A stretch of 64,000 bases of DNA, from the NCBI GenBank assembly GCA_903895255.1, contig CAITTG010000084.1, positions 1 to 64,000 of the forward strand, in the 5' to 3' direction. This DNA comes from an uncultured Verrucomicrobia subdivision 3 bacterium (GTDB lineage Bacteria > Verrucomicrobiota > Verrucomicrobiia > Limisphaerales > UBA11358). Positions 1-64,000 of the stretch are shown piece after piece. How positions within the stretch are numbered: the stretch's first letter is position 1; each line of letters begins with the position of its first letter. The position numbers and the translations under genes are program-made. The notes beneath the pieces are model-generated. The model worked only from the letters and a program-made list of their open reading frames with translations. It was not told the origin of the DNA and searched no databases.

Positions 1-15
1 AGACAGGGGACGAAT

Positions 16-165
16 AGGACCGGTGGGACGGATGGATTGGCGGGCGGGAGCATGCGCTGAATTCTGAATCACACGGCAGGCGGGCGTGCTGCGGGTCACG
101 GACCCGCGCGCCGGGAAATAGCGTGCTGGGTGCAGCAGGTGGGCGGACGTGGCTGCGCCCGGGGG
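16..165. repeat. Dispersed composite repeat, copy 1
   Basis: This is a 150-base segment matched almost exactly 207 bases downstream (223-372). It starts with GGAC-rich 9-base units and contains a perfect hairpin at 91-107 (GCGGGTC, loop ACG, GACCCGC). Related partial copies, sharing the hairpin and the GGAC units, lie near 2985-3110 and 5090-5205. No ORF in it looks like a gene. Confidence 0.85.
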
Positions 166-222
166 AAGAAACTCCTCATTTCAAAACCCAATATTTGGGG
201 GCATAGGACGAATAAGACGAAG

Positions 223-372
223 AGGACCGATGGGACGGATGGATGGGCGGGCGGGAGCATGCGCTGAATTCTGAATCACACGGCAGGCGGGCGTGCTGCG
301 GGTCACGGACCCGCGCGCCGGGAAACAGCGTGCTGGGTGCAGCAGGTGGGCGGACGTGGCTGCGCCCGGGGA
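223..372. repeat. Dispersed composite repeat, copy 2
   Basis: This is the second copy of the 150-base element at 16-165, in the same orientation. The hairpin with GCGGGTC/GACCCGC arms recurs at 298-314. The two copies differ only at a few positions, so the duplication looks recent. Confidence 0.85.
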
Positions 373-404
373 GGGGCGCGAGCCGGGAGGGCGGGGCAAA
401 GGAT

Positions 405-433
405 TTGACAAAGGGGGCGGGATGGTGTTTACT
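405..433 (+). promoter_or_regulatory. Sigma-70-type promoter
   Basis: TTGACA at 405-410 is followed after exactly 17 bases by TTTACT at 428-433, a near-consensus housekeeping promoter. It would start transcription near 440, upstream of a terminator at 577-611, so it probably drives a short RNA and perhaps read-through into the gene at 641. Confidence 0.6.
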
Positions 434-439
434 GTGCGC

Positions 440-611
440 AGTTAGAGATGAAAATTACCAGTGCCATCAAACTGCAGGTAGTGCAATCCAAGGGGCTCGT
501 GCCTAATTGGATGCGTGCTCATTGCTTTGGTGGCATCGTGGGGTTGAATTTCTGACCAGTACAAACTGACTTTCAAAAACCCGCGATTGTCACAAGCAAT
601 CGCGGGTTTTT
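440..611 (+). ncRNA. Putative structured small RNA of about 170 nt
   Basis: The unit has a near-consensus promoter (405-433), no convincing ORF, and an intrinsic terminator. It can fold as a rod: 462-471 (TGCCATCAAA) pairs with 526-535 (TTTGGTGGCA, one G-T pair), and 486-491 (ATCCAA) pairs with 507-512 (TTGGAT), leaving an internal bubble between the stems. Size and rod-with-bubble shape recall 6S RNA, but no sequence signature of 6S was recognised. It could instead be the attenuated leader of the gene at 641. Confidence 0.4.
577..611 (+). terminator. Rho-independent terminator
   Basis: A perfect 10-bp stem (CCCGCGATTG at 580-589 with CAATCGCGGG at 597-606, 7-base loop) is followed by TTTTTCGTTTT. 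It lies 30 bases before the start codon at 641 and would end the small RNA started near 440. Confidence 0.85.
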
Positions 612-640
612 CGTTTTGAAAGCCAGAGAAAGGAAAACAA

Positions 641-985
641 ATGAACACATACAAGAAAACATTGAACCGGGTCCCGACGGAATTTGAGGCGGAGACCCAA
701 TTTGAACTGCGGCCGGCGGCGAGCGCGGCTTACCGGGCCGCGCAGGAGACGGAATTCGAGCGGCTGCAGAAGCGGTTGCTGGCGAAGGAACTGGATGAGG
801 CGGCGACGCCGGAGCTGGGTCCGCCGTTGCAACGGGCGGCGAGCGAGGCGGCGGCGCTGGCGTGGGAGACGTTGGTCCCTTTGCTGGTGTTTCCGGCGTT
901 GTTCGAGGAGAAAGCGGCGGTCGCCATGCGCCAAACGCACCGCCAGGCGCGGATCTGGGCGGGAAATGAGCTGGTGGCGGTATGA
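641..985 (+). CDS. Small alpha-helical hypothetical protein
   Basis: This encodes 114 residues with no recognised domain. The sequence is rich in Ala, Glu and Arg and looks mostly helical, with no signal peptide and at most one hydrophobic stretch (about residues 72-84, LAWETLVPLLVFP). The start is supported by a good ribosome site, AAAGGA six bases upstream, which is unusual in this window where many genes lack one. It sits between an intrinsic terminator (577-611) and a very strong one (1103-1140), so it is an isolated transcription unit. No function is proposed. Confidence 0.6.
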   Translation: MNTYKKTLNRVPTEFEAETQFELRPAASAAYRAAQETEFERLQKRLLAKELDEAATPELGPPLQRAASEAAALAWETLVPLLVFPALFEEKAAVAMRQTHRQARIWAGNELVAV

Positions 986-1102
986 GCCTCACGGCGATTG
1001 ATCGGTTGATCTCCGCCGGCGGGAGGTCGTGTTCACGCCCGCGGCGGTGGCGCGGGTGTGACCACGGCTTCCAGCCGGTTTGATTTGGGGTGGGAACCAG
1101 GG

Positions 1103-1140
1103 GGCGCGCGCGGATGCGAATCCGCGCGCGCCTTTTTTTT
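1103..1140 (+). terminator. Strong rho-independent terminator
   Basis: A perfect 13-bp stem (1103-1115 with 1120-1132) closed by a GCGA loop is followed by eight T. It ends the transcript of the small gene at 641-985. Confidence 0.9.
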
Positions 1141-1254
1141 AATAAATCGGGGGCTTGGGGCGCGCAGAGGCGCAGAGGGCGCAGAGGGGGTTGAGGGGTA
1201 AACTTCAATAATCAAAGGGCGAGGGTGGATAAACCGGGGGATTACGCGGATTTA

Positions 1255-1290
1255 TTCAGAAACTCGTTACCTCGTTTCCTACAAGACCAG
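1255..1290. repeat. Dispersed 36-base repeat (TTCAGAAACTCGT type)
   Basis: This is one of five copies in the window of an element reading approximately TTCAGAAACTCGTCACCTCG followed by TTTCCTACGAGAT. The others are near 2949, 3218, 7762 and 40102. The outer CTCGT/ACGAG can pair. This copy carries several substitutions. The rest of 986-1466 holds no gene that I can support. Confidence 0.7.
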
Positions 1291-1466
1291 GATGGACGGT
1301 TGGGGCTGGATTCGGGCGGGCTCCGGGGGGTTATTCACCGGGGGTTGGGAGGGGTAAATGGGCTTTTCACAATGATTTAACAGGGGGTTTTACGCCTTGG
1401 TAAAAAAGTTATTGGACTTATTCACATGGACAGCCAATGTCCACCACCCCGGGGTAGAATGCAGGC

Positions 1467-1739
1467 GTGATGATGAAATCAAACCTGAGGGTGACGTTGG
1501 AGGCGGAGTTGGAGGCGCTGGCGGGGCAGCTCAACGCTTCCGAGCGCGAGGTGCTGGCGCGGAAGTTTTACCGCTGGGCGAAGCAGCTTTACGTTTCGGC
1601 GCATATTTTGCGGCAGCACGGGGAGCCGGGGCCGGCTTCGCCGCCGGTTTGCGGGCGGCGGGGGACTTCGCTTTGGCGGAGCCCAAGGCGGGGGGGAGCG
1701 CGGGATAACGCGCTTTCTTGGCGCGGTCGGGCGGATTGA
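1467..1739 (+). CDS. Hypothetical protein, doubtful 3' half
   Basis: The ORF encodes 90 residues. The first 55 or so look like a real helical protein (LEAELEALAGQL followed by a Trp/Lys-rich helix), while the C-terminal third is Pro/Gly/Arg-rich and of low quality. It overlaps by 209 bases, tail to tail, the gene on the other strand at 1531-1914. Both cannot be equally well selected in the shared part, so either this gene is truncated or frameshifted near 1620, or one of the two is spurious. No family was recognised. Confidence 0.4.
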   Translation: MMMKSNLRVTLEAELEALAGQLNASEREVLARKFYRWAKQLYVSAHILRQHGEPGPASPPVCGRRGTSLWRSPRRGGARDNALSWRGRAD

Positions 1740-1914
1740 TCCAGGCGTCCTCGACGGGAAGGCGGCGTTTCTTCAATTCGGCGACGACGGCCTTGCGGAT
1801 GAAGGAGCTCCGGTCATCGCCGGAATCGGCGCGGGCGATGTCCAGGCCGCGCAGGAGTTCCACGTGGCAGGCGAAGGCGATCAGGGTTTGGTCGGGTGCA
1901 CGTTTAATTTGCAT
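1531..1914 (-). CDS. Ribbon-helix-helix-like protein with Lys/Ala/Pro tail
   Basis: This encodes 127 residues. The segment RSSFIRKAVVAELKKR (about residues 36-51) resembles the helical part of ribbon-helix-helix (CopG/MetJ-like) DNA-binding proteins. The C-terminal half is a basic, Lys/Ala/Pro-rich tail of the kind found in nucleic-acid-binding proteins, though such composition also arises as a shadow of G+C-rich coding DNA. It converges with the ORF at 1467-1739. A DNA-binding role is an inference; no partner toxin gene is adjacent. Confidence 0.5.
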   Translation of the reverse strand: MQIKRAPDQTLIAFACHVELLRGLDIARADSGDDRSSFIRKAVVAELKKRRLPVEDAWINPPDRAKKARYPALPPALGSAKAKSPAARKPAAKPAPAPRAAAKYAPKRKAASPSGKTSAPAPRARKR

Positions 1915-2228
1915 CCCTCATTAACGTATCGCCGTGCTAGATTGTCAAAAACAAATTAAAGGGCGGCGGGGCGGCACTCCCCCCCCAAGCAACAATTGCC
2001 ATGGAAGAGCACTGCCCGCCGGGGACAGGCTGGAGGACGGTCCCACCTTGGGGGGGCGGAGGTGGTATTTCCACATATTTTATGCGCAGGCACTTTACTG
2101 AGAACAACTTGCACGGGGCCGCGCCGGGCAGGCGGGCGGCCCGGCCGGGGCGGGGCGGGATGGCAGGTATCTCACCGGTTTTTATTTAAATATAATGGGC
2201 GCGGCAGGAACTGATTTTTGGAATTTTT

Positions 2229-2861
2229 ATGTTAAATCAAACTCCCCACTGCATTCGGTTGATCATCAATGGCACGGAATACCGGGTCCGGCCGGACGGC
2301 AATCTTGAAGATTCGCGTGGTTTGGCGCGGCCGCCCGGGGTGCGCGCGGAGCCCGCTTTGCCGGAGGCCCGGCCGCCGGGGTTGCGGCGGCAGTGGCAGG
2401 ATCAGGAGGCGGGGGGCGGGGAGGGTCCCCTGCCCGGCCGGCAGTTTGCGTTCAGCCGGCGCACGGCGCTGGTATCGCTGGATGTGGTGCGGGCGGTGCT
2501 GGGGGTGGACGCGGTGACGGTGGCGTCGCTGGTGGATTCGGGGGAGCTGGCGTGGGTGTTTGATGTGTCGGCGACGAAGAGCAGCCAGCGGGAGCTGCGG
2601 TTCTGGACGCGGGAGTTGTTTGCGCCGGAGCAGTGCCGGATGTCGCCGACGCGGGCGTTGCAGATGATTTTGGGCAAGGGGCGGCAGCGGTGGCGCGGGA
2701 GTGAGATTGAGCAGTTGTTGCTGGCGTCGCGGGCGAGCATTCTGCGCTGGAATCGGGCGGGGGATTTGCCGGGGGAGACGGTGGATCACACGTTTTGGGT
2801 GACGCGGGAGGCGCTGACGGGGTTTTTAAAATCGCGGTTGTGCCAGAGAGGGGAAAATTGA
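2229..2861 (+). CDS. Hypothetical protein with C-terminal helical domain
   Basis: This encodes 210 residues without signal peptide or membrane segment. The N-terminal 80 residues are Pro/Gly/Arg-rich and start with a short beta-like stretch (CIRLIINGTEYRVRPDGN). The C-terminal 130 residues are more ordered, with a possible helix-turn-helix-like part (EIEQLLLASRASILRWNRAG, about 158-177) that resembles excisionase/MerR-type recognition segments. No family is recognised with certainty. The start follows an A/T-rich leader without a Shine-Dalgarno sequence. It is bordered on both sides by dispersed repeats. Confidence 0.55.
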   Translation: MLNQTPHCIRLIINGTEYRVRPDGNLEDSRGLARPPGVRAEPALPEARPPGLRRQWQDQEAGGGEGPLPGRQFAFSRRTALVSLDVVRAVLGVDAVTVASLVDSGELAWVFDVSATKSSQRELRFWTRELFAPEQCRMSPTRALQMILGKGRQRWRGSEIEQLLLASRASILRWNRAGDLPGETVDHTFWVTREALTGFLKSRLCQRGEN

Positions 2862-2865
2862 AGGC

Positions 2866-3255
2866 AAACTTCAAATTTCAAAATCCACTATTCAGGGAAT
2901 AATCAATCTTCAATAATCAATGGCCGAGAGGGCATACGGGGACTTATTTTGAAACTCCTCACGTCGTTTCCTACGAGGTCTTGAGAAAATGGGGGACGAA
3001 GAAGACGAAGAGGACCGATGGGACGGATGGATGGGCGGGCGGGAGCATGGATTGAATTCCCAATCACCCGGCAAGCGGGCGTGCTGCGGGTCACGGACCC
3101 GCGCGCCGGGGACTGGGAAGAAAACTTCAAACTTCAAAATCCACTATTCAGGGAAACTTCAATGGGACCGATGGGACCGATGGGACGGATAGGACGGATG
3201 GGGGCGATGGGGACTTGTTCAGAAACTCGTCACCTCGTTTCCTACGAGATCAGGG
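2866..3255. repeat. Cluster of dispersed intergenic repeats
   Basis: This gap between the gene ending at 2861 and guaA is a mosaic of the window's repeat families. Two near-identical TTCAAA-rich segments end in CCACTATTCAGGGAA (about 2868-2901 and 3124-3157). Two copies of the TTCAGAAACTCGT element lie at 2949-2984 and 3218-3255. There are 9-base GGACCGATG units (2995-3030, 3161-3205) and the GCGGGTC hairpin at 3086-3102. No gene is supported here. Confidence 0.8.
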
Positions 3256-3305
3256 ACGCACGGCACGGGCTGGATGCGGGACGCAGCCATGGGGGGATGT
3301 TGCGG

Positions 3306-3326
3306 CGGTCCCGCAGTGCGGGACCG
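3306..3326. repeat. Perfect palindrome, dispersed
   Basis: This is a 9-bp stem (CGGTCCCGC with its complement) around an AGT loop. The same 21 bases recur at 7831-7851, and in both places they follow a TTCAGAAACTCGT element by about 35-50 bases, so the two belong to one compound element. Confidence 0.8.
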
Positions 3327-3351
3327 CACTCCGGCAGGGGGGAGAATAAAT

Positions 3352-3374
3352 GCGGCGCCCGGCGGGAGCGCCGC
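3352..3374 (-). terminator. Possible terminator of guaA
   Basis: A G+C-rich hairpin (GCGGCG/CGCCGC ends) lies 12 bases beyond the guaA stop codon. On the minus strand it is followed by ATTTATTCT rather than a clean T run, so termination may be weak. Confidence 0.4.
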
Positions 3375-3385
3375 CAGGGGCCTGA

Positions 3386-4927
<1,542 letters not shown>

Positions 4928-4994
4928 GGCTCTAGAATAAATGGGGATTGTTGGGGGAAAAGCGGGGTTTTGCGAGCGAAAAATGGGAAAAAAG

Positions 4995-5205
4995 GCGGGG
5001 ATTTAACGCAAAGGCGCAGAGGCGCAAAGGGGGGAATGAGAAACGGCAAGCGCCAGAAATAATCAAACTTCAATCATCAAGGGGGACATAGGACGAATGG
5101 GACGAATGGGACCGATCCAACGCAGGGGGATTGGCGGGCGGGGGGATGGATTCAATTCTAAAATCACAAGGCAATCGGTCGTGCTGCGGGTCACGGACCC
5201 GCGCG
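4995..5205. repeat. Dispersed repeats upstream of guaA
   Basis: The 320-base gap between guaA and the PEP-CTERM gene holds three repeat types in a row: GGCGCAGAGGCGCAAAGG (about 5010-5028), a TCAAACTTCAATCATCAA stretch (5063-5081), then GGACGAATGG units leading into the GCGGGTC/GACCCGC hairpin at 5186-5202. The order TTCAA, GGAC units, hairpin is the same as at 2866-3110. Confidence 0.7.
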
Positions 5206-5248
5206 CCGGGACGGGGGTGCGGGGGAGTGGTCGGGGGCGAATTAAAAA

Positions 5249-5812
5249 TCAAGTGGTTGGGCGGCTAGTCAGGAATTTGCGGGCGCGGGGGGCGGCGAGG
5301 AGGGCGAGCACGGCGGCGGCGCTGATGAGCGAGGCGGGTTCGGGGGTGACCTCGGTGATGGTGAGGGTGCCAAGGTCGAGCGCGCCGTCGGGATAGGTGA
5401 TGCCGATGCCGGCGCCGGTATTGTAAAATTCAAATTCCGCGACATAGGCGTCGGTGAAATAGCCGAGGCCATAGGGGTCCACTTGGGCGGAGCCACCGCC
5501 AGCGGGGATGAGCAGATTGTCCACGGGGCCAAGATTGCCAACGATGACATCGCCGGGAGTGCCCAGGGAGGTCACGTTGACGGGCCCGGTAAAACTGCCG
5601 GTGATGCTGGTGACCAGGTAACCGGTGTTGCCGGAAACGGGGCTGACGATGGGGGTGTCGCCGGTGGTGAAGGTCCCGGAGCCGGAGTCGCTGCCATAAG
5701 CGGTCGGGGTGTAGGACCAGGTCCAGGCGAGGTCGGCGTGGAGGGTGGCGGTGAGGGCCGTCAGGAGGAGGCCGGCGAGCAGGGTTTGGCGGTTCGTTGT
5801 GTTCATTTTCAT
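5249..5812 (-). CDS. PEP-CTERM-type exported protein
   Basis: This encodes 187 residues. From the ATG at 5812 it begins MKMNTTNRQTLLAGLLLTAL, a signal peptide. The C-terminus carries the sorting signature of exosortase substrates: TPEPASLI, a hydrophobic stretch (SAAAVLALLAA) and a basic tail (PRARKFL). The middle is a Gly/Thr/Ser-rich beta-type domain of unknown function. Such proteins are exported, trimmed and delivered to the outer surface by exosortase/EpsH systems. A GTG start at 5851 is possible but would bury the signal peptide. No exosortase gene is in the window. Confidence 0.8.
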   Translation of the reverse strand: MKMNTTNRQTLLAGLLLTALTATLHADLAWTWSYTPTAYGSDSGSGTFTTGDTPIVSPVSGNTGYLVTSITGSFTGPVNVTSLGTPGDVIVGNLGPVDNLLIPAGGGSAQVDPYGLGYFTDAYVAEFEFYNTGAGIGITYPDGALDLGTLTITEVTPEPASLISAAAVLALLAAPRARKFLTSRPTT

Positions 5813-6039
5813 TGCAGGCACCGGATGGGTGCACGGGTTAATGTTTTCCACAGAACGGGTAATGAGGTCATTATGCCAGCGAATGACCGGCGGGTCAAGG
5901 GTTGGATTCCACTGGCGGGCAGGGGTTTGCGACTTGGGAGCGGAGGGTGGCCGGGGGATTTATCCAGTTTATCATGCTGGTATACAGAGACTAAGCACGG
6001 GGCGGGGGCGGGGACATGGCTGTCCCCGCCCCGGGAAAT

Positions 6040-7299
<1,260 letters not shown>

Positions 7300-7435
7300 A
7301 TTTTTATAATTCGGGCGCGCTGAGAGTAATCGGAGTGGCGGGGTTCGACAATGCAGTTTTCTCCGGGAAGCGAGATTTTAGCCACGGATTAAACACAGAT
7401 TGAACATGGAGGGATGGAACGTCCAAGCTCCAGAG

Positions 7436-7851
7436 AATATTCAAATTTCAAACTTCAAGCATCAGGGGGAAATTCAAGGTTCAAGCAAGACGGGGAGATA
7501 AAATTAGGAACGCAAGCAGGCGGGCAAGGCAGAAAATGGAAACTGGGGCTGGGCTCGCGCAGAGGCGCAGAGGGCGCAGAGAGGGCGGCCATGAGGGAAT
7601 CAGGGAGCGCTGGCGCTGGCAACGAGACGCCCCCCCGGAAACCGCAGGCAAGGACGCCGGCGCCACCCAGGCCGACGCGGGTCATCCAGGGCTGGCAAAG
7701 GGCGAGGGCAAATTTAGAGCATTTCCATAAATGCTCCAAGATGGGAAATTTCAAAGGCAATTTCAGAAACTCGTCACCTCGTTTCCTACGAGATGAGGGG
7801 GCCTTGGGGTCGGGATTCGGGACGCGGCGGCGGTCCCGCAGTGCGGGACCG
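7436..7851. repeat. Cluster of dispersed repeats
   Basis: In the 680-base gap between murA and the transferase gene are a TTCAAA-rich block (7440-7490), GCGCAGAGGCGCAGAGGGCG (about 7557-7580), a TTCAGAAACTCGTCACCTCG element (7762-7798) and the CGGTCCCGC palindrome (7831-7851). ORFs crossing this stretch are built from repeat sequence and are not accepted as genes. Confidence 0.75.
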
Positions 7852-7980
7852 GACTCCAAGGGGAATTGGATGAAATTGGACAATTTTGGGGAGTTTTTTA
7901 AACTTGTGATTTGGCGGGGGGCGATTAAATTTAGTGGTCGATAAAATACGCAGTGATTTTTCAGGGGCACAAAAAATAAT

Positions 7981-9753
7981 ATGCATCAGTGGGTTGAGTT
8001 AATCATCGCGGGTTTGGTGGGGCTGGCGACCAGCCTTAGCCTGAATTCTTTTATTTTGCAGGCGACGAGTTTCGGGCGGGAAAGTGTGCAGAACGGCGTC
8101 GGGCGCTGCAAAAAGAACACGGGGATTTACGGGGCGGGCCTGGCGAAGGCGCTGATTTTGGTATTGGTGGTTTTAGCGGTGTTGCTGGAGACGGATTTCT
8201 TCATCAAATCGGAGCGGGTGATGGTACTGACGGCGGGGTTGGTCGTGGTGGGGTTGCTGTTTGGTCTGGGGGTGGGGAATTTGCTAACGCTCATGACGTT
8301 GCAGGCCAGCGCGGGGAACCGGGCGCGGGATCCGCATCATACGCATCAGGTGCCGGTGCCGCGGCTGGGCGGGGTGGCGATGGCGGGGGGGATGGTGGCG
8401 GTGGTGCTGGCGTTCATTGTGTTTGATGGCAAGGATTTCGTGCTGACTTCCGACCGCTGGTTGATTGTGGGGTCTTCGCTGGCGATGTTCGGGCTGGGGT
8501 TGTGGGATGACCTGTTCAGCCTGGGAGCCAAACACAAATTGCTGCTGCAACTGCTGATTGCCAGCGGGACGTATTTTCTGGGGGTGAGCATTTCGCATTT
8601 TCGGGTTCCCTTCGTGGATCACATCATTGATTTGGGGATCTGGTCGTGGCCGGTGACGGTGATCTGGCTGGTGGCGATGACGAATTTGATCAATTTGATT
8701 GACGGGGTGGACGGGCTGGCGGGGGGGATTTGCCTGATGTTGATGGTGTTGCTGTTGTATGTGTCGAATTCGACGGGGACGGTGCCGATCATCACGGCGG
8801 GGATGGTGGGGGCGATTCTGGGATTTCTGAAGTTCAATTTTCCGCCGGCGCGGATCTACATGGGGGACGGGGGGGCGTATTTTCTGGGTTATTTGATTGG
8901 GTGCACGACGATTGTGACGGCGCAAAAAGGGACGATTTTTGCGGGGCTGGTGGCGCCGTTGTTTGTGCTGGCGCTGCCGATTATTGACACGTCGCTGGCG
9001 ATTCTGCGCCGGGGGCTGCGGGGACTGCCGCTGTTCCGGCCGGACCGGAAGCATATTCATCACCGGCTGCTGGCGATGGGGCATTCGCGGCGCAAGGTGG
9101 TGCTGAGCTTGTATGCGTTCACGGCGTTTTTTCTATTGCTGGGGCTGGTCACGTTTTGTTTTCACGGCCAGTATTTTCCGGTGATCGCGGGGGTGGCGGT
9201 GCTGACGATTTTGGTGGTGGCGGGGCGGCTGAGTTTCAGCCGGGAATGGTTTTCGATCGGGCGGGTGGTGGGCAATTCGCTGATGTCGCGGCAGGATGTG
9301 CAGTATGCGATGTGCCTGTCCAAATGGCTGGGGATGGAGGGCACGCGGGCGGAGCATATTGAGGGGCTGGCGGAGGACGCGGTGCTGGTGGCGTGCAAGC
9401 TGGGTTTTTCGAGCATCCGGATCCGGCTGGAGGATGGGGAGAAGTTCTGGCAGATTGACGACAGTCCGCTGGATGCCCAGGAGTTTTTCAAGCACAGCCT
9501 GCCCGGGCAAAAGAATTGCACGCTGGAGTTGGGGGTGCTCAAGCCGGTGACGACGATTGCGGCGCCCGCAGGGACACCGGCGTGGCACACGGAATCGACG
9601 TTTGAGGTGCTGGCGGATTTGCTGGCGGAGGGCTGGGTGAAGGCGGTGGGGGACTGGGAGAATATCAATCAGACGCCGGCGCGGTTTAATCAGGTGAAGG
9701 GGGGGGCAGAGACGGAGACGCAGGTGCTGCTAAGACGGTTTAAGGCGAGTTGA
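7981..9753 (+). CDS. WecA/TagO-like undecaprenyl-phosphate sugar-1-phosphate transferase, extended
   Basis: This membrane enzyme of the MraY/WecA superfamily is expected to load a HexNAc-1-phosphate onto undecaprenyl phosphate to start a surface polysaccharide. Its 590 residues exceed the usual 330-380. The core carries Asp176-Asp177 (LWDDLFS), NLIDGVDGLAGG (238-249), MGDGGAYFLGY (294-304) and the cytoplasmic HIHHRL loop (358-363), with about ten membrane segments. An extra membrane pair lies at 1-105, and a soluble tail of about 170 residues follows residue 420, with no recognised domain. Which sugar it uses cannot be read from the sequence. The start codon follows an A/T-rich leader. Confidence 0.88.
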   Translation: MHQWVELIIAGLVGLATSLSLNSFILQATSFGRESVQNGVGRCKKNTGIYGAGLAKALILVLVVLAVLLETDFFIKSERVMVLTAGLVVVGLLFGLGVGNLLTLMTLQASAGNRARDPHHTHQVPVPRLGGVAMAGGMVAVVLAFIVFDGKDFVLTSDRWLIVGSSLAMFGLGLWDDLFSLGAKHKLLLQLLIASGTYFLGVSISHFRVPFVDHIIDLGIWSWPVTVIWLVAMTNLINLIDGVDGLAGGICLMLMVLLLYVSNSTGTVPIITAGMVGAILGFLKFNFPPARIYMGDGGAYFLGYLIGCTTIVTAQKGTIFAGLVAPLFVLALPIIDTSLAILRRGLRGLPLFRPDRKHIHHRLLAMGHSRRKVVLSLYAFTAFFLLLGLVTFCFHGQYFPVIAGVAVLTILVVAGRLSFSREWFSIGRVVGNSLMSRQDVQYAMCLSKWLGMEGTRAEHIEGLAEDAVLVACKLGFSSIRIRLEDGEKFWQIDDSPLDAQEFFKHSLPGQKNCTLELGVLKPVTTIAAPAGTPAWHTESTFEVLADLLAEGWVKAVGDWENINQTPARFNQVKGGAETETQVLLRRFKAS

Positions 9754-9825
9754 GCGGCGAGGGGCGGGGCGTGAGAGGAAAGAGAGCCAAGCGCCGGAGA
9801 ATCATCAAACTTCAAGGCGGGAAAG

Positions 9826-9905
9826 AGGACGAAAAGGACGAAAAGGACGAAAAGGACGTAAAGGACGTAGAGGACGTAGAGGACGTAAAGGACAAATAGG
9901 ACCGA
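9826..9905. repeat. 9-base tandem repeat
   Basis: Eight or more consecutive units of the type AAGGACGAA/AAGGACGTA/GAGGACGTA occur here, immediately before GGACCGATC sequence. The period (9) and the GGAC core are those of the dispersed GGACGAATAGGACCGAT repeats elsewhere, so this looks like an expanded array of the same sequence. It lies in the 3'-facing gap between the transferase gene and the convergent deacetylase gene. Confidence 0.9.
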
Positions 9906-10006
9906 TCAAGGACCGATCGGGCACTTCAATTTTCAAGGGATTCAACCAAGGATTCGGGGGGGAGGCGGGATTTATATAAAATTTGAGATTGGAGATTTGC
10001 AAGCAA

Positions 10007-10873
10007 CTATTTGCCGGTGAGGCCTTTGAGGTAGGCGAGGATGAGTTCGGGGAGGTCGCGGCTGTAGCCGCCTTCGAGGAGGCTGAAGGTGGGGAGGTTG
10101 AAGCCGCGAAGGGTCTGGCCGAGCCAGTGGAAGTCCTCGACTTGGAGGGGGCCGCCGCCGAGGGGGTCGCGTGCGTAGGCGTCGAAGCCAGCGGAGATGG
10201 CGAGGAGGTCGGGGCGGTAGCTGCGGAGGTCGTCCAGAGCGCGGCGGAGCGTGGCGCGGTAGTTTTCGCGGGTGGCGAGGGGGGAGACGGGGTAATTAAA
10301 GCAGTTGCGGCCGACGTTCTCGGCACCCGTGCCGGGATAGGCGGGGTGCTGGTGCACGGAGAAGAATTCGATGCCGGGCTGGTTGAGGAGGATATCCTCG
10401 GTGCCGTTGCCGTGGTGGACATCGAAGTCGAAGACGGCGACGCGGCGGGCGCCGGTGGCGGTGGCGGCGAGGGCGGCGATGGCGATGTTGTTTAAATAGC
10501 AGAAGCCCATGGAGGCATCGCGGAGGGCGTGGTGGCCGGGGGGGCGCATGAGGCTGAAGACGGTTTCCCCGGCGCGGCCGGCGGCGAGGGCATCCAGCGC
10601 GGCGGCGACGGAGGCGCGGGCGCGGACGGCGATGTTTTCAAAGTAGGGGGTGTCGTGGTCGAAGTCCTTGGGCTCGGTGAGGCGGGCGAGCACGGCGGGG
10701 GTGTGGGCGCGGAGGAGGTCGGCCTCGAGATCGCGGGGCTGGGGGGCGGCCCAGTCGAGGGTTAGGTCGCGTTGTTCCTGGAGGCGGGCGACGGTGGTGA
10801 TGATGCGGGCGGGGCGCTCGGGGTGACCGGGTTGCTCGTAACTGGTGCAGGCGGCTTCGTGAATGATTTTCAT
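10007..10873 (-). CDS. Histone-deacetylase-family Zn hydrolase (AcuC/acetylpolyamine amidohydrolase-like)
   Basis: This is a zinc amide hydrolase of the arginase/deacetylase fold, 288 residues. It shows RPPGHHAL with the His pair 114-115, the metal ligands Asp151 and His153 in DFDVHHGNGT, VHQHPAYPGTG (173-183), Asp231 in SAGFDAY, and the C-terminal EGGY with the catalytic Tyr. Bacterial members remove acetyl groups from proteins (AcuC), polyamines or other small amides; the substrate is not predictable here. The polyamine genes near 58 kb make an acetylpolyamine role conceivable but not shown. Start at MKIIHEAACTSYEQPGHPER is typical. It is divergent from the nuclease gene at 10918. Confidence 0.93.
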   Translation of the reverse strand: MKIIHEAACTSYEQPGHPERPARIITTVARLQEQRDLTLDWAAPQPRDLEADLLRAHTPAVLARLTEPKDFDHDTPYFENIAVRARASVAAALDALAAGRAGETVFSLMRPPGHHALRDASMGFCYLNNIAIAALAATATGARRVAVFDFDVHHGNGTEDILLNQPGIEFFSVHQHPAYPGTGAENVGRNCFNYPVSPLATRENYRATLRRALDDLRSYRPDLLAISAGFDAYARDPLGGGPLQVEDFHWLGQTLRGFNLPTFSLLEGGYSRDLPELILAYLKGLTGK

Positions 10874-10917
10874 TGCGACAGGGGGATGATTAGCAAAAGA
10901 TTGAGCGGGGATAAAAT

Positions 10918-11943
10918 ATGAAAATCAAAATTTTTGCGACATTTCTTGCCTTTGGCGCGCTGATATTTTCGGCGGGGGCGTGGAATTACGAGGGGCATCA
11001 CACGGTGAATGAGCTGGCGCTGGCGACGTTGCCGGCGGATTTCGGGGGGTTTGAGCTGACGCCGGCGTTGAAAAACCGGATTGAATTTCTGGCGGGCGAG
11101 CCGGATCGCTGGCGGAACATCCCAGATCTGGAGCTGGTGCATGAGAACGGGCCGGATCATTATTTTGACCTGGAGGACATTTCCCTGTGCGGGCTGACGC
11201 CGGGGACGCTGCCGCCGTTGCGGTATGATTTTGTGGCGGTGCTGGCACGGGCGCGGGCGGCGCATCCGGAGGCGTTCCCGACGATTGATCCGCAGAAGGA
11301 CGCGGATCACACGCGAGAGCTGGACGGGTTTTTGCCGTGGGCGATCACGGAGTATTTTGAGAAGTTGAAGTCGGGGTTCAGCACGTTAAAGGCTTTCAAG
11401 GAGAACGGAGGGACGCCGGATGAGATTGCGAACGCACAGGCGGACATTGTGTATGTGATGGGGGTGATGGGGCATTTTGTGGGGGATGGTTCGCAGCCGC
11501 TGCACACGACGAAGCATTACAATGGCTGGGTGGGGCCGAATCCGAAGGGGTACACGACCCGGACGACGATTCACGGGTGGATTGACGGTGGCTATTTTCG
11601 CAAGACGGGGGGGATTGCGGCGGAGCCGTTGCTGGGGAAAATGCAGGCGGCGGCGGAGATTTCCGGGGCGGAGGAAGCGGGTGGGATGTTCAAGGCGGTG
11701 GTGGCGTATTTGGAGGATGGGAACAAGTATGTGGAGCCGCTGTATGAGATGGAGAAAAACGGGCAGCTCACGGGGACGGAGGGGAAAGGGATGGATGGCC
11801 GGCCATTTTTGGAGGGGCAGATTGTGAAGGGGGCGCAGATGCTGGGAAATATTTGGTACACAGCCTGGAAGGAGGCGCCGGAGGACACGTATCTGGCGCG
11901 GCAGTTGCAACAGCGCGCGGCGGACGCGGCGGACAAGAAATGA
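10918..11943 (+). CDS. S1/P1-family Zn-dependent nuclease, exported
   Basis: This encodes 341 residues with a signal peptide (cleavage after Ala21). The mature protein would start at Trp22, whose alpha-amino group is a zinc ligand in S1/P1 nucleases; WNYEGHHTV matches that N-terminus with the His five residues later. HFVGDGSQPLHTTKHYNGW (around 185-203) supplies further His/Asp zinc ligands. The enzyme should degrade single-stranded DNA or RNA in the periplasm or outside the cell. The start follows ATAAAAT with no Shine-Dalgarno. Its stop overlaps the next gene's start (ATGA at 11940), implying co-translation. Confidence 0.92.
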   Translation: MKIKIFATFLAFGALIFSAGAWNYEGHHTVNELALATLPADFGGFELTPALKNRIEFLAGEPDRWRNIPDLELVHENGPDHYFDLEDISLCGLTPGTLPPLRYDFVAVLARARAAHPEAFPTIDPQKDADHTRELDGFLPWAITEYFEKLKSGFSTLKAFKENGGTPDEIANAQADIVYVMGVMGHFVGDGSQPLHTTKHYNGWVGPNPKGYTTRTTIHGWIDGGYFRKTGGIAAEPLLGKMQAAAEISGAEEAGGMFKAVVAYLEDGNKYVEPLYEMEKNGQLTGTEGKGMDGRPFLEGQIVKGAQMLGNIWYTAWKEAPEDTYLARQLQQRAADAADKK

Positions 11944-12320
11944 CGAACGCGACGGCCACGCGGTGGGCGGCGGGGCTGGGGTTCCTGGCGGTGGCGCTGG
12001 GGGCGTTTGGCGCGCACGGGCTGAAGCCGTTGTTAGCCAGTTACGGGACGACGGAGATTTGGGAGAAGGCGGTGTTTTACCATTTTATTCATACGGTGGT
12101 GCTGCTGGTGCTGGCGCAAAAATCGCCGGTGCCGCGATGGCCCTTTTTATTTTTCCTGGCGGGCATCGCGGTCTTTTCCGGCTCACTGTATCTGCTGGCG
12201 GTGACGAATGTGCGGTGGCTGGGGGCGGTGACGCCGTTTGGCGGGTTGAGTTTGCTGGCGGGGTGGGTGGTGGTGGGGTGGGGAACCTCCCAGCGCCAAC
12301 CGCCAACATCCAAGGAATAA
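11940..12320 (+). CDS. DUF423 family membrane protein
   Basis: This encodes 126 residues with four hydrophobic segments and the family pattern of an N-terminal LGAFGAHGLK followed by WEKAVFYHFIHT. DUF423 proteins are small inner-membrane proteins of unknown function (YgdD type). The ATG at 11940 overlaps the nuclease stop (ATGA), so it is probably the second gene of that operon. The C-terminal tail (TSQRQPPTSKE) is hydrophilic and runs into a repeat that follows directly. Confidence 0.9.
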   Translation: MTNATATRWAAGLGFLAVALGAFGAHGLKPLLASYGTTEIWEKAVFYHFIHTVVLLVLAQKSPVPRWPFLFFLAGIAVFSGSLYLLAVTNVRWLGAVTPFGGLSLLAGWVVVGWGTSQRQPPTSKE

Positions 12321-12414
12321 TCAAATTTCAAACTTCAATATTCAGGGAAACTTCAAGGTTCAATATTCAAGCGGGGAATCGGCGTTTGCCGGGGACGGAT
12401 TGGACCAATAGGAC
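12319..12414. repeat. TTCAAA-type and GGAC-type dispersed repeats
   Basis: The gap between two convergent genes is entirely repeat: AATCAAATTTCAAACTTCAA, then TATTCAGGGAAACTTCAAGG, then GGACGGATTGGACCAATAGG right up to the stop codon of the synthetase gene. The repeat thus abuts both flanking stop codons. Confidence 0.75.
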
Positions 12415-15400
12415 CTAGCCGGGGGTGGCGGGGGAGCCGGTCCAGGCGGTGGCGGGGGGGAGGCGCTCGCCTTTGGCCACCAGGGTCAACGGGCCGAGGC
12501 GGACGCCGTCGCCGACGTGAGTATCGTATAAGATGGTGCTGCGGGCGCCGACGGTGACCTGCGCACCAATATGGACCCGGCCGATTTTCATGACGCGGTC
12601 CTCGAACAGGTGGGTTTGGGGGCCGGACCAGGCGTTGAGCTCGGCGCCGTCGCCGATGGTGATGCAGTCGAATTCAGTGAAGTCGGTGGTGTTGAGCCAG
12701 ACTTGCCGGCCCAGGCGGACCCCCAGGAGGCGGAGGGCCCAGGGGAGCATGGGGGTGCCGCGCAGGAGGTCGAGGAAGTTGGGGACGGCGAGGGATTCGT
12801 AGAGGTTGGTGATGGCCTCGCTGGTCCAGACGAAGGCGGTCCACATGGGGGCGGAACGCGGCCGGTAGCGGCCGAGGGTGAGCCATTTCAAGGCGACGAC
12901 GAGGAGGAAGGAACCCAGTCCAAACAGGCAGCCGGCCAGCGCGAGCGCGAGACCGACCTGCCAGCCCCAGCCCTGGTCCGCCGCGAGGGGCATGACGAGG
13001 ACGACGATCCAATACCCGGTGGCAATGATGAGGGCGAGCGGGAGGACGAGGCGCAGACCTTCAAACAATCCGCGACCGAGCCGCCGCCAGAGGGAGGGGC
13101 GGAAGGTGAGTTCCGCCGGAAAACCGGTGGTGTTTTCGCGCGCCGGCAGCAGGACGGCGGGGGAGCCCAGCCAGGTCTGGCCGGAGTGCATTTGGTCGTT
13201 GGCGGGGACGCGGGTTTGGACGCCGATGAGGACGTCATCGGGGACGACGGTGCCATCGGAAACATAGGCGCCGTTGCCGATGAAGGAGCGGCTGCCGATG
13301 ACGGTGGGCGAGAGGATCAGCCAGCCGCCGCGCAGTTCCTTGTCGCCGAGGAGGGCGGCATCGGCGATGAAGCTATCGTCGCCGAGGGTGAGGAGTTCGG
13401 GGACCATGCCCTCGGCGGTGGAGATTTCGGAGTGGCGGCCGACACGGGCGCCGAGGAGGCGGAGCCAGGCGGGGGCGTAAACGGAGGCGTAGAGGCCGTG
13501 CAGGGTCTGGAGGCTGAGGTCGAGGATGAGGGTGATGAGCTGGTTGTGCCAGTAGACAAAGCTGTGGATGGAATAGCGGCCGGCGCGCTGGCGGGGCAGG
13601 AGCCGGCGCAGGGCGGCGGTCAGCAGGAGGGTGAGGCTGACGAGGAGGGCGCTGGCGGGACTGGCCAGGAGGAAAAAGATGCCGAAGGCCGGGAGGGTGC
13701 CGAGCTCGGAATCAAAGATATCCCAGGTATGCGCATCCACCCAGTCAATGAGCATGAAGGCCGGGAAGGTGGGCAAAAAGAAGAGCACGGACACAACGAG
13801 GGCGGTAAAGGCATGGGCGGCGGCGAGGAGGGCGCGGCGGAGGGGTCCGGGGATTTCACGTGGCGGCAGGGGTGCGCGGGCGGCGGGGGCGGCGGGCCGG
13901 GCGGGCGCGCCTTCCCAGACTTCGCCGGCGGGAACTTGACCGCCGGCGGCGAGGGCGGACAGGCCGCGCAGGCGCGCGCCAGCGCCGACGACGGTGTTTT
14001 CCTCGAGGACGGCGTAAGCATCGACGACGGCGTCGCGGCCGATGGTGATGGTTCCGAGATGGAGGCGGCCGCCCGCAACGCGGGCGTTTTCGAGGCTGAG
14101 GCTGTTGCCGAGGCAGGCGCCATCGCCAACGGTGAGGAGTTCGGGGACGGCGAGGGAGAGATTTTCGATGACGGTATCGCGGCCGATGCGGGCGCCGAGG
14201 GCGCGCAGATAGAGGGGCAGCCAGGGGGTGGCGGCGAGGAGGTGGACATCGGGCAGGCTGGTGAATTTCTCGCCGAGCCACCAGCGGAAGTAGGCGCGGC
14301 CCCAGAGGGGATGGACGCCGGGTTTTAACCGGCCGACGAGCAGGCGTTTGCCGAGGATGGCGATGGCGAAGTTCGCCAGTTGCACGCAGACAAAGACGGT
14401 GAGCGCGCGAAGCACGGCGAGGGGGATGCTGTCGCCGGGGTCGCCGGTATAGTATTGGTAAACAAAGAAAGGGGCGAGCCAGTCGGCCATGTGCAGCAGC
14501 ACAAAAAACGGAATGACGGCGGCCTGGGCGAGGCCGCAGCGGAAGTGGCGCGCGGCGGGCACGGGGTCGCGCGCGGGGAGCGGGGCGGTGCCGGCTTTTT
14601 GATGGCGGACGCGTTCCAGGACGCGGGCAAGGCCGGCGAGGGTGCGTTCGCGGTAGACATCCTGCACGCCGAGGCCGGGGTAGCGGGGATCGGCCCGGAG
14701 CGTGGAAACGAGTTTGGCGGCGAGGAGCGAGTGGCCGCCGAGGTCGTTAAAGAAATCGGCGTCCGGCCGGAGGGCGGCGCCGGGGAACATTTTTTTCAGG
14801 ACGTCGTAGAGGACGGCTTCCTCGGGGGTTTGGGGCGGAACGGCGGCGGAGTCGGGCGCGGCGGTCTGGAGGAGGACTTCGCGGAGGACGGCGGTATTGA
14901 TTTTGCCGGAGGCCAGGCGGGGGAGGCTGCTGGCGATTTCAAAATGGGCCGGGACCATGTAGGCGGGCAGGCGGGCGGCGAGGGCGGCGCGCAGGGCGGC
15001 GGGGTTGGGCTTGTGGTCGCCCGCGGGGATGAGGAAGGCGACGATCTGGTCGGTGTCGCCGAGGCGGCGCACGACGGCGGCGGCGGCGGCCACACCGGGC
15101 TGGGCGGTGAGGGCGGCGGTGATTTCATCGAGCTCGATGCGGAAGCCGCGGAGTTTGATTTGGTTATCAACGCGGCCGAGGCAGTGGACCAGTCCACCGG
15201 GGTCGATGCGGGCGAGGTCGCCGGTGCGGTACATGCGGGCCTCGGCGGGGCTCGCCGCGAGGGGGTTGGGGACGAAGCGGTCGGCGGTGAGTTCGGGGCG
15301 GTTCAGGTAACCGAGGGCGAGGCCGGGGCCGAAGATGCAGAGTTCCCCGGTGACGCCGGCGGCGGCGGGGCGGCCATCGGCATCAAGGATGAGGAGGCCG

Positions 15401-16401
15401 TAATTGGGCAGGGGCCGGCCGATGGTGACGGGTTCGCCGGGGCGGAGTTCGGCGAGGGTGGCGGAGACGGCGGTCTCGGTGGGGCCGTAGGTGTTAAACA
15501 CCTGGCGGCCGGGCGCGACGAGGCGCCGGGCGAGGGCGTCGGGGCAGGCTTCGCCACCGAGGTTGAGGAGGCGGATTTTGGGGAGGGGGTTAGTGAGCAG
15601 CGCCAGGAGGGTGGGCACGGCGTGGAGGACGGTGATGTACTCGCGATTCAGGGCGGCGGCGAGGGCCTCGGGATCGCCGACGAGGGCGGGCGGGGCGATC
15701 CAGAGGGTGGCGCCGACGAGGTAGGCGATCCAAATTTCCTCGAAGGACATGTCGAAGGCGACGGAGAAGCCTTGATAGATGCGGTCGGTTTCGCGGACGC
15801 CGAGGATTTCATTTTCGCTGCGGAGAAAGTGGCAGATGCTGCGGTGGCTGAGGACGATGCCCTTGGGCGCGCCGGTGGAGCCGGAGGTGTAGATGACGTA
15901 GGCGGGGTCCTCCGGACGGGCACGGGGCGCGGGGCGCGGGGCGCGAGGCGGGGACTCGCGCAGGTCTTCAACGGCCCACACCGGGACGGGTAGGCCGGCG
16001 AAGCGCGGGAGCCAGGCGCGGGTGGTAAGGAGGCCGAGGGCACCGGCGGAGGCGAGGCAGGTTTGGACGCGGTCGAGCGGGGTCTCGGCATCGAAGGGCA
16101 GCCAGGCGGCGCCGCTGCCGGTGATGGCGGCCTGGGCGATGAGGAGGTCGGCGCCGCGCGGGAGGAGGAGGCCGATGATTTTGCCGGGGGCGGCCCCCTG
16201 CTCTTGCAGGGCCTGGGCGATGGCCTGGCGGTCGAATTCGAGTTCGGCGTAGGTGATGGTGCGCTGGCCCCAGACCAGGGCGGGATGGCGGGGGCGGCGG
16301 GCAGCAGTGGCGGTGAGGAGGTCGCCGAGGGTTTCGTCGCGGAGCAGGTCGGGCCGGGCGGGGCCGCGCAGGACGCAGGGGGTTGGGGACAGGTTGGGCA
16401 T
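12415..16401 (-). CDS. Pls-like membrane NRPS (A-T-membrane-LbH), putative poly-amino-acid synthetase
   Basis: This encodes 1328 residues. An amino-acid adenylation domain (about 1-510) has YTSGSTGAPKGIVLSH, NTYGPTETAVSAT, YRTGDLARI, GRVDNQIKLRGFRIELDEI and LPRLASGKIN. A carrier domain (about 530-600) has the phosphopantetheine Ser in LGGHSLLAAK. Then come hydrophobic segments alternating with three left-handed beta-helix (hexapeptide-repeat) modules. No condensation or thioesterase domain is present. This is the layout of epsilon-poly-lysine synthetase (Pls), which links one amino acid to itself at the membrane. FDMSFEEIW has the Asp that binds the substrate amino group. A TTG start at 16419 preceded by AAGGGA is an alternative. 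The monomer is not known. Confidence 0.9.
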   Translation of the reverse strand: MPNLSPTPCVLRGPARPDLLRDETLGDLLTATAARRPRHPALVWGQRTITYAELEFDRQAIAQALQEQGAAPGKIIGLLLPRGADLLIAQAAITGSGAAWLPFDAETPLDRVQTCLASAGALGLLTTRAWLPRFAGLPVPVWAVEDLRESPPRAPRPAPRARPEDPAYVIYTSGSTGAPKGIVLSHRSICHFLRSENEILGVRETDRIYQGFSVAFDMSFEEIWIAYLVGATLWIAPPALVGDPEALAAALNREYITVLHAVPTLLALLTNPLPKIRLLNLGGEACPDALARRLVAPGRQVFNTYGPTETAVSATLAELRPGEPVTIGRPLPNYGLLILDADGRPAAAGVTGELCIFGPGLALGYLNRPELTADRFVPNPLAASPAEARMYRTGDLARIDPGGLVHCLGRVDNQIKLRGFRIELDEITAALTAQPGVAAAAAVVRRLGDTDQIVAFLIPAGDHKPNPAALRAALAARLPAYMVPAHFEIASSLPRLASGKINTAVLREVLLQTAAPDSAAVPPQTPEEAVLYDVLKKMFPGAALRPDADFFNDLGGHSLLAAKLVSTLRADPRYPGLGVQDVYRERTLAGLARVLERVRHQKAGTAPLPARDPVPAARHFRCGLAQAAVIPFFVLLHMADWLAPFFVYQYYTGDPGDSIPLAVLRALTVFVCVQLANFAIAILGKRLLVGRLKPGVHPLWGRAYFRWWLGEKFTSLPDVHLLAATPWLPLYLRALGARIGRDTVIENLSLAVPELLTVGDGACLGNSLSLENARVAGGRLHLGTITIGRDAVVDAYAVLEENTVVGAGARLRGLSALAAGGQVPAGEVWEGAPARPAAPAARAPLPPREIPGPLRRALLAAAHAFTALVVSVLFFLPTFPAFMLIDWVDAHTWDIFDSELGTLPAFGIFFLLASPASALLVSLTLLLTAALRRLLPRQRAGRYSIHSFVYWHNQLITLILDLSLQTLHGLYASVYAPAWLRLLGARVGRHSEISTAEGMVPELLTLGDDSFIADAALLGDKELRGGWLILSPTVIGSRSFIGNGAYVSDGTVVPDDVLIGVQTRVPANDQMHSGQTWLGSPAVLLPARENTTGFPAELTFRPSLWRRLGRGLFEGLRLVLPLALIIATGYWIVVLVMPLAADQGWGWQVGLALALAGCLFGLGSFLLVVALKWLTLGRYRPRSAPMWTAFVWTSEAITNLYESLAVPNFLDLLRGTPMLPWALRLLGVRLGRQVWLNTTDFTEFDCITIGDGAELNAWSGPQTHLFEDRVMKIGRVHIGAQVTVGARSTILYDTHVGDGVRLGPLTLVAKGERLPPATAWTGSPATPG

Positions 16402-16534
16402 GGGGGCGCGGCGGATCAATGGATGTCCCTTACTGGATGCACCACGGGGCGAGCTGGTTACGGTTCATGTAGTTGGGGGGGAGGGTAGCGGGAGGGAGCG
16501 AGGGGGGAAAGGGGCAACATGCTGGGAACCAGGA

Positions 16535-16590
16535 AACTTCAAATTCCAAACTCCAAACTTCAGAGAAAAATCAAAGTTCAAACATCAAAG
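16535..16590. repeat. TTCAAA-type dispersed repeat
   Basis: A run of imperfect 7- to 9-base units (AACTTCAAATTCCAAACTCC and onwards) sits between the synthetase gene and the terminator of the next gene. It is the same family as at 7440, 12319 and 61675. The rest of 16420-16534 holds no gene. Confidence 0.65.
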
Positions 16591-16621
16591 AAAAAGGGCG
16601 TCCAAGGTGGGGGACGCCCTT
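16588..16621 (-). terminator. Rho-independent terminator of the secreted-protein gene
   Basis: AGGGCGTCC (16595-16603) pairs perfectly with GGACGCCCT (16612-16620). Read on the minus strand the stem is followed by TTTTTCTTTG. It lies 29 bases beyond the stop codon of the gene at 16650-17222. Confidence 0.85.
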
Positions 16622-16649
16622 TTGCGGGTGGTAACGTGAATTGAATGGT

Positions 16650-17222
16650 TTAATGGCCGCCGAAGCTGCCGAAGCCGCCGCTGGTGGCGCTGACGGTGCC
16701 GACGTAAATGGCGGTGCCATTGGTGTCGGTGACGGTGAATTGCAACTGGCCCTCGTAGTCGTAGCTGGCGGGGCGCCGGCCGTGGGCGGGGGTGTTCAGC
16801 TCACTGGCCACGAAGGTGCCGGTGGCGGTGGTGTTGCCGCCATAGTAAACGCCGCCGAAGCGCTGGGTCTGGCTGGCATTGGTGTTGGCCAGGTAGGTGG
16901 CGTCGGCGAAGGCGAGCGGGGTGGTGAGGACAAAATAGTTGGTGCCGCTGACGACCTGGACGGATTCCTGGGTGGCGTTGTACACGACGGAGAGGCCGGC
17001 GGTGTTGGTGCGGCCAGTGAACGCGGCGGCGGCCTTGAGGAGGTCGCGGTTGCTGAGTTCCTTGTAGGCCAGGTTGCCGGCGGCATTGGTGACAACGGTG
17101 GAGAGGAACACGGAGGCGGGATAATATTGGCTGATGGTCACGCTGGCGCGGGCGGCGGCGGGGGCGGCCAGTTGAACGGCGGCGGCCAGGGCGAGCGCGA
17201 GGAGGACATTGACAGATTTCAT
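16650..17222 (-). CDS. Exported protein of unknown function
   Basis: This encodes 190 residues. It has a clear signal peptide (MKSVNVLLALALAAAVQLAA, cleavage near ARA-S), then a Thr/Asn/Gly-rich, probably beta-stranded secreted domain ending in a glycine-rich tail (GGFGSFGGH). There are no cysteines in the mature part, and no lipobox, PEP-CTERM or catalytic motif. It has its own terminator. The long upstream gap (17223-17970) separates it from the divergent PEP-CTERM genes. No family was recognised. Confidence 0.75.
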   Translation of the reverse strand: MKSVNVLLALALAAAVQLAAPAAARASVTISQYYPASVFLSTVVTNAAGNLAYKELSNRDLLKAAAAFTGRTNTAGLSVVYNATQESVQVVSGTNYFVLTTPLAFADATYLANTNASQTQRFGGVYYGGNTTATGTFVASELNTPAHGRRPASYDYEGQLQFTVTDTNGTAIYVGTVSATSGGFGSFGGH

Positions 17223-17418
17223 AGGCTAAACGGTTTCTTTGGTTTAGTGGTTTTTTGGTGCCAATCCTGGTTCCCGCGGGCGGGGTAAACCATGGTTTGA
17301 ATCGAATAAGAAGCTACCAAACCGGGCCGGTTTGTCAAGTTGAACGGGGGGCGGCGGGCGAAGGGGCTGCGGAGGCGGTAGGTTAATTTTGACGCGAGTT
17401 CGTGAGGCGAGGCGGTGG

Positions 17419-17772
17419 GGGTCTGTGACCCATAAGCATTAACCTTAAACCTTGAGCCTGTTTAAGGTATTACCCGGCATCAACTCTGCGCCCTCGTCGA
17501 CTCTGCGCGCGCCATTTTAGGTGCCTTGGCCGGGGGTATCCGGCTCCGCCGGCAGCCCCTTAACGTTCCGCGTGCTGCCACCTTTCATGCGTTCCAAGCC
17601 AAAGTTAAGCACCATTCCCAACGGTAATTTGTCAAGTCATTGAGTCGCATCGGCGGAAATTTTCGCGCAGAGTCGCAGAGGCCGCAGAGAAAGCCCCAAC
17701 CTGATTTTTAACAATCAGTTAACCTGACGATTCCCTTTAATATTTAGGTTAATGTTTATGGGTCACAGACCC
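17419..17772. repeat. 354-base unit bounded by 27-bp inverted repeats
   Basis: 17419-17445 and 17746-17772 are inverted copies matching at 26 of 27 positions (each contains GGGTCTGTGACCCATAA or its complement, with one difference). The enclosed 300 bases have no ORF of note and include GCAGAGTCGCAGAGGCCGCA, another dispersed repeat. The right arm runs on into GACCCGCGCGCCGGGG, as in the composite repeats at 91 and 298. It could be a non-autonomous mobile element or a large stem-loop; flanking target duplications were not identified. Confidence 0.6.
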
Positions 17773-17970
17773 GCGCGCCGGGGACTGGGCGGGCGGCGGG
17801 GCGGAGGCCGGGTGGCAGTTTGGCGTTGCGTTGGGGAAAGCGGTTTTATTAAACTACGATGGTTAACAAATGGAGGCGGGCCGCACGGCCGGGCGGCGCG
17901 GGATGCCCGCGACCGGCAGAACCGGCAACCACCCTCACAACCAAACACGGGAAGGAAACAACAAATCATC

Positions 17971-18585
17971 ATGAAACAACATTCAATACTGCTGGCCGGG
18001 ATGGCGGCGCTGGCGCTGGCGCTGCCGGCACGCGCGGAATTAATCACGTTTGACAGTCTGACGGACAATGGCATAGGCACGGCGATTCCCAATGGCTATG
18101 CGGGCTTGGACTGGAATCAATTATGGGTTTTAAACGTGGCGGACTTTCCGGCGGCTTACAATTATTATGGTCCGTCGGGCTATCCAGTGGTGGAGCAGTC
18201 CGGCCCGAATGTGGCGGCGAATTCTGGGGGGCGCTCGTCGGACATTATCGCACCGACGGGGACGTTCAACCTGGATTCCGGTTATTTTGCGGCTTCCTAT
18301 GACACGGAGGCCATGACGGTTCTGGGGTACCGGGGGGCCACCGTGGTGTTTGACGAAACGTACAACCTGTCAGAATACGCGGCGACGTTTATCACCTTTG
18401 ATTTCACGGAGATCACGGATGCCCAATTCAACCTGGCGCCCAACCGGCAGATCACCATGGATAATCTGACGGTGGATCTGGCGCCGGCGCCGGAGCCGGG
18501 GCAGGTGGTCGCGGGGGTGGTGCTGGCGGGGCTGGGGCTGGCGGCACGGCGGTTGGGACAACGGAAAGGAAACCAGCAATCATGA
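17971..18585 (+). CDS. PEP-CTERM exported protein, tandem copy 1
   Basis: This encodes 204 residues from the ATG preceded by GAAGGAAA. A signal peptide ends in ALPARAE, then comes a beta-rich domain beginning ITFDSLTDNGIGT, and a C-terminal sorting signal PEPGQVVAGVVLAGLGLAAR followed by RLGQRK. Proteins of this kind are exported and processed by exosortase and end up at the surface or in the matrix. It is the first of three consecutive paralogues; copies 1 and 3 are nearly identical over the body but have different signal peptides. Its stop overlaps the next start (ATGA). Function is unknown. Confidence 0.88.
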   Translation: MKQHSILLAGMAALALALPARAELITFDSLTDNGIGTAIPNGYAGLDWNQLWVLNVADFPAAYNYYGPSGYPVVEQSGPNVAANSGGRSSDIIAPTGTFNLDSGYFAASYDTEAMTVLGYRGATVVFDETYNLSEYAATFITFDFTEITDAQFNLAPNRQITMDNLTVDLAPAPEPGQVVAGVVLAGLGLAARRLGQRKGNQQS

Positions 18586-19202
18586 AACGAAACTGCCTAC
18601 TGGCACTGGGAGCCACCGCGCTGGCCCTGACGTGCCCGGCGCGCGCGGAATTAATCACGTTTGACAGTCTGACCGACAATGGCATAGGCACGGCGATTCC
18701 CAATGGCTATGCGGGCTTGGACTGGAATCAATTGTACAGTTTGAACGTGGCGGACTATCCGAACGCGTGGAATTATCACGGAGCGACGGGGTATCCGGTG
18801 GTGGAGCAGTCCGCGCCGAACGTGGCGATTAATTACTGGGGCTATGGCTCGGAGATTTACACGAAGAACGGGACGTACAACCTGATTTCCGGGTATTTCG
18901 ACGCCGCCATCGGGGATGTGACGGTGACGGTGCTGGGTTACCGGGGGAGCACGGTGGCCTACAGTCAAACCTACAATCTGACACAGTCCGCGGAGACGTT
19001 TATCACGTTTAATTATGAAAATATCACGGATGCGAATTTCGTGCTCGACGCCGGAAACCAGATTGCCATGGACAACCTCACGGTGGAATTGAACCCGGTG
19101 GCGGCGCCGGAGCCGGGGCAGGTGGTCGCGGGGGTGTTGCTGGCGGGGCTGGGGCTGGTGGCACGGCGGTTGGGCAAACGGAAAGGAAACCAGCAATCAT
19201 GA
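18582..19202 (+). CDS. PEP-CTERM exported protein, tandem copy 2
   Basis: This encodes 206 residues, a paralogue of its two neighbours. The signal peptide (MKRNCLLALGATALALTCPA) is almost that of copy 3, the first 30 mature residues equal copy 1, and the middle (residues about 50-150) diverges strongly from both. The sorting signal APEPGQVVAGVLLAGLGL with RRLGKRK is intact. ATGA overlaps link it to copies 1 and 3, and the upstream GGAAAGGAAACC may serve as ribosome site. The divergent middle suggests variation of an exposed domain on a conserved export frame. Confidence 0.88.
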   Translation: MKRNCLLALGATALALTCPARAELITFDSLTDNGIGTAIPNGYAGLDWNQLYSLNVADYPNAWNYHGATGYPVVEQSAPNVAINYWGYGSEIYTKNGTYNLISGYFDAAIGDVTVTVLGYRGSTVAYSQTYNLTQSAETFITFNYENITDANFVLDAGNQIAMDNLTVELNPVAAPEPGQVVAGVLLAGLGLVARRLGKRKGNQQS

Positions 19203-19804
19203 AACGATACTGCATACTGGCACTGGGAGCCACCGCACTGGCCCTGACGTGCCCGGCGCGCGCGGAATTAATCACGTTTGACAGTCTGACGGACAATGGC
19301 ATAGGCACGGTCATTGCCAATGGCTATGCGGGCTTGGACTGGAATCAAATGTGGGTTTTAAACGTGGCGGACTTTCCGGCGGCGTACAATTATTATGGTC
19401 ACGCGGGGTATCCGGTGGTGGAGCAGTCCGGCCCGAATGTGGGATTTAATTACGGGGGCCGGACATCGGACATTATCGCACCGACGGGGACGTTCAACCT
19501 GGATTCCGGTTATTTTGCGGCTTCCTACGGGACGGAGGCCATGACGGTTCTGGGGTACCGGGGGTCCACCGTGGTGTTTGACGAAACGTACAACCTATCA
19601 GAATACGCGGCGACGTTTATCACCTTTGATTTCACGGAGATCACGGACGCCCAATTCAACCTGGCGCCCAACCGGCAGATCACCATGGATAATCTGACGG
19701 TGGATCTGAACCCAACGGGCACACCGGAGCCGGGGCAGATGGTCGCGGGGGTGGTGCTGGCGGGGCTGGGGCTGGCCGCACGGCGGTTGGGCCGGCGCAA
19801 ATAA
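19199..19804 (+). CDS. PEP-CTERM exported protein, tandem copy 3
   Basis: This encodes 201 residues. The signal peptide resembles copy 2, while from about residue 50 to 165 it is nearly identical to copy 1 (for example TFITFDFTEITDAQFNLAPN in both). It ends with TPEPGQMVAGVVLAGLGLAA plus RRLGRRK. The mosaic pattern points to recombination or gene conversion among the three copies. It is last in the operon and is followed by a strong intrinsic terminator at 19831-19861. Confidence 0.88.
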   Translation: MKRYCILALGATALALTCPARAELITFDSLTDNGIGTVIANGYAGLDWNQMWVLNVADFPAAYNYYGHAGYPVVEQSGPNVGFNYGGRTSDIIAPTGTFNLDSGYFAASYGTEAMTVLGYRGSTVVFDETYNLSEYAATFITFDFTEITDAQFNLAPNRQITMDNLTVDLNPTGTPEPGQMVAGVVLAGLGLAARRLGRRK

Positions 19805-19830
19805 CCGGTGGGGAGGATAAAATGGCCAGC

Positions 19831-19861
19831 GGGCCGGGTCGGGTGACCCGGTCCGTTTTTT
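19831..19861 (+). terminator. Rho-independent terminator of the PEP-CTERM cluster
   Basis: GGCCGGGTC (19832-19840) pairs with GACCCGGTC (19845-19853, one G-T pair) around a GGGT loop and is followed by GTTTTTTATT. It ends the three-gene transcript. Confidence 0.88.
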
Positions 19862-19884
19862 ATTGGGGTGGGAGTGCGGGAATT

Positions 19885-20184
19885 TCAGGCCCCGGGGGGC
19901 AGGTCGCGGACTTCGAATTCCAAGCCGCCGTTCCAGCGGGCCACGAGATTGTAGACGGCGGCGGCCAGCAGGCCGCAGATGAACCCCATGGCGCCGTAGA
20001 TCAGCGGCATGAGCACGGCAAAGCCGGTGCCGAACATGAAGGGGGCGGCGGAATTCCCGTGGCTGCCAACCAACAGCCCGACAATCAGGAAAATGGGGAC
20101 GAACAGCAGGGAGAGGAAGGCGTACACGGTGCCGAGCACGATGCCGGCTTTCAGGGGGGCGATGCGTGTGAGTTGTTTTTTCAT
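19885..20184 (-). CDS. Small membrane protein, DUF3566-like
   Basis: This encodes 99 residues. It begins MKKQLTRIAPLKAGIVLG with two hydrophobic segments (about 14-40 and 53-83) and ends in YNLVARWNGGLEFEVRDL, the pattern of a widespread family of two-segment membrane proteins related to DUF3566 (function unknown). It stands alone on the minus strand, facing the PEP-CTERM cluster terminator, so it belongs to a separate unit. Confidence 0.7.
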   Translation of the reverse strand: MKKQLTRIAPLKAGIVLGTVYAFLSLLFVPIFLIVGLLVGSHGNSAAPFMFGTGFAVLMPLIYGAMGFICGLLAAAVYNLVARWNGGLEFEVRDLPPGA

Positions 20185-20334
20185 AGGGGAGGCTGGGGGG
20201 TTGACCGGATAGTTTGGTTCTGAGTGGATGATATGCGTTGGCTGACAGATTCATCGTGCCGATTGGGGAGGTAATGTCAACCGGGAAAGCGATTTGTGAT
20301 GAATTATGGCGTTGGCCATGCGTGGGATCATATC

Positions 20335-20430
20335 GCGGCCCCACAGGCCGCCGGAGTTTGCGCGCGGTTCACCCAACCCGGCGGGGTGGGCTGGGGGGAT
20401 TTGCGGCCCGTTGGGCCTCAGCGCCCACGG
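20335..20430. repeat. Three-hairpin dispersed element, copy 1
   Basis: It contains GCGGCCCCACAGGCCGC (20335-20351, 6-bp stem), then CCCAACCC/GGGGTGGG around GGC, then GGCCC-GTT-GGGCC. The same order of hairpins, with different sequence in the second and third but conserved pairing, occurs at 51174-51262. That indicates selection on structure or a shared mobile origin. Confidence 0.7.
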
Positions 20431-21228
20431 CGCGCATAATTCGGGCTCGGGCCAAGTTTTAATTATATTGCCTGCATGCGGTTATCTCCCCAAAAAGAGC
20501 AACCCGCCGATTTTCGCCGCCTCGGGAACCGATGCTGCACTTGCCGCTTGATTAAATCTTTTAGAATGCTTTAGGACGGTTTTTTTACGACAAATTGGCG
20601 GTCGGGAACCGAAAAAAGTGGTCCGGTTTCAAAGCCAACTTTTTTCGCAGGAGCGATCCGCAAGCGTTTTGCGCGCCGTGCCACCCCTTGCTGCGCCCAT
20701 GGTAAAACCAGTTTAGGGGATATAACCCCTTAGCCTACTCAACGCCCCATGAGCCAGCCCCCTGCATGCATTGGGAGGCGGCCAAGGGCGATGATTGCAG
20801 GTTAGGATGGCCACTCTATGCCCAGCTGCCTGCCTGACTTGGTCGGGCTGACGTCTCCTCCCGGAGTCGGTAATGCGCTTATTGCTCCCTGCCAGTGCTC
20901 GGCGGGGCGGGCCTAATGCTGAAGTCCGTTTGGCTTTCCCCAAATGTCATCGCCATTCATATTCGCCAACCTCCAAACCCAAGGCACAGAAAGCTCCAAA
21001 TATCGCCAGTAGAACCATTTTTGTTTATCTCCGCCGCACTTTTCGCTATAGAACTGCCATGCAACTGTTCAACGGAGCAAATACTGCAAACAACCCGGGC
21101 AGCGTCCGGGCCTTGTCAGCGCTGGATTTGTCAGCCGTTGCTTGCCTCCCGCCCCACACTCCTGGCTGGGATTGCTTCCGGGGTGCGGTTCCCGTACTGG
21201 TCCGCCTCCGCGCCGGGGTCATCGCCCC
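20431..21228. other. Gene-free stretch before the restriction island
   Basis: About 800 bases have no acceptable ORF. A hairpin AGGGGATATAACCCCT lies near 20715-20730. The base composition shifts from G-rich to C-rich along the plus strand across this stretch, so the left boundary of the accessory island probably lies here. No attachment site, tRNA or integrase was recognised. It may hold the promoter of hsdR. Confidence 0.5.
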
Positions 21229-23592
21229 ATGAACAAAAAATCCCTCACCGAGGCGGCCATCCGCACCAAATACATCACGCCCGCCCTCGTCGGCGCCCGT
21301 GGCGAAAAATGGAACGTGATGACCCAAATCCGGGAGGAAGTTTATTTCACCAAGGGGCGCGTGATTGTGCGGGGCAAAACTGTCAATCCCGGTGAAGCCA
21401 AAAAGGCCGACTACTTGCTTTGCTACAAACCGAATCTTCCCCTCGCCGTCGTCGAGGCCAAGGACAATAGCCACACCGTCGGCGCTGGCATGCAGCAGGC
21501 CCTGGAGCAGGCCGAGATTCTCGATGTGCCCTTCGCTTACAGCTCGAACGGTGACGCCTTCCTGGAGCACGACCGCACCGTCACCCACGGCCCTGTCACT
21601 CGGGAAATCCCGCTGGACCAATTCCCCACCCCGGACGAACTTTGGAACCGCTACTGCCGCGCCAAGGGCTACACCTCCGGTCAGGAGGCTGTGGCCACGC
21701 AGGATTATTACGATAACGGCTCGCAAAAATCGCCGCGTTACTACCAGCTCATCGCCATCAACCGCACCGTGGATGCCATTGCCCGGGGTGCCAATCGCAT
21801 TTTGCTGGTAATGGCCACCGGCACCGGCAAAACCTACACGGCCTTCCAGATCATCTGGCGGCTGTGGAAATCCGGCACCAAGCAGCGCATCCTGTTCCTC
21901 GTCGATCGCAACATCCTTGCCGACCAGACGAAAACCAACGACTTCAAACCCTTCGGCACGGCGATGACGAAAATCACGAACCGCACGGTGGACAAGTCAT
22001 TTGAGATTTACCTCTGCCTGTACCAGGCCGTGACCGGCACCGAGGAGGATCAAAACATCTACACCCAGTTCTCGCCCGATTTCTTTGACCTCATTGTCGT
22101 GGATGAGTGTCACCGGGGCAGTGCCGCTGACGATGCCGCCTGGCGCAAAGTGCTCGAATATTTCACCTCCGCCACCCAGATTGACCTCACCGCCACGCCC
22201 AAGGAAACCAGGGACATTTCCAACATCGAATACTTTGGCGACCCCATTTACACGTATTCATTGCGGCAGGGTATTGCCGATGGCTTTCTCGCTCCCTACA
22301 AAGTCGTCCGCATTGGCCTCGACCGCGACCTCGATGGCTGGCGGCCCTTTGATGGCCAGACCGACAAATTCGGCCAGCTCATCGAAGACCGGGAATACAA
22401 CGATCGCGACTTCGACCGCACCCTCATCCTCGAAAAGCGCACCACCCTGGTGGCCGCCAAAGTCACCGAGTTCCTCACGGCCACCAATCGTTTCGCCAAG
22501 ACGATTATCTTCTGTGAGAACATCGACCATGCCGAACGCATGCGCCAGGCCATGGTCAATGCCAACCCCGATCTCGCCGCCGCCAATGCCAAGTATGTCA
22601 TGCGCATTACCGGCGACAACGACGAGGGCAAGGCCCAGCTCGATAATTTCATCGACCCCGAGTCCACCCACCCGGTGGTGGCCTGCACCTCCCGCCTCAT
22701 GAGCACGGGCGTGGATGCCCAGACCTGCCACCTCATTGTGCTGGACCGCCGCATCGCCTCCATGACCGAGTTCAAGCAAATCATCGGTCGCGGCACCCGC
22801 ATCAACGAGGATTACAACAAGCTGTTTTTCACCATCATGGATTTCAAACGGGCCACCGCCATGTTTGCGGACCCCGCCTTCGACGGCGATCCCGTGCAAA
22901 TCTACGAGCCGGCGGAAGGCGAAACCGTTGTCCCACCCGATGAAGCAGCCGCTGTCGGTGCTGAGGCCATGCACGATGCTCCCTTGGTGGACCCCTTCGG
23001 CGGCGATTCCCCGGATGGCACCCGCCCCACTCGGTACTATATTGACAACGTCGAAGTCCGCGTGGCCACCGAGCGTGTCCAATACCTCGATGAACACGGC
23101 CGGCTCATCACCGAATCGCTCAAGGATTACTCCCGCAAGACCGTCCGCAAATCCTACAAGTCGCTCAACGCCTTTCTCACCGTCTGGAATCAGGCCGAGA
23201 GGAAGCAGGCCATTTTGGAGGAACTCGCCGCCCAGGGCGTCTTCCTCAATGAACTGGCTGAGCAAGTCGGCCGCGATTACGACGCCTTCGACCTTATCTG
23301 CCATGTCGCCTTCGATGCGCCGCCGCTCACCCGCCGGGAGCGGGCCGAGCGCGTGAAAAAGCGCGATGTCTTCGCCAGGTATGGCGGCAAGGCCCGCGCC
23401 GTGCTGGAGGCCTTGCTCCAGAAATTTGCCGATAGTGGCATCGCCAGCGTCGAATCCCTCGAAATCCTCAAAGTCGATCCGCTCACCGCCTTCGGCACGC
23501 CCGTGGAAATTGTAACCCTTTTCGGCGGCAAACCCGCCTACCTCGCGGCCATCCGCGAACTCGAAACCGCCCTTTACCAGAAAGTTGCTTAA
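21229..23592 (+). CDS. hsdR: Type I restriction enzyme, R subunit (HsdR)
   Basis: This is the motor and nuclease subunit of a type I restriction-modification complex, which translocates and cuts DNA lacking the proper methylation. It has 787 residues, EcoEI-R-like in length. The endonuclease site is Asp61 with Glu76-x-Lys78 (VVEAKD). The SF2 helicase core has Walker A GTGK 198-201 and the DECH box at 292-295 (VVDECHRGS), then LTATPKETR and RIIGRGTR-type motifs (QIIGRGTRINED). The start is the ATG of MNKKSLTEAAIRTKYITPAL; a longer in-frame extension upstream is not convincing. Codon use (GCC, CTC) differs from the surrounding genes. It is followed closely by hsdM. Confidence 0.95.
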   Translation: MNKKSLTEAAIRTKYITPALVGARGEKWNVMTQIREEVYFTKGRVIVRGKTVNPGEAKKADYLLCYKPNLPLAVVEAKDNSHTVGAGMQQALEQAEILDVPFAYSSNGDAFLEHDRTVTHGPVTREIPLDQFPTPDELWNRYCRAKGYTSGQEAVATQDYYDNGSQKSPRYYQLIAINRTVDAIARGANRILLVMATGTGKTYTAFQIIWRLWKSGTKQRILFLVDRNILADQTKTNDFKPFGTAMTKITNRTVDKSFEIYLCLYQAVTGTEEDQNIYTQFSPDFFDLIVVDECHRGSAADDAAWRKVLEYFTSATQIDLTATPKETRDISNIEYFGDPIYTYSLRQGIADGFLAPYKVVRIGLDRDLDGWRPFDGQTDKFGQLIEDREYNDRDFDRTLILEKRTTLVAAKVTEFLTATNRFAKTIIFCENIDHAERMRQAMVNANPDLAAANAKYVMRITGDNDEGKAQLDNFIDPESTHPVVACTSRLMSTGVDAQTCHLIVLDRRIASMTEFKQIIGRGTRINEDYNKLFFTIMDFKRATAMFADPAFDGDPVQIYEPAEGETVVPPDEAAAVGAEAMHDAPLVDPFGGDSPDGTRPTRYYIDNVEVRVATERVQYLDEHGRLITESLKDYSRKTVRKSYKSLNAFLTVWNQAERKQAILEELAAQGVFLNELAEQVGRDYDAFDLICHVAFDAPPLTRRERAERVKKRDVFARYGGKARAVLEALLQKFADSGIASVESLEILKVDPLTAFGTPVEIVTLFGGKPAYLAAIRELETALYQKVA

Positions 23593-23598
23593 CCCCCC

Positions 23599-24819
23599 AT
23601 GCCCAACGTCTCCAATCTCGTCAAAACCATCCAGGACATCATGCGCAAGGACGCCGGCACCTACGGCGATGCCCAGCGCCTGGAGCAGCTCGGCTGGATG
23701 TTCTTCCTGAAAATCTTCGATGACCGCGAAAAGGAGATGGAAGTCCTGCGCGATAACTACAAATCGCCCCTGCCCAAACACCTCCGCTGGTCCACCTGGG
23801 CCACCGACGATGAAGGCATCACCGGCGATGCCTTGCTGGACTTCGTCAATAACACCCTCCTGCCCAAGTTAAAAGCCCTCACCAGCGGCGGCGACCAAAT
23901 CACCTCGCTCATCCGCTCCGTTTTTGAGGATGCCAACAACTACATGAAAAACGGCACGTTGATGCGCCAGGTCATCAACAAGATCAACGGTATTGATTTC
24001 AATGCCTCCGATGACCGCCACCTGTTCGGCGACATTTACGAAAAGCTCCTCAAAGACCTCCAATCCGCCGGCAATGCCGGCGAATTCTATACCCCCCGCG
24101 CCGTCACCCAGTTCATCGTCGAGCAGGTCGATCCGCGCGTGGGCGAAACCATTCTCGACCCCGCCTGCGGCACCGGCGGCTTCCTTGTTTGCGCCATCGA
24201 GCACCTGCGCAAACAGGCCAAAACCGAGGCCCACGAGCGCCTTATTCAGGAGTGCTTCTCCGGCATTGAGAAAAAGCATCTCCCGCACGTCTTGTGCATG
24301 ACCAATCTCCTCCTGCACGGGATCGATGTCCCCTCGAATGTCCGCCACGACAATACCCTGGCCCGGCCGCTGCGCGACTGGGGCCCCAAGGAGCGGGTCG
24401 ATGTCATCGTCACGAACCCGCCCTTCGGCGGCATGGAGGAGGACGGCATTGAGTCCAATTACCCCGCCGAGTTCCGCACCCGGGAAACCGCCGACCTCTT
24501 CCTCGTGCTCCTCATGAAGATCCTCAAGCCCGGTGGCCGTGCCGGGTTGGTGTTGCCCGATGGCACCCTGTTTGGCGAAGGCGTTAAAACCCGCATCAAG
24601 GAAGCCCTCCTCACCGAGTGCAATTTGCACACCATTGTCCGCCTCCCCAATGGCGTCTTCAATCCCTACACCGGCATCCGCACCAACCTGCTTTTCTTCA
24701 CCAAAGGAGCGCCGACCACAAACATTTGGTATTACGAGCACCCCTATCCCCCCGGAGCCAAAAGCTACAACAAGGGCAAACCCATCAGCATCGAAGAATT
24801 CGCGGGCGAACGCGCTTAG
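23599..24819 (+). CDS. hsdM: Type I DNA methyltransferase M subunit (HsdM), truncated by an amber codon
   Basis: This adenine-N6 methyltransferase subunit modifies the recognition site set by HsdS and is also part of the restriction complex. The 406 residues include the N-terminal helical domain, the SAM motif DPACGTGG (187-194) and catalytic NPPF (273-276). At 24817-24819 TAG stops the frame after GERA, but translation continues in frame with WGSEKDGFKSRVENDQAWRV, the normal HsdM C-terminus, up to 25074. The family usually has AWWG here, so TGG to TAG is the likely change. The 84 lost residues form the part that contacts HsdS, so activity is doubtful unless the stop is suppressed or is a sequencing error. 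Confidence 0.93.
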   Translation: MPNVSNLVKTIQDIMRKDAGTYGDAQRLEQLGWMFFLKIFDDREKEMEVLRDNYKSPLPKHLRWSTWATDDEGITGDALLDFVNNTLLPKLKALTSGGDQITSLIRSVFEDANNYMKNGTLMRQVINKINGIDFNASDDRHLFGDIYEKLLKDLQSAGNAGEFYTPRAVTQFIVEQVDPRVGETILDPACGTGGFLVCAIEHLRKQAKTEAHERLIQECFSGIEKKHLPHVLCMTNLLLHGIDVPSNVRHDNTLARPLRDWGPKERVDVIVTNPPFGGMEEDGIESNYPAEFRTRETADLFLVLLMKILKPGGRAGLVLPDGTLFGEGVKTRIKEALLTECNLHTIVRLPNGVFNPYTGIRTNLLFFTKGAPTTNIWYYEHPYPPGAKSYNKGKPISIEEFAGERA

Positions 24820-25074
24820 TGGGGCTCGGAAAAAGATGGTTTCAAATCCCGCGTGGAAAACGATCAAGCCTGGCGGGTCTCCCTCGACCAGATCAAGGCC
24901 GGCAATTTCAACCTCGACCTCAAGAATCCACACAACCCCGACGACGGCCCCGGCGACCTGGACCACCTCCTGCCCGAATACGAAAAACTCCTGGCCCAAA
25001 TCGCCGCCACCCGTGCGGCGCTCAAGCAGGAACTTCACCGCGCTTTGACTGCCTCAGCCAGGAGTGCTGAATGA
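24820..25074 (+). pseudogene. hsdM: 3' remainder of hsdM after the amber stop
   Basis: These 84 in-frame codons continue HsdM directly beyond the TAG: DQIKAGNFNLDLKNPHNPDD is a standard HsdM C-terminal motif, then comes a helix that packs against HsdS. The stop TGA (25072-25074) overlaps the hsdS ATG at 25071, so the ancestral operon was translationally coupled through this end. An ATG at 24853 could restart translation and give a 73-residue fragment. Confidence 0.88.
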
Positions 25075-26711
25075 ATCTGGCAACTTTTTTTGAGAAGTTT
25101 GATCAATTCGCCGAAGCGCCCGGCGCAGTGGCGAAGATGCGAGAACTGGTCCTTGATTGGGCGGCCTCTGGAAATTTATGCCACAACGATTCTTTCGAAT
25201 GGTTCGAAGGCCTCTTGGGCGATGTTGTAGATCTTATCTCGGGGCAACACTTGCTTGGGCATGAACAAAACGAGGAGAGACGTGGCATTCCATACCTGAC
25301 TGGCCCGTCCGAATTCGGAGATAAAAGTCCAATTCCAACGCGCTGGACTGATCAGCCGAAAGTCACGGCTGAACCGGGCGACATCTTAATCACTGTGAAA
25401 GGATCAGGCGTTGGCAAGACAAACCTCCTTGTCGACCAGCCAACTGCAATCAGCCGTCAACTAATGGCAATCCGAGTAACCGGGGCTAATCCCGAGTTCG
25501 TGCACATCGTACTGAGGCGGGCAGCAGGATACTTCCAGAACGCTAAAACAGGAATCGCAATTCCAGGCATAGGGAGAAGAGACGTGTTGAACTTGAAAGT
25601 TGTTTTACCTCCACTCGCTGAACAGAAGCGAATCGTGGCAAAGGTGGATGAGTTAATGGCGTTGTGCGACAAATTGGAGGCGCAGCAGCAGGAACGGGAG
25701 ACGCGGCACGCCGCGCTCGCCCGCGCGTCGCTCACGCGCTTTGCCGAGGCCCCCACCCCGGCCAATCTCAATTTCCTATTCCACAAGTCATACACGATTC
25801 AACCCGCCGACCTCCGCAAATCCATCCTCACCCTCGCCGTCCGAGGCAAACTCGTCCCCCAAGACCCCAATGACGAACCGGCGCACAAATTATTTGTTCG
25901 AATTCAAGATGCCAAAAATCAACTAATCAATCAAAGAGCGATCAAACCCTTCTCAGTAGAATCTAATCCAAGTGGCGATGAATTAGACCCGCTCCCGCCA
26001 GGCTGGATTTGGACCAGATTGGGAAACTCTTTCGATGTCCGTGACGGAACTCACGACACACCTAAATATACAGCCGAAGGATTCCCGTTGATCACGAGTA
26101 AGAATATCTACTCTGGAAGGCTCTTATTCGACGGGGCCAATTTCATTTCGGAGGCGGACCACCGCCAAATCTGTGAGCGCTCGCGAGTGGGCCGCGGAGA
26201 CATACTCTTTGCTATGATAGGGAGCATTGGGAACCCGGCCATCGTGGACACGGATCGGGAGTTCAGCATCAAGAACGTTGCCCTTTTCAAATATTACGCC
26301 GCAGCCGATTCGGAGCCTCACTTTCTTCTCTTGTACCTAAAGCTCGTAGCCGAGGAGATGCGCGCAAAAGCTGCTGGAGGCGTTCAGTCATTCGTTTCTC
26401 TTGGATTCCTAAGGAATTACCTCTTCCCGCTCCCACCCCTCGCCGAGCAGCGCCGAATCGTGGCCAAAGTGGATCAAGTAATGTCGTTGGTTGACAAGTT
26501 GGAGGCACAGCTTACCGGCATTTGGGGCGGACGTGCGCGGCATGATTCGGGGATTACGAGCGAGCATCCAAGCGACGGCGCGCACGCCGTGGGCTGTGGA
26601 ACTTCCCGAAAATTCGGTAGCAGCAGCGGAGCACCGATTAAAGCATCAGCGCGGCGGATTCATTTATCAAGAGACTTTGCCTTCAGTCAGCCTGCTGGAA
26701 TGGACTGGTAA
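25071..26711 (+). CDS. hsdS: Type I specificity subunit (HsdS) with aberrant C-terminus
   Basis: This subunit recognises the DNA target for both methylation and restriction. It has 546 residues: target domain 1 (about 45-185), conserved spacer helix PLAEQKRIVAKVDELMALCD (from about 182), target domain 2 (about 300-450) and the second copy PLAEQRRIVAKVDQVMSLVD (from about 455). After KLEAQLT the sequence changes to a low-complexity tail of about 60 residues (GIWGGRARHDSG onward, ending PAGMDW), unlike the usual short helix ending. A recombination or frameshift near 26515 is likely. The start overlaps the hsdM end by ATGA. Confidence 0.92.
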   Translation: MNLATFFEKFDQFAEAPGAVAKMRELVLDWAASGNLCHNDSFEWFEGLLGDVVDLISGQHLLGHEQNEERRGIPYLTGPSEFGDKSPIPTRWTDQPKVTAEPGDILITVKGSGVGKTNLLVDQPTAISRQLMAIRVTGANPEFVHIVLRRAAGYFQNAKTGIAIPGIGRRDVLNLKVVLPPLAEQKRIVAKVDELMALCDKLEAQQQERETRHAALARASLTRFAEAPTPANLNFLFHKSYTIQPADLRKSILTLAVRGKLVPQDPNDEPAHKLFVRIQDAKNQLINQRAIKPFSVESNPSGDELDPLPPGWIWTRLGNSFDVRDGTHDTPKYTAEGFPLITSKNIYSGRLLFDGANFISEADHRQICERSRVGRGDILFAMIGSIGNPAIVDTDREFSIKNVALFKYYAAADSEPHFLLLYLKLVAEEMRAKAAGGVQSFVSLGFLRNYLFPLPPLAEQRRIVAKVDQVMSLVDKLEAQLTGIWGGRARHDSGITSEHPSDGAHAVGCGTSRKFGSSSGAPIKASARRIHLSRDFAFSQPAGMDW

Positions 26712-26936
26712 AAATAATTTCACGCCCGGCAGATCAATACAATTGAAGCTCAAATTTTGTTTCTCCACGGGAAGGCCCCATATCGTAAGTTAAGCGTTGA
26801 CGGGCTTTCCTTTAAAACACCTTCCATAAATGCTGGGGAAGCCCTATCGAACAATGGCTTAATTAGCAAATCGTCAAGTCGAGATGGATTTGGCAAACTA
26901 TCTGGCTTTAAGAATCCTTCAGCAATTTGGCGTACC

Positions 26937-28307
26937 CTATAACAAATCCTCATGGGCGAGCCACGAGGGCGGCTCGATGCGGTCCAGCGCGCCCTCGGCG
27001 TTTTGCTTGAGCCGCGCACCCAACCGCACAAAGAAGGCCAGCAGGTTTTGCTCCCCCTGGCCGAACTCAATCACCGCCTGGCGCTGAAAAGCCACATCCA
27101 GAAGATAGCTGTCAATGGGGTCAGATTCCCGCTCCCGTGGTTGCTTGGCATAGGCCGATAGTTGCACCGTGCCCGCCCGCGGGAGGTAGGAAAAAATCTC
27201 GGCCGCCAGAAACAGGCATTCCCCCAACGCCAGCCGGGTGTAATCCGCCTGCCGCTCCGCCTTCGTCCGCCGGGTTTCCCGGGGCTCGCCGCGCGCTGAA
27301 AGCTCCGTTCGGGTCTCCGGGATGACCTCCTCCAAAACCGGCAATTCCAGTTGCAGAAAAACCGCTTCCGGATCGCGCAGGAAGAAATCACAGTGCAGTT
27401 TGAAGGGCAGTTGCAAACCGCCCAGCAACTCGGTGAGGGTGTGGTGGGTTTCCTCGACGTCCCCGGCCAGCAACCGCCCCACCCATTCCGTTCGCTTGGT
27501 TTCTGCCGCCTCCCAGGCGGCCGCCTCGGCCGCCAGCGCTTGCTGATACTCCGCCGTCCGGCGCTCATAATCCGCCTGGAGGCCGGCCGCGCGCTCCGGC
27601 CAGGCTGTGGCCATGTCCTTTTCCGCTGCGTGACTGGCCACGAACCCCGGCAACATCCGGCCCAGCCCCGTGGCCGCATGTTTGGCCGTCAATTCCGCCA
27701 ATAAATCGGCCTGCGCTTTGACGAGGTCCGGTGCCACCGGCACCGGCAGCTTGGATGCAAAAGGTTGCCTGGCTTGCGCCGCCTGCCACTGCTCCAGCCC
27801 GGCAATTTCCGGCAGCGGCTGCCAGAAATTCAAAAGATGAGCGTAATCCTCCGCCCGCTGGTCGAGTTCCAGTTGCAGCTTCTCCAACTTTTCTTTGCGA
27901 TCGTTGGCCTTGATTTTCGCCTCCAGCCGGGCCGGTGTGAGCCGCCGCCCCGTTTCCGGATCAATGAGCTTGAGCCGGGGATCCGCCAGATACTGCCGCG
28001 CCTGCTCCACCGTGAGCGTTTCATGCAGCGTGCCCTCCTGGGCGATTCGCTGGATCACCCCGTCATTCTCTGGATTCCCCGGCATCGCAGCGGGCCCAGA
28101 CCGTCCACTGCGCTCACTGCGCCCACCACCCACCCGTTGCCGATACGAGAGGCCCGTCCCCGGCAGCCCCACACTGGCATAGGTCCCCCGCGACCCGAAA
28201 TTGAGGTGCGCCCCCGGCACTCCAGCCGACAGCGAAACCCCGCTGCCGCTGAAATTGAGTTTCAGCCCCGGCAAAATGCTCATCCGCCGACTAAATCGAA
28301 AGCCCAT
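26937..28307 (-). CDS. DUF4236 protein with long coiled region
   Basis: This encodes 456 residues from the ATG that opens MGFRFSRRMSILPGLKLNFS. Residues 1-55 are a DUF4236 domain (GSGVSLSAGVPGAHLNFG), a small beta module of unknown function often found at protein N-termini beside other domains. The remainder is long, charged and Ala/Leu/Gln/Glu-rich, probably helical, with no recognised domain and no membrane segment. It faces hsdS across a 225-base gap (26712-26936, nothing seen) and is divergent from the ASCH gene. Its location in an island with restriction genes makes a defence-related or mobile-element role possible but unproven. Confidence 0.82.
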   Translation of the reverse strand: MGFRFSRRMSILPGLKLNFSGSGVSLSAGVPGAHLNFGSRGTYASVGLPGTGLSYRQRVGGGRSERSGRSGPAAMPGNPENDGVIQRIAQEGTLHETLTVEQARQYLADPRLKLIDPETGRRLTPARLEAKIKANDRKEKLEKLQLELDQRAEDYAHLLNFWQPLPEIAGLEQWQAAQARQPFASKLPVPVAPDLVKAQADLLAELTAKHAATGLGRMLPGFVASHAAEKDMATAWPERAAGLQADYERRTAEYQQALAAEAAAWEAAETKRTEWVGRLLAGDVEETHHTLTELLGGLQLPFKLHCDFFLRDPEAVFLQLELPVLEEVIPETRTELSARGEPRETRRTKAERQADYTRLALGECLFLAAEIFSYLPRAGTVQLSAYAKQPRERESDPIDSYLLDVAFQRQAVIEFGQGEQNLLAFFVRLGARLKQNAEGALDRIEPPSWLAHEDLL

Positions 28308-28466
28308 GACTTTTAGGTGATGTTCCCGGAATTTTCCACGCCAGCCATAATGGCGCAAAGCCCCGCCAAAAACAAATTCTCTGAAAGCTTAACGGCTGCC
28401 AGCAAACTCGGGGCGTTTCTTCGTTGCCAAGCTTAATAAACTGTGGCAAAACCGGATACGTAATTT

Positions 28467-28757
28467 GTGAAACCTCCAAATGGGTTGCCTTTAAACCTGC
28501 ACCGCGAATTTTTTACGCAAATCGCGAACGGCACCAAGCGCACCGAATACCGGGCGCGTTCGCCGTACTGGCGGAGGCGGTTGGCGCGCCGTGAATACGA
28601 ACTGATTCGGTTCCGTAACGGCTATGCGACCAGGGCCCCGGAAATGCAGGTGGAGTATTTGGGCATTCGCCGGACCCAACGAAATGGCCGTGCCTGCTTC
28701 GCCATCCGACTGGGGCGGGTGATCGGCATCAAAAACTGGCCAACTCAGAAAGGATAA
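28467..28757 (+). CDS. ASCH/PUA-like domain protein
   Basis: This encodes 96 residues. LNLHREFFTQIANGTKRTEY, followed by Arg/Tyr-rich YWRRRL, FRNGYATRAPEM and a final IRLGRVI, matches the ASCH superfamily: small beta-barrel, PUA-like domains thought to bind RNA or modified nucleotides. The start appears to be GTG; the family core begins within a dozen residues. The gene ends 3 bases before the next one, suggesting an operon with it. Exact substrate is unknown. Confidence 0.78.
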   Translation: MKPPNGLPLNLHREFFTQIANGTKRTEYRARSPYWRRRLARREYELIRFRNGYATRAPEMQVEYLGIRRTQRNGRACFAIRLGRVIGIKNWPTQKG

Positions 28758-28760
28758 AGC

Positions 28761-29519
28761 ATGCCGGATCGGGGACCGTTGCCCTTCATGAAGGATTTGG
28801 CCGAAGCCCGGGCGCTCTGCGAACGCGAGGGCGACAGCTTTTACGTGGATGCCTTTTTGTTTGAGGCCTGGCTGGGCATGGTGTCGCTGGCAGCGGCAGC
28901 GGAATATGCAGAAAAAAAACGCGCGAAAGACCGGACCATGCAATCCGGAAACTCCTGGCAGGTTTTTGGGGGGATTTTTGCCGGGGCACGGCTGCAGGAT
29001 TTTCCGCATATCATGGAAAGTCTTTGCCGGTTTTCCGAATATGATGACGTGCAGTCCCGATTGTTGCGGCAGTCTGCCATTCCCCTGTCCCGGGAGCATG
29101 AATTCTTTCGTGATTATGTGGGTCCCCAAACCTTTGGTGTTTTAAAAAATCCCGTGGCGGCCATGCAAATGGCCCGCCGCACCGTTGAGCGGTGGTGCGA
29201 TTGGCTGGACGCATTGATTCATTTTCAAACTCACGCAAGCTGGCATTGTCAGCCAGCGAGATTTGATCCGGACCCGGAAAAAAGGGAATTGGCCGCCTTG
29301 GGCATCAATCAGCGAAATTTTGCCGAATTAAATGACTTCGGTAAAACCTGGTGGCAATGGCACCATGGTGAGGCCGCCGAGCGATTCAAAGCATCTCCCA
29401 AATGGTCGACCCTGGGCAAGGCCATGGCTGATGAAAGTGAACGGGTGTGGAATTATCCCGATTTGGATGGCGTCATCATTTCCATTTGGCCCCTGCTCAA
29501 GAAATTTAATTGGACCTAG
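28761..29519 (+). CDS. Unknown protein in an operon with the ASCH gene
   Basis: This encodes 252 residues without signal peptide or membrane segments, rich in Trp, Phe and His (for example WWQWHHGEAAERF near 193-205) and mostly helical. No known motif was recognised. It starts 3 bases after the ASCH gene's stop, so the two are probably expressed together. Codon use is less extreme than in hsdRMS. The 240 bases after it (29520-29761) contain no convincing gene. Confidence 0.72.
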   Translation: MPDRGPLPFMKDLAEARALCEREGDSFYVDAFLFEAWLGMVSLAAAAEYAEKKRAKDRTMQSGNSWQVFGGIFAGARLQDFPHIMESLCRFSEYDDVQSRLLRQSAIPLSREHEFFRDYVGPQTFGVLKNPVAAMQMARRTVERWCDWLDALIHFQTHASWHCQPARFDPDPEKRELAALGINQRNFAELNDFGKTWWQWHHGEAAERFKASPKWSTLGKAMADESERVWNYPDLDGVIISIWPLLKKFNWT

Positions 29520-29761
29520 CTTGATCTGCTGAGCGTGATAAAAATGATTTTTGCCGGCCCTCATCGCTATCCCTTGGCGGGCGAACGGGAATTGGCAGCC
29601 TATTGTCCTAATGTTCTTGGCTTGCGCAAATCCGGGCCGAAAGGCCGCAGCAGTCCGGATGGCAAGCCTCAAGGCTGGGAGGTGGCTTTGCAGCTGTGTC
29701 CGCCGGATAAAAAAGTTTCTTAATAAAAAGCCGCTCCAGCTAAGAAGAAAGTTCCCGGTTC

Positions 29762-29974
29762 ATGCTGCATAATGCGGGTAGTATGAATTGGTTCAATGTT
29801 GATTCGAGCGCCATCCAGACCGTCGGGTACGACGGCCACACTCTGGCCATCATTTTTCACTCTGGTCGTCGCTATGACCTCCCCGGTGTGCCGGAGTCCG
29901 TGTTCCACGAGTTTGTTAACTCCAATTCCTTGGGGGCCTATTTCAACCGTTACCTGCGCGGGAGGTATGGATGA
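29762..29974 (+). CDS. KTSC domain protein
   Basis: This encodes 70 residues, or 63 if started at the second ATG (29783, MNWFNVDSSAIQTVGYDG). The pattern SS-I-VGYD, then an F-SG-YDLPGVPESVF stretch and a final SLGAYFNRYLRGRY is the KTSC domain, a small beta-alpha module seen alone or at the C-terminus of lysyl-tRNA-synthetase-like and phage proteins, with no fixed function. It heads a tight five-gene cassette: its stop overlaps the next start as ATGA at 29971. Confidence 0.85.
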   Translation: MLHNAGSMNWFNVDSSAIQTVGYDGHTLAIIFHSGRRYDLPGVPESVFHEFVNSNSLGAYFNRYLRGRYG

Positions 29975-30402
29975 GCCAGCCTAACGCCCGGCAAATCGCC
30001 GCCTTGGCCGCCCTGCGTGAGCTCGCCGCCGAGGCCCGTGAACTGCAAGCCGCCGCCGGTGGTTCCGTCACCGAAACCGTCGCGGCCTGGCTGGCCCCGC
30101 AATACCTGCTGGCCGCCCGCGAAAAACTGTCCGGCGCCACCGGCGCGGACCGCTTCAACGTGCTCCGCACCTTCCTGCAGGACTGGTCCCTCCTGCGGCG
30201 CGGCGACCAGGCCGCCGCCCGCCTGCAATTGGACCGCGAGGAATTCGCCGCCCTGCAAGCCCAGCGCCAGGTGGATAAACAGGCGGAGTTTCGGGAATGG
30301 ATCAAGCGGCCGGAGGTTTTGGCCGAACTGTTCCCGGATCGTAAAGCCGGCCTGAGCGCCGAAACCATCAGAAAAATCGAACGGGAATTGAAATTGTTTT
30401 GA
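29971..30402 (+). CDS. Helical protein, partial paralogue of the 303-residue cassette protein
   Basis: This encodes 143 residues, all helical and Ala/Arg/Glu-rich. Residues about 15-100 align with residues about 75-165 of the protein at 30769-31680: both have a RELAA-A-EL segment, GG-(R/S)-(L/V)T-(D/E), an A-YA-like helix, then LRRGD followed by an Ala-Arg-Leu helix (ELRRGDHSGARL versus LLRRGDQAAARL). It lacks the N-terminal LPREIREELNRRL domain of that protein. Start and end overlap both neighbours (ATGA, TTGA), implying coupled translation. No function known. Confidence 0.7.
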   Translation: MSQPNARQIAALAALRELAAEARELQAAAGGSVTETVAAWLAPQYLLAAREKLSGATGADRFNVLRTFLQDWSLLRRGDQAAARLQLDREEFAALQAQRQVDKQAEFREWIKRPEVLAELFPDRKAGLSAETIRKIERELKLF

Positions 30403-30593
30403 ATCGCCACCGCAAACCACCTTATCGGCGTCCGGTCAGCCTGGTCTGGCGTCCGGCCTTTGAACGCCTTAACGCGGCCCTGAACGAGTATCTGGAGGGC
30501 TATTACGAGGAGGAAAGGCGACGGCGCTATGTCGATTATTGCGCGGCCAAGCCGGCACCGCAACCTGAGCGTCCCATTATCCGTCAAGCATGA
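30399..30593 (+). CDS. Tiny basic protein in the KTSC cassette
   Basis: This encodes 64 residues starting at TTG (overlapping the upstream TGA as TTGA) and ending with an ATGA overlap onto the next gene. It contains the segment SLVWRPAFERLNAALNEYLE and many Arg, Tyr and Pro residues. The next small protein has a related SVYAQSFARLSAALAKA, so the two may be diverged copies. The weak start codon lowers confidence, but the unbroken chain of overlaps supports it. Confidence 0.5.
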   Translation: MNRHRKPPYRRPVSLVWRPAFERLNAALNEYLEGYYEEERRRRYVDYCAAKPAPQPERPIIRQA

Positions 30594-30772
30594 AACCAAA
30601 ACCAAAAACTCGACAACGACCAAAGGTGGATTCGGTGTATGCCCAGTCCTTTGCCCGGTTAAGCGCCGCGTTGGCCAAAGCCACCACTCCGGCGGACTTG
30701 ACTGAAGCCGAAAAAACCCGGCTTTGGGTATGCCGTTTGTGGGGTCCGCCACCGCCCGCCTTAAAACCATGA
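30590..30772 (+). CDS. Second tiny basic protein in the KTSC cassette
   Basis: This encodes 60 residues, beginning MKPKPKTRQRPKVDSVYAQS and very basic at the N-terminus, then a short helix resembling that of the preceding gene (F-RL-AAL) and a Pro-rich end. It is joined by ATGA overlaps on both sides. It is too short for a family assignment; a nucleic-acid-binding or structural role is only a guess from the charge. Confidence 0.5.
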   Translation: MKPKPKTRQRPKVDSVYAQSFARLSAALAKATTPADLTEAEKTRLWVCRLWGPPPPALKP

Positions 30773-31680
30773 CGCGCAAGGGTAAAATCGCCCGCCTGCC
30801 CCGCGAAATTCGGGAGGAACTCAACCGCCGCCTCGAGGACGGCGCGGCGGGCGAGCCTTTGCTCGATTGGCTCAACGCATTACCGCCGGTCCAGGCGGTG
30901 CTGGCCGGACAATTTTCCGGGGTGCCCATCAGCAAGCAAAACCTCAGCGAATGGCGCACGGGGGGCTTCGCCGAATGGCAGTCCCGGCAGGAAATGGTGG
31001 CGGATGCGCGCGAGTTGGCGGCCGATGCCGCCGAATTGTCGGCGGTCACGGGCGGCCGGCTCACGGATCATTTGGCGGTTGTCCTGGGCGCCCGGTATGC
31101 CTCCGCCCTGGCGGGTTGGGATGGCCAGCCCAGCGAGGAATTCCACAAAAAACTGAAAGTCTTGCGCGGCATGTGTCAGGACATTGTGGAATTGCGGCGC
31201 GGCGATCACAGCGGGGCCCGCCTGCACATGGAACGTGAACGGATGGAGCAAAAGCGCGAGCGAACCGATGCGGAAGCCGTGGCGCAATTTGAGGAGTGGG
31301 CCAAAATTCCGGCGGTAAAAGATTGGATTTGCCAGGATTGGGTGTCTCCCGAGGAGCGCCGGCGGCGCTTGCTGGCAATTTTCGGCCGCGCCCCCGATCC
31401 GGAGGAACCAGAGGTGCCCGATCCCGTTTCTGCCCCGGCTCAAGCCGACCAATCGGGAACGCCAGCGGATGATACCTCGATCTCTGATCCAGCCCCGCCC
31501 TCAAATCCGACCGAGTCGCCGGTTACAACCATGCCGGAGCCCCCTTCGGCGGAGGCAGGGTCAAACCTGGTCAAACCAAGTCCAACCAAAATCGGGCTGG
31601 CAGCCCATCGGCCGCCACCCGTGCCGAGCTTTGCTGCCGATCCCCGGCAAAACGATCATCGACGGGAGGACGATTCATAA
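30769..31680 (+). CDS. Cassette protein with DUF3486-like N-terminus
   Basis: This encodes 303 residues. The N-terminus (GKIARLPREIREELNRRLED, then VPISKQNLSEWRTGGFAEW, about 4-70) resembles a helix-turn-helix domain like that of Mu gp27/DUF3486 phage packaging proteins. A helical middle (75-200) is shared with the 143-residue protein of the same cassette, and the last 90 residues are a Pro/Ser/Asp-rich disordered tail. The likely start is the ATG overlapping the upstream stop (ATGA); an earlier in-frame ATG at 30724 is possible. A long hairpin (31697-31762) follows. DNA binding is inferred, not shown. Confidence 0.75.
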   Translation: MTRKGKIARLPREIREELNRRLEDGAAGEPLLDWLNALPPVQAVLAGQFSGVPISKQNLSEWRTGGFAEWQSRQEMVADARELAADAAELSAVTGGRLTDHLAVVLGARYASALAGWDGQPSEEFHKKLKVLRGMCQDIVELRRGDHSGARLHMERERMEQKRERTDAEAVAQFEEWAKIPAVKDWICQDWVSPEERRRRLLAIFGRAPDPEEPEVPDPVSAPAQADQSGTPADDTSISDPAPPSNPTESPVTTMPEPPSAEAGSNLVKPSPTKIGLAAHRPPPVPSFAADPRQNDHRREDDS

Positions 31681-31696
31681 CCAGCGCGGTAGAAGT

Positions 31697-31762
31697 CAGT
31701 GCCCGGCGGGGGTAATCATTGCTCTTTGAAAGTTATCATTTTGATTATCCCCGCCGGCACTG
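31697..31762. repeat. Long imperfect inverted repeat
   Basis: 31697-31718 (CAGTGCCCGGCGGGGGTAAT and CA) pairs with 31742-31762, about 20 of 22 positions, around a 23-base loop. It lies 17 bases after the last cassette gene. It may act as a transcript-end structure without a T run, or mark the right edge of the island. Confidence 0.7.
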
Positions 31763-31895
31763 GCTGCGCTGGGTTTTGACTTTGGCGGTCAGTTTTTTAT
31801 AATGATGTCAGGGAGGGGTGGTCAGGCCAAAAAATTGTTAAACAACCAAATCTCTCAAATGATCAGCCAATGAAAATGCTCAAATAAATCCATTT

Positions 31896-33029
31896 ATGAA
31901 AAACAAACTTTGCAACTGGTTGCTGGGGATGGTTTTGCTGGCGGGAATTCCATCGGCCACCGCGCAATTGCCGCTGATCAGCGCCTTCAGTCAGAATGGG
32001 CTGCTCACCTGTACTAATCTACCGGGTGGCAGTAAAGTGACGGTGGCTTGGGCGTCCTCTTTGGCGGGCCCCTGGCAGACCAATTGGTCGGGATTGACGG
32101 CCATCAGCGCCAGTTCTAATGGCACCCTGCAAGTGAGTGTGCCAATGTTCTACCGACTATTGGTGGTGGCGACCAACGCCGCGGGGAACAACTCTCCGGT
32201 GCCCGCTGGCATGGTTGCAATTCCCGCCGGGACTTTTACGATGGGCGACGCGCAGGATGGCGAAAGCGATGCCATCCCCACTAATATTTACGTGTCCTCA
32301 TTTTATATGGACACGAATTTGGTGAGTTACGGTTTGTGGCAGGCAGTTTATGCCTATGCTCTAAATAATGGATATGGGTTTGATAATGCTGGCTCGGGTA
32401 AGGCGGCGAATCATCCGGTGCAAACGGTTTCCTGGTATGATTGTGTGAAGTGGTGCAATGCCCGGTCCCAGCAAGCCGGCTTAACGCCAGCGTACTATAC
32501 CGATGCCGGCCTGACCCAAGTCTACGCCTATGGCGATGCGGTCCCGTATGTGAATTGGAATGCCAATGGCTATCGGTTGCCAACGGAGGCGGAGTGGGAG
32601 CAGGCCGCGCGGGGCGGATTAAGCGGCAAACGGTTTCCCTGGGGGAATACCATCACGGAAAGCCAGGCCAATTACTATGCCGATCCCGCTTCCTTTGCCT
32701 ATGATCTGAGCCCGTATGAGGGGAACAATGCCCTCTTTGAAACCGGAGCTTCCCCTTACACCAGCCCGGCAGGCTCATTTGCGCCCAATGGTTATGGGCT
32801 TTTCGATATGGCGGGAAATGTCGGGGAGTGGTGCTGGGACTGGTATGGAACTCCTTATGGTCAACCGACCAACACGAATCCCACCGGCCCGGCAACCGGC
32901 GACTACCATTTGACGCGCGGTGGCAATTGGAATCATGAGCCCAACCTGCTGCGTTGTGCCAACCGCGTTTTTGTACTTACTCCCCTGGCCTACGACTATA
33001 TTGGATTCCGTTGTGTGCGGGGGCATTAA
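31896..33029 (+). CDS. Exported SUMF1/formylglycine-generating-enzyme-fold protein
   Basis: This encodes 377 residues with a signal peptide (ends SATAQ), an N-terminal beta domain of about 75 residues, then an FGE-sulfatase domain (from about 105) with VAIPAGTFTMGD, VQTVSWYDCVKWCN, YRLPTEAEWEQAARGG, FPWGN and the C-terminal DMAGNVGEWCWDWYG and GFRCVRG. The enzymatic family oxidises a sulfatase cysteine to formylglycine using a Cys pair; here only one Cys (RCANR) is visible where two are needed, so it may be a non-catalytic or differently used member. No sulfatase gene is nearby. Confidence 0.9.
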   Translation: MKNKLCNWLLGMVLLAGIPSATAQLPLISAFSQNGLLTCTNLPGGSKVTVAWASSLAGPWQTNWSGLTAISASSNGTLQVSVPMFYRLLVVATNAAGNNSPVPAGMVAIPAGTFTMGDAQDGESDAIPTNIYVSSFYMDTNLVSYGLWQAVYAYALNNGYGFDNAGSGKAANHPVQTVSWYDCVKWCNARSQQAGLTPAYYTDAGLTQVYAYGDAVPYVNWNANGYRLPTEAEWEQAARGGLSGKRFPWGNTITESQANYYADPASFAYDLSPYEGNNALFETGASPYTSPAGSFAPNGYGLFDMAGNVGEWCWDWYGTPYGQPTNTNPTGPATGDYHLTRGGNWNHEPNLLRCANRVFVLTPLAYDYIGFRCVRGH

Positions 33030-33284
33030 GCAATTTTCGCTCGTTTGCGTGTTTCAAGTTGACGAAAAAAGGGAGGGCAGCCGCCATTTTCCACCCGGTG
33101 TCGATGAGGGTGGTGGCCTGAACATCCTGACGGCGGGGCTTATGCCTTTGTGCAACCGTACGCGCCGGTGGCATTTCCCTACAAAAATGGGGTGGGCGAC
33201 GGGGTGCCGACGTCGATTTTAAATTTTGTGATGGTGTTAAGGGTGGCGAGTCAGTGAGCGGGAGGGAAAAGCTCCAAGCGCCAG

Positions 33285-33345
33285 AGAATAATCAAGCGGG
33301 AGATGGGACCCATAGGACAAAGAGGACCGATCCGGTGGAGGGGGT
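33285..33345. repeat. Dispersed repeat fragment
   Basis: A short AATAATCAAGCGGG followed by GGGACCCATAGGACAAAGAGGACCGATCC is again the TTCAA/ATCAA plus GGAC order. The remaining 33030-33449 contains nothing else that I can support. Confidence 0.55.
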
Positions 33346-33449
33346 TACGGGCGGGGAGCGAGAGGCAGACGGGACAGCAGGCGATTATTGGCAGTTTAGG
33401 CGTGTCTTTTGGGGGAATCGTGGTTATTGATGGTTTTCACACGATTCAT

Positions 33450-34082
33450 ATGAGATTGAAACAGGTTTTAAGCGCGCTGCTGGTGATTTGGGTGATGCCG
33501 GCGGTTTGGGCGGGTTCCATCACCACGGCACCGGGGGAGCAGCCGTGCGCGGCGTTGGAAAACACGACGATCCTGATCATCCGGCATGCGGAGAAACCAC
33601 CGAGCGGGCCGGAGCTGACGCCGGCCGGGCAGGCGCGCGCGCGGGCGTATGTGGCTTATTTTGCGGGTTTAAAAATTGAGGGGCAGCCGGTGACGCTGGA
33701 CCATATTTTTTGCACGGCGGACACGGCGGGCAGTCACCGTCCGCGTTCGACGGTGGAACCGCTGAGCGCGGCCTTGCACCTGCCGCTGGACAACCGGTTC
33801 AAGACGAAAGATCCCGGCGCGCTGACGGGGGAGTTGCGGAGCCGGTCCCACGGGAAGGCGATTTTGATATGCTGGCATCATGGGGAGATCCCCGCCCTGC
33901 TGGCCGGGCTGGGGGCGAATCCGGCGGCGTTGCTGCCGGGCGGGGAATGGCCGCCGGCGGAGTTTGGCTGGGTGGTGGAATTGCGGTACGATGATCAGGG
34001 GCGGCTGCGGGCGGCGGAGTGTGTGAAGGAAAATTTGAGGCTGGCGGATGCGACCACTGCGGCGGCGGGGAAGCAGCCATGA
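33450..34082 (+). CDS. Exported histidine phosphatase superfamily protein
   Basis: This encodes 210 residues from the ATG of MRLKQVLSALLVIWVMPAVW, a signal peptide. The phosphate-pocket motif is TILIIRHAEKP (phosphohistidine in RHA), and a second His pair is in ILICWHHGEIP (about residue 142). It has the fold of phosphoglycerate-mutase/SixA-type phosphatases; the substrate is unknown but should be extracytoplasmic. It ends 34 bases before the 6-phosphogluconolactonase gene on the same strand. Confidence 0.85.
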   Translation: MRLKQVLSALLVIWVMPAVWAGSITTAPGEQPCAALENTTILIIRHAEKPPSGPELTPAGQARARAYVAYFAGLKIEGQPVTLDHIFCTADTAGSHRPRSTVEPLSAALHLPLDNRFKTKDPGALTGELRSRSHGKAILICWHHGEIPALLAGLGANPAALLPGGEWPPAEFGWVVELRYDDQGRLRAAECVKENLRLADATTAAAGKQP

Positions 34083-34116
34083 GAGTTTCGGCGCGGCGGA
34101 TATTTAACAAACATTT

Positions 34117-34830
34117 ATGATGCAAGGATTTGCCAATGCGGATGCCCTGGCGGGAGCGGTGGCGGGGCGGTGGCTGGATGAAATCGCGGCGGCGGGGCCG
34201 GGGGACGGGCCGCTAACGGCGGCGCTCTCGGGCGGGCGGATCACGAACACATTTTTTGCGGAGGTGGTGGCCCAAACCCAGGCGCGGGGGCTGACGCTGG
34301 AGCGGGTGCATTTTTTCTGGGCGGATGAACGCTGCGTGCCGCCGACGGATCCGGAGAGTAATTTCCGGCAGGCGCAGGAGCTGTTGTTTGGGCCGCTGAA
34401 GATCCCGGCGGGGCGGATTCATCGGATCAAAGGGGAATTGGCGCCGGAAACAGCGGTCCGGGAGGCGGTGGAGGAACTGGTGGCGGTAGCGGCGGGCGGG
34501 GCGACGGGCCAGCCGGTGTTGGACTGGGTGTTTTTGGGGATGGGGGAAGACGGGCATGTGGCATCGCTCTTTCCGGGGGCGGGGCCGGAAGTGCGGGATT
34601 GTCCGACGCCGTTTTTAGTGGTGCGTAATTCCCCCAAACCGCCGCCGACGCGGATTTCTTTGAGTTACGGGGTGATGGCCGCCGCGCGGGAGGTGTGGGT
34701 GCTGGCGAGTGGCACGGGGAAGGAGCAGGCGCTGCGGGATTCGCTGGCGGCCGGGGGACGGACGCCGCTGGGTCGGGTGCTGGGGCTGCGGGACCGGACC
34801 CGGGTGTTTACGGATTTGAAGTTAGGGTGA
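34117..34830 (+). CDS. pgl: 6-phosphogluconolactonase
   Basis: This enzyme hydrolyses 6-phosphogluconolactone to 6-phosphogluconate in the oxidative pentose phosphate pathway, in the cytoplasm. It has 237 residues, normal for the DevB-type enzyme of the glucosamine-6-phosphate isomerase fold: LSGGRITNTFF (substrate loop), FFWADERCVPPTDPESNFR, and LGMGEDGHVASLFPG with the catalytic Glu/His region. No zwf or gnd gene is in the window. The start MMQGFANADALA is the first ATG. Confidence 0.95.
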   Translation: MMQGFANADALAGAVAGRWLDEIAAAGPGDGPLTAALSGGRITNTFFAEVVAQTQARGLTLERVHFFWADERCVPPTDPESNFRQAQELLFGPLKIPAGRIHRIKGELAPETAVREAVEELVAVAAGGATGQPVLDWVFLGMGEDGHVASLFPGAGPEVRDCPTPFLVVRNSPKPPPTRISLSYGVMAAAREVWVLASGTGKEQALRDSLAAGGRTPLGRVLGLRDRTRVFTDLKLG

Positions 34831-34959
34831 GGGGGCGAAGAAAGGCTGAAAGCTGAGGCTTGAAGGCTGAAAAACAGCGGCAACCGAGGGTGCCGGGTGG
34901 ATTTCGGGGTGGGAAAGGCAAGAAAAGTGGGATTTTTGACCGTTTAGGGTAATTTTAGC

Positions 34960-34987
34960 TTGAAATCCGCCGGGCTGCAGGTATGCT
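34960..34987 (+). promoter_or_regulatory. Sigma-70-type promoter
   Basis: TTGAAA at 34960-34965 and TATGCT at 34982-34987 are spaced by 16 bases. They predict a start near 34994, at the head of a 250-base gene-free stretch ending in an intrinsic terminator. Confidence 0.55.
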
Positions 34988-34993
34988 AACTAA

Positions 34994-35242
34994 GCTAATT
35001 GAAGCAGGTTGCGCTGCCGGAGCGAAAAAAGTGCGGTGGATTGAACTTTTTGGCCGGTGGAGCGTCGAACCATTAGCGAATGATTTCGCTGTTCGTTTAG
35101 GGTTGGCAGAGAGGTTTTGCTCGTGGCGAGGTCTGAACAGCGACCCCCCAAGTTGGCCCGCCACCCTTCTGAGCGCGTGGGTGAACGCGTATAAACCTCA
35201 TCACCAGCAGGGCCGGACGCAAGTCCGGCCCTGTTTGCTTTT
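34994..35242 (+). ncRNA. Putative structured RNA of about 250 nt
   Basis: This is a promoter-to-terminator unit lying in the gap between pgl and accA, with no convincing protein. Near its middle is AGCGAA-TGAT-TTCGCT (35076-35091) enclosed by CGAAC/GTTCG, so the RNA may fold as a rod with a central apical hairpin. It was compared by eye with tmRNA, RNase P RNA, SRP RNA and 6S RNA; no diagnostic sequence of the first three is present, and 6S is possible only by shape. It may instead be an attenuated leader for accA, which starts 65 bases after the terminator. Confidence 0.45.
35208..35242 (+). terminator. Rho-independent terminator
   Basis: A perfect 11-bp stem (CAGGGCCGGAC at 35208-35218, GTCCGGCCCTG at 35223-35233) with a GCAA loop is followed by TTTGCTTTT. 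It ends the putative RNA started near 34994. Confidence 0.88.
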
Positions 35243-35306
35243 GGTGGGGGGGCGGGGGAGTAATTCACATTGATTCAAGGGGAAAAACGGTTAAACTCTC
35301 CGCCGC

Positions 35307-36323
35307 ATGAAACATCAGCTCGATTTCGAGAAGCCGATCATCGAACTGCAGTCCAAGCTGGACGAGCTCCGGGAACATCCGGAAAAGCATTCGCTGGGCA
35401 TCAGTTTTGAGGAAGAAATACAGATTATCGAAAAAAAGCTGGAGGAAACCCGGCGGCAAATTTTTCTGAATCTCACGCCGTGGCAGCGGGTGCAGTTGGC
35501 GCGGCATCCCCGGCGGCCTTACACGCTGGATTACATTAACGAAGCGTTCACGGATTTCCAAGAGTTGCACGGGGACCGGTTGTTTGCGGAAGATCGCGCC
35601 ATGGTGGGGGGACTGGCGCGACTGGGGGAACACCGGGTGGTGGTGATTGGCACCCAAAAGGGCCGGGACACGAAGGAAAACATATTGCGAAATTTTGGCT
35701 CGGCGCATCCAGAGGGATATCGCAAGGCTTTGCGCTTAATGCGGTTGGCGAACAAATTTGGCCTGCCGATCATCACGCTGATTGACACCGCCGGTGCTTA
35801 TCCGGGGGTGGCGGCGGAGGAGCGGCACATAGCGGAGGCGATCGCGGTGAATCTCCGGGAAATGATGTTGCTGGAAGTGCCGATTATTGCGGCCGTGATT
35901 GGCGAAGGCGGTTCCGGCGGGGCGCTGGGGATTGGGGTGGCGGACCGGGTGTTGATTTTGGAAAACGCCTATTATTCGGTGATTAGTCCGGAAGGGTGCG
36001 CGGCGATTTTGTGGAAGGACCGGAAAGCGGCGGCGGAAGCGGCGGCGGCGCTACGGATCACGGCGAAGGATTTGCTGGAACTGGGGTTGGTGGATGAAAT
36101 CATTCCCGAACCGCTGGGGGGTGCGCACACGGACATGGCCGGCACGGCGGCGAACTTGCGGCAGCATCTGCTCAAGCAACTGGCCGAGCTGGAACAACTT
36201 TCGACGGAGGACCGCCTCAAAATGCGCTATGCGAAATTTCGGGCGCACGGTCATTTCATCGAAAAAGAGCCCACCCCGGGCGAGCGGGCGGAGGCGGCCA
36301 AGGCGGCCAAACCCGCGGCTTAA
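35307..36323 (+). CDS. accA: Acetyl-CoA carboxylase carboxyltransferase subunit alpha
   Basis: With AccD this subunit transfers the carboxyl group from carboxybiotin to acetyl-CoA, the first step of fatty acid synthesis, in the cytoplasm. It has 338 residues, slightly over the usual 315-325 because of an Ala/Lys-rich C-terminal tail. The family segments are clear: LDFEKPIIELQSKLDELR, ARHPRRPYTLDYI, FGSAHPEGYRKALRLM, TLIDTAGAYPGVAAEERH, IGEGGSGGALGI and YSVISPEGCAAILWKD. It is followed 20 bases later by manA. accD is not nearby. Confidence 0.97.
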   Translation: MKHQLDFEKPIIELQSKLDELREHPEKHSLGISFEEEIQIIEKKLEETRRQIFLNLTPWQRVQLARHPRRPYTLDYINEAFTDFQELHGDRLFAEDRAMVGGLARLGEHRVVVIGTQKGRDTKENILRNFGSAHPEGYRKALRLMRLANKFGLPIITLIDTAGAYPGVAAEERHIAEAIAVNLREMMLLEVPIIAAVIGEGGSGGALGIGVADRVLILENAYYSVISPEGCAAILWKDRKAAAEAAAALRITAKDLLELGLVDEIIPEPLGGAHTDMAGTAANLRQHLLKQLAELEQLSTEDRLKMRYAKFRAHGHFIEKEPTPGERAEAAKAAKPAA

Positions 36324-36343
36324 ACCACGAACCCGGCGTACGC

Positions 36344-37318
36344 ATGCTGTATCCCTTTACATTTCACCCCATCTTCAAGGACCGGATTTGGGGCGGACGC
36401 GAGCTGGAGCGGTTGTATGGCAAGGCGTTGCCGGCGGGCAAGCCGATTGGCGAGGCGTGGGAGATCACGGATCGCGACGGGGACACGAGCGTGATTGCCA
36501 ACGGGCCGCTGGCGGGCAAAACGCTGGGGTGGTTGATGCGGGAGCACGGGGCGGCATTGCTGGGGACGGCCAGGCCGGCGAGCGGGGGGAATTTTCCGAT
36601 TCTCTGCAAAATTTTGGACGCGCGGGACAAGCTATCCCTGCAAGTACATCCCCCGGCGGCGAAGGCGGCGGAGCTGGGGGGCGAGCCGAAGACGGAGATG
36701 TGGTACATCGCGGACGCGGGTCCGGGCGCGGAATTGTACGTGGGTCTGAAGCCGGGGGTGACGCGGGCGGTCTTTGAGCAAAAGATTGCGGACGGGACGG
36801 TGGCGGATTGTTTTCACCGCATTCCAGTGAAGGCGGGGGACACGATGTTTTTGCCCAGCGGCCGGGTGCATGCGATTGGCGACCGGCTGGTGATTTTTGA
36901 GATTCAGCAGAACTCGGACACGACGTACCGGGTGTTTGACTGGAACCGGGTGGGGTTGGATGGGAAGCCGCGGGAATTGCATGTGGCGCAATCGCTGGCG
37001 AGTATTGATTTCAATGATTTTGCGCCGCCGCTGGTGGGCACGCCGTGGGTGATGGAGGGGGGCGTGCAGAAACGTTCGCTGGTGCGCGATCCGCTGTTCA
37101 ATGTGGAGGCGTGGCAACTGGCGGAAGGGACAAGCGGGGCTTTGGCGGCGAAGACGCTGCAAATTGTGGCGGTGACGGGCGGGGAGGTGAACCTCCGGAG
37201 CGGGGGCACGGAGGTGCGGCTGGCGGCGGGGCAGTTTGCGCTGGTGCCGGCGAGTTTGGAGGCCACGCAGATTTCGGCGGATGGGGCGGCGGCGTTGTTA
37301 CGGGTGGAGGCGCGGTAA
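36344..37318 (+). CDS. manA: Class I mannose-6-phosphate isomerase
   Basis: This zinc enzyme interconverts mannose-6-phosphate and fructose-6-phosphate, feeding GDP-mannose and polysaccharide synthesis. It has 324 residues. FHPIFKDRIWGGREL opens the protein; the metal ligands appear in LSLQVHPP, KTEMWYI and SGRVHAIG, and the catalytic Arg lies in IQQNSDTTYRVFDWNR. This is the short, Bacillus-like form without the extra helical domain of the E. coli enzyme. It sits 20 bases after accA and is probably co-transcribed. Confidence 0.96.
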   Translation: MLYPFTFHPIFKDRIWGGRELERLYGKALPAGKPIGEAWEITDRDGDTSVIANGPLAGKTLGWLMREHGAALLGTARPASGGNFPILCKILDARDKLSLQVHPPAAKAAELGGEPKTEMWYIADAGPGAELYVGLKPGVTRAVFEQKIADGTVADCFHRIPVKAGDTMFLPSGRVHAIGDRLVIFEIQQNSDTTYRVFDWNRVGLDGKPRELHVAQSLASIDFNDFAPPLVGTPWVMEGGVQKRSLVRDPLFNVEAWQLAEGTSGALAAKTLQIVAVTGGEVNLRSGGTEVRLAAGQFALVPASLEATQISADGAAALLRVEAR

Positions 37319-37360
37319 AATGCGCCTTGACTGTGGCCGCCGGTATGGGAAGTTTCCCCA

Positions 37361-37606
37361 GTGACAACGATTTGCATTGCGGACAAAGACCGCCTGAAAG
37401 TTCGCGGAATTGAGAATGGAAAGCGCTACCTGGTAAAAAAGGAAGGGGCTGGCTGGCGGATTGAACCAGCCCAGCAAGCGGGCATCCACACCCGTCAAGT
37501 AACTACGGCCAAGCATGATCTTTCGTTTCATCTGGATGCGCTGGCAAGTGAAGGATTTTCCTTTGAGCCGGAGAACAAGGGCCATGTTCCGTCATGCCGG
37601 TTCTAA
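37361..37606 (+). CDS. Putative antitoxin of a VapBC-like pair
   Basis: This encodes 81 residues from a GTG start, with a beta-rich N-terminus (RLKVRGIENGKRYLVKKEG) and no clear DNA-binding motif. It directly precedes and overlaps by 13 bases a PIN-domain toxin gene, the standard antitoxin-first arrangement. The sequence does not match AbrB, PHD or ribbon-helix-helix antitoxins by eye, so the assignment is from position. Confidence 0.6.
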   Translation: MTTICIADKDRLKVRGIENGKRYLVKKEGAGWRIEPAQQAGIHTRQVTTAKHDLSFHLDALASEGFSFEPENKGHVPSCRF

Positions 37607-38001
37607 AATATCTGGCGGATACCAACGCGGTCAGCGACTACTTTCGACCGGGTAATCCAGTCAAGGCGTGGTTTGCCGCTCATCAGGGAGAAATCGGCAT
37701 CTCGACTTTAACCCTGGCGGAAATGCGGCGGGGGATTGAATTAAAGGGCGACACGAAGACGCGACTGGCACTGGAGCGGGTTTTTGATTTTGTTTTGGAA
37801 GACTATAGGGAGGCAATTTACGCTTTTGATGAATCGGCGGCCGCGGAATGGGGCCGAATGATGGCCGAGGCCAAAAACCAGCCAATTCCTTATGATGATT
37901 CATTGATTGGCGCGATTGCGCGCAGCAACGGGTTGATAGTGATCACCCGTAACGAAAAGCATTTTCCCGGCTGCAAGACGGTGAATCCCTGGCGGGTCTA
38001 G
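37594..38001 (+). CDS. PIN-domain ribonuclease toxin (VapC-like)
   Basis: This encodes 135 residues. The acidic metal site of PIN nucleases is present: Asp9 in LADTNAVSDYF, Glu in TLAEMRRGIE (about 43), Asp in PYDDSLIGAIA (about 100) and the final TRNEKHF. Members cleave tRNA or rRNA and are held in check by the antitoxin encoded upstream. It overlaps that gene by 13 bases. It lies in a short insertion-like segment between manA and a repeat-rich gap. Confidence 0.9.
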   Translation: MPVLKYLADTNAVSDYFRPGNPVKAWFAAHQGEIGISTLTLAEMRRGIELKGDTKTRLALERVFDFVLEDYREAIYAFDESAAAEWGRMMAEAKNQPIPYDDSLIGAIARSNGLIVITRNEKHFPGCKTVNPWRV

Positions 38002-38191
38002 AGCGGATTAAAAAATTCTGCAGCCATTCAGCGGGAGTCGAGCAAGATGGCGGTCTTTTGGGGGTTTGGCTGGTGAGGGAAGCGAAAATGCGGCCATGAG
38101 CGGATTTTAAGAAAAATATTGGTTAGGTGATGGCGTGGAGGCGAGTTGAAAATGTAATGCGCTTACAGGGCAGCCGGTCACCAGGTGAATC

Positions 38192-38240
38192 GTGCCCGGG
38201 CCTCCAGCCCGGGCTGGAACATTTCGGGCTTACAGCCCAA
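38192..38240. repeat. Paired hairpins
   Basis: GCCCGGGC (38194-38201) pairs with a second GCCCGGGC (38207-38214) around CTCCA, and GGGCT-TAC-AGCCC follows (38226-38238). They lie just beyond the stop of the yqgE gene on the opposite strand. They are REP-like in style, but no second full copy was seen in the window. Confidence 0.6.
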
Positions 38241-38248
38241 ACGCGGGC

Positions 38249-38836
38249 TTAATTCAGGGAGGGGTCCTCGGGCATCTGGGCGAGGAGGCGGTTTTTCCAG
38301 CCGCCTTTTTTGCGCAAGATGCTGGGCCACAACTGGTCGGCGGGGGTTTCGAACACCATTTCCAGGGAGGCGGGGAAGGTCAGCCAGGCGCGGCTTTTGA
38401 GTTCGCTCTCCAACTGGCCGGGACTCCAGCCGGCGTAACCGGCGAATAATTTCACTTTTTTGGTGGCGGAAAAGGTCTCGCCAATTTCCATCAATTCATC
38501 GAGCGAATGACCCAGGCTGAGGTTGGGCAGGACATCGGCATGGGGCAGGAATTGATCGGTGTGCAGGTAGCTCAGGGCGGTGGGTTGGACGGGGCCGCCG
38601 AGGAACAGGGGCGAGCGCTTGAGGGTGTCGGGGAGGTCGGCGACGATCATTTCACCGACATGGTTACCAGTGGAGCGGTTGAGGACGAGGCCGAAGGCAC
38701 CCTCGGCATCGTGACGGCAGACGAGGACGACGGTGCGCTGGAAAAAAGAACCGCCCAGCTGCCCGCTATCGAGCAGAAACATGCCTTGAAGGCTTTTGGA
38801 CTTTTGCGCCATACCCGTGGAGGTAATCTGGCGCAT
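38249..38836 (-). CDS. YqgE/AlgH family protein (DUF179)
   Basis: This encodes 195 residues from the ATG at 38836 (187 from the next ATG at 38812). Family segments are KSLQGMFLLDSGQLGGSFFQ, VLVCRHDAEGAFGLVLNRS, PLFLGGPVQP and KLFAGYAGWSPGQLESELK with the C-terminal W-F-A-E/D pattern. Members are cytoplasmic, of unclear role; some are linked to transcription control (AlgH). Neither start has a visible Shine-Dalgarno. It appears monocistronic. Confidence 0.93.
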   Translation of the reverse strand: MRQITSTGMAQKSKSLQGMFLLDSGQLGGSFFQRTVVLVCRHDAEGAFGLVLNRSTGNHVGEMIVADLPDTLKRSPLFLGGPVQPTALSYLHTDQFLPHADVLPNLSLGHSLDELMEIGETFSATKKVKLFAGYAGWSPGQLESELKSRAWLTFPASLEMVFETPADQLWPSILRKKGGWKNRLLAQMPEDPSLN

Positions 38837-39113
38837 AAAAGGGATTCTGGCAATGGGGGAAATGGGGTCATCAAAGCGCGCGGGGTGGGGCCGCAGCTGG
38901 AACCCGGAGGGGCAGAGGCCAGGGCGGTCCGGCGGCGTCCACCGAGCGGCCGGGGATCTTTTCAATAAAACCCCAAAAGACTGATTATCAAAGCAATACA
39001 AATATTGATTTTTGTATAATAGTGTGCCAATATCTGGCCCGGTAATTCGGGCGCGAGGCGGCCCGGCAAGGGCCGGACGGCGCGGGCCCCCCAGACATTC
39101 AACCAACACAACC

Positions 39114-39581
39114 ATGGGAAGCAACGAACGCCCCCATATGCATTATTGGATAATAAACCCGGTTTCAGCCATGCTTTTGGCGGGCGGGTTGGCCCTGAGG
39201 GCCGAGGCGGACATGACCTGGAACGGGCAGGACACCGGTCCGGATGCGAGCCCGGCCCGGGTTGTGGCGGCGCCCGGCAACGCCGGCGCGATGAGGGCCA
39301 CCACGGGGATTACCGGCACATTTGACGCCGCGGCCCTGGCGCAACTATATGACAGTGTGCTGGCCACGCCCCCCAAACAGGTCGATGGGAAGAATGGCGG
39401 GGGCCAAACGGGCGTTTTGGATTTCGAGGGGTTGAACGGGGAGATTAACGCGGACGGATCGCTCGGGCTGGCCAGCGAGGGCGAGGCCAGGAGTTCCGCC
39501 GTGGAAGGGACGACGGTCAGCTTTTTTGGGGAGGACCAGGCGAGTGTTTATGGGTTTGGGTCTCCGGCACCGGCCCGCTAG
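39114..39581 (+). CDS. Putative exported protein
   Basis: This encodes 155 residues from ATG 39114, or 147 from ATG 39138. The start region contains a short signal-like hydrophobic stretch (INPVSAMLLAGGLALRAEA), then an acidic, Gly/Ala/Ser-rich sequence without cysteines and no recognised domain or sorting signal. The upstream TAATAGTGTG region is A/T-rich and could hold a promoter. Composition is less typical than that of neighbouring genes, so this could be a non-conserved ORF. Confidence 0.5.
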   Translation: MGSNERPHMHYWIINPVSAMLLAGGLALRAEADMTWNGQDTGPDASPARVVAAPGNAGAMRATTGITGTFDAAALAQLYDSVLATPPKQVDGKNGGGQTGVLDFEGLNGEINADGSLGLASEGEARSSAVEGTTVSFFGEDQASVYGFGSPAPAR

Positions 39582-40183
39582 AAATATTTAAATAGCAAAC
39601 ATCAATCATCGATTCAACCCGCGACCTCCGAGCCGGAGAGGATTTTTAATTAGGAACGCAGGAAGGCAGGAAAGGAAAAAAGCGGGGCTGCTTTGGGGCC
39701 GGGAATTAGTTTATAGCGTTCGGGCGTTGGCCGGCGAAAAGCGGCAGAGGACTGGCCGCACCCCAGGACGCAAAGCGCGGTGCGGGAGTGCCTGCGCGAT
39801 TTGAAGCGGGGGCAGCGGGCGGCACGTCGAAAGCCGGCGCTTCGTTCGCCGGGTGGGGTTGGCGACGCCCCTGGGTGATTGGGTGGGCGCAGCGGGGACA
39901 ATAAAGGCGGCAAACGCCAGTTTGCCGCCACGATTATTGGAGGGCGCGGTGGCGAGGTTAATGGCGAATAGCCGGGCACCGCGATGGTGTCGCCCTTACA
40001 GGGCTGGGGGAATATTGGGGATGGCCTTCCGAGCATGCGCTCGCATAGCTCGCTCCGGCCGAGGCTGATATGTTGCGAGCCACTGGCCCTGGCAAAATGA
40101 TTTCAGAAACTCCGCACGTCGTTTCCTGCGAGATCAGGGTGGACGTTTTCGGGGTGGATGCGGACCGTTGGGAAGGCTGGCGA
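39582..40183. other. 600-base gap with repeats, no gene
   Basis: It holds GGCGGCAAAC-GCCA-GTTTGCCGCC, a perfect 10-bp hairpin at 39906-39929, and a TTCAGAAACTCCGCACGTCG element at 40102-40138. The short ORFs are not supported. It may be decayed accessory sequence. Confidence 0.6.
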
Positions 40184-41215
40184 TCAATAACTCATGCGGT
40201 CCATTTTTACCTTGCCACGGAAAATCCAGTAGATGCTGACGGTGTAGGCGAGGACGATGGGGATGCCGATGATGGCGATGATGAGCATGATGCCAAGGGT
40301 CTTTTGCGAGGAGGCGGCGTTGTAGATGGTCAGGCTGTGGGCGGGATCGGGCTGGCTGTAGACGAGGTTGGGAAACTGGTTGACGCCGAAGAGCAGCATC
40401 AGGGTGATGATGGCCCCGCAGGAGGAGAGGAAGGCGAGCCAGTCGCGGCGGTAGTGGAATTCGCGCGGGATGTTGGCGATGGCGAGCATGTTGGCCAGGG
40501 CGATGCTGAAGAGCCAGGGGTTTTCCCGGACGCGGGCGGCGATATGGGGGACATACAGCAGGGTGGCCATGGTGGTGGTGACGGCGCAGATGACGAAGGC
40601 GATGATGCAGTTCATGGCCCAGCGGCGCAGTTTATGGTGGAGGTGGCCCTCGGTTTTCATCGCGCCATAAATAGCGCCGTGCATCATGAAGAGGGCCACG
40701 GTGGTGATGCCGATCAGGAGCGGATAGGGTTTTAACAGGCCGAGGAAGGAGCCGGCGAATTCGCCCCGTTCATCGATGGGAATGCCCCAGGCGAGGTTGC
40801 CGAGGGCCACGCCGATGAGGAGGCTGGACAGCACGCTGCCGGCCGCGAAGCTGATGTCCCAGGTTTGCCGCCACCAGTACATGGGTTGTTTGCTGCGGAA
40901 TTCAATGGCGACGGCGCGGAAAATGAGGGAGGCGAGGAGGAGCATGAAGGCGAGGTAGAAGCCGGAGAAGACGGTGGCGTAGACATTCGGGAAGGCGGCG
41001 AACAGGGCGCCGCCGCCGGTGACGAGCCAGACTTCATTACCATCCCAGACGGGCCCGATGGCGTTGAGCATGACGCGGCGCTCGGCGTCGTCCTTGGTGA
41101 ACAGGTGCAGGGCGCCGATGCCGAGGTCGAAGCCATCCAGCATGGCGTAACCGGTGAAGAGCACCCCGACAAGGGCGAACCAGATGGTGTTGAGATCCAG
41201 GTGCGGCACATTCAT
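40184..41215 (-). CDS. cydB: Cytochrome bd ubiquinol oxidase subunit II
   Basis: This is the membrane partner of CydA in the bd-type quinol oxidase, a high-oxygen-affinity terminal oxidase that does not pump protons. It has 343 residues with about eight membrane segments. The start MNVPHLDLNTIWFALVGVLF, then MLDGFDLGIGALH, GPVWDGNEVWLVTGGGALFA and the C-terminal IGIPIVLAYTVSIYWIFRGK, are typical. It follows cydA with a 4-base gap. No cydX or cydDC is visible here. Confidence 0.96.
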   Translation of the reverse strand: MNVPHLDLNTIWFALVGVLFTGYAMLDGFDLGIGALHLFTKDDAERRVMLNAIGPVWDGNEVWLVTGGGALFAAFPNVYATVFSGFYLAFMLLLASLIFRAVAIEFRSKQPMYWWRQTWDISFAAGSVLSSLLIGVALGNLAWGIPIDERGEFAGSFLGLLKPYPLLIGITTVALFMMHGAIYGAMKTEGHLHHKLRRWAMNCIIAFVICAVTTTMATLLYVPHIAARVRENPWLFSIALANMLAIANIPREFHYRRDWLAFLSSCGAIITLMLLFGVNQFPNLVYSQPDPAHSLTIYNAASSQKTLGIMLIIAIIGIPIVLAYTVSIYWIFRGKVKMDRMSY

Positions 41216-41219
41216 GCGT

Positions 41220-42593
41220 TCAAGGGGTAAGACGATCGGGGGTGGGCAGGGCCAGCTTGCCGGTGGGAATGAGATCCTCGTCGTGCGGGCCGTGCTGGAT
41301 TTTGTCGTTCAGGAGATAGATGAACACGGCAAACAATAGAAAGTAAATAAACGAGAAAAGGATGAGGGAGGCGAGCACGACATTGGCCTGAACCACGGCC
41401 GAAAGGCCGGCGGGCGTGCGCATGAGGCCGTAAACGAGCCAGGGCTGGCGGCCGACCTCGGCGGCGAACCAGCCGCATTGATTGGCGATTTGCGGTCCGA
41501 GCACGGAGAAGACCAGAACCCAAAGCAGCCAGCGGGTTTGATCGAGGGTGCCGCGCCACCAATAAAAGCAACCCAAGAGTGCAATCAGGATGGTGGCCAT
41601 GCCGGCGAATACCATGCCGTGAAAGAAGATAAAGCAGGGCGTGACGGGCGGCCGATCCTCGGGTTTAAACTGATCCAGGCCGGTGACCGGCGTGTGGAAA
41701 TCGTTGTGGTCGAGGAAGCTCAAACCCGAGGGCAGCATGAGGGCGTGCGTGGTTTCGTTTTTTTCATCCACCCAGCCAATCAACACGAGCGGGGTGTTGG
41801 AAACGGTTTCATACAAGCCTTCAAAGGCGGCGAGTTTCGCGGGTTGATTTTTGCCCACGCCCTGGGCGCTAATGTGGCCGGTGGCGAGTTGGAGAAACGA
41901 GGCGACCAGAGCAACCGCGAGGGCCACGCGCAAGGTGGCGTGGGCGAAGGCCTGATGCTTTTGCCGGAGCAAATACCAGGCGCTCACGCTGATGGCCAGG
42001 AAGGCTCCGGCCTGCCAGGCTCCGCAGAGGGTGTGCGACAGGCGTTCCAGCATGGAGGGATTAAAGACCAGCGCCCAGAAATCGGTGATCTCGGCGCGGG
42101 CATGGAGGCCTTCCCCGACGATATGATAACCGGCCGGGGTCTGCATCCAGGAGTTGGCCACGACGATCCAGACGGCGCTGAAGTGCGCGCCCAGGCACAC
42201 CATGCAGGTGGCGAAGAAATGGAGTTTGCGGCCGACGCGGTCCCAGCCGAAGAGCAGGAGGGCGAGGAAACCGGATTCCAAGAAAAAGGCGAAGATGCCC
42301 TCGGCCGCGAGGGCGCTGCCGAAGACATCGCCGACGAAGCGGGAATAGGCGGCCCAGTTGGTGCCAAATTCAAACTCCATGACGATGCCCGTGGCCACGC
42401 CGATGGCAAAGGTGAGGGCGAAGACCTTGGTCCAGAAGCGGGCGAGCTGGTGGTAAATGGGCAGGCCGGTCCGCAGCCACAAGCCTTCCATGATGACGAG
42501 GAGCACACCCAGCCCGATGCTCAGGGGAGGATACAGGTAGTGGAACGCGATGGTGCCACCGAACTGGATCCGCGATAACGTAAGCACATCCAT
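41220..42593 (-). CDS. cydA: Cytochrome bd ubiquinol oxidase subunit I
   Basis: This is the haem-bearing subunit that oxidises quinol and reduces oxygen at the inner membrane. It has 457 residues from the ATG of [20 protein letters not shown], which carries the first haem His; a longer TTG start is unlikely. [37 protein letters not shown] and [10 protein letters not shown] are conserved segments. The periplasmic Q-loop is of the short type as far as can be judged. It is first gene of the cydAB pair, divergent from thiH with a 120-base shared control region. Confidence 0.96.
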
Positions 42594-42711
42594 GCGAGGA
42601 ATAGTGTCATGGAAAGCAAAACTTATCAATATATCTTTATAGGTATTCGGGAGGCTTATTTACGCTTTCGGGATGGCTCGACTTTGGGGGTTTCCCTGGT
42701 ACATTGGGCGG

Positions 42712-43908
42712 GTGAGTTTTGTTGCTGAATTTAATACCCTGCCGCTGGCGGCCCTGGTGAAACGTTCCCAGGGGACCACGCTGGCGGCGGCGCGGGAGAG
42801 TTTGACGAACGAACGGCGGTCGCTGGCGGATTTTGCGCAGTTGATTTCACCGGTGGCGGGTTCGCTGCTGGAGGACATGGGCCGGCGGTCGCAGGCCTTG
42901 ACGCAGAAGCGGTTTGGCAAGGTGATCCGCCTGTTCGCGCCGCTGTATCTTTCCAATGAGTGCATCAACAACTGCAAGTATTGCGGTTTTTCGCGGGACA
43001 ATCCGATTTTACGGGTGACGCTGTCGCTGGACGAGGTGCGGCGGGAGGCGGCGGAGTTGGAGCGGCAGGGATTCCGGAATGTGCTGCTGGTGGCGGGGGA
43101 GCATCCCAAATTTGTGTCCAACGGTTACATGGCCGAGTGCGTGCGGGCGGTGCGGGAATCGGCGCCGAGCGTGTCGCTGGAGGTGGGGCCGATGGAAACG
43201 GCGGAGTACCAGCCGCTGGTGGCGGCGGGGGCGGACGGGCTGGTGGTGTACCAGGAGACGTATGACCGGGCGGTGTACGACACGATGCACACGGCGGGGC
43301 CGAAGAAGAATTTTGACTGGCGGCTGGAGACGCCGGAGCGGGCGTATGCGGCGGGGTTTCGCCGGCTGGGGCTGGGGGCGCTGTACGGGCTGGCGGACTG
43401 GCGTTACGAGGCGCTGTGCGTGGCGGCGCACGCGGATTATTTGCTGCGGCATTGCTGGAAGGCGCAGGTGACGATTTCCCTGCCCCGGCTGCGGCCGTGC
43501 GCGGGGGAATTTCAGCCGTTGACCCATATGTCGGACCGGGAACTGGTGCAGTTGTTGTGCGCGTTCCGGCTGATGTTTCCCGATGTGGGACTCGTGCTGT
43601 CCACGCGGGAGTCGCCCAAACTGCGGGATGGGCTCTTTCCGCTGGGGGTGACACTGATCAGCGCGGGGAGCCACACGGAGCCCGGGGGTTACACCGGTGC
43701 GGGGCGCGAGACGATTCACCAGACAGTGCGCGGCCGGATTGTGGAACGCGGGGCGAGCGAGTGGGCGGGGCCGGCGGCGGAGGGGGTGAATGCGACGGGC
43801 CAGTTTCAAATTGCCGACGAGCGCACGCCGGAGCAGGTGGCGGAGTTTCTCCGCCAGATTGGTTATGAGCCGGTGTGGAAGGACTGGGACGCGGCGTTAA
43901 TGGCATGA
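42712..43908 (+). CDS. thiH: 2-iminoacetate synthase ThiH (radical SAM)
   Basis: This anaerobic-type thiazole pathway enzyme splits tyrosine to dehydroglycine (2-iminoacetate) and p-cresol, using a 4Fe-4S cluster and SAM. It has 398 residues from GTG 42712 (VSFVAEFN); an ATG at 42673 would add 13. The radical SAM motif is CINNCKYCGF. The family-typical GLGALYGLADWRYEAL, VTISLPRLRPCAGEF and VLSTRESPKLRDG follow, and AGSHTEPGGY ends the core. It overlaps thiS by ATGA, so sulphur carrier and radical enzyme are co-translated. Confidence 0.95.
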   Translation: MSFVAEFNTLPLAALVKRSQGTTLAAARESLTNERRSLADFAQLISPVAGSLLEDMGRRSQALTQKRFGKVIRLFAPLYLSNECINNCKYCGFSRDNPILRVTLSLDEVRREAAELERQGFRNVLLVAGEHPKFVSNGYMAECVRAVRESAPSVSLEVGPMETAEYQPLVAAGADGLVVYQETYDRAVYDTMHTAGPKKNFDWRLETPERAYAAGFRRLGLGALYGLADWRYEALCVAAHADYLLRHCWKAQVTISLPRLRPCAGEFQPLTHMSDRELVQLLCAFRLMFPDVGLVLSTRESPKLRDGLFPLGVTLISAGSHTEPGGYTGAGRETIHQTVRGRIVERGASEWAGPAAEGVNATGQFQIADERTPEQVAEFLRQIGYEPVWKDWDAALMA

Positions 43909-44114
43909 AGACCATGCTTGTCACCGCGAATGGCCGGACGATGGAGGCGCCCCTGCCCTGCACGATCGAGGCATTTCTCATCGCGCAAGGGTTGCCGCCG
44001 CGCAGTGTGGTGGTGGAGCATAATGGCGAGGCGGTGGCCCCCTCGGAATTTCCGGAGCGTTTATTGCAGGCGAACGACCGGTTGGAAATTGTGAAGATTG
44101 TGGCCGGGGGCTGA
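43905..44114 (+). CDS. thiS: Sulphur carrier protein ThiS
   Basis: This encodes 69 residues, a ubiquitin-like fold ending in the required Gly-Gly (IVKIVAGG), which is thiocarboxylated and delivers sulphur to the thiazole ring. The start ATG overlaps the thiH stop (ATGA). No TPP riboswitch was seen before thiH, and thiG and thiF are not in the window, so the rest of the pathway must be elsewhere. Confidence 0.93.
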   Translation: MKTMLVTANGRTMEAPLPCTIEAFLIAQGLPPRSVVVEHNGEAVAPSEFPERLLQANDRLEIVKIVAGG

Positions 44115-44141
44115 AACAGCGGCGCGGGATTTTGACACACC

Positions 44142-45455
44142 ATGAAGTGGCGATTTGAATGGGTTTACCGGTTGATGCTGGCAGGGCTGTTCCTGCTGGC
44201 CTTCTGGGCCGTGTGGGCGGAGGCCCAGGAACCGGCGCACACGAACACGCCCGCCGTGGTGGTGCACACGAACTGGGTGGACCAGGTGCGGACGCGCTGG
44301 ATTGACCAGTACGGCACGAACAATCTGACGGGCACCCTTTCCTTCGGCCTGGACAAGGTGGATTTTCTGCGGGACACCCGGGTGCTGGACCAGCCACTCT
44401 GGAAGTACCTCGCATCGCTGATATTCGTCATCCTGGCCTATTACGTGGCCAAGCTGATTGATTTGCTGGTCAATGTCTGGCTCAAGCGGTTCACGGTTAA
44501 AACCAAGACGGACAAGGACGACCTGATACTGGAGCTGCTGCATGGTCCGGTGAAGCTGGTGGCGCTGGTGATCTTTCTGCACATTGGACTGAGCCTGTTT
44601 GACTGGCCGGACCACGCACAACTTTTGCTGTCGCGCGGGATGATTGTGGTGGTGGCGTATTCCGTGACGTACCTGGGGCTGAAGCTGGTGGACCTGCTGC
44701 TGGGGCTGTGGCAGGAGCAGATAGTGTCGGCGCAGGACCGGATATTTGCCACGCAACTGATTCCGCTCGTCAGCAAGGTGTCGAAGACCGGGCTGGTCAT
44801 CGCGGCGGTTTTGCTGACGGCGGACAACCTGGACATCCGCATCACGAGCGCGCTGGCGGGATTGTCGGTGGGCGGGCTGGCGCTGGGCCTGGCGGCGCAG
44901 GACACGGTGGCGAATTTGTTTGGGGCGGTGGCCATTTTCATGGACAAGCCGTTTTATATTGGGGACCGCATCCGGGTGGAGACAGTGGATGGCACGGTGG
45001 AGAGCATCGGGTTGCGCAGCACCCGGGTGCGGAGCACGGAAGGCCATCACGTGACGATTCCCAACAAATTGATGGGTAATGCGATCATCACCAACATCAC
45101 GCGCCGGCCGACGATCAAGACGGAGATCAACCTGGGCCTGACGTATGACACGCCGGCCCCGCGGGTGGCGCGGGCGGTGGCGTTGCTGGAGGAAATTTGC
45201 CGGGCCAATCCCCGGACGGCGGACCTGACGATCAGCTTTAACAAGTTCGGCGATTCCGCGCTGAACATCCTGCTGGTGCATGACTGGGCGGGGACGGACA
45301 TGAAGGCGTACTTTGCGGACTTGCAGGCGTTGAACCTGAAGATCAAGGAGCGGTTTGACGCGGAGAAACTGGAGTTTGCCTTTCCGACACAGACCGTTTA
45401 CGTCAAACCGACGACGCCATTATTGGATTCGCCAGCGGGGCCGGCAGCGGGCTAG
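44142..45455 (+). CDS. MscS-family mechanosensitive ion channel
   Basis: This encodes 437 residues. After an N-terminal signal-like segment (residues 6-26) and a periplasmic stretch come four membrane helices. The pore helix and beta domain follow: SVGGLALGLAAQDTVANLFG and AIFMDKPFYIGDRIRV, then a C-terminal cytoplasmic alpha/beta domain. Such channels open on membrane tension and release solutes on osmotic downshift. The extra N-terminal region places it among the larger MscS homologues. It lies 27 bases after thiS, but a shared function is unlikely. Confidence 0.93.
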   Translation: MKWRFEWVYRLMLAGLFLLAFWAVWAEAQEPAHTNTPAVVVHTNWVDQVRTRWIDQYGTNNLTGTLSFGLDKVDFLRDTRVLDQPLWKYLASLIFVILAYYVAKLIDLLVNVWLKRFTVKTKTDKDDLILELLHGPVKLVALVIFLHIGLSLFDWPDHAQLLLSRGMIVVVAYSVTYLGLKLVDLLLGLWQEQIVSAQDRIFATQLIPLVSKVSKTGLVIAAVLLTADNLDIRITSALAGLSVGGLALGLAAQDTVANLFGAVAIFMDKPFYIGDRIRVETVDGTVESIGLRSTRVRSTEGHHVTIPNKLMGNAIITNITRRPTIKTEINLGLTYDTPAPRVARAVALLEEICRANPRTADLTISFNKFGDSALNILLVHDWAGTDMKAYFADLQALNLKIKERFDAEKLEFAFPTQTVYVKPTTPLLDSPAGPAAG

Positions 45456-45475
45456 ACTGTCCGCCAGATCACGCT

Positions 45476-45886
45476 ATGCACTTGGACACACTGGGAATTC
45501 TGGCGGTCGCGCCGGTGCTGGGAATCGAGGGCGAAACCTTTTGGACGGCCGTGGGCTGGCTGGCGAACGCGATTTTTTCCACGCGTTTTCTGGTGCAATG
45601 GTATGCCACCGAAAAGCGCAAGGAGGTCACGGTACCGGTGTTGTTTTGGTGGCTGAGCCTGGCGGGGAGCCTGATGTTTCTGAGTTATGCGATCAATTAT
45701 GACCGGCACAACGTCTTCATTTTTGCGTACGCCTTCACCTGGATTCCCTACCTGCGCAACCTGATCATTCACTTTCGGCATAAGAACGCCCGCAAAGGCT
45801 GTCCCCAGTGTGGCAGCAAGAGCAGTCCCCAGGCCAACTATTGCGCGGAGTGCGGCACGAAGCTCGAGCCATTGGAAAACGACTGA
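45476..45886 (+). CDS. LpxB N-terminal-domain-like membrane protein fused to a zinc ribbon
   Basis: This encodes 136 residues. Residues 20-100 match the LAB_N domain (lipid-A-disaccharide synthase N-terminal domain): WLANAIFSTRFLVQWYATEK, PVLFWWLSLAGSLMFLSYAI and AFTWIPYLRNLIIHFR, with three membrane helices. Residues 107-130 are a zinc ribbon with CPQCG and CAECG. Stand-alone LAB_N proteins are small inner-membrane proteins thought to act near lipid A or undecaprenyl-sugar metabolism; the added zinc ribbon is not typical. A hairpin at 45889 follows. Confidence 0.88.
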   Translation: MHLDTLGILAVAPVLGIEGETFWTAVGWLANAIFSTRFLVQWYATEKRKEVTVPVLFWWLSLAGSLMFLSYAINYDRHNVFIFAYAFTWIPYLRNLIIHFRHKNARKGCPQCGSKSSPQANYCAECGTKLEPLEND

Positions 45887-45888
45887 GG

Positions 45889-45918
45889 CAAAAAAACGCG
45901 CTGCGAAAGCAGCGCGCA
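45889..45918 (-). terminator. Terminator with GAAA tetraloop
   Basis: GCGCTGC-GAAA-GCAGCGC, extended by CG pairs, lies between two convergent genes. On the minus strand it is followed by seven T, so it mainly serves the small membrane-protein pair at 45943-46534. Confidence 0.85.
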
Positions 45919-45942
45919 GAGAAGGGCGATGGCCGGGGAAAA

Positions 45943-46263
45943 TTACTTCTTGGCGCCGGGGGGCGGCACGAGGCCATTCTTGAGCATGATTTGCTGCTCG
46001 AAATCGGGGTGCGTCTGGCCATAAGCGGCAAGCGCGTTGAGGAAGTCCGTCATGCCCTTTTTGTTGTCATTCACGGCGTTGATGACCTGCTGGTTGGCAT
46101 CAATGTCCTTGTGGAGGACACTGGCCTGCCGGTACAGATAACCGGTGAGCGTGCCGCTGACCACAATGAGCGCCAGCAGCAGGGAGAAGGACTGGCGCTC
46201 CAAGAGGGCGACTTTTTCCTTTAACACGGAAACCGATAGATCGGTGGATTCGTTGGTAGCCAT
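45943..46263 (-). CDS. Small single-span membrane protein
   Basis: This encodes 106 residues. A charged helix (VLKEKVALLERQ) precedes one membrane span (residues 28-48), and a polar domain of about 55 residues ends in VPPPGAKK. No family was recognised. It begins 4 bases after the stop of the preceding minus-strand gene, another single-span protein of similar build, so the two probably form a complex or envelope pair. Confidence 0.75.
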   Translation of the reverse strand: MATNESTDLSVSVLKEKVALLERQSFSLLLALIVVSGTLTGYLYRQASVLHKDIDANQQVINAVNDNKKGMTDFLNALAAYGQTHPDFEQQIMLKNGLVPPPGAKK

Positions 46264-46267
46264 AAAA

Positions 46268-46534
46268 TTATTTGGCGGGGTTGGTGGCAGGTTTGGCCTG
46301 GATGGATTGCAGAATGCGGGTCAGCTCCGGGCTGGGATTTTTCTGATTGTATTCCGCCACTTGATTGGCGAGCACCTGCATGCGGGCCAGGACGTTATTG
46401 TCGGCCTGGGCCTGCGGGGCGATCAACCGGAGCTCCCGGGTGCGGGTAAAGGTGGAGATGGCAAAAAACACGCCGCAGATGGCCAGCACCAGCAGCACGA
46501 AGTTTAAAACCGTGGTTGTCGTATCAGATTTCAT
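46268..46534 (-). CDS. Small single-span membrane protein, partner of the next gene
   Basis: This encodes 88 residues. One N-terminal membrane span (about 8-28) is followed by a polar, helical Gln/Asn/Ala-rich domain ending PATNPAK. No recognised domain. It is first of a two-gene unit with the 106-residue protein (4-base gap). It starts about 90 bases downstream of the asd stop on the same strand, so it may be read from the asd promoter as well. Confidence 0.75.
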   Translation of the reverse strand: MKSDTTTTVLNFVLLVLAICGVFFAISTFTRTRELRLIAPQAQADNNVLARMQVLANQVAEYNQKNPSPELTRILQSIQAKPATNPAK

Positions 46535-46622
46535 ACTTTAGGGCTTCAATTTAAACAAGGCGGGACGGATGTCCATCCCATTTTTCAGGGGACCGCCGGC
46601 CAAAATCAGGTAGAAAAGCGCG

Positions 46623-47627
46623 TTACTTGAGCAATTCTTCGGCGATTTGGACCGCGTTGAGCGCCGCGCCCTTGAGCAACTGGTCCCCGCTGACCCAGAA
46701 ACAGAGTCCGTTATCGAGGGCACAGTCGAGCCGGATGCGACCGACTTCGCAGTTGTATTTCTCGGAGGTGAACAGCGGCATGGGATACAGCTTTTGCGCC
46801 GGTTCATCCACCACGTCGAGGCCGGGGGCTTTCAGGAGAGCGGCCCGGGCGGCGGCGACGGTGACGGGCTTTTCAAACTCGGCACTGACCGCCACGGAAT
46901 GCGACCGATAGACCGGCACGCGCACGCACGTGACGCTGGCACGAAACGAGGGGTGATGCATGATCTTGCGACCTTCATTCTCCATCTTCATTTCCTCCTT
47001 GGTGTAACCGGAGGGCAGAAAGGAGTCCACGTGCGGGAGGACGTTGAAAGCGATCTGGTGCGGATAGACTTCCCTGGTCACGGGCTGGCCATGAACGACC
47101 TGGCCGACCTGGCGTTCCAATTCCTCAATGGCCTTGGCACCGGTGCCAGAGACGGCCTGATAGCTGGAGGCGAACACGCGCTTCACGCCAAAGGCCTGAT
47201 GAAGGGGGTAGAGCGCCATGAGGGTGATGGCGGTGGTGCAATTGGGGTTGGCAATGATGCCCGAGTGCCACTTCACATCGGCGGCATTTACTTCCGGGAC
47301 CACGAGCGGGACCTTGTCGTCCTGACGAAAGGCGCTGGAATTATCCACCACCACGCAGCCGGCGGCGGCGGCAATGGGAGCGAAGGCGCGGGAAATGTCG
47401 CCCCCCGCGCTGAACAGCGCGATGTCAATGCCGGCGAAGGAATCCTTGGTGAGTTCCTGGATGGGAATGTCGACTCCGCGAAACTTCAAGATTTTGCCCA
47501 CGGAACGGGCGGAGGCGAGCAGGGTGAGCCGGCCCACCGGGAAATTGCGCTTTTCCAGGGTCTTGATCATTTCGATGCCCACGGCGCCCGTCGCGCCGAC
47601 CACCGCCACGTGAGGATGTTGGTTCAT
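46623..47627 (-). CDS. asd: Aspartate-semialdehyde dehydrogenase
   Basis: This enzyme reduces aspartyl phosphate to aspartate semialdehyde, the branch point to lysine/diaminopimelate, threonine and methionine. It has 334 residues: NADP-binding VAVVGATGAVGIEMIKTLEK, FSAGGDISRAFAP, catalytic Cys in IANPNCTTAITLMAL, SYQAVSGTGAKAIEEL, and the substrate Arg/His region VTCVRVPVYRSHSV. It is an ordinary member of the Gram-positive-like short class. Start MNQHPHVAVVGATGAVG is clear although no Shine-Dalgarno is visible. Confidence 0.97.
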   Translation of the reverse strand: MNQHPHVAVVGATGAVGIEMIKTLEKRNFPVGRLTLLASARSVGKILKFRGVDIPIQELTKDSFAGIDIALFSAGGDISRAFAPIAAAAGCVVVDNSSAFRQDDKVPLVVPEVNAADVKWHSGIIANPNCTTAITLMALYPLHQAFGVKRVFASSYQAVSGTGAKAIEELERQVGQVVHGQPVTREVYPHQIAFNVLPHVDSFLPSGYTKEEMKMENEGRKIMHHPSFRASVTCVRVPVYRSHSVAVSAEFEKPVTVAAARAALLKAPGLDVVDEPAQKLYPMPLFTSEKYNCEVGRIRLDCALDNGLCFWVSGDQLLKGAALNAVQIAEELLK

Positions 47628-47756
47628 AAAAGGGGTGGAAGCGTAGCAGAAATCCGGGCTCCGTCAATCATCTGGATGGCGGGAACACCGCTTTTTCTTT
47701 GCGTTTCTGATTGACCGGCATGGCGGGGTATGAGGAAATGTTAGCCTAACGTACTG

Positions 47757-50700
47757 ATGCCGAAAATTCCTGTGAGAAATGGAAACGGCCCGCGAACGGG
47801 CACGACGAAATACGACGCGCACCACAAGGTGCTGTCGCAAACCTACGGGGCTTTTGCGGACTTGCGCCGCGAGCTTTCGGATTCCAAGGCGACGGTCAGC
47901 GAGCGGGAGGAGCTGTTAAAAAGCTTTGCCAACTGCCCGGACTCCCAGCGTTCCTGGCTGCTGCTGGAGGATTATTTTGAAAAAATCCTGCTGTCCCGGA
48001 AGGACTTTCCCGACACGAACTGGTGGCCGCGCCTGCTGAATGCGACGGGCCGGACGCGGCTGGAGGAACTGGCCTTTCTGTTTTTACGGGCGAAACGCTC
48101 GGTGCCGCCGGAATTGCAGGCGCATGCGTGTCTGGAACGGTTTGCGCAGGCGGAGGAGGCCGAGCAGGAGGAAAATCTGGTCAAGGAGCTGGAGCACTGG
48201 CTGGCCCCCCCCACCCTGCCCCTGCTGGAAACGCCCCGGGCGAATTTGCGCGTGCTCTGCCTGCCGCAGCCGGATGGCGAGGAACCGTCGCGGCACCGCC
48301 TGGCCGTGCAGTTTCGGTTGTCACGCCCGCGCACCGGGGAGAAGACCCGGACGCTGCGGGAGTTGATAGACCTGGTGGTGAGGGCCACGCACGAGCAGGA
48401 ATTGTTTCCGCCCGCCGACTGGGAGTTCATTCAATGGCTGGCGGACACCCATCGGCACCGGGAGGACGGAGCGGAGTCGCTGATTTTGTCGGATGCTGAA
48501 TTGCTGCTGTGGTTGTCCCGGTGGGGGCACACCCGGCGGCTGGAGTGCGGAACGGCGGGCCAGGCGCTGCAATTTAACGGGCAGGTGGTCAGCCTGACGC
48601 CGCATTTGGAAAAGGTGGGCGAGGAACTGAACTTCACCCACCAAATTGTCCTGCCCGGCGGCGAGTTGCAACTGGTGGCGGACGTGAAATTTTTCAACGA
48701 ACAACCGCCGCTGGCGCTGGTGGGCGGCAGTTTTTATTTGCTGCGCAACGCGCCGCCGGCCCGGGTGCTGAAGTACCTGGCGGGCAAACCCTCGGTGCCG
48801 GTGCGGCGGCTGAGCCACCGGCTGCTGTTGCACTTGCGGAAGACGCAGTCGAATCACGGGATGAACTGGGAATCCCTATGCGTGGCGCACACGGCCGCCC
48901 CGCAATTTGTGTTTGAGCTGCTGGAGGACACAGTCCGGCTGCGGCTGCTGGCGAGGAGCGGGCGCGATGAGAGCGTCTGGTTTTGGAACGGGTTTGAATG
49001 GGTGCCCAACGACGGCAAAAAGCGGCCGGGGGAAAAGCCGGAAATCCTGGATGATCCGCGCCTGGAACCGGCGACGCAGTGGCTGCGCCGGCTGGACTGG
49101 TTCACGCCGGAACCCGGGCTGTGGATTGGGGATGCGAACGAAAATTTTCTCGGGGCCCTGGCCACGGCGTGGGACCAGCGTCCGCCGGAAGCGGAATTTT
49201 TGGGCAACCCGGCCTTTCACCGGCTGTTCCTGCAGCCCCGGCAGATTCGGCCGCGCCTGGTGGTGAAGGGCAGCGGGATTGACTGGCTCTCGGTTTCCGC
49301 GGAGTGGGAGGCGGAGGGACTCAAACTATCGAAGGCGGACCTCGAACGGCTCGCGGCCGCCACGAGCCGCTTTGTCAAACTGCCAAACTCCGGCTGGGTG
49401 GAATTGGACACTGAAGCCGTGCAAGGCGCGCATGAAGCCATGGCGGACATGGGCGTGGACGGGCTGATTGCCGTGCCCCAAAAGGTGGGGCTGGAACATG
49501 TGGCGCACCTGGACGAGGATGAATTTGGCCGGTTTGTGGATTCGCCCGAGGCCGAGGAGCTGCGCGCGCGGGTGGCGGAATTCAAGGGCGTGCCGGCCAC
49601 GGACCTGCCGGCATCACTCCAGGCCGAGCTGCGGCCTTATCAAAAAGATGGTTTCGATTTCCTCGCCCACCTGGTGCAAATCCGTCTGGGGGGCATTCTG
49701 GCCGACGACATGGGCTTGGGGAAAACCCTGCAGACCCTGACATGGCTGGCGTGGCTGAAGGACCGCCACGAAAAAAATCACAAGCCATCGCTGGTGATCT
49801 GCCCGGCCTCGGTGCTGCACAACTGGCGGCGCGAGGCGGAGAAGTTCACGCCCGGCTTGAAGGTATTGGTGCTGGAAAGCGGCGCGGCGCGGCACAACTT
49901 GCGCAAACAAATTCCCCAGCACGATTTGATCGTGACCAACTACGCGCTGCTGCGGCGGGATCTGGAGGAATTGCAGAAGTTTGCCTTCCGCGCGGTGATT
50001 TTGGACGAGGCGCAGTTCATCAAAAATCCCGGCGCGCAGGTGACGCAGTCGGTGAAACAGCTCAAATGCGAGCACAAACTGGCGCTGACCGGCACGCCGC
50101 TGGAAAACCGGCTGCTGGATTTGTGGAGCATCGTGGATTTCATCCAGCCGACCTACCTGGGCAACCAGGAGCAGTTTCTGGAAACGTACGAACCGCGCGG
50201 GGAAAATGCTGAGGCGGCACAGCGGATTGCCCGCCGCCGGCTCTCGGCCCGGCTGCGTCCCCTGCTCCTCCGCCGCTTGAAAAAGCACGTGGCGAAAGAC
50301 CTGCCGGACCGCATCGAGGAACGCCGGGACTGTCCGCTGGGCGACGAGCAACGGAAGTTGTACCTCGCCGAGTTGCGCCGGAGTCGCGACCAGATCATGA
50401 CGGCGGTGGCCGAGCAGGGCTTGAATAAGAGCAAGATGCACGTGCTGGCGGCGCTCACGCGCCTGCGCCAAGTGTGCTGCCATCCCTCACTCGTGGGCAG
50501 CGACACCGCCTCGGGCAAGACGGAAACGCTGTTTGAGTTGCTCGACCCGCTGGTGGCCGATGGCCAGAAGGTGCTGGTGTTCAGCCAGTTTGTGCAGATG
50601 CTCCAAATCCTGGAGCGGGAATGCAAACTCCGGAACATCAACACCCACATGCTCACCGGCCAGACTAAGGACCGGCAGCAGGTGGTGAATGCCTTCCAGC

Positions 50701-51020
50701 AGGACACGGGCGCGGGCGTGTTTCTCTTGAGCCTGCGCGCGGCGGGCACGGGGCTGAACCTGACGAACGCCAGTTATGTGGTGCTTTACGATCCGTGGTG
50801 GAATCCGGCGGTGGAGGCGCAGGCGATTGACCGGTCGCACCGGATTGGCCAGACGCAGACGGTGAATGCCTACCGGCTCATCGCGCCGGGCACGGTGGAG
50901 GAAAAGATTTGGGAACTGCAACAGAGCAAGGCGCAGACCATCGCGGATGTGCTGGGCGAGGAGGGATTTGCGCGGAGTTTGACGGCGACGGATTTGGAGT
51001 ATTTGTTTGCGGAGGATTGA
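47757..51020 (+). CDS. SNF2-family DNA-dependent ATPase (HepA/RapA-like)
   Basis: This encodes 1087 residues. The first 600 form an uncharacterised N-terminal part, including a stretch like the bacterial SNF2-associated region. The SNF2 ATPase domain begins at about 625 with LRPYQKDGFDFL and ADDMGLGKTLQT (Walker A, about 650), then LDEAQFIKN (about 750) and TGTPLENRL; the helicase C domain follows (about 920-1040) with VFSQFVQML, LRAAGTGLNLT, DPWWNPAVEAQAIDRSHRIG. Members remodel protein-DNA or RNA-polymerase complexes. It has no neighbours in the same operon. Confidence 0.93.
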   Translation: MPKIPVRNGNGPRTGTTKYDAHHKVLSQTYGAFADLRRELSDSKATVSEREELLKSFANCPDSQRSWLLLEDYFEKILLSRKDFPDTNWWPRLLNATGRTRLEELAFLFLRAKRSVPPELQAHACLERFAQAEEAEQEENLVKELEHWLAPPTLPLLETPRANLRVLCLPQPDGEEPSRHRLAVQFRLSRPRTGEKTRTLRELIDLVVRATHEQELFPPADWEFIQWLADTHRHREDGAESLILSDAELLLWLSRWGHTRRLECGTAGQALQFNGQVVSLTPHLEKVGEELNFTHQIVLPGGELQLVADVKFFNEQPPLALVGGSFYLLRNAPPARVLKYLAGKPSVPVRRLSHRLLLHLRKTQSNHGMNWESLCVAHTAAPQFVFELLEDTVRLRLLARSGRDESVWFWNGFEWVPNDGKKRPGEKPEILDDPRLEPATQWLRRLDWFTPEPGLWIGDANENFLGALATAWDQRPPEAEFLGNPAFHRLFLQPRQIRPRLVVKGSGIDWLSVSAEWEAEGLKLSKADLERLAAATSRFVKLPNSGWVELDTEAVQGAHEAMADMGVDGLIAVPQKVGLEHVAHLDEDEFGRFVDSPEAEELRARVAEFKGVPATDLPASLQAELRPYQKDGFDFLAHLVQIRLGGILADDMGLGKTLQTLTWLAWLKDRHEKNHKPSLVICPASVLHNWRREAEKFTPGLKVLVLESGAARHNLRKQIPQHDLIVTNYALLRRDLEELQKFAFRAVILDEAQFIKNPGAQVTQSVKQLKCEHKLALTGTPLENRLLDLWSIVDFIQPTYLGNQEQFLETYEPRGENAEAAQRIARRRLSARLRPLLLRRLKKHVAKDLPDRIEERRDCPLGDEQRKLYLAELRRSRDQIMTAVAEQGLNKSKMHVLAALTRLRQVCCHPSLVGSDTASGKTETLFELLDPLVADGQKVLVFSQFVQMLQILERECKLRNINTHMLTGQTKDRQQVVNAFQQDTGAGVFLLSLRAAGTGLNLTNASYVVLYDPWWNPAVEAQAIDRSHRIGQTQTVNAYRLIAPGTVEEKIWELQQSKAQTIADVLGEEGFARSLTATDLEYLFAED

Positions 51021-51173
51021 GCGGGATCAATTGCTAGAAGGGCTCGGGGAGACACGATAGCAGAGCGCGCGTTCCCAAACGAAGCAAGGCAGTATAAGTG
51101 TTGAATGGTCACATTCAGCCAAGAAGGCCGGCATTTTCACGTTGCGGCCAACGAAGCGAAGCTGAAAGTGATC

Positions 51174-51262
51174 GCGGCCCCACAGGCCGCAAAACCGGGG
51201 GACAAGCCGACCCAGCCCGCCGGGCTGGGCTGAGGAATGACGGCCCTTCGGGCCTAAGGCGG
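51174..51262. repeat. Three-hairpin dispersed element, copy 2
   Basis: GCGGCCCCACAGGCCGC (51174-51190) is identical to 20335-20351. It is followed by CCCAGCCC-GCC-GGGCTGGG and GGCCC-TTC-GGGCC, the same three-hairpin order as the 20-kb copy but with changed loop and stem bases that keep pairing. It fills part of the gap 51021-51479, which otherwise has no gene. Confidence 0.7.
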
Positions 51263-51479
51263 GAATATCGGCATTCGTTGCCAGACGGCAACGCGAAGGG
51301 AGGCCACGGCGGTTAGTTGGCCGAAAAGAGCAACTCTGAGTTGGGTGGGTTCTGCGCCCGGGGACGGGCGCGCTCCGTTTAGGTCTAGTATCCCCATGCT
51401 TCTCCAGTAAAAGCACTTTCGGGCGCGTAACCGGGGCGTCACCGTGGGCGTCTACTCCAGAACATTGGAAATCTCTGGA

Positions 51480-53375
51480 ATGAATCATTGTCTACGTCGC
51501 GTTGTTCACCTGCTGTTGCCGGTGGTTTTTTTATCTTTTGCCACTCCCGCGCTGCGCGCGGAGGAAACCCTGGACCCCGCCCGCGAGGCGGAAATCACGA
51601 GCTGGCTCCCGGCCGAGCCGGCGGGCTTTGCGTGGCCGATCACCAACCGCGCCGCCTGGGAGCAACTGGGGGCCAACGCGGCGTTTGCGGACATCATTCC
51701 GCAGGCGGACAAGGTGCTGGCCAAAGCCCTGCCATTGCAGCCGGACGCTTTGTACCTGGAATTTTCCCAAACCGGCAACCGCACGCACTGGCAAAAAGTC
51801 GCGGGTGACCGGCGGGGACGGGTGGAGAAGTTCACCCTGGCCGAAGCCTGCCAAAATCAAGGGCGTTACCTGCCCGCGCTGGAGGCGACCATCGCGGCGC
51901 TGTGCCGGGAAAAAACCTGGGTGATGCCGGCGCATGACGGGGGGTTGCAAAATTTTCACGGCAAGGCCATCACGCCCGACCTGGGGGCGACCGGACTGGC
52001 GGCGGAACTGGCGGAGGCGGATTATGTGCTGGGCGACCGGTTGTCCCCGGCCACGCGCCAGCTCATCCGGGACAACGTGCGCCACCGGGTGCTGGATCCG
52101 TTTCGCGCGATGATTGAGGGGCGCCAGAAGGAAACGTTCTGGGTGCGGACGCCGATGAACTGGAACGCGGTGTGCGTGGGAAACACAGTGTTTGCGGCGC
52201 TGACGCTGGTGAATTCGCGGGAAGAACGCGGGTTCTACGCGGCGGCAGGCGAGCATTGCATTCATTATTATCTCTCAGGGTACACGCCGGACGGCTATTG
52301 CGCGGAGGGCGTGGGCTATTGGAACTTTGGCTACGGCCATTTCGTTTTGCTGACGGAGGCGTTGCGGCAGGCCACAGGCGGGCGGCTGGATTTGCTGAAC
52401 GATGACAAGGCGATCGCGGCAGGGTTGTTCTGCCGGCGCAGCGAAATTCTGCCGGGGATTTTCCCGACGATTTCCGACGTGAACCCGGGCACGAAGCCGA
52501 GTCCGCAACTCACCGCTTACGTGTGCCGCCGGCTGGGTTTGCCGGCCAAGGAATCGCTGGTCGGAATGAGTGAAGGCCTGGCAATGAGTTTGATGCTGTC
52601 CAGTCTGCCGGAGAACCTGCCCCTAGCGAGGCAGTTGGACGGTTATAATGACAGTCCGTTGCGGAGCTTTTTCCCGGGCGGCGGGGTGCTGCTGGCGCGC
52701 AATTCGCCTGACCAGTCCCCGGCATTTGCCGTGGCGCTCAAGGGCGGCAACAACAATGAACCGCACAATCACAATGACGTGGGCAGCTTCAGTCTGGTGC
52801 TCGGCCGCGAGATGGTCGTGTGCGACCCGGGCGGCGAGGTGTACACAGCGCGGACGTTTAGCGCGCACCGTTACGACAGCAAGGTGCTGAGCAGCTATGG
52901 GCACGCCGTGCCGGTGGTGGCGGGGCAGTTGCAGAAGGCGGGGGCGGACGCGCGCGGGATCATTCTCGCCAGTAATTTTACCGCGACGGCGGACACCTAC
53001 GCATTAGACATTGCCTCGGCTTATCCAGTGGCGGATTTGAGGAGCCTGGTGCGGACATTTGTGTTTGAACGCGGGGCGACGCCGGCGCTGGAGGTGCGGG
53101 ATGCGGTGGCTTTCGGCAAGCCGGAAGCTTTTGCGAGCACGCTGGTGACGTGGGGCACGGTCCAGGCTGACGGGCCGAATGCGCTCACCATCACGGATGG
53201 CCCAAGCACCGTGCGGGTGACGATCGACGCCGGCGGACGGGCTTTCAAATGGCATCAGGACGTCATCGACGAGGACGTGGACACGAAGCGCAAGCCGGTG
53301 CATGTGCTGATTGAGTTGACGGACAAAATTGCCTCGGGCGGGATTAAGTTGCGGATTGAGCCGGTGGGGAATTGA
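51480..53375 (+). CDS. Exported heparinase II/III-family protein
   Basis: This encodes 631 residues with a signal peptide (MNHCLRRVVHLLLPVVFLSF, cleavage after LRA). A helical (alpha/alpha toroid) N-terminal half has AVCVGNTVFAAL and VGYWNFGYGHFVLLTEAL; the C-terminal beta half contains NEPHNHNDVGSFSLVLG and VCDPGGEVYTARTFSAHRYD, the polysaccharide-lyase family signature around the catalytic His/Tyr. It probably cleaves uronic-acid-containing polysaccharides outside the cytoplasm; the substrate is unknown. It stands alone, with no sulfatase or glycosidase cluster beside it. Confidence 0.87.
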   Translation: MNHCLRRVVHLLLPVVFLSFATPALRAEETLDPAREAEITSWLPAEPAGFAWPITNRAAWEQLGANAAFADIIPQADKVLAKALPLQPDALYLEFSQTGNRTHWQKVAGDRRGRVEKFTLAEACQNQGRYLPALEATIAALCREKTWVMPAHDGGLQNFHGKAITPDLGATGLAAELAEADYVLGDRLSPATRQLIRDNVRHRVLDPFRAMIEGRQKETFWVRTPMNWNAVCVGNTVFAALTLVNSREERGFYAAAGEHCIHYYLSGYTPDGYCAEGVGYWNFGYGHFVLLTEALRQATGGRLDLLNDDKAIAAGLFCRRSEILPGIFPTISDVNPGTKPSPQLTAYVCRRLGLPAKESLVGMSEGLAMSLMLSSLPENLPLARQLDGYNDSPLRSFFPGGGVLLARNSPDQSPAFAVALKGGNNNEPHNHNDVGSFSLVLGREMVVCDPGGEVYTARTFSAHRYDSKVLSSYGHAVPVVAGQLQKAGADARGIILASNFTATADTYALDIASAYPVADLRSLVRTFVFERGATPALEVRDAVAFGKPEAFASTLVTWGTVQADGPNALTITDGPSTVRVTIDAGGRAFKWHQDVIDEDVDTKRKPVHVLIELTDKIASGGIKLRIEPVGN

Positions 53376-53400
53376 GGGGATCGGTCCATTTGCAACCGGC

Positions 53401-53424
53401 GACTTGCTGACTTATCAGCAAGTC
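53401..53424. terminator. Palindrome, possible transcript end
   Basis: A perfect 10-bp stem, GACTTGCTGA/TCAGCAAGTC, has a CTTA loop and lies between two convergent genes. It is followed by TAAAAG, with no T run, so termination is uncertain. Confidence 0.5.
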
Positions 53425-53471
53425 TAAAAGCGCGGTCATGCCCGCGCACTCCAAATATTTGTCGGCGGTCC

Positions 53472-56165
53472 TCAATCATCATCCACCACCTTAACGGCCC
53501 ATTCGGGATAGGGGACGCCCGAGCCTTTCACGGAACGCCAGAGGATGCGGTTGAGGAGGTCTTCGGGGCATTGGTCTTCCTGTTGGAAGTTCAGGCGGGC
53601 GGAGACTTGGGCGTCTTTTCGCAATACCGGGTCGGTGATGGCCTCGGCGCGGGAGTTGAGTTTGTCGAGCGGCACCTGGTTGGGGACGGCGGTGTAGGCG
53701 GTGAAATCGGGGGTGTTGGTGAAGCAGTCAAACATCGGGGTGGCGGTGGCATCCAGCTGGTTCATGGGAGGCAGGCCGAGGATGAGTTCCATGGTGCGCA
53801 GCAAGCTGGTCTGGTTGTACTGGGTGCGGATGACAGTATGGCGCTTCGTATAAGGGCTTACCACATAGGCGGTGGTGCGGTAGCCGCTGACATGGTCCCA
53901 GCCGTTTTGCGGGTCGTCCTCGATGCCGAACACGCAGGTGTTGGTCCAAAAGATACTGTGGCTGAGGGCCTCGACCACCTGGCCGAAGGCGAGGTCATTG
54001 TCGGCCACGTGCGCGGCGGGGGTGGGGGAGCCGGGTTTGGCGCCGTCGGTGTGGTCATTGGGCAGCCAGATGATGATGAGGTTGGGCATCTGGCCCCCGG
54101 CTTCAAATTGTTTCAGGGATTTGATGAATTGCGCCGCGCGCCAGACATCGGGCACGTCGAGGTCCCAGCCGATGGTGTTGGTCATGATGTAGGGTCGCAG
54201 GGCTTCAATATCCGGTTCGCAGGCGTAGGCGATGGCATTGCTGCCGGTGAGAAAATCGCGGTAGCAATCGAGGAATTTCGGCTCCTTTTTGCGAGCGGGG
54301 TCCTGCCAGTGTTTCGAGGCGGTGGTGTATTCGCCAAAGTCGGCAATGGTCCGGCCGTGGGCGGCGGCATCGTTCCAAATAAAACCAGCGGGGGACCAGG
54401 CCAGGGCGTCCTTGCCATCCAGGCCGGCGCCGCCAGCAGGGTAACTGCGCGGCCAGCCCGCGAAGGAGCGTTCCACATACTCGGTGGCGATGCCGCTGTC
54501 GGCCCAGTTATGACCGTCGGCGCTGAGCACGCCGGAGCAGTAGGTGTTGTCCAGCAGGACGAACTGGTCCACGAAGGCGTGCTGGTTGGGGGTGACCTTG
54601 GCGCCGAAGGTGCAGAGGGCGGCGCTGCCGTTGCCGGCGGGAATGTCGCCGAGCACCTGGTCGTAGGTGCGGTTTTCCTTGATGACGTAAATCACATGTT
54701 GAAAGACGCTGGGCTCGCCGACGCGGACGGGCACCGGCACGGCGGACTGGCCGGGGCGGGCAGGAAGCTTCGCCTGGGTGAGGAGCGGATAGCGGAGATC
54801 GGCCAGCGCGGTGGCGGTGTCGGCGGCGAGTTGGACGCGTGAAGGGAGGGGAATGAGGGACAGGGAGCCGGCGTGCTGTTTGGTGTTGAATTCGGTTTGG
54901 CCGGAATCACCCAAACGGCCCCGGCTCAGTCCCTTGAGATTAGCGACGTATAATTGGTGGCGGGCGGGGTCATGAACGATCGCGGCCGGAAACCAGCCGG
55001 TGGGGATGAGGCCGAGCAGGTGCGAATCCTCATGTTTGAGTTTAAACCAGCAAAAGGGCCGGAAATCAATCACGGCCACGGCATTCTGGGTGCCGTTGCA
55101 CACGAAGAGTTGGCGGCCAGACTGGTCAAAGGCGAGGGCGTTGGGCTGCGCGCCGAACAAATCGCCGGGGTTCTGACGGGTGCTGATGGTTTCGACGATC
55201 TGATCGGAATGAGTATCAAGCACGGTGAGGGTATCGCTGCCGGCATTGGCGGCGACCAGGTAACGGCCGTTGGGGGAAACGGCGAGGGCGCAGGTGTGCA
55301 GGCCGGTGAGGATTTCCGTCTGGTTGGTCCCCGTCAGATCAATGATGGAAACCGAGCCTTCGCTGGCGATGGAGCGGTCATCCACGCGCACGAGGGTGCC
55401 GTGACCGGCCGGGCCGGTGAGGCTGTCCGCCGCCGGGCGACGTCCGCCCCAGTTGCTCACATAAACTTTGCCGTGCGCGAGGGCGACGCCAAAGGGGTCC
55501 ACACCGACGTCCCACGTGCGCAGGATTTTGCCGGTGTCGGTGTCGAGTTCGGCGAGGCGGTTGGAGAGGTTCAGGGCCACATAGAGTTTACGGCCATCGG
55601 GGGAAACGGCGAGGCCGGCGGGGATTGCGGCATCGCGCTCCACCGCATGCACGGCCGGAAGGGCAAAGGTGTTGCCAGCGGTGACGGTGCCGTCGGCCGC
55701 GACGTTGAACACCTTGATGTCGCCGTTGACGTTGGACACATAAATCCGGGAACCATCGGGGGAAAAAACCAGGCCGGTGTAACTGATTTGGGATTTGTCA
55801 TCGGGGTTGAGGATGGGGGCCAGGGCCAGGATGGATTTTTGGTTGGACGACGGGAAGGGCACGCGCTGGGTGACCAGCCCGGTGGCGGGATTGATGATGA
55901 CCAGTTCGTGGGTGAGGCCGGCAGTCACGAGGAGTTTGCCATTGGGACTCAGGGCCACCGCCTCGGGCCGCATACCGGGGAGTTCCAGGAGGGTGCCGGC
56001 CGGGGTGAGCCGTTGATTGACGGGGGTGACCACGCCATTCGTGCCGTGGCCGACGGTTTCGGTAGTGGTGGCAAAATCCTGGGCGGGCAGGCGCGCGGCG
56101 GGATTGACCAATGGTCCGGCAACAAGCGCCAGCAGGGCCCAGCGAGAAACGGCATTCCTTATCAT
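53472..56165 (-). CDS. YncE-like beta-propeller/phosphoesterase fusion, exported
   Basis: This encodes 897 residues from the ATG of MIRNAVSRWALLALVAGPLV, a signal peptide. Residues about 45-420 are a seven-bladed YVTN/YncE propeller (repeated SPDGRKLYVA-type blades such as SPDGSRIYVSN and SPNGRYLVAAN). Residues about 470-860 are a phosphoesterase/phospholipase-C-type alkaline phosphatase domain (HVIYVIKENRTYDQVLGDI, HADGHNW-type segments and IGLEDDPQNGWDHVSGYRT-like GIEDDPQNGWDHV). A secreted phosphate-releasing enzyme is likely; the substrate is unknown. Found as a single unit. Confidence 0.9.
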   Translation of the reverse strand: MIRNAVSRWALLALVAGPLVNPAARLPAQDFATTTETVGHGTNGVVTPVNQRLTPAGTLLELPGMRPEAVALSPNGKLLVTAGLTHELVIINPATGLVTQRVPFPSSNQKSILALAPILNPDDKSQISYTGLVFSPDGSRIYVSNVNGDIKVFNVAADGTVTAGNTFALPAVHAVERDAAIPAGLAVSPDGRKLYVALNLSNRLAELDTDTGKILRTWDVGVDPFGVALAHGKVYVSNWGGRRPAADSLTGPAGHGTLVRVDDRSIASEGSVSIIDLTGTNQTEILTGLHTCALAVSPNGRYLVAANAGSDTLTVLDTHSDQIVETISTRQNPGDLFGAQPNALAFDQSGRQLFVCNGTQNAVAVIDFRPFCWFKLKHEDSHLLGLIPTGWFPAAIVHDPARHQLYVANLKGLSRGRLGDSGQTEFNTKQHAGSLSLIPLPSRVQLAADTATALADLRYPLLTQAKLPARPGQSAVPVPVRVGEPSVFQHVIYVIKENRTYDQVLGDIPAGNGSAALCTFGAKVTPNQHAFVDQFVLLDNTYCSGVLSADGHNWADSGIATEYVERSFAGWPRSYPAGGAGLDGKDALAWSPAGFIWNDAAAHGRTIADFGEYTTASKHWQDPARKKEPKFLDCYRDFLTGSNAIAYACEPDIEALRPYIMTNTIGWDLDVPDVWRAAQFIKSLKQFEAGGQMPNLIIIWLPNDHTDGAKPGSPTPAAHVADNDLAFGQVVEALSHSIFWTNTCVFGIEDDPQNGWDHVSGYRTTAYVVSPYTKRHTVIRTQYNQTSLLRTMELILGLPPMNQLDATATPMFDCFTNTPDFTAYTAVPNQVPLDKLNSRAEAITDPVLRKDAQVSARLNFQQEDQCPEDLLNRILWRSVKGSGVPYPEWAVKVVDDD

Positions 56166-56341
56166 TGCACCAACATGCACGGGAAGCCGCCTGGACGGCA
56201 AGTCACGTTATGGTGAAATGAAGAGGACTGGGCTGGGGACGTGCAAGCGACCAAGCCCGAGCCGGAGCCATGCAATAAAAAGGCGCGTTGAAAGGGCGGG
56301 AGGTGGCGACAGGCTGTTGCCACCCCGCTGGCAGGGTGGCT

Positions 56342-57352
56342 TTACGCCACCGATGGATCCAGGCGGCGGTCGGGGACCAGATAATTGCGCACGTAGTCGG
56401 CCACGGCATTTTCCAGGGTGGTCACGGGGGCGGTGTAGCCGGTGCCGCGCAAGCGGGCGAGGTTGGCCTCGGTGAAATACTGGTACTTGTCGCGGATGGT
56501 TTCGGGCATCTCGATGAAGCGGATGTCGGGTTTCTTTTCCAGCGCGGCAAAGACGGCGTTGGCGAGGTCAATCCAGGTGCGGGCGCCACCGCTGCCGATG
56601 TTGTAGAGGCCGCCGGCGGCGGGGGTGGCGGCGAGGTGCAGCGTCATGGCCACGGCGTCCTTGACGTAGAGGAAATCGCGCTTCTGCTCGCCATCGCGGT
56701 AATCAGGGCGGTAGCTCTTGAACAGGCGGATGAGGCCCTCGGCCTGCACTTGCGCGGTGGATTTGTGCACGAGCGAGCGCATGTCGGCCTTGTGATCCTC
56801 GTTGGGTCCGAAGACGTTGAAATATTTGAGGCCGACGATTTGGTGCAGAAAACCGGCGTGTTTGGCATGCACGTCGAAGAGGTGCTTCGAGTAGCCGTAC
56901 ATGTTCAACGGCCGGAGGGTGGCCAGCTTGGTATCGTCGTCATCCATGCCGGCCGAGCCGTCGCCGTAGGTGGCGGCGGAGGAGGCGTAGACAAATCGCG
57001 CGCCGTTCACGAGGCTCCAGGCGGCGAGTTCCTTGGTGAATTCGTAGTTGTTGCGGATGAGGTAACTGGCGTCCTTCTCGGTGGTGGCGGAGCAGGCGCC
57101 GAGATGCAAGACGAGGTCAAACCGGCCGAGCCAGCCGGCCTGAAGCCGACCCATGAGCGCCTCGGCCTCCACATAATCGGCGAAGCGCACCGGGGTGAGA
57201 TTGCGCCATTTTTCGGTGGTGCCGAGAATGTCGCAGACCACGATGTTGTCGCAGCCACGGCGGTTGAGCGCCCAAACGAGCGCGCTGCCGATGAAACCGG
57301 CCCCGCCGGTGACGAGGACGCGGGCCTGGGAGAAATCGTTCGGGGTCATCAT
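56342..57352 (-). CDS. hldD: ADP-L-glycero-D-manno-heptose 6-epimerase-like
   Basis: This encodes 336 residues of the extended short-chain dehydrogenase/epimerase family. It has VLVTGGAGFIGSALVWALN (NADP site), LHLGACSATTEKD, FVYASSAATYGDGSAG, the Tyr-xxx-Lys catalytic pair in NMYGYSKHLFD, GLKYFNVFGPNEDHK and RDFLYVKDAVAMT. These are characteristic of RfaD/HldD, which makes the heptose of the lipopolysaccharide core. It follows the DHS-like gene by 4 bases, so both are in one operon; other heptose genes are not in the window. Confidence 0.92.
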   Translation of the reverse strand: MMTPNDFSQARVLVTGGAGFIGSALVWALNRRGCDNIVVCDILGTTEKWRNLTPVRFADYVEAEALMGRLQAGWLGRFDLVLHLGACSATTEKDASYLIRNNYEFTKELAAWSLVNGARFVYASSAATYGDGSAGMDDDDTKLATLRPLNMYGYSKHLFDVHAKHAGFLHQIVGLKYFNVFGPNEDHKADMRSLVHKSTAQVQAEGLIRLFKSYRPDYRDGEQKRDFLYVKDAVAMTLHLAATPAAGGLYNIGSGGARTWIDLANAVFAALEKKPDIRFIEMPETIRDKYQYFTEANLARLRGTGYTAPVTTLENAVADYVRNYLVPDRRLDPSVA

Positions 57353-57356
57353 AGGA

Positions 57357-58364
57357 TTACCAGCCCAGGACGTGGGCGAAAATGAGCGGGGCCACGATGG
57401 TGGCATCGGATTCGATAATGTACTTGGGCGTTTTCACGCCGAGCTTGCCCCAGGTGATTTTTTCATTCGGCACCGCGCCGGAATAGCTCCCGTAGCTGGT
57501 GGTGGAATCGCTGATCTGGCAGAAGTAACCCCAGAGCGGGACATTCGTGCGCAACAGATCCTGGTGGAGCATGGGGACCACGCAAATCGGGAAATCGCCG
57601 GAGATGCCGCCGCCGATCTGGAACATGCCGATGGTGCTCTTCTTGGTGGCGGTGCGGGTGTAGAAGTCGGCCAGCCAGGTCATGTATTCAATGCCGGTAC
57701 GGACGGTGTGCACATTCTTGACATCGCCGCGGATCACGGCGGCGGCGTACATGTTGCCAAGGGTGGCGTCTTCCCAACCGGGGACGACGATGGGCAGATT
57801 CTTTTTCGCGGCGGCGAGCATCCAAGAATCCTTGGGATCGATCTGGTAATATTTCTCGTATTCGCCGCTGAGGAGCACTTGGTAGAAAAATTCGTGGGGG
57901 AAATAGCGCTCGCCTTTTTTATCGGCGGCGGTCCAGACCTTGAGCATGGCTTTTTCCATGCGGCGCATGGCCTCGCCCTCGGGGATGCAGGTGTCGGTGA
58001 CGCGATTCATATGGCGGGCCAGCAACTTCTCCTCATCTTGGGCGCTGAGCATGCGGTAGTGCGGCACGCGTTCGTAAAAATCATGGGCGACGAGGTTGAA
58101 CACGTCCTCCTCGAGGTTGGCGCCGGTGCAGGTGATCAGATGGACCTTGTCCTGGCGGATCATTTCGGCGAGGGAGAGGCCGAGTTCCGCGGTGCTCATG
58201 GCGCCGCCGAGCGTGATCATCATGCGGCCGCCTTTGTCCAGGTGGGCCACATAGCCTTTGGCGGCGTCCACCAGCGAGGCGGCGTTGAAATGCCGGTAAT
58301 GATGCTGGATAAATTGGGAAACGGGCCCGCCGGCAACGGTGGTATGCTTTTGTTTTTTAGCCAT
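57357..58364 (-). CDS. Deoxyhypusine synthase-family protein (possible homospermidine/polyamine enzyme)
   Basis: This encodes 335 residues. Segments GGRMMITLGGAMSTAELGL, HLITCTGANLEEDVFNLVAH and SGAVPNEKITWGKLGV match the deoxyhypusine synthase fold. The Lys in WGKL corresponds to the active-site Lys that forms the imine intermediate. Eukaryotic and archaeal enzymes modify eIF5A; bacteria lack that target, and characterised bacterial relatives include homospermidine synthases, so a polyamine product is likely. Divergent agmatine deiminase (58490) supports this. The start is the ATG of MAKKQKHTT; the 125-base gap between the two genes should hold both promoters. Confidence 0.92.
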   Translation of the reverse strand: MAKKQKHTTVAGGPVSQFIQHHYRHFNAASLVDAAKGYVAHLDKGGRMMITLGGAMSTAELGLSLAEMIRQDKVHLITCTGANLEEDVFNLVAHDFYERVPHYRMLSAQDEEKLLARHMNRVTDTCIPEGEAMRRMEKAMLKVWTAADKKGERYFPHEFFYQVLLSGEYEKYYQIDPKDSWMLAAAKKNLPIVVPGWEDATLGNMYAAAVIRGDVKNVHTVRTGIEYMTWLADFYTRTATKKSTIGMFQIGGGISGDFPICVVPMLHQDLLRTNVPLWGYFCQISDSTTSYGSYSGAVPNEKITWGKLGVKTPKYIIESDATIVAPLIFAHVLGW

Positions 58365-58489
58365 AAATTGGTTTGATAAAAATATCCCCTCCACAATACG
58401 GATGTTCCGGCCAATGCCAATCCCAAATTGAATCTGAAATTCATCATTTGCCAGCGGCGGACAAACTTTTTAAGCTCCCGCCCAACGTT

Positions 58490-59590
58490 ATGCCGTCACC
58501 CAAGCTCACACCCGCCGCCACGCCCGCTGAACTGGGCTATGCCATGCCCGCCGAATGGGCGCCCCACGCCGCCACCTGGCTGGGCTGGCCGCACAATCGC
58601 TCGGACTGGCCGGGCAAATTTGAGGTGATCCCGTGGATTTACGGGGAGATGATCCGGCAGATTTCCGCCGGGGAAAAGGTGCGCCTGATCATCCGCCACG
58701 CGCGGGACGAGGCGCACGCGCGCCGGGTGCTGAGCCATGTGGGCGTGGATTTGCGCCAGATCCAATTCGTCACGCATCCCACGAACCGGGGCTGGACGCG
58801 CGACACGGGGCCAATTTTTGTTAAAAAGAATCCCAGGTCCAAGGTCCTGGGTCCCAAGTCAGACACGGCGATTGTCCATTTCCATTTTAATGGATGGGCG
58901 AAGTATGATAACTGGCGCAAGGATACGAAAGTGCCGGAGACGTCGGCGCGGTTGCTGCGCAAGCCTTTATTTCAGGCGGAATATCAAGGCAAGCCGTTTG
59001 TCATTGAAGGCGGGGGGATGGAGTTGAACGGCCGGGGCACCCTGCTCTCCACCGAGGAATGCTATCTGGACCCGAAAATTCAGGTGCGGAATCCGGGGCT
59101 GGGGCGCGTGGAAATTGAAACAATACTGAAGCAGTATCTCGGGGTCACGAACATTTTCTGGCTGGCCAAAGGTCCGAAGGGAGATGACACGCACGGGCAT
59201 ATTGATGACATTTGCCGGTTCGTTGATAGAAACACGCTGGTGCTGGTAAAGGAAAAAAACGCCAAGGACGAGAATTACCGGCCGCTGGCGGAAAACTGGG
59301 AGCGCATCACGGATTTACGGCTGGAGAACGGCGCCAAACCCGAGGTGGTGGCGTTGCCCATGCCGTCGCCGCTGTATTTCGACGGCGTGCGGCTACCCGC
59401 CAGTTACGCGAATTTTTACATCTGCAACGCGGCGGTGATTGTACCGACTTTTAACGACCCGAACGACCGGGTGGCGCTGGGGATTTTAGGTGAGCTGTTC
59501 AAAGACCGGCCGGTGGTGGGCATCCACGCGCTGGATTTGGTGTGGGGGTTTGGGTCGTTGCATTGTTTGACACAGCAGCAGCCGGTTTGA
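58490..59590 (+). CDS. aguA: Agmatine deiminase (peptidyl-arginine deiminase fold)
   Basis: This cytoplasmic enzyme converts agmatine to N-carbamoylputrescine and ammonia on the way to putrescine. It has 366 residues, the usual length. MPAEWAPHAATWLGWPHNRS begins the fold. Catalytic residues appear as Asp in WTRDTGPIF, Glu in GGGMELNGRG, His in DDTHGHIDDICRFVD and the nucleophile Cys in GSLHCLTQQQP near the end. No carbamoylputrescine amidohydrolase (aguB) is adjacent. It is divergent from the DHS-like gene. Confidence 0.94.
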   Translation: MPSPKLTPAATPAELGYAMPAEWAPHAATWLGWPHNRSDWPGKFEVIPWIYGEMIRQISAGEKVRLIIRHARDEAHARRVLSHVGVDLRQIQFVTHPTNRGWTRDTGPIFVKKNPRSKVLGPKSDTAIVHFHFNGWAKYDNWRKDTKVPETSARLLRKPLFQAEYQGKPFVIEGGGMELNGRGTLLSTEECYLDPKIQVRNPGLGRVEIETILKQYLGVTNIFWLAKGPKGDDTHGHIDDICRFVDRNTLVLVKEKNAKDENYRPLAENWERITDLRLENGAKPEVVALPMPSPLYFDGVRLPASYANFYICNAAVIVPTFNDPNDRVALGILGELFKDRPVVGIHALDLVWGFGSLHCLTQQQPV

Positions 59591-59674
59591 GCCGAAGCGG
59601 CAGATCAAAAAGCACTTCACCGTGACAAACGCGAGGATGGCGCAAGCCTATTGACTGTGCTAATATCGCTGCAG

Positions 59675-60244
59675 ATGAGCGCACAGGAACCAGCGGGCGG
59701 TCCGGCACTGACGCGGGAGGCAATTCTCGCGGCACTGGGCAGCCTTTCCGATGAACTCGGCAAACGAGGCGTGATCGGTGAAGTGTGTTTGTTTGGCGGA
59801 ACCGTGATGGTGCTGGCCTTCACAGCCCGACTGGCGACCAAGGATGTGGACGCGCTCTTTCAACCATCCCAAACCATCCGGGAAATTGCACGCGGCATCG
59901 CGGATGAACAGCGTTTGCCTGCCGACTGGCTTAATGATGGCGTCAAGGGATTCGTTTCCGCCCGCCATGAAACGACCGCCGGCAACCTGCCGCAATTTCA
60001 ACACCTGCGTTTGACAATGCCGGTGCCGGAATATCTGCTAGCCATGAAATGCATGGCCGCCCGCATGGGTGGAACATCAGGGGAACAATCGGATGTGGGA
60101 GACATTATTTTTCTAATTCGCCATCTCCACTTGGAATCACCGAAAGTAGTCATGGACCTGGTTGGACAATATTATCCGGCCAGCCGAATTCCGGTGAAAA
60201 CCCAATATCTGATTGAGGGGTTATTCGAGGAGGGAAAAATATGA
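59675..60244 (+). CDS. Nucleotidyltransferase-fold protein (DUF6036-like)
   Basis: This encodes 189 residues from the ATG of MSAQEPAGG. The segment CLFGGTVMVLAFTARLATKD followed by VDALF has the GG and D-x-D pattern of the polymerase-beta-like nucleotidyltransferase fold seen in DUF6036/AbiEii-type proteins, where it acts in toxin-antitoxin or abortive-infection systems. TAATAT (59661-59666) lies so close that the mRNA might be leaderless. The stop overlaps the next start (ATGA), so the two proteins are co-translated. Which, if either, is a toxin is unknown. Confidence 0.75.
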   Translation: MSAQEPAGGPALTREAILAALGSLSDELGKRGVIGEVCLFGGTVMVLAFTARLATKDVDALFQPSQTIREIARGIADEQRLPADWLNDGVKGFVSARHETTAGNLPQFQHLRLTMPVPEYLLAMKCMAARMGGTSGEQSDVGDIIFLIRHLHLESPKVVMDLVGQYYPASRIPVKTQYLIEGLFEEGKI

Positions 60245-60621
60245 GACCAAAAACCCTGGCAGAGGTGGCGCGACTCACCTTGCAGGGGGATTCCTTCGAC
60301 TTTTGTCTGGCAAATTTTCTGGATGGTTTTTATGCCGGGCCAACGGCGGCTGCCCTGGCCGCCGAGCCAGTTTTGCTAGCTCCGCGCGGCGGGGGCTTGG
60401 GCCAGGTTCAAGATGCTTATCTGGCGGCGACGGCCGAGCATTTGGCGAGAATGCAAGGGTTCCCGGTTGCCAACTGGGTGGCCGAAGAGGCGCGCAAATT
60501 GCATCGGCCCTGGTTTGCCTCCCCCCTGGCGGCCTTGCGAGCGGTGCTGTTGTTGGAAAGCCCGGCGGCTTTTCGCTCACGAAATCTATTTGTCAGCGAC
60601 AACGCATTGGCCCGGGCGTGA
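60241..60621 (+). CDS. Unknown partner of the nucleotidyltransferase
   Basis: This encodes 126 residues, Ala/Leu-rich, helical, with a conserved-looking WVAEEARKLHRPWFASPLAA stretch and a final RSRNLFVSDNALARA. No recognised domain. It is translated from an ATGA overlap with the nucleotidyltransferase gene, the arrangement of a two-component toxin-antitoxin-like module. The following 213 bases contain nothing else recognisable. Confidence 0.7.
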   Translation: MRPKTLAEVARLTLQGDSFDFCLANFLDGFYAGPTAAALAAEPVLLAPRGGGLGQVQDAYLAATAEHLARMQGFPVANWVAEEARKLHRPWFASPLAALRAVLLLESPAAFRSRNLFVSDNALARA

Positions 60622-60834
60622 CAGGGTTGGGGTCATGGTAGTAAGGCTAATTGCATTAATGCGGGGATGCGTCAAAAAATTCGCCCATTGAAATAGGGGT
60701 TCACCCAAAAACCATCCCGCAGTGAACCGGCCATTTTTTAATTGTGCGACCCCCTTGAGAAACTGCCCAGCCCGGGTTAGGCTGGCGGACGTCAAGGCGA
60801 ATTCCCGCCGGGACGATTTTTGAATGATTCATTT

Positions 60835-61260
60835 ATGAAACGCACAGCATCCGCGGTATGGCTCGGTGGTTTGAAGGACGGCAACGGGCATATTTCCACC
60901 GAGAGTGGGGCGCTCAAGCAAACCCAATATTCCTTTGGCACCCGGTTTGAAAACGGGGTGGGCACGAATCCCGAGGAACTGATTGCCGCGGCCCATGCGG
61001 GCTGCTTTTCCATGGCGTTCTCGGCGGAACTGGGCAAGGCGGGGATCACCCCGGCGGCCATCCATACCACCGCCGCCATCACCTTGGAGAAGACCGAGGC
61101 CGGATTTACGGTCACGGAATCGCACCTGACCATGACGGCCAAGATTCCGGGCGCGGACGAGGCCAAGGTGCGCGCCATCGCGGGGGCGGCCAAGGCGGGC
61201 TGCCCCATCTCGCGCCTGTTGAATGCCAAGGTCACGCTGGATGCGACCTTCGAAGTTTAA
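60835..61260 (+). CDS. OsmC-family peroxiredoxin
   Basis: This encodes 141 residues. The two redox-active cysteines of OsmC/Ohr hydroperoxidases are present in AAHAGCFSMAFSAELG and KAGCPISRLL. The enzyme reduces organic hydroperoxides in the cytoplasm using thiols. The N-terminus (MKRTASAVWLGGLKDGNGHI) is the OsmC-type rather than Ohr-type. The start is the ATG at 60835; an upstream TTG is less likely. It is followed 18 bases later by the CBM48-like gene. Confidence 0.94.
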   Translation: MKRTASAVWLGGLKDGNGHISTESGALKQTQYSFGTRFENGVGTNPEELIAAAHAGCFSMAFSAELGKAGITPAAIHTTAAITLEKTEAGFTVTESHLTMTAKIPGADEAKVRAIAGAAKAGCPISRLLNAKVTLDATFEV

Positions 61261-61278
61261 TCCCCCCGTTACAAGCAA

Positions 61279-61668
61279 ATGCCTCCGATCAACCCCTACA
61301 ATCCTGGAAATAGGGTCCCGAGCGGCACAGTGGTGCCGAAAAAAGCGCTGACGTTTAACAAAGTGTTCCGCTGGGAACCCGCTGATTTCAAGGCACCGCT
61401 GCCGGAGTCGGTGGCGGTGATTGGATCCTTCAGCGACTGGCAGGCCATTCCGCTGGAAAAAGACGCCTCCGGCCGGGTGTGGCAACTGAGCTTGAACAAC
61501 CTGCCGGGCAATTGCACCCATCGCTATATGCTGCTGGTGGATGGGCAACCGGCCAAGGATGCGAATGCGGATGGCCTGGCCATTCCGGAAACGGAGCAGG
61601 AGCAGGCGTGGGCCCTGGCGACGCCCCGCGGGCCGAGGTTGTTTATGCTGTTTAGCCAGACGAAGTGA
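61279..61668 (+). CDS. Small CBM48/AMPK-glycogen-binding-like protein
   Basis: This encodes 129 residues, one beta-sandwich: VAVIGSFSDWQAIPLEKDAS, WQLSLNNLPGNCTHRYMLLV and DGQPAKDANADGLAIPETEQ are the pattern of E-set/CBM48 modules that bind alpha-glucans at the front of branching and debranching enzymes. It stands as a separate small protein with no signal peptide, just upstream of a GH13 enzyme on the same strand, so it may act as an accessory glucan-binding subunit. Confidence 0.83.
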   Translation: MPPINPYNPGNRVPSGTVVPKKALTFNKVFRWEPADFKAPLPESVAVIGSFSDWQAIPLEKDASGRVWQLSLNNLPGNCTHRYMLLVDGQPAKDANADGLAIPETEQEQAWALATPRGPRLFMLFSQTK

Positions 61669-61674
61669 GGGGAG

Positions 61675-61735
61675 AAACTTCAAACTTCAAATTTCAAAAT
61701 TCAGAGAATATTCAAGTTCCAAACTTCAAATGAGC
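61675..61735. repeat. TTCAAA-type dispersed repeat
   Basis: AAACTTCAAACTTCAAATTT and onward (61675-61735) is the best 7- to 8-base periodic example of this family, ending with AAACTTCAAATG. It separates the CBM48-like gene from the GH13 gene. Confidence 0.75.
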
Positions 61736-61840
61736 GCTTGAAGCGGAGGTGAGGGGAGCACTTCCCTCCGCAACGGGCGGGGCGTCGGGGGAAACAAAGC
61801 GCGGAAAAACCCTGCTTTTGCTTGGTCCCCGGGCGGGTTC

Positions 61841-64000
61841 ATGGTACAAAATCTGCCCGTGGAGCAACCCATACCAGTAATGTCTCCGGCCCCGGGCGAA
61901 CGGTTGGTGCGGTTCGTGGGGGACACGGTGCGGTTTCAATTGAAGGACGGCAAGGTCGCAACCAGCCGCACGGGCTGGCAGGCGCGCTTGCGCACCAACA
62001 TTGGTCGCGCGGCCGTGGTGCGCCAGGAAATCATTGCCGCCCACGCGGGGGGCGCGCAGGCCGCCGGGGCTTCCTGGCAGGACCTGCCGATGACGCCCAC
62101 CGCCGATGGCTGGGAATTGGAGCTGCCGCTGGCGGAAACCGGATTCTTCAAGTCCAAAGCGTATTTACTCGATCCCCAGGGATGGCAATACTGGCCGGCC
62201 GGCGAGGATTTGGGCATCAGCGTCCACCCGGATTTTTCCCGCACGGCCAACACGATCTACTGCGCCTTCACCCGGCTGTTTGGCGACAGCAAATCGCTGG
62301 CCACCACCGAGGATGCGGTGCTCGAGGCGCAGCTCAAGGCGTTGGAGGCCAAAGGTTATGCCACGCTGCCGCCCTCGGGCAAATTGCGCGACCTGACCCG
62401 CCAGTTGCCGCACATCGTCCAACGCCTGGGCTGCCGGATCATTCATCTGCTGCCGATTCATCCCACGCCCACGACATACGCGCGGTTCGGGCGGTTCGGC
62501 AGCCCCTACGCGGCGCTGGATCTGACGGCGATTGACCCGGCACTGGTGGAATTTGACAAGCGCACCACGGGCGTGGACCAGTTTGTGGAATTGACGCACG
62601 CCGCCCATTCACTGGGGGCGCGCGTGTTTATCGACATCGTGATCAACCACACCGGCTGGGGTTCGGTGTTGCAGGAGACGCATCCGGAATTTTTCCTCAA
62701 GCTCGCCAATGGCGAATTTGCGAGTCCCGGCGCGTGGGGCACGGTTTGGGAGGATTTGGTGGAACTTGAGCAGCACAGCGTGGCGCTCTGGGACATCGTT
62801 GCCGAGGCGCTGCTGGTCTGCTGCCGCCGCGGCGTGGATGGTTTCCGCTGCGATGCCGGGTACAAAATCCCCGTGCCCGCGTGGCAATACATCATTGCCC
62901 GGGTGCAGAATGAATTTCCCGAGGCGATTTTCCTGCTCGAAGGCCTGGGCGGCGCGTGGTCGGCCACGGAAGCCCTGCTCACCGAGGGCGGGATGCAATG
63001 GGCTTATTCGGAACTCTTTCAGAATTATTCCGGCACGGAGGTGGCGAATTATCTGGACTACGCCAACCGCCAGAGCGAGCGGATTGGGTCCTACGTGCAC
63101 TACAGCGAAACGCACGATAACAGCCGCCTGGCGGAGCGCGGGCGGGCTTGGTCGCTGCTGCGCAACCGGTTGTGCGCGCTCACCAGTCCCAGCGGTGGAT
63201 TTGGTTTCACCTGCGGCGTGGAATGGCTGGCGGCGGAAAAAATCCGGGTGCATGGCAACACCGGCTTGAACTGGGGCGGCGCGGACAACATTGTTGCCGA
63301 ACTGGCCGGGCTCAACCAATTGCTGACGGAACATCCGGCGTTTTTTGACGGTGCCCGGCTGGCGCGGTTGAGCCCGGCCGGTTCGGCGGTTTACGCGTTG
63401 CTGCGGACCTCAGCCGAGGGCCTGGACCAGGTGCTGGTGCTGGTGAATACCGATGTCAACCAGCCGCAGTCACTCGCCTTGTCGCTGGCGGAGGCCCGGT
63501 GCGCGCTGGACAGTTTTACCGTGGATTTGCTCGGTGAACCCTTTGCCGGGGCCGCCCCGGCGGACGGGCAGGTCATGTTCAAACTGGCACCGGGAGCGAG
63601 TCATTGCCTCGCCGCCAAGTCCGTGCCGGTGGGGATCAGTGGTGAGCGCTACCGCCGGCTGCGCGCGCAGGCGGCGTGGGCGGTGACGGCGTTGCAACAA
63701 GTGCTGCCGGTGGAGGCCCTGGAATTCGCCGACTGGCGCACGCTGGCCGGCCACGTGGAACGGAGTCCGGAGGCATTGCTCGCCGCCGCCAGTCACCTGG
63801 CACGTTCCAACCAGCCCGGTTCCCTGGCGGAAACCCTGGCGGCCGCGCTGGAAAACCGGATTTTTCCCGCTGTGATTAACTGGACCTTGCTGGACGCCCG
63901 GCGGGTCACACCGGTGCCCCCGGGCCATTGGTTGCTGATTGAGGACACCAGCCCTTTCCGGGCCACGCTCGCCACCGGGGGACAGTTGCAACATGTGCAA
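61841..64000 (+). CDS. GH13 alpha-amylase-family enzyme, incomplete at the window end
   Basis: The open frame runs 720 codons from ATG 61841 (a second ATG is at 61880) to the window edge without a stop. An N-terminal beta domain of about 130 residues precedes a GH13 TIM barrel. The barrel shows IIHLLPIHP, region I DIVINHT, region II GVDGFRCDAGY with the nucleophile Asp, region III FLLEGLGG with the acid Glu and region IV YSETHDNSR. A C-terminal domain follows after about residue 500. It should hydrolyse or transfer alpha-glucans such as glycogen; exact specificity (debranching, maltosyltransferase) is not readable. No signal peptide, so it is probably cytoplasmic. Confidence 0.93.
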   Translation, partial: MVQNLPVEQPIPVMSPAPGERLVRFVGDTVRFQLKDGKVATSRTGWQARLRTNIGRAAVVRQEIIAAHAGGAQAAGASWQDLPMTPTADGWELELPLAETGFFKSKAYLLDPQGWQYWPAGEDLGISVHPDFSRTANTIYCAFTRLFGDSKSLATTEDAVLEAQLKALEAKGYATLPPSGKLRDLTRQLPHIVQRLGCRIIHLLPIHPTPTTYARFGRFGSPYAALDLTAIDPALVEFDKRTTGVDQFVELTHAAHSLGARVFIDIVINHTGWGSVLQETHPEFFLKLANGEFASPGAWGTVWEDLVELEQHSVALWDIVAEALLVCCRRGVDGFRCDAGYKIPVPAWQYIIARVQNEFPEAIFLLEGLGGAWSATEALLTEGGMQWAYSELFQNYSGTEVANYLDYANRQSERIGSYVHYSETHDNSRLAERGRAWSLLRNRLCALTSPSGGFGFTCGVEWLAAEKIRVHGNTGLNWGGADNIVAELAGLNQLLTEHPAFFDGARLARLSPAGSAVYALLRTSAEGLDQVLVLVNTDVNQPQSLALSLAEARCALDSFTVDLLGEPFAGAAPADGQVMFKLAPGASHCLAAKSVPVGISGERYRRLRAQAAWAVTALQQVLPVEALEFADWRTLAGHVERSPEALLAAASHLARSNQPGSLAETLAAALENRIFPAVINWTLLDARRVTPVPPGHWLLIEDTSPFRATLATGGQLQHVQ

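Follow-up and report, generated by a model that had tools for sequence, protein, structure and literature searches.

Small terminases of the phage Mu gp27 type (PHROG_426) consist of an N-terminal HTH and a helical core, and in viral contigs their genes are followed by those of the large terminase (TerL) and the portal. SaPIs redirect packaging by means of a small terminase (TerS) plus a pac site (PMC6092414), and in S. aureus and E. coli chromosomal defence islands are moved by the packaging of neighbouring phages or PICIs (PMC12829572). Published work describes the KTSC domain, a domain of unknown function, as binding DNA in partnership with HerA and endonucleases (PMC9503650).

The locus described here resembles each of these systems in part. 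It lies in a 64,000-nt stretch of contig CAITTG010000084.1 (positions 1-64,000), which we call the window, and consists of a cassette of five chained genes at 29762-31680. The last of them encodes a protein homologous to Mu gp27 in both HTH and core, but in contrast to the viral relatives it adjoins no phage genes, belongs to a chromosomal clade of its own, is joined to a KTSC gene and carries a repeat array that the phage copies lack. Like SaPIs and PICIs, the cassette combines a TerS homologue and an apparent pac site of its own with the absence of TerL and a link to accessory and defence genes (PMC6092414); unlike them, it shows no tyrosine integrase and no regulator, replication or capsid genes among the ORFs and matches examined, no attachment sites were found, and its operon ends at a core gene. 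As in lateral transduction, defence islands lie on one side of a TerS/pac-type site, but the pac site there is that of a prophage or PICI, whereas here both TerS and candidate site would be the island's own (PMC12829572). The likeness to HerA-KTSC defence ATPases and HerA-KTSC-endoDNase neighbourhoods is that a KTSC domain is attached, in a defence context, to machinery that handles DNA (PMC9503650; 8wiv), although this operon has neither HerA nor a nuclease and its KTSC protein is free-standing.

Table 1 Features of the cassette and its surroundings in the window
Feature	Position	Strand	Basis or remark
Type I restriction-modification genes hsdR, hsdM, hsdS	21142..26711	+	Upstream, same island as the cassette
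Gene directly upstream of KTSC, family U2, 252 aa	28761..29519	+	Operon continues upstream
KTSC-domain protein, 70 aa	29762..29974	+	PF13619, E 2e-16; alternative start at the ATG of residue 8
TerS paralogue without N-terminal DNA-binding domain, 143 aa	29971..30402	+	Homology to the 303-aa protein
Small protein 1, 64 aa, TTG start	30399..30593	+	Small-family profile
Small protein 2, 60 aa	30590..30772	+	Same small family as small protein 1
TerS-like protein, Mu gp27 type, 303 aa	30769..31680	+	PHROG_426, tree, AlphaFold2
Three 10-bp direct repeats GTCAAACCTG GTCAAACCAA GTCCAACC	31560..31587	+	Within the TerS-like gene, at its 3' end
Inverted repeat, 16-bp arms, 23-bp loop	31703..31757	.	CCGGCGGGGGTAATCA...TGATTATCCCCGCCGG, 22 bp past the TerS-like stop

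All five chained ORFs are protein-coding. They lie where the original prediction had placed them, with the lengths it had given (70, 143, 64, 60 and 303 aa), and the joins that it had read as ATGA, TTGA, ATGA and ATGA are present in that order. The gene set is conserved in other genomes: the full order of KTSC, 143-like, small, small and TerS genes with 4-bp overlaps is found in another member of the Verrucomicrobiota (L107), and three further loci (L108, L109 and L114) have nearly the same order, again with 4-bp overlaps and with a single small gene. Because both order and overlaps recur, the cassette is more than a chance string of ORFs. Between species, dN/dS by the Nei-Gojobori method is 0.17-0.38 for the TerS-like gene, 0.26-0.31 for the 143-aa family, 0.30-0.41 for the KTSC gene and 0.14-0.46 for the first small ORF; two very close pairs give 0.75. 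The second small ORF is too diverged for this ratio, its dN/dS being saturated, and its coding status rests on profile matches. Both tiny ORFs are conserved as proteins, and with the gene set conserved as well, neither of the outcomes that the original prediction had named as refuting it was obtained. Judged by these ratios, the operon is under purifying selection. Gene calls come from a simple ORF caller, and the genomes are mostly metagenome-assembled, with many loci cut by contig ends.

The 303-aa protein is laid out as an N-terminal HTH, a helical core and a disordered tail. The Mu gp27-like N-terminus noticed originally gives a weak match to the Pfam Mu Gp27 family (E 0.29) and a firmer one to PHROG_426, 'terminase small subunit' (E 3e-4), which is matched by 18 of 24 family members (best 1e-7). 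Since the Pfam match alone is too weak, the assignment depends on PHROG_426, and by this homology the protein is a phage Mu gp27-type TerS. AlphaFold2 models its helices confidently to about residue 190, with a pLDDT of about 95 in the HTH and low confidence in the tail; a search of PDB and BFVD with this helical model gave no terminase among the matches listed. The 143-aa protein, to which no role had been given, is a paralogue of the 303-aa one, homologous (E 2.8e-12) to its residues 76-184; because the homology covers just these residues, it represents the TerS core without the HTH head. Orthologues of this headless protein are present in L107, L108, L109, L114 and L119-L121.

The KTSC protein predicted to head the cassette is secure, scoring 60 bits against a gathering cut-off of 25 for PF13619. 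Its solved relatives are 7x8c, 4rgi and 8wiv, the nearest being a free-standing KTSC protein and, in 8wiv, the C-terminal domain of a HerA helicase. The profile of the small family recovers members outside its build set that occupy the same operon place as small protein 1 (L108, 3e-17; L114, 2e-18; L109, 3e-6). A tandem pair is also seen in L107/L040 (60 and 73 aa), and elsewhere the family occurs once or twice at this place. The operon extends upstream beyond the five genes described originally, to a gene of family U2 whose relatives stand upstream of KTSC in L175 and L194 (43 and 34% identity). In the window, the reading frame of this gene meets a TAG at 29517-29519, beyond which the in-frame stretch resembles the C-terminus of the two homologues. 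Because these homologues continue past the TAG, through the equivalent of 29723, the gene looks broken here, or the assembly is in error. The U2 protein has no Pfam or PADLOC match. Across loci, one further gene directly upstream of KTSC is drawn from several unrelated families, in which no known domain was found except a HTH type. A member of another such family, U1 (AlphaFold2 pLDDT 46), was considered as Mad2 of MADS and rejected, the U1 protein tested having no PADLOC match; other members, presumably methyltransferases, account for the 11 'mad2' matches of the upstream sets. At E 0.1, PADLOC matched none of the five cassette proteins and none of five upstream-gene proteins.

Phage and chromosomal relatives of the TerS-like protein differ in their gene neighbours. 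A scan of IMG/VR yielded 49 viral contigs encoding the HTH (TerS) protein. With local profiles, built from a few sequences, a large terminase was found directly downstream of the TerS relative in 47 of the 49, and KTSC beside it in none. In two test loci, PHROGs assigns TerL and portal as well, independently of these profiles, and in one of the two (L059) also TerS, which gives the viral arrangement as TerS-TerL-portal. A scan of GTDB genomes gave 64 chromosomal loci, about 27 with KTSC just upstream and 10 with TerL. None had both, a large terminase adjoining no KTSC-linked locus, and with the viral loci pooled the mutual exclusion is significant (Fisher p 9e-11). In a tree of 120 sequences, all 56 TerL-less chromosomal ones, from Verrucomicrobiota, form one clade (support 98/83) that holds no TerL-linked sequence; 26 of the 56 have KTSC directly upstream. 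The KTSC-linked sequences were considered as a clade of their own, which was rejected, as they are mixed with KTSC-less ones. The operon recurs across several orders, and cassette TerS and phage TerS are 30-45% identical. Ancestry from TerS, loss of the large terminase and domestication are evident from these sequence comparisons, and the simplest history would be a single domestication followed by spread and loss. A 'domesticated phage module', one of the options raised originally, is well supported by the TerS without TerL, the single clade, the KTSC operon and the purifying selection.

The placement next to restriction genes in an accessory island, also noted before, proved to be a recurring one. 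In the window, hsdR (21142-23592) matches PADLOC REase_I (E 0), and hsdM and hsdS were identified by reading the sequence. Among 23 KTSC-linked loci with enough upstream sequence, searched for 10 kb on each side, known or likely defence genes lie upstream in 15 and downstream in none; 8 have no defence gene nearby. As the islands of L192 and L194 are related, the independent cases number 14 or 15, and the sign test gives 6e-5 or 3e-5, respectively. The upstream genes comprise restriction systems of type I, IIG/MmeI, ISP and III, type I-C CRISPR-Cas (two loci), a C2c1 RuvC-like protein, TIR proteins and an AAA_21/AbiEii-like ATPase. Downstream matches to GajB and GlgB were read as a housekeeping UvrD and glycogen branching enzyme and set aside. 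The operon usually stands at the edge of accessory, mostly defence, islands, and the one-sidedness of this association is new relative to the original prediction. The window also holds, between the type I system and the cassette, a minus-strand gene for a 473-aa DUF4236 protein (26937-28358), and at 37361-38001 a PIN-domain gene overlapped by a small ORF upstream of it, likely a toxin-antitoxin pair.

The cassette in the window is flanked by accessory and housekeeping genes only, with no structural or packaging genes beside TerS. No tyrosine integrase is among the matches listed within 30 kb of the cassettes, contigs limiting the reach; no replication, capsid or large-terminase genes were recognised among the adjoining ORFs, and no replication module or master regulator on reading the neighbouring ORFs. 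Of the interpretation first offered, domesticated module and island setting stand, and a satellite in the strict sense is not supported. Flanking direct repeats were sought as element ends and rejected, appearing in L185 only, with short misplaced matches in L172, L188, L197 and L202. L185 has a second array at 506-585, accompanied by the opening codons of a TerS-like gene, some 14 kb to the left of the intact copy; fragment and intact copy bracket an island with a TIR gene, as recombination would leave them. The one empty-site comparison, at the G008 locus upstream of pgl-accA, shows a repeat-rich spacer instead.

A further feature beyond the original prediction is an array of 10-bp tandem direct repeats with the consensus ARTCMRACCN. 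Within the window the motif is matched solely by the copy in the TerS-like gene, and shuffled sequence is expected to give 0 matches. Of 36 TerL-less loci, 29 have an array at the TerS-like gene, most commonly at its 3' end as the last gene and in five loci (L174, L177, L181, L185 and L188) just before it; elsewhere in the flanks of these loci there is none, except beside the TerS 5' fragment of L185. Because arrays are found in any reading frame or after the stop, they constitute a DNA motif. The motif was defined after the loci had been viewed, and the controls (reversed pattern, phage loci, rest of the flanks) were all negative: the reversed pattern has 0 matches in 21 genomes, in 19 of which the true pattern has 1 to 18, and no array is present at any of 49 phage TerS loci. 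Sharing of the array with phages was rejected, as the whole of the IMG/VR contigs yields a single exact match, and none at a phage TerS. Among 59 relatives, array and strong TerS-like matches co-occur (5 of 6 carriers versus 3 of 53 others, p 6e-5). By our count, about 29 of 53 array loci touch a TerS-like gene. Exclusiveness to such genes was rejected, the other 24 or so being elsewhere, often in ordinary intergenic spacers, and the arrays may therefore be a general dispersed repeat. Four of the arrays away from TerS adjoin restriction genes, namely mcrBC in the window's own genome, two type III systems in G348 and a type I system in G354; the G348 arrays (L241 and L242) lie between mod and res, and that of the own genome (L237) follows mcrC.

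We tentatively favour the reading, plausible if somewhat short of probable, that the domesticated TerS of the cassette, stationed with a pac-like site of its own at the border of a defence island, acts in packaging or transfer. A Mu gp27-type small terminase would have been domesticated once in the Verrucomicrobiota and have joined an operon with KTSC, to which a headless TerS paralogue and one or two small helical proteins often belong. The TerS-like protein would have the array as its cognate, pac-like binding site, on which rings may assemble with KTSC and the headless paralogue as partners. On infection by a Mu-like phage with a compatible large terminase, the phage motor would be directed to begin packaging at the array, and neighbouring island DNA could enter capsids and reach other cells through homologous recombination, a transfer akin to lateral transduction without an integrase. 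We infer array binding, ring formation, packaging, transfer and the direction of transfer. A clear related large terminase is held by just 2 of 24 carrier genomes, the window's own not among them, so that a helper from outside would be needed; with 22 of 24 carriers lacking one and no tyrosine integrase among the matches listed, any packaging would need an infecting phage and recombination. The low sequence specificity of the SF6 TerS DNA-binding domain (PMC4737164) implies that an iteron is not required and counts against packaging, as do the arrays away from TerS-like genes and the 8 of 23 loci with no defence gene nearby. It is an unlikely, if conceivable, extension that bacteria-owned TerS and pac-like iterons form a new mobility device at the edge of immune islands, having no integrase, capsid or large terminase, by which infecting phages spread these islands.

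The same defence-gene neighbours can be read differently, with the operon itself as a defence system, which would account for its place among defence genes. TerS look-alikes, the headless paralogue among them, would insert themselves into the ring that an infecting Mu-like phage forms and thereby disrupt packaging, with KTSC as DNA-binding partner. We consider such anti-phage interference doubtful. The headless paralogue does resemble an expected dominant-negative subunit, KTSC has the HerA associations described above (PMC9503650; 8wiv), and most carriers have no resident Mu-like TerL; but a decoy needs no array, and the array is nearly constant, the DNA-binding head has been retained under selection, and minimal KTSC-TerS operons exist without the headless gene. 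Co-assembly is itself doubtful because of the low identity between cassette and phage TerS. Alternatively, the TerS-derived HTH protein might use the arrays as operators, regulating or compacting the island along with a small number of other accessory loci. For such a regulator or nucleoprotein speak the co-occurrence of HTH protein and arrays across genomes, the arrays just before the TerS-like gene and those within or behind restriction operons. The commonest place, however, is a 3' end and not a promoter, many arrays lie in spacers without shared function, and the multiple TerS-like copies, 13 matches in G008, better fit a mobile or selfish module, so we regard this role as rather improbable.

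Least credible by far is a decaying Mu-like prophage remnant with no present function. The TerS ancestry would agree with it, as would a locus on another contig of the own genome (C135; L007:2117-3818), a decayed phage packaging module beside a restriction gene in which a TerS-core paralogue is followed by a truncated large-terminase-like ORF and an N6 DNA methylase. For the operon, however, decay is largely refuted: plain decay leaves unexplained both the purifying selection and the recurrence in about 27 loci of several orders, never with TerL, and KTSC is not found beside phage TerS.

How chromosomal defence islands without an integrase move is an open question, which a domesticated TerS and a candidate pac array at an island border would make testable in one locus. 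If packaging by way of the array is true, bacteria may keep a packaging tag on their immune genes; a TerS decoy would be a new way to block packaging. Either way, KTSC gains a defined partner.

TerS-like genes vary in copy number: the window's own genome has three further copies of the 303-aa gene, and against the 13 matches of G008 most relatives have none. Many copies in G008 (L043, L044, L052-L054 and L057) lie at the ends of contigs, where repeats amplified recently would be expected. In a JAPLTR genome, the identity between two copies (L154 and L159) is 95% starting 6 bp ahead of the start codon, and the sequence farther upstream does not match in register, a pattern suggesting gene-precise exchange. 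The inverted repeat past the TerS-like stop is possibly a terminator or a REP-like element; a hairpin conserved 3' of the TerS-like gene was considered and rejected, as the hairpin is not conserved. Two arrays of the own genome, one after mcrBC (L237, on C6) and one before an efflux pump gene (L238, on C92), have one and the same short inverted repeat around them and look like a small repeat element.
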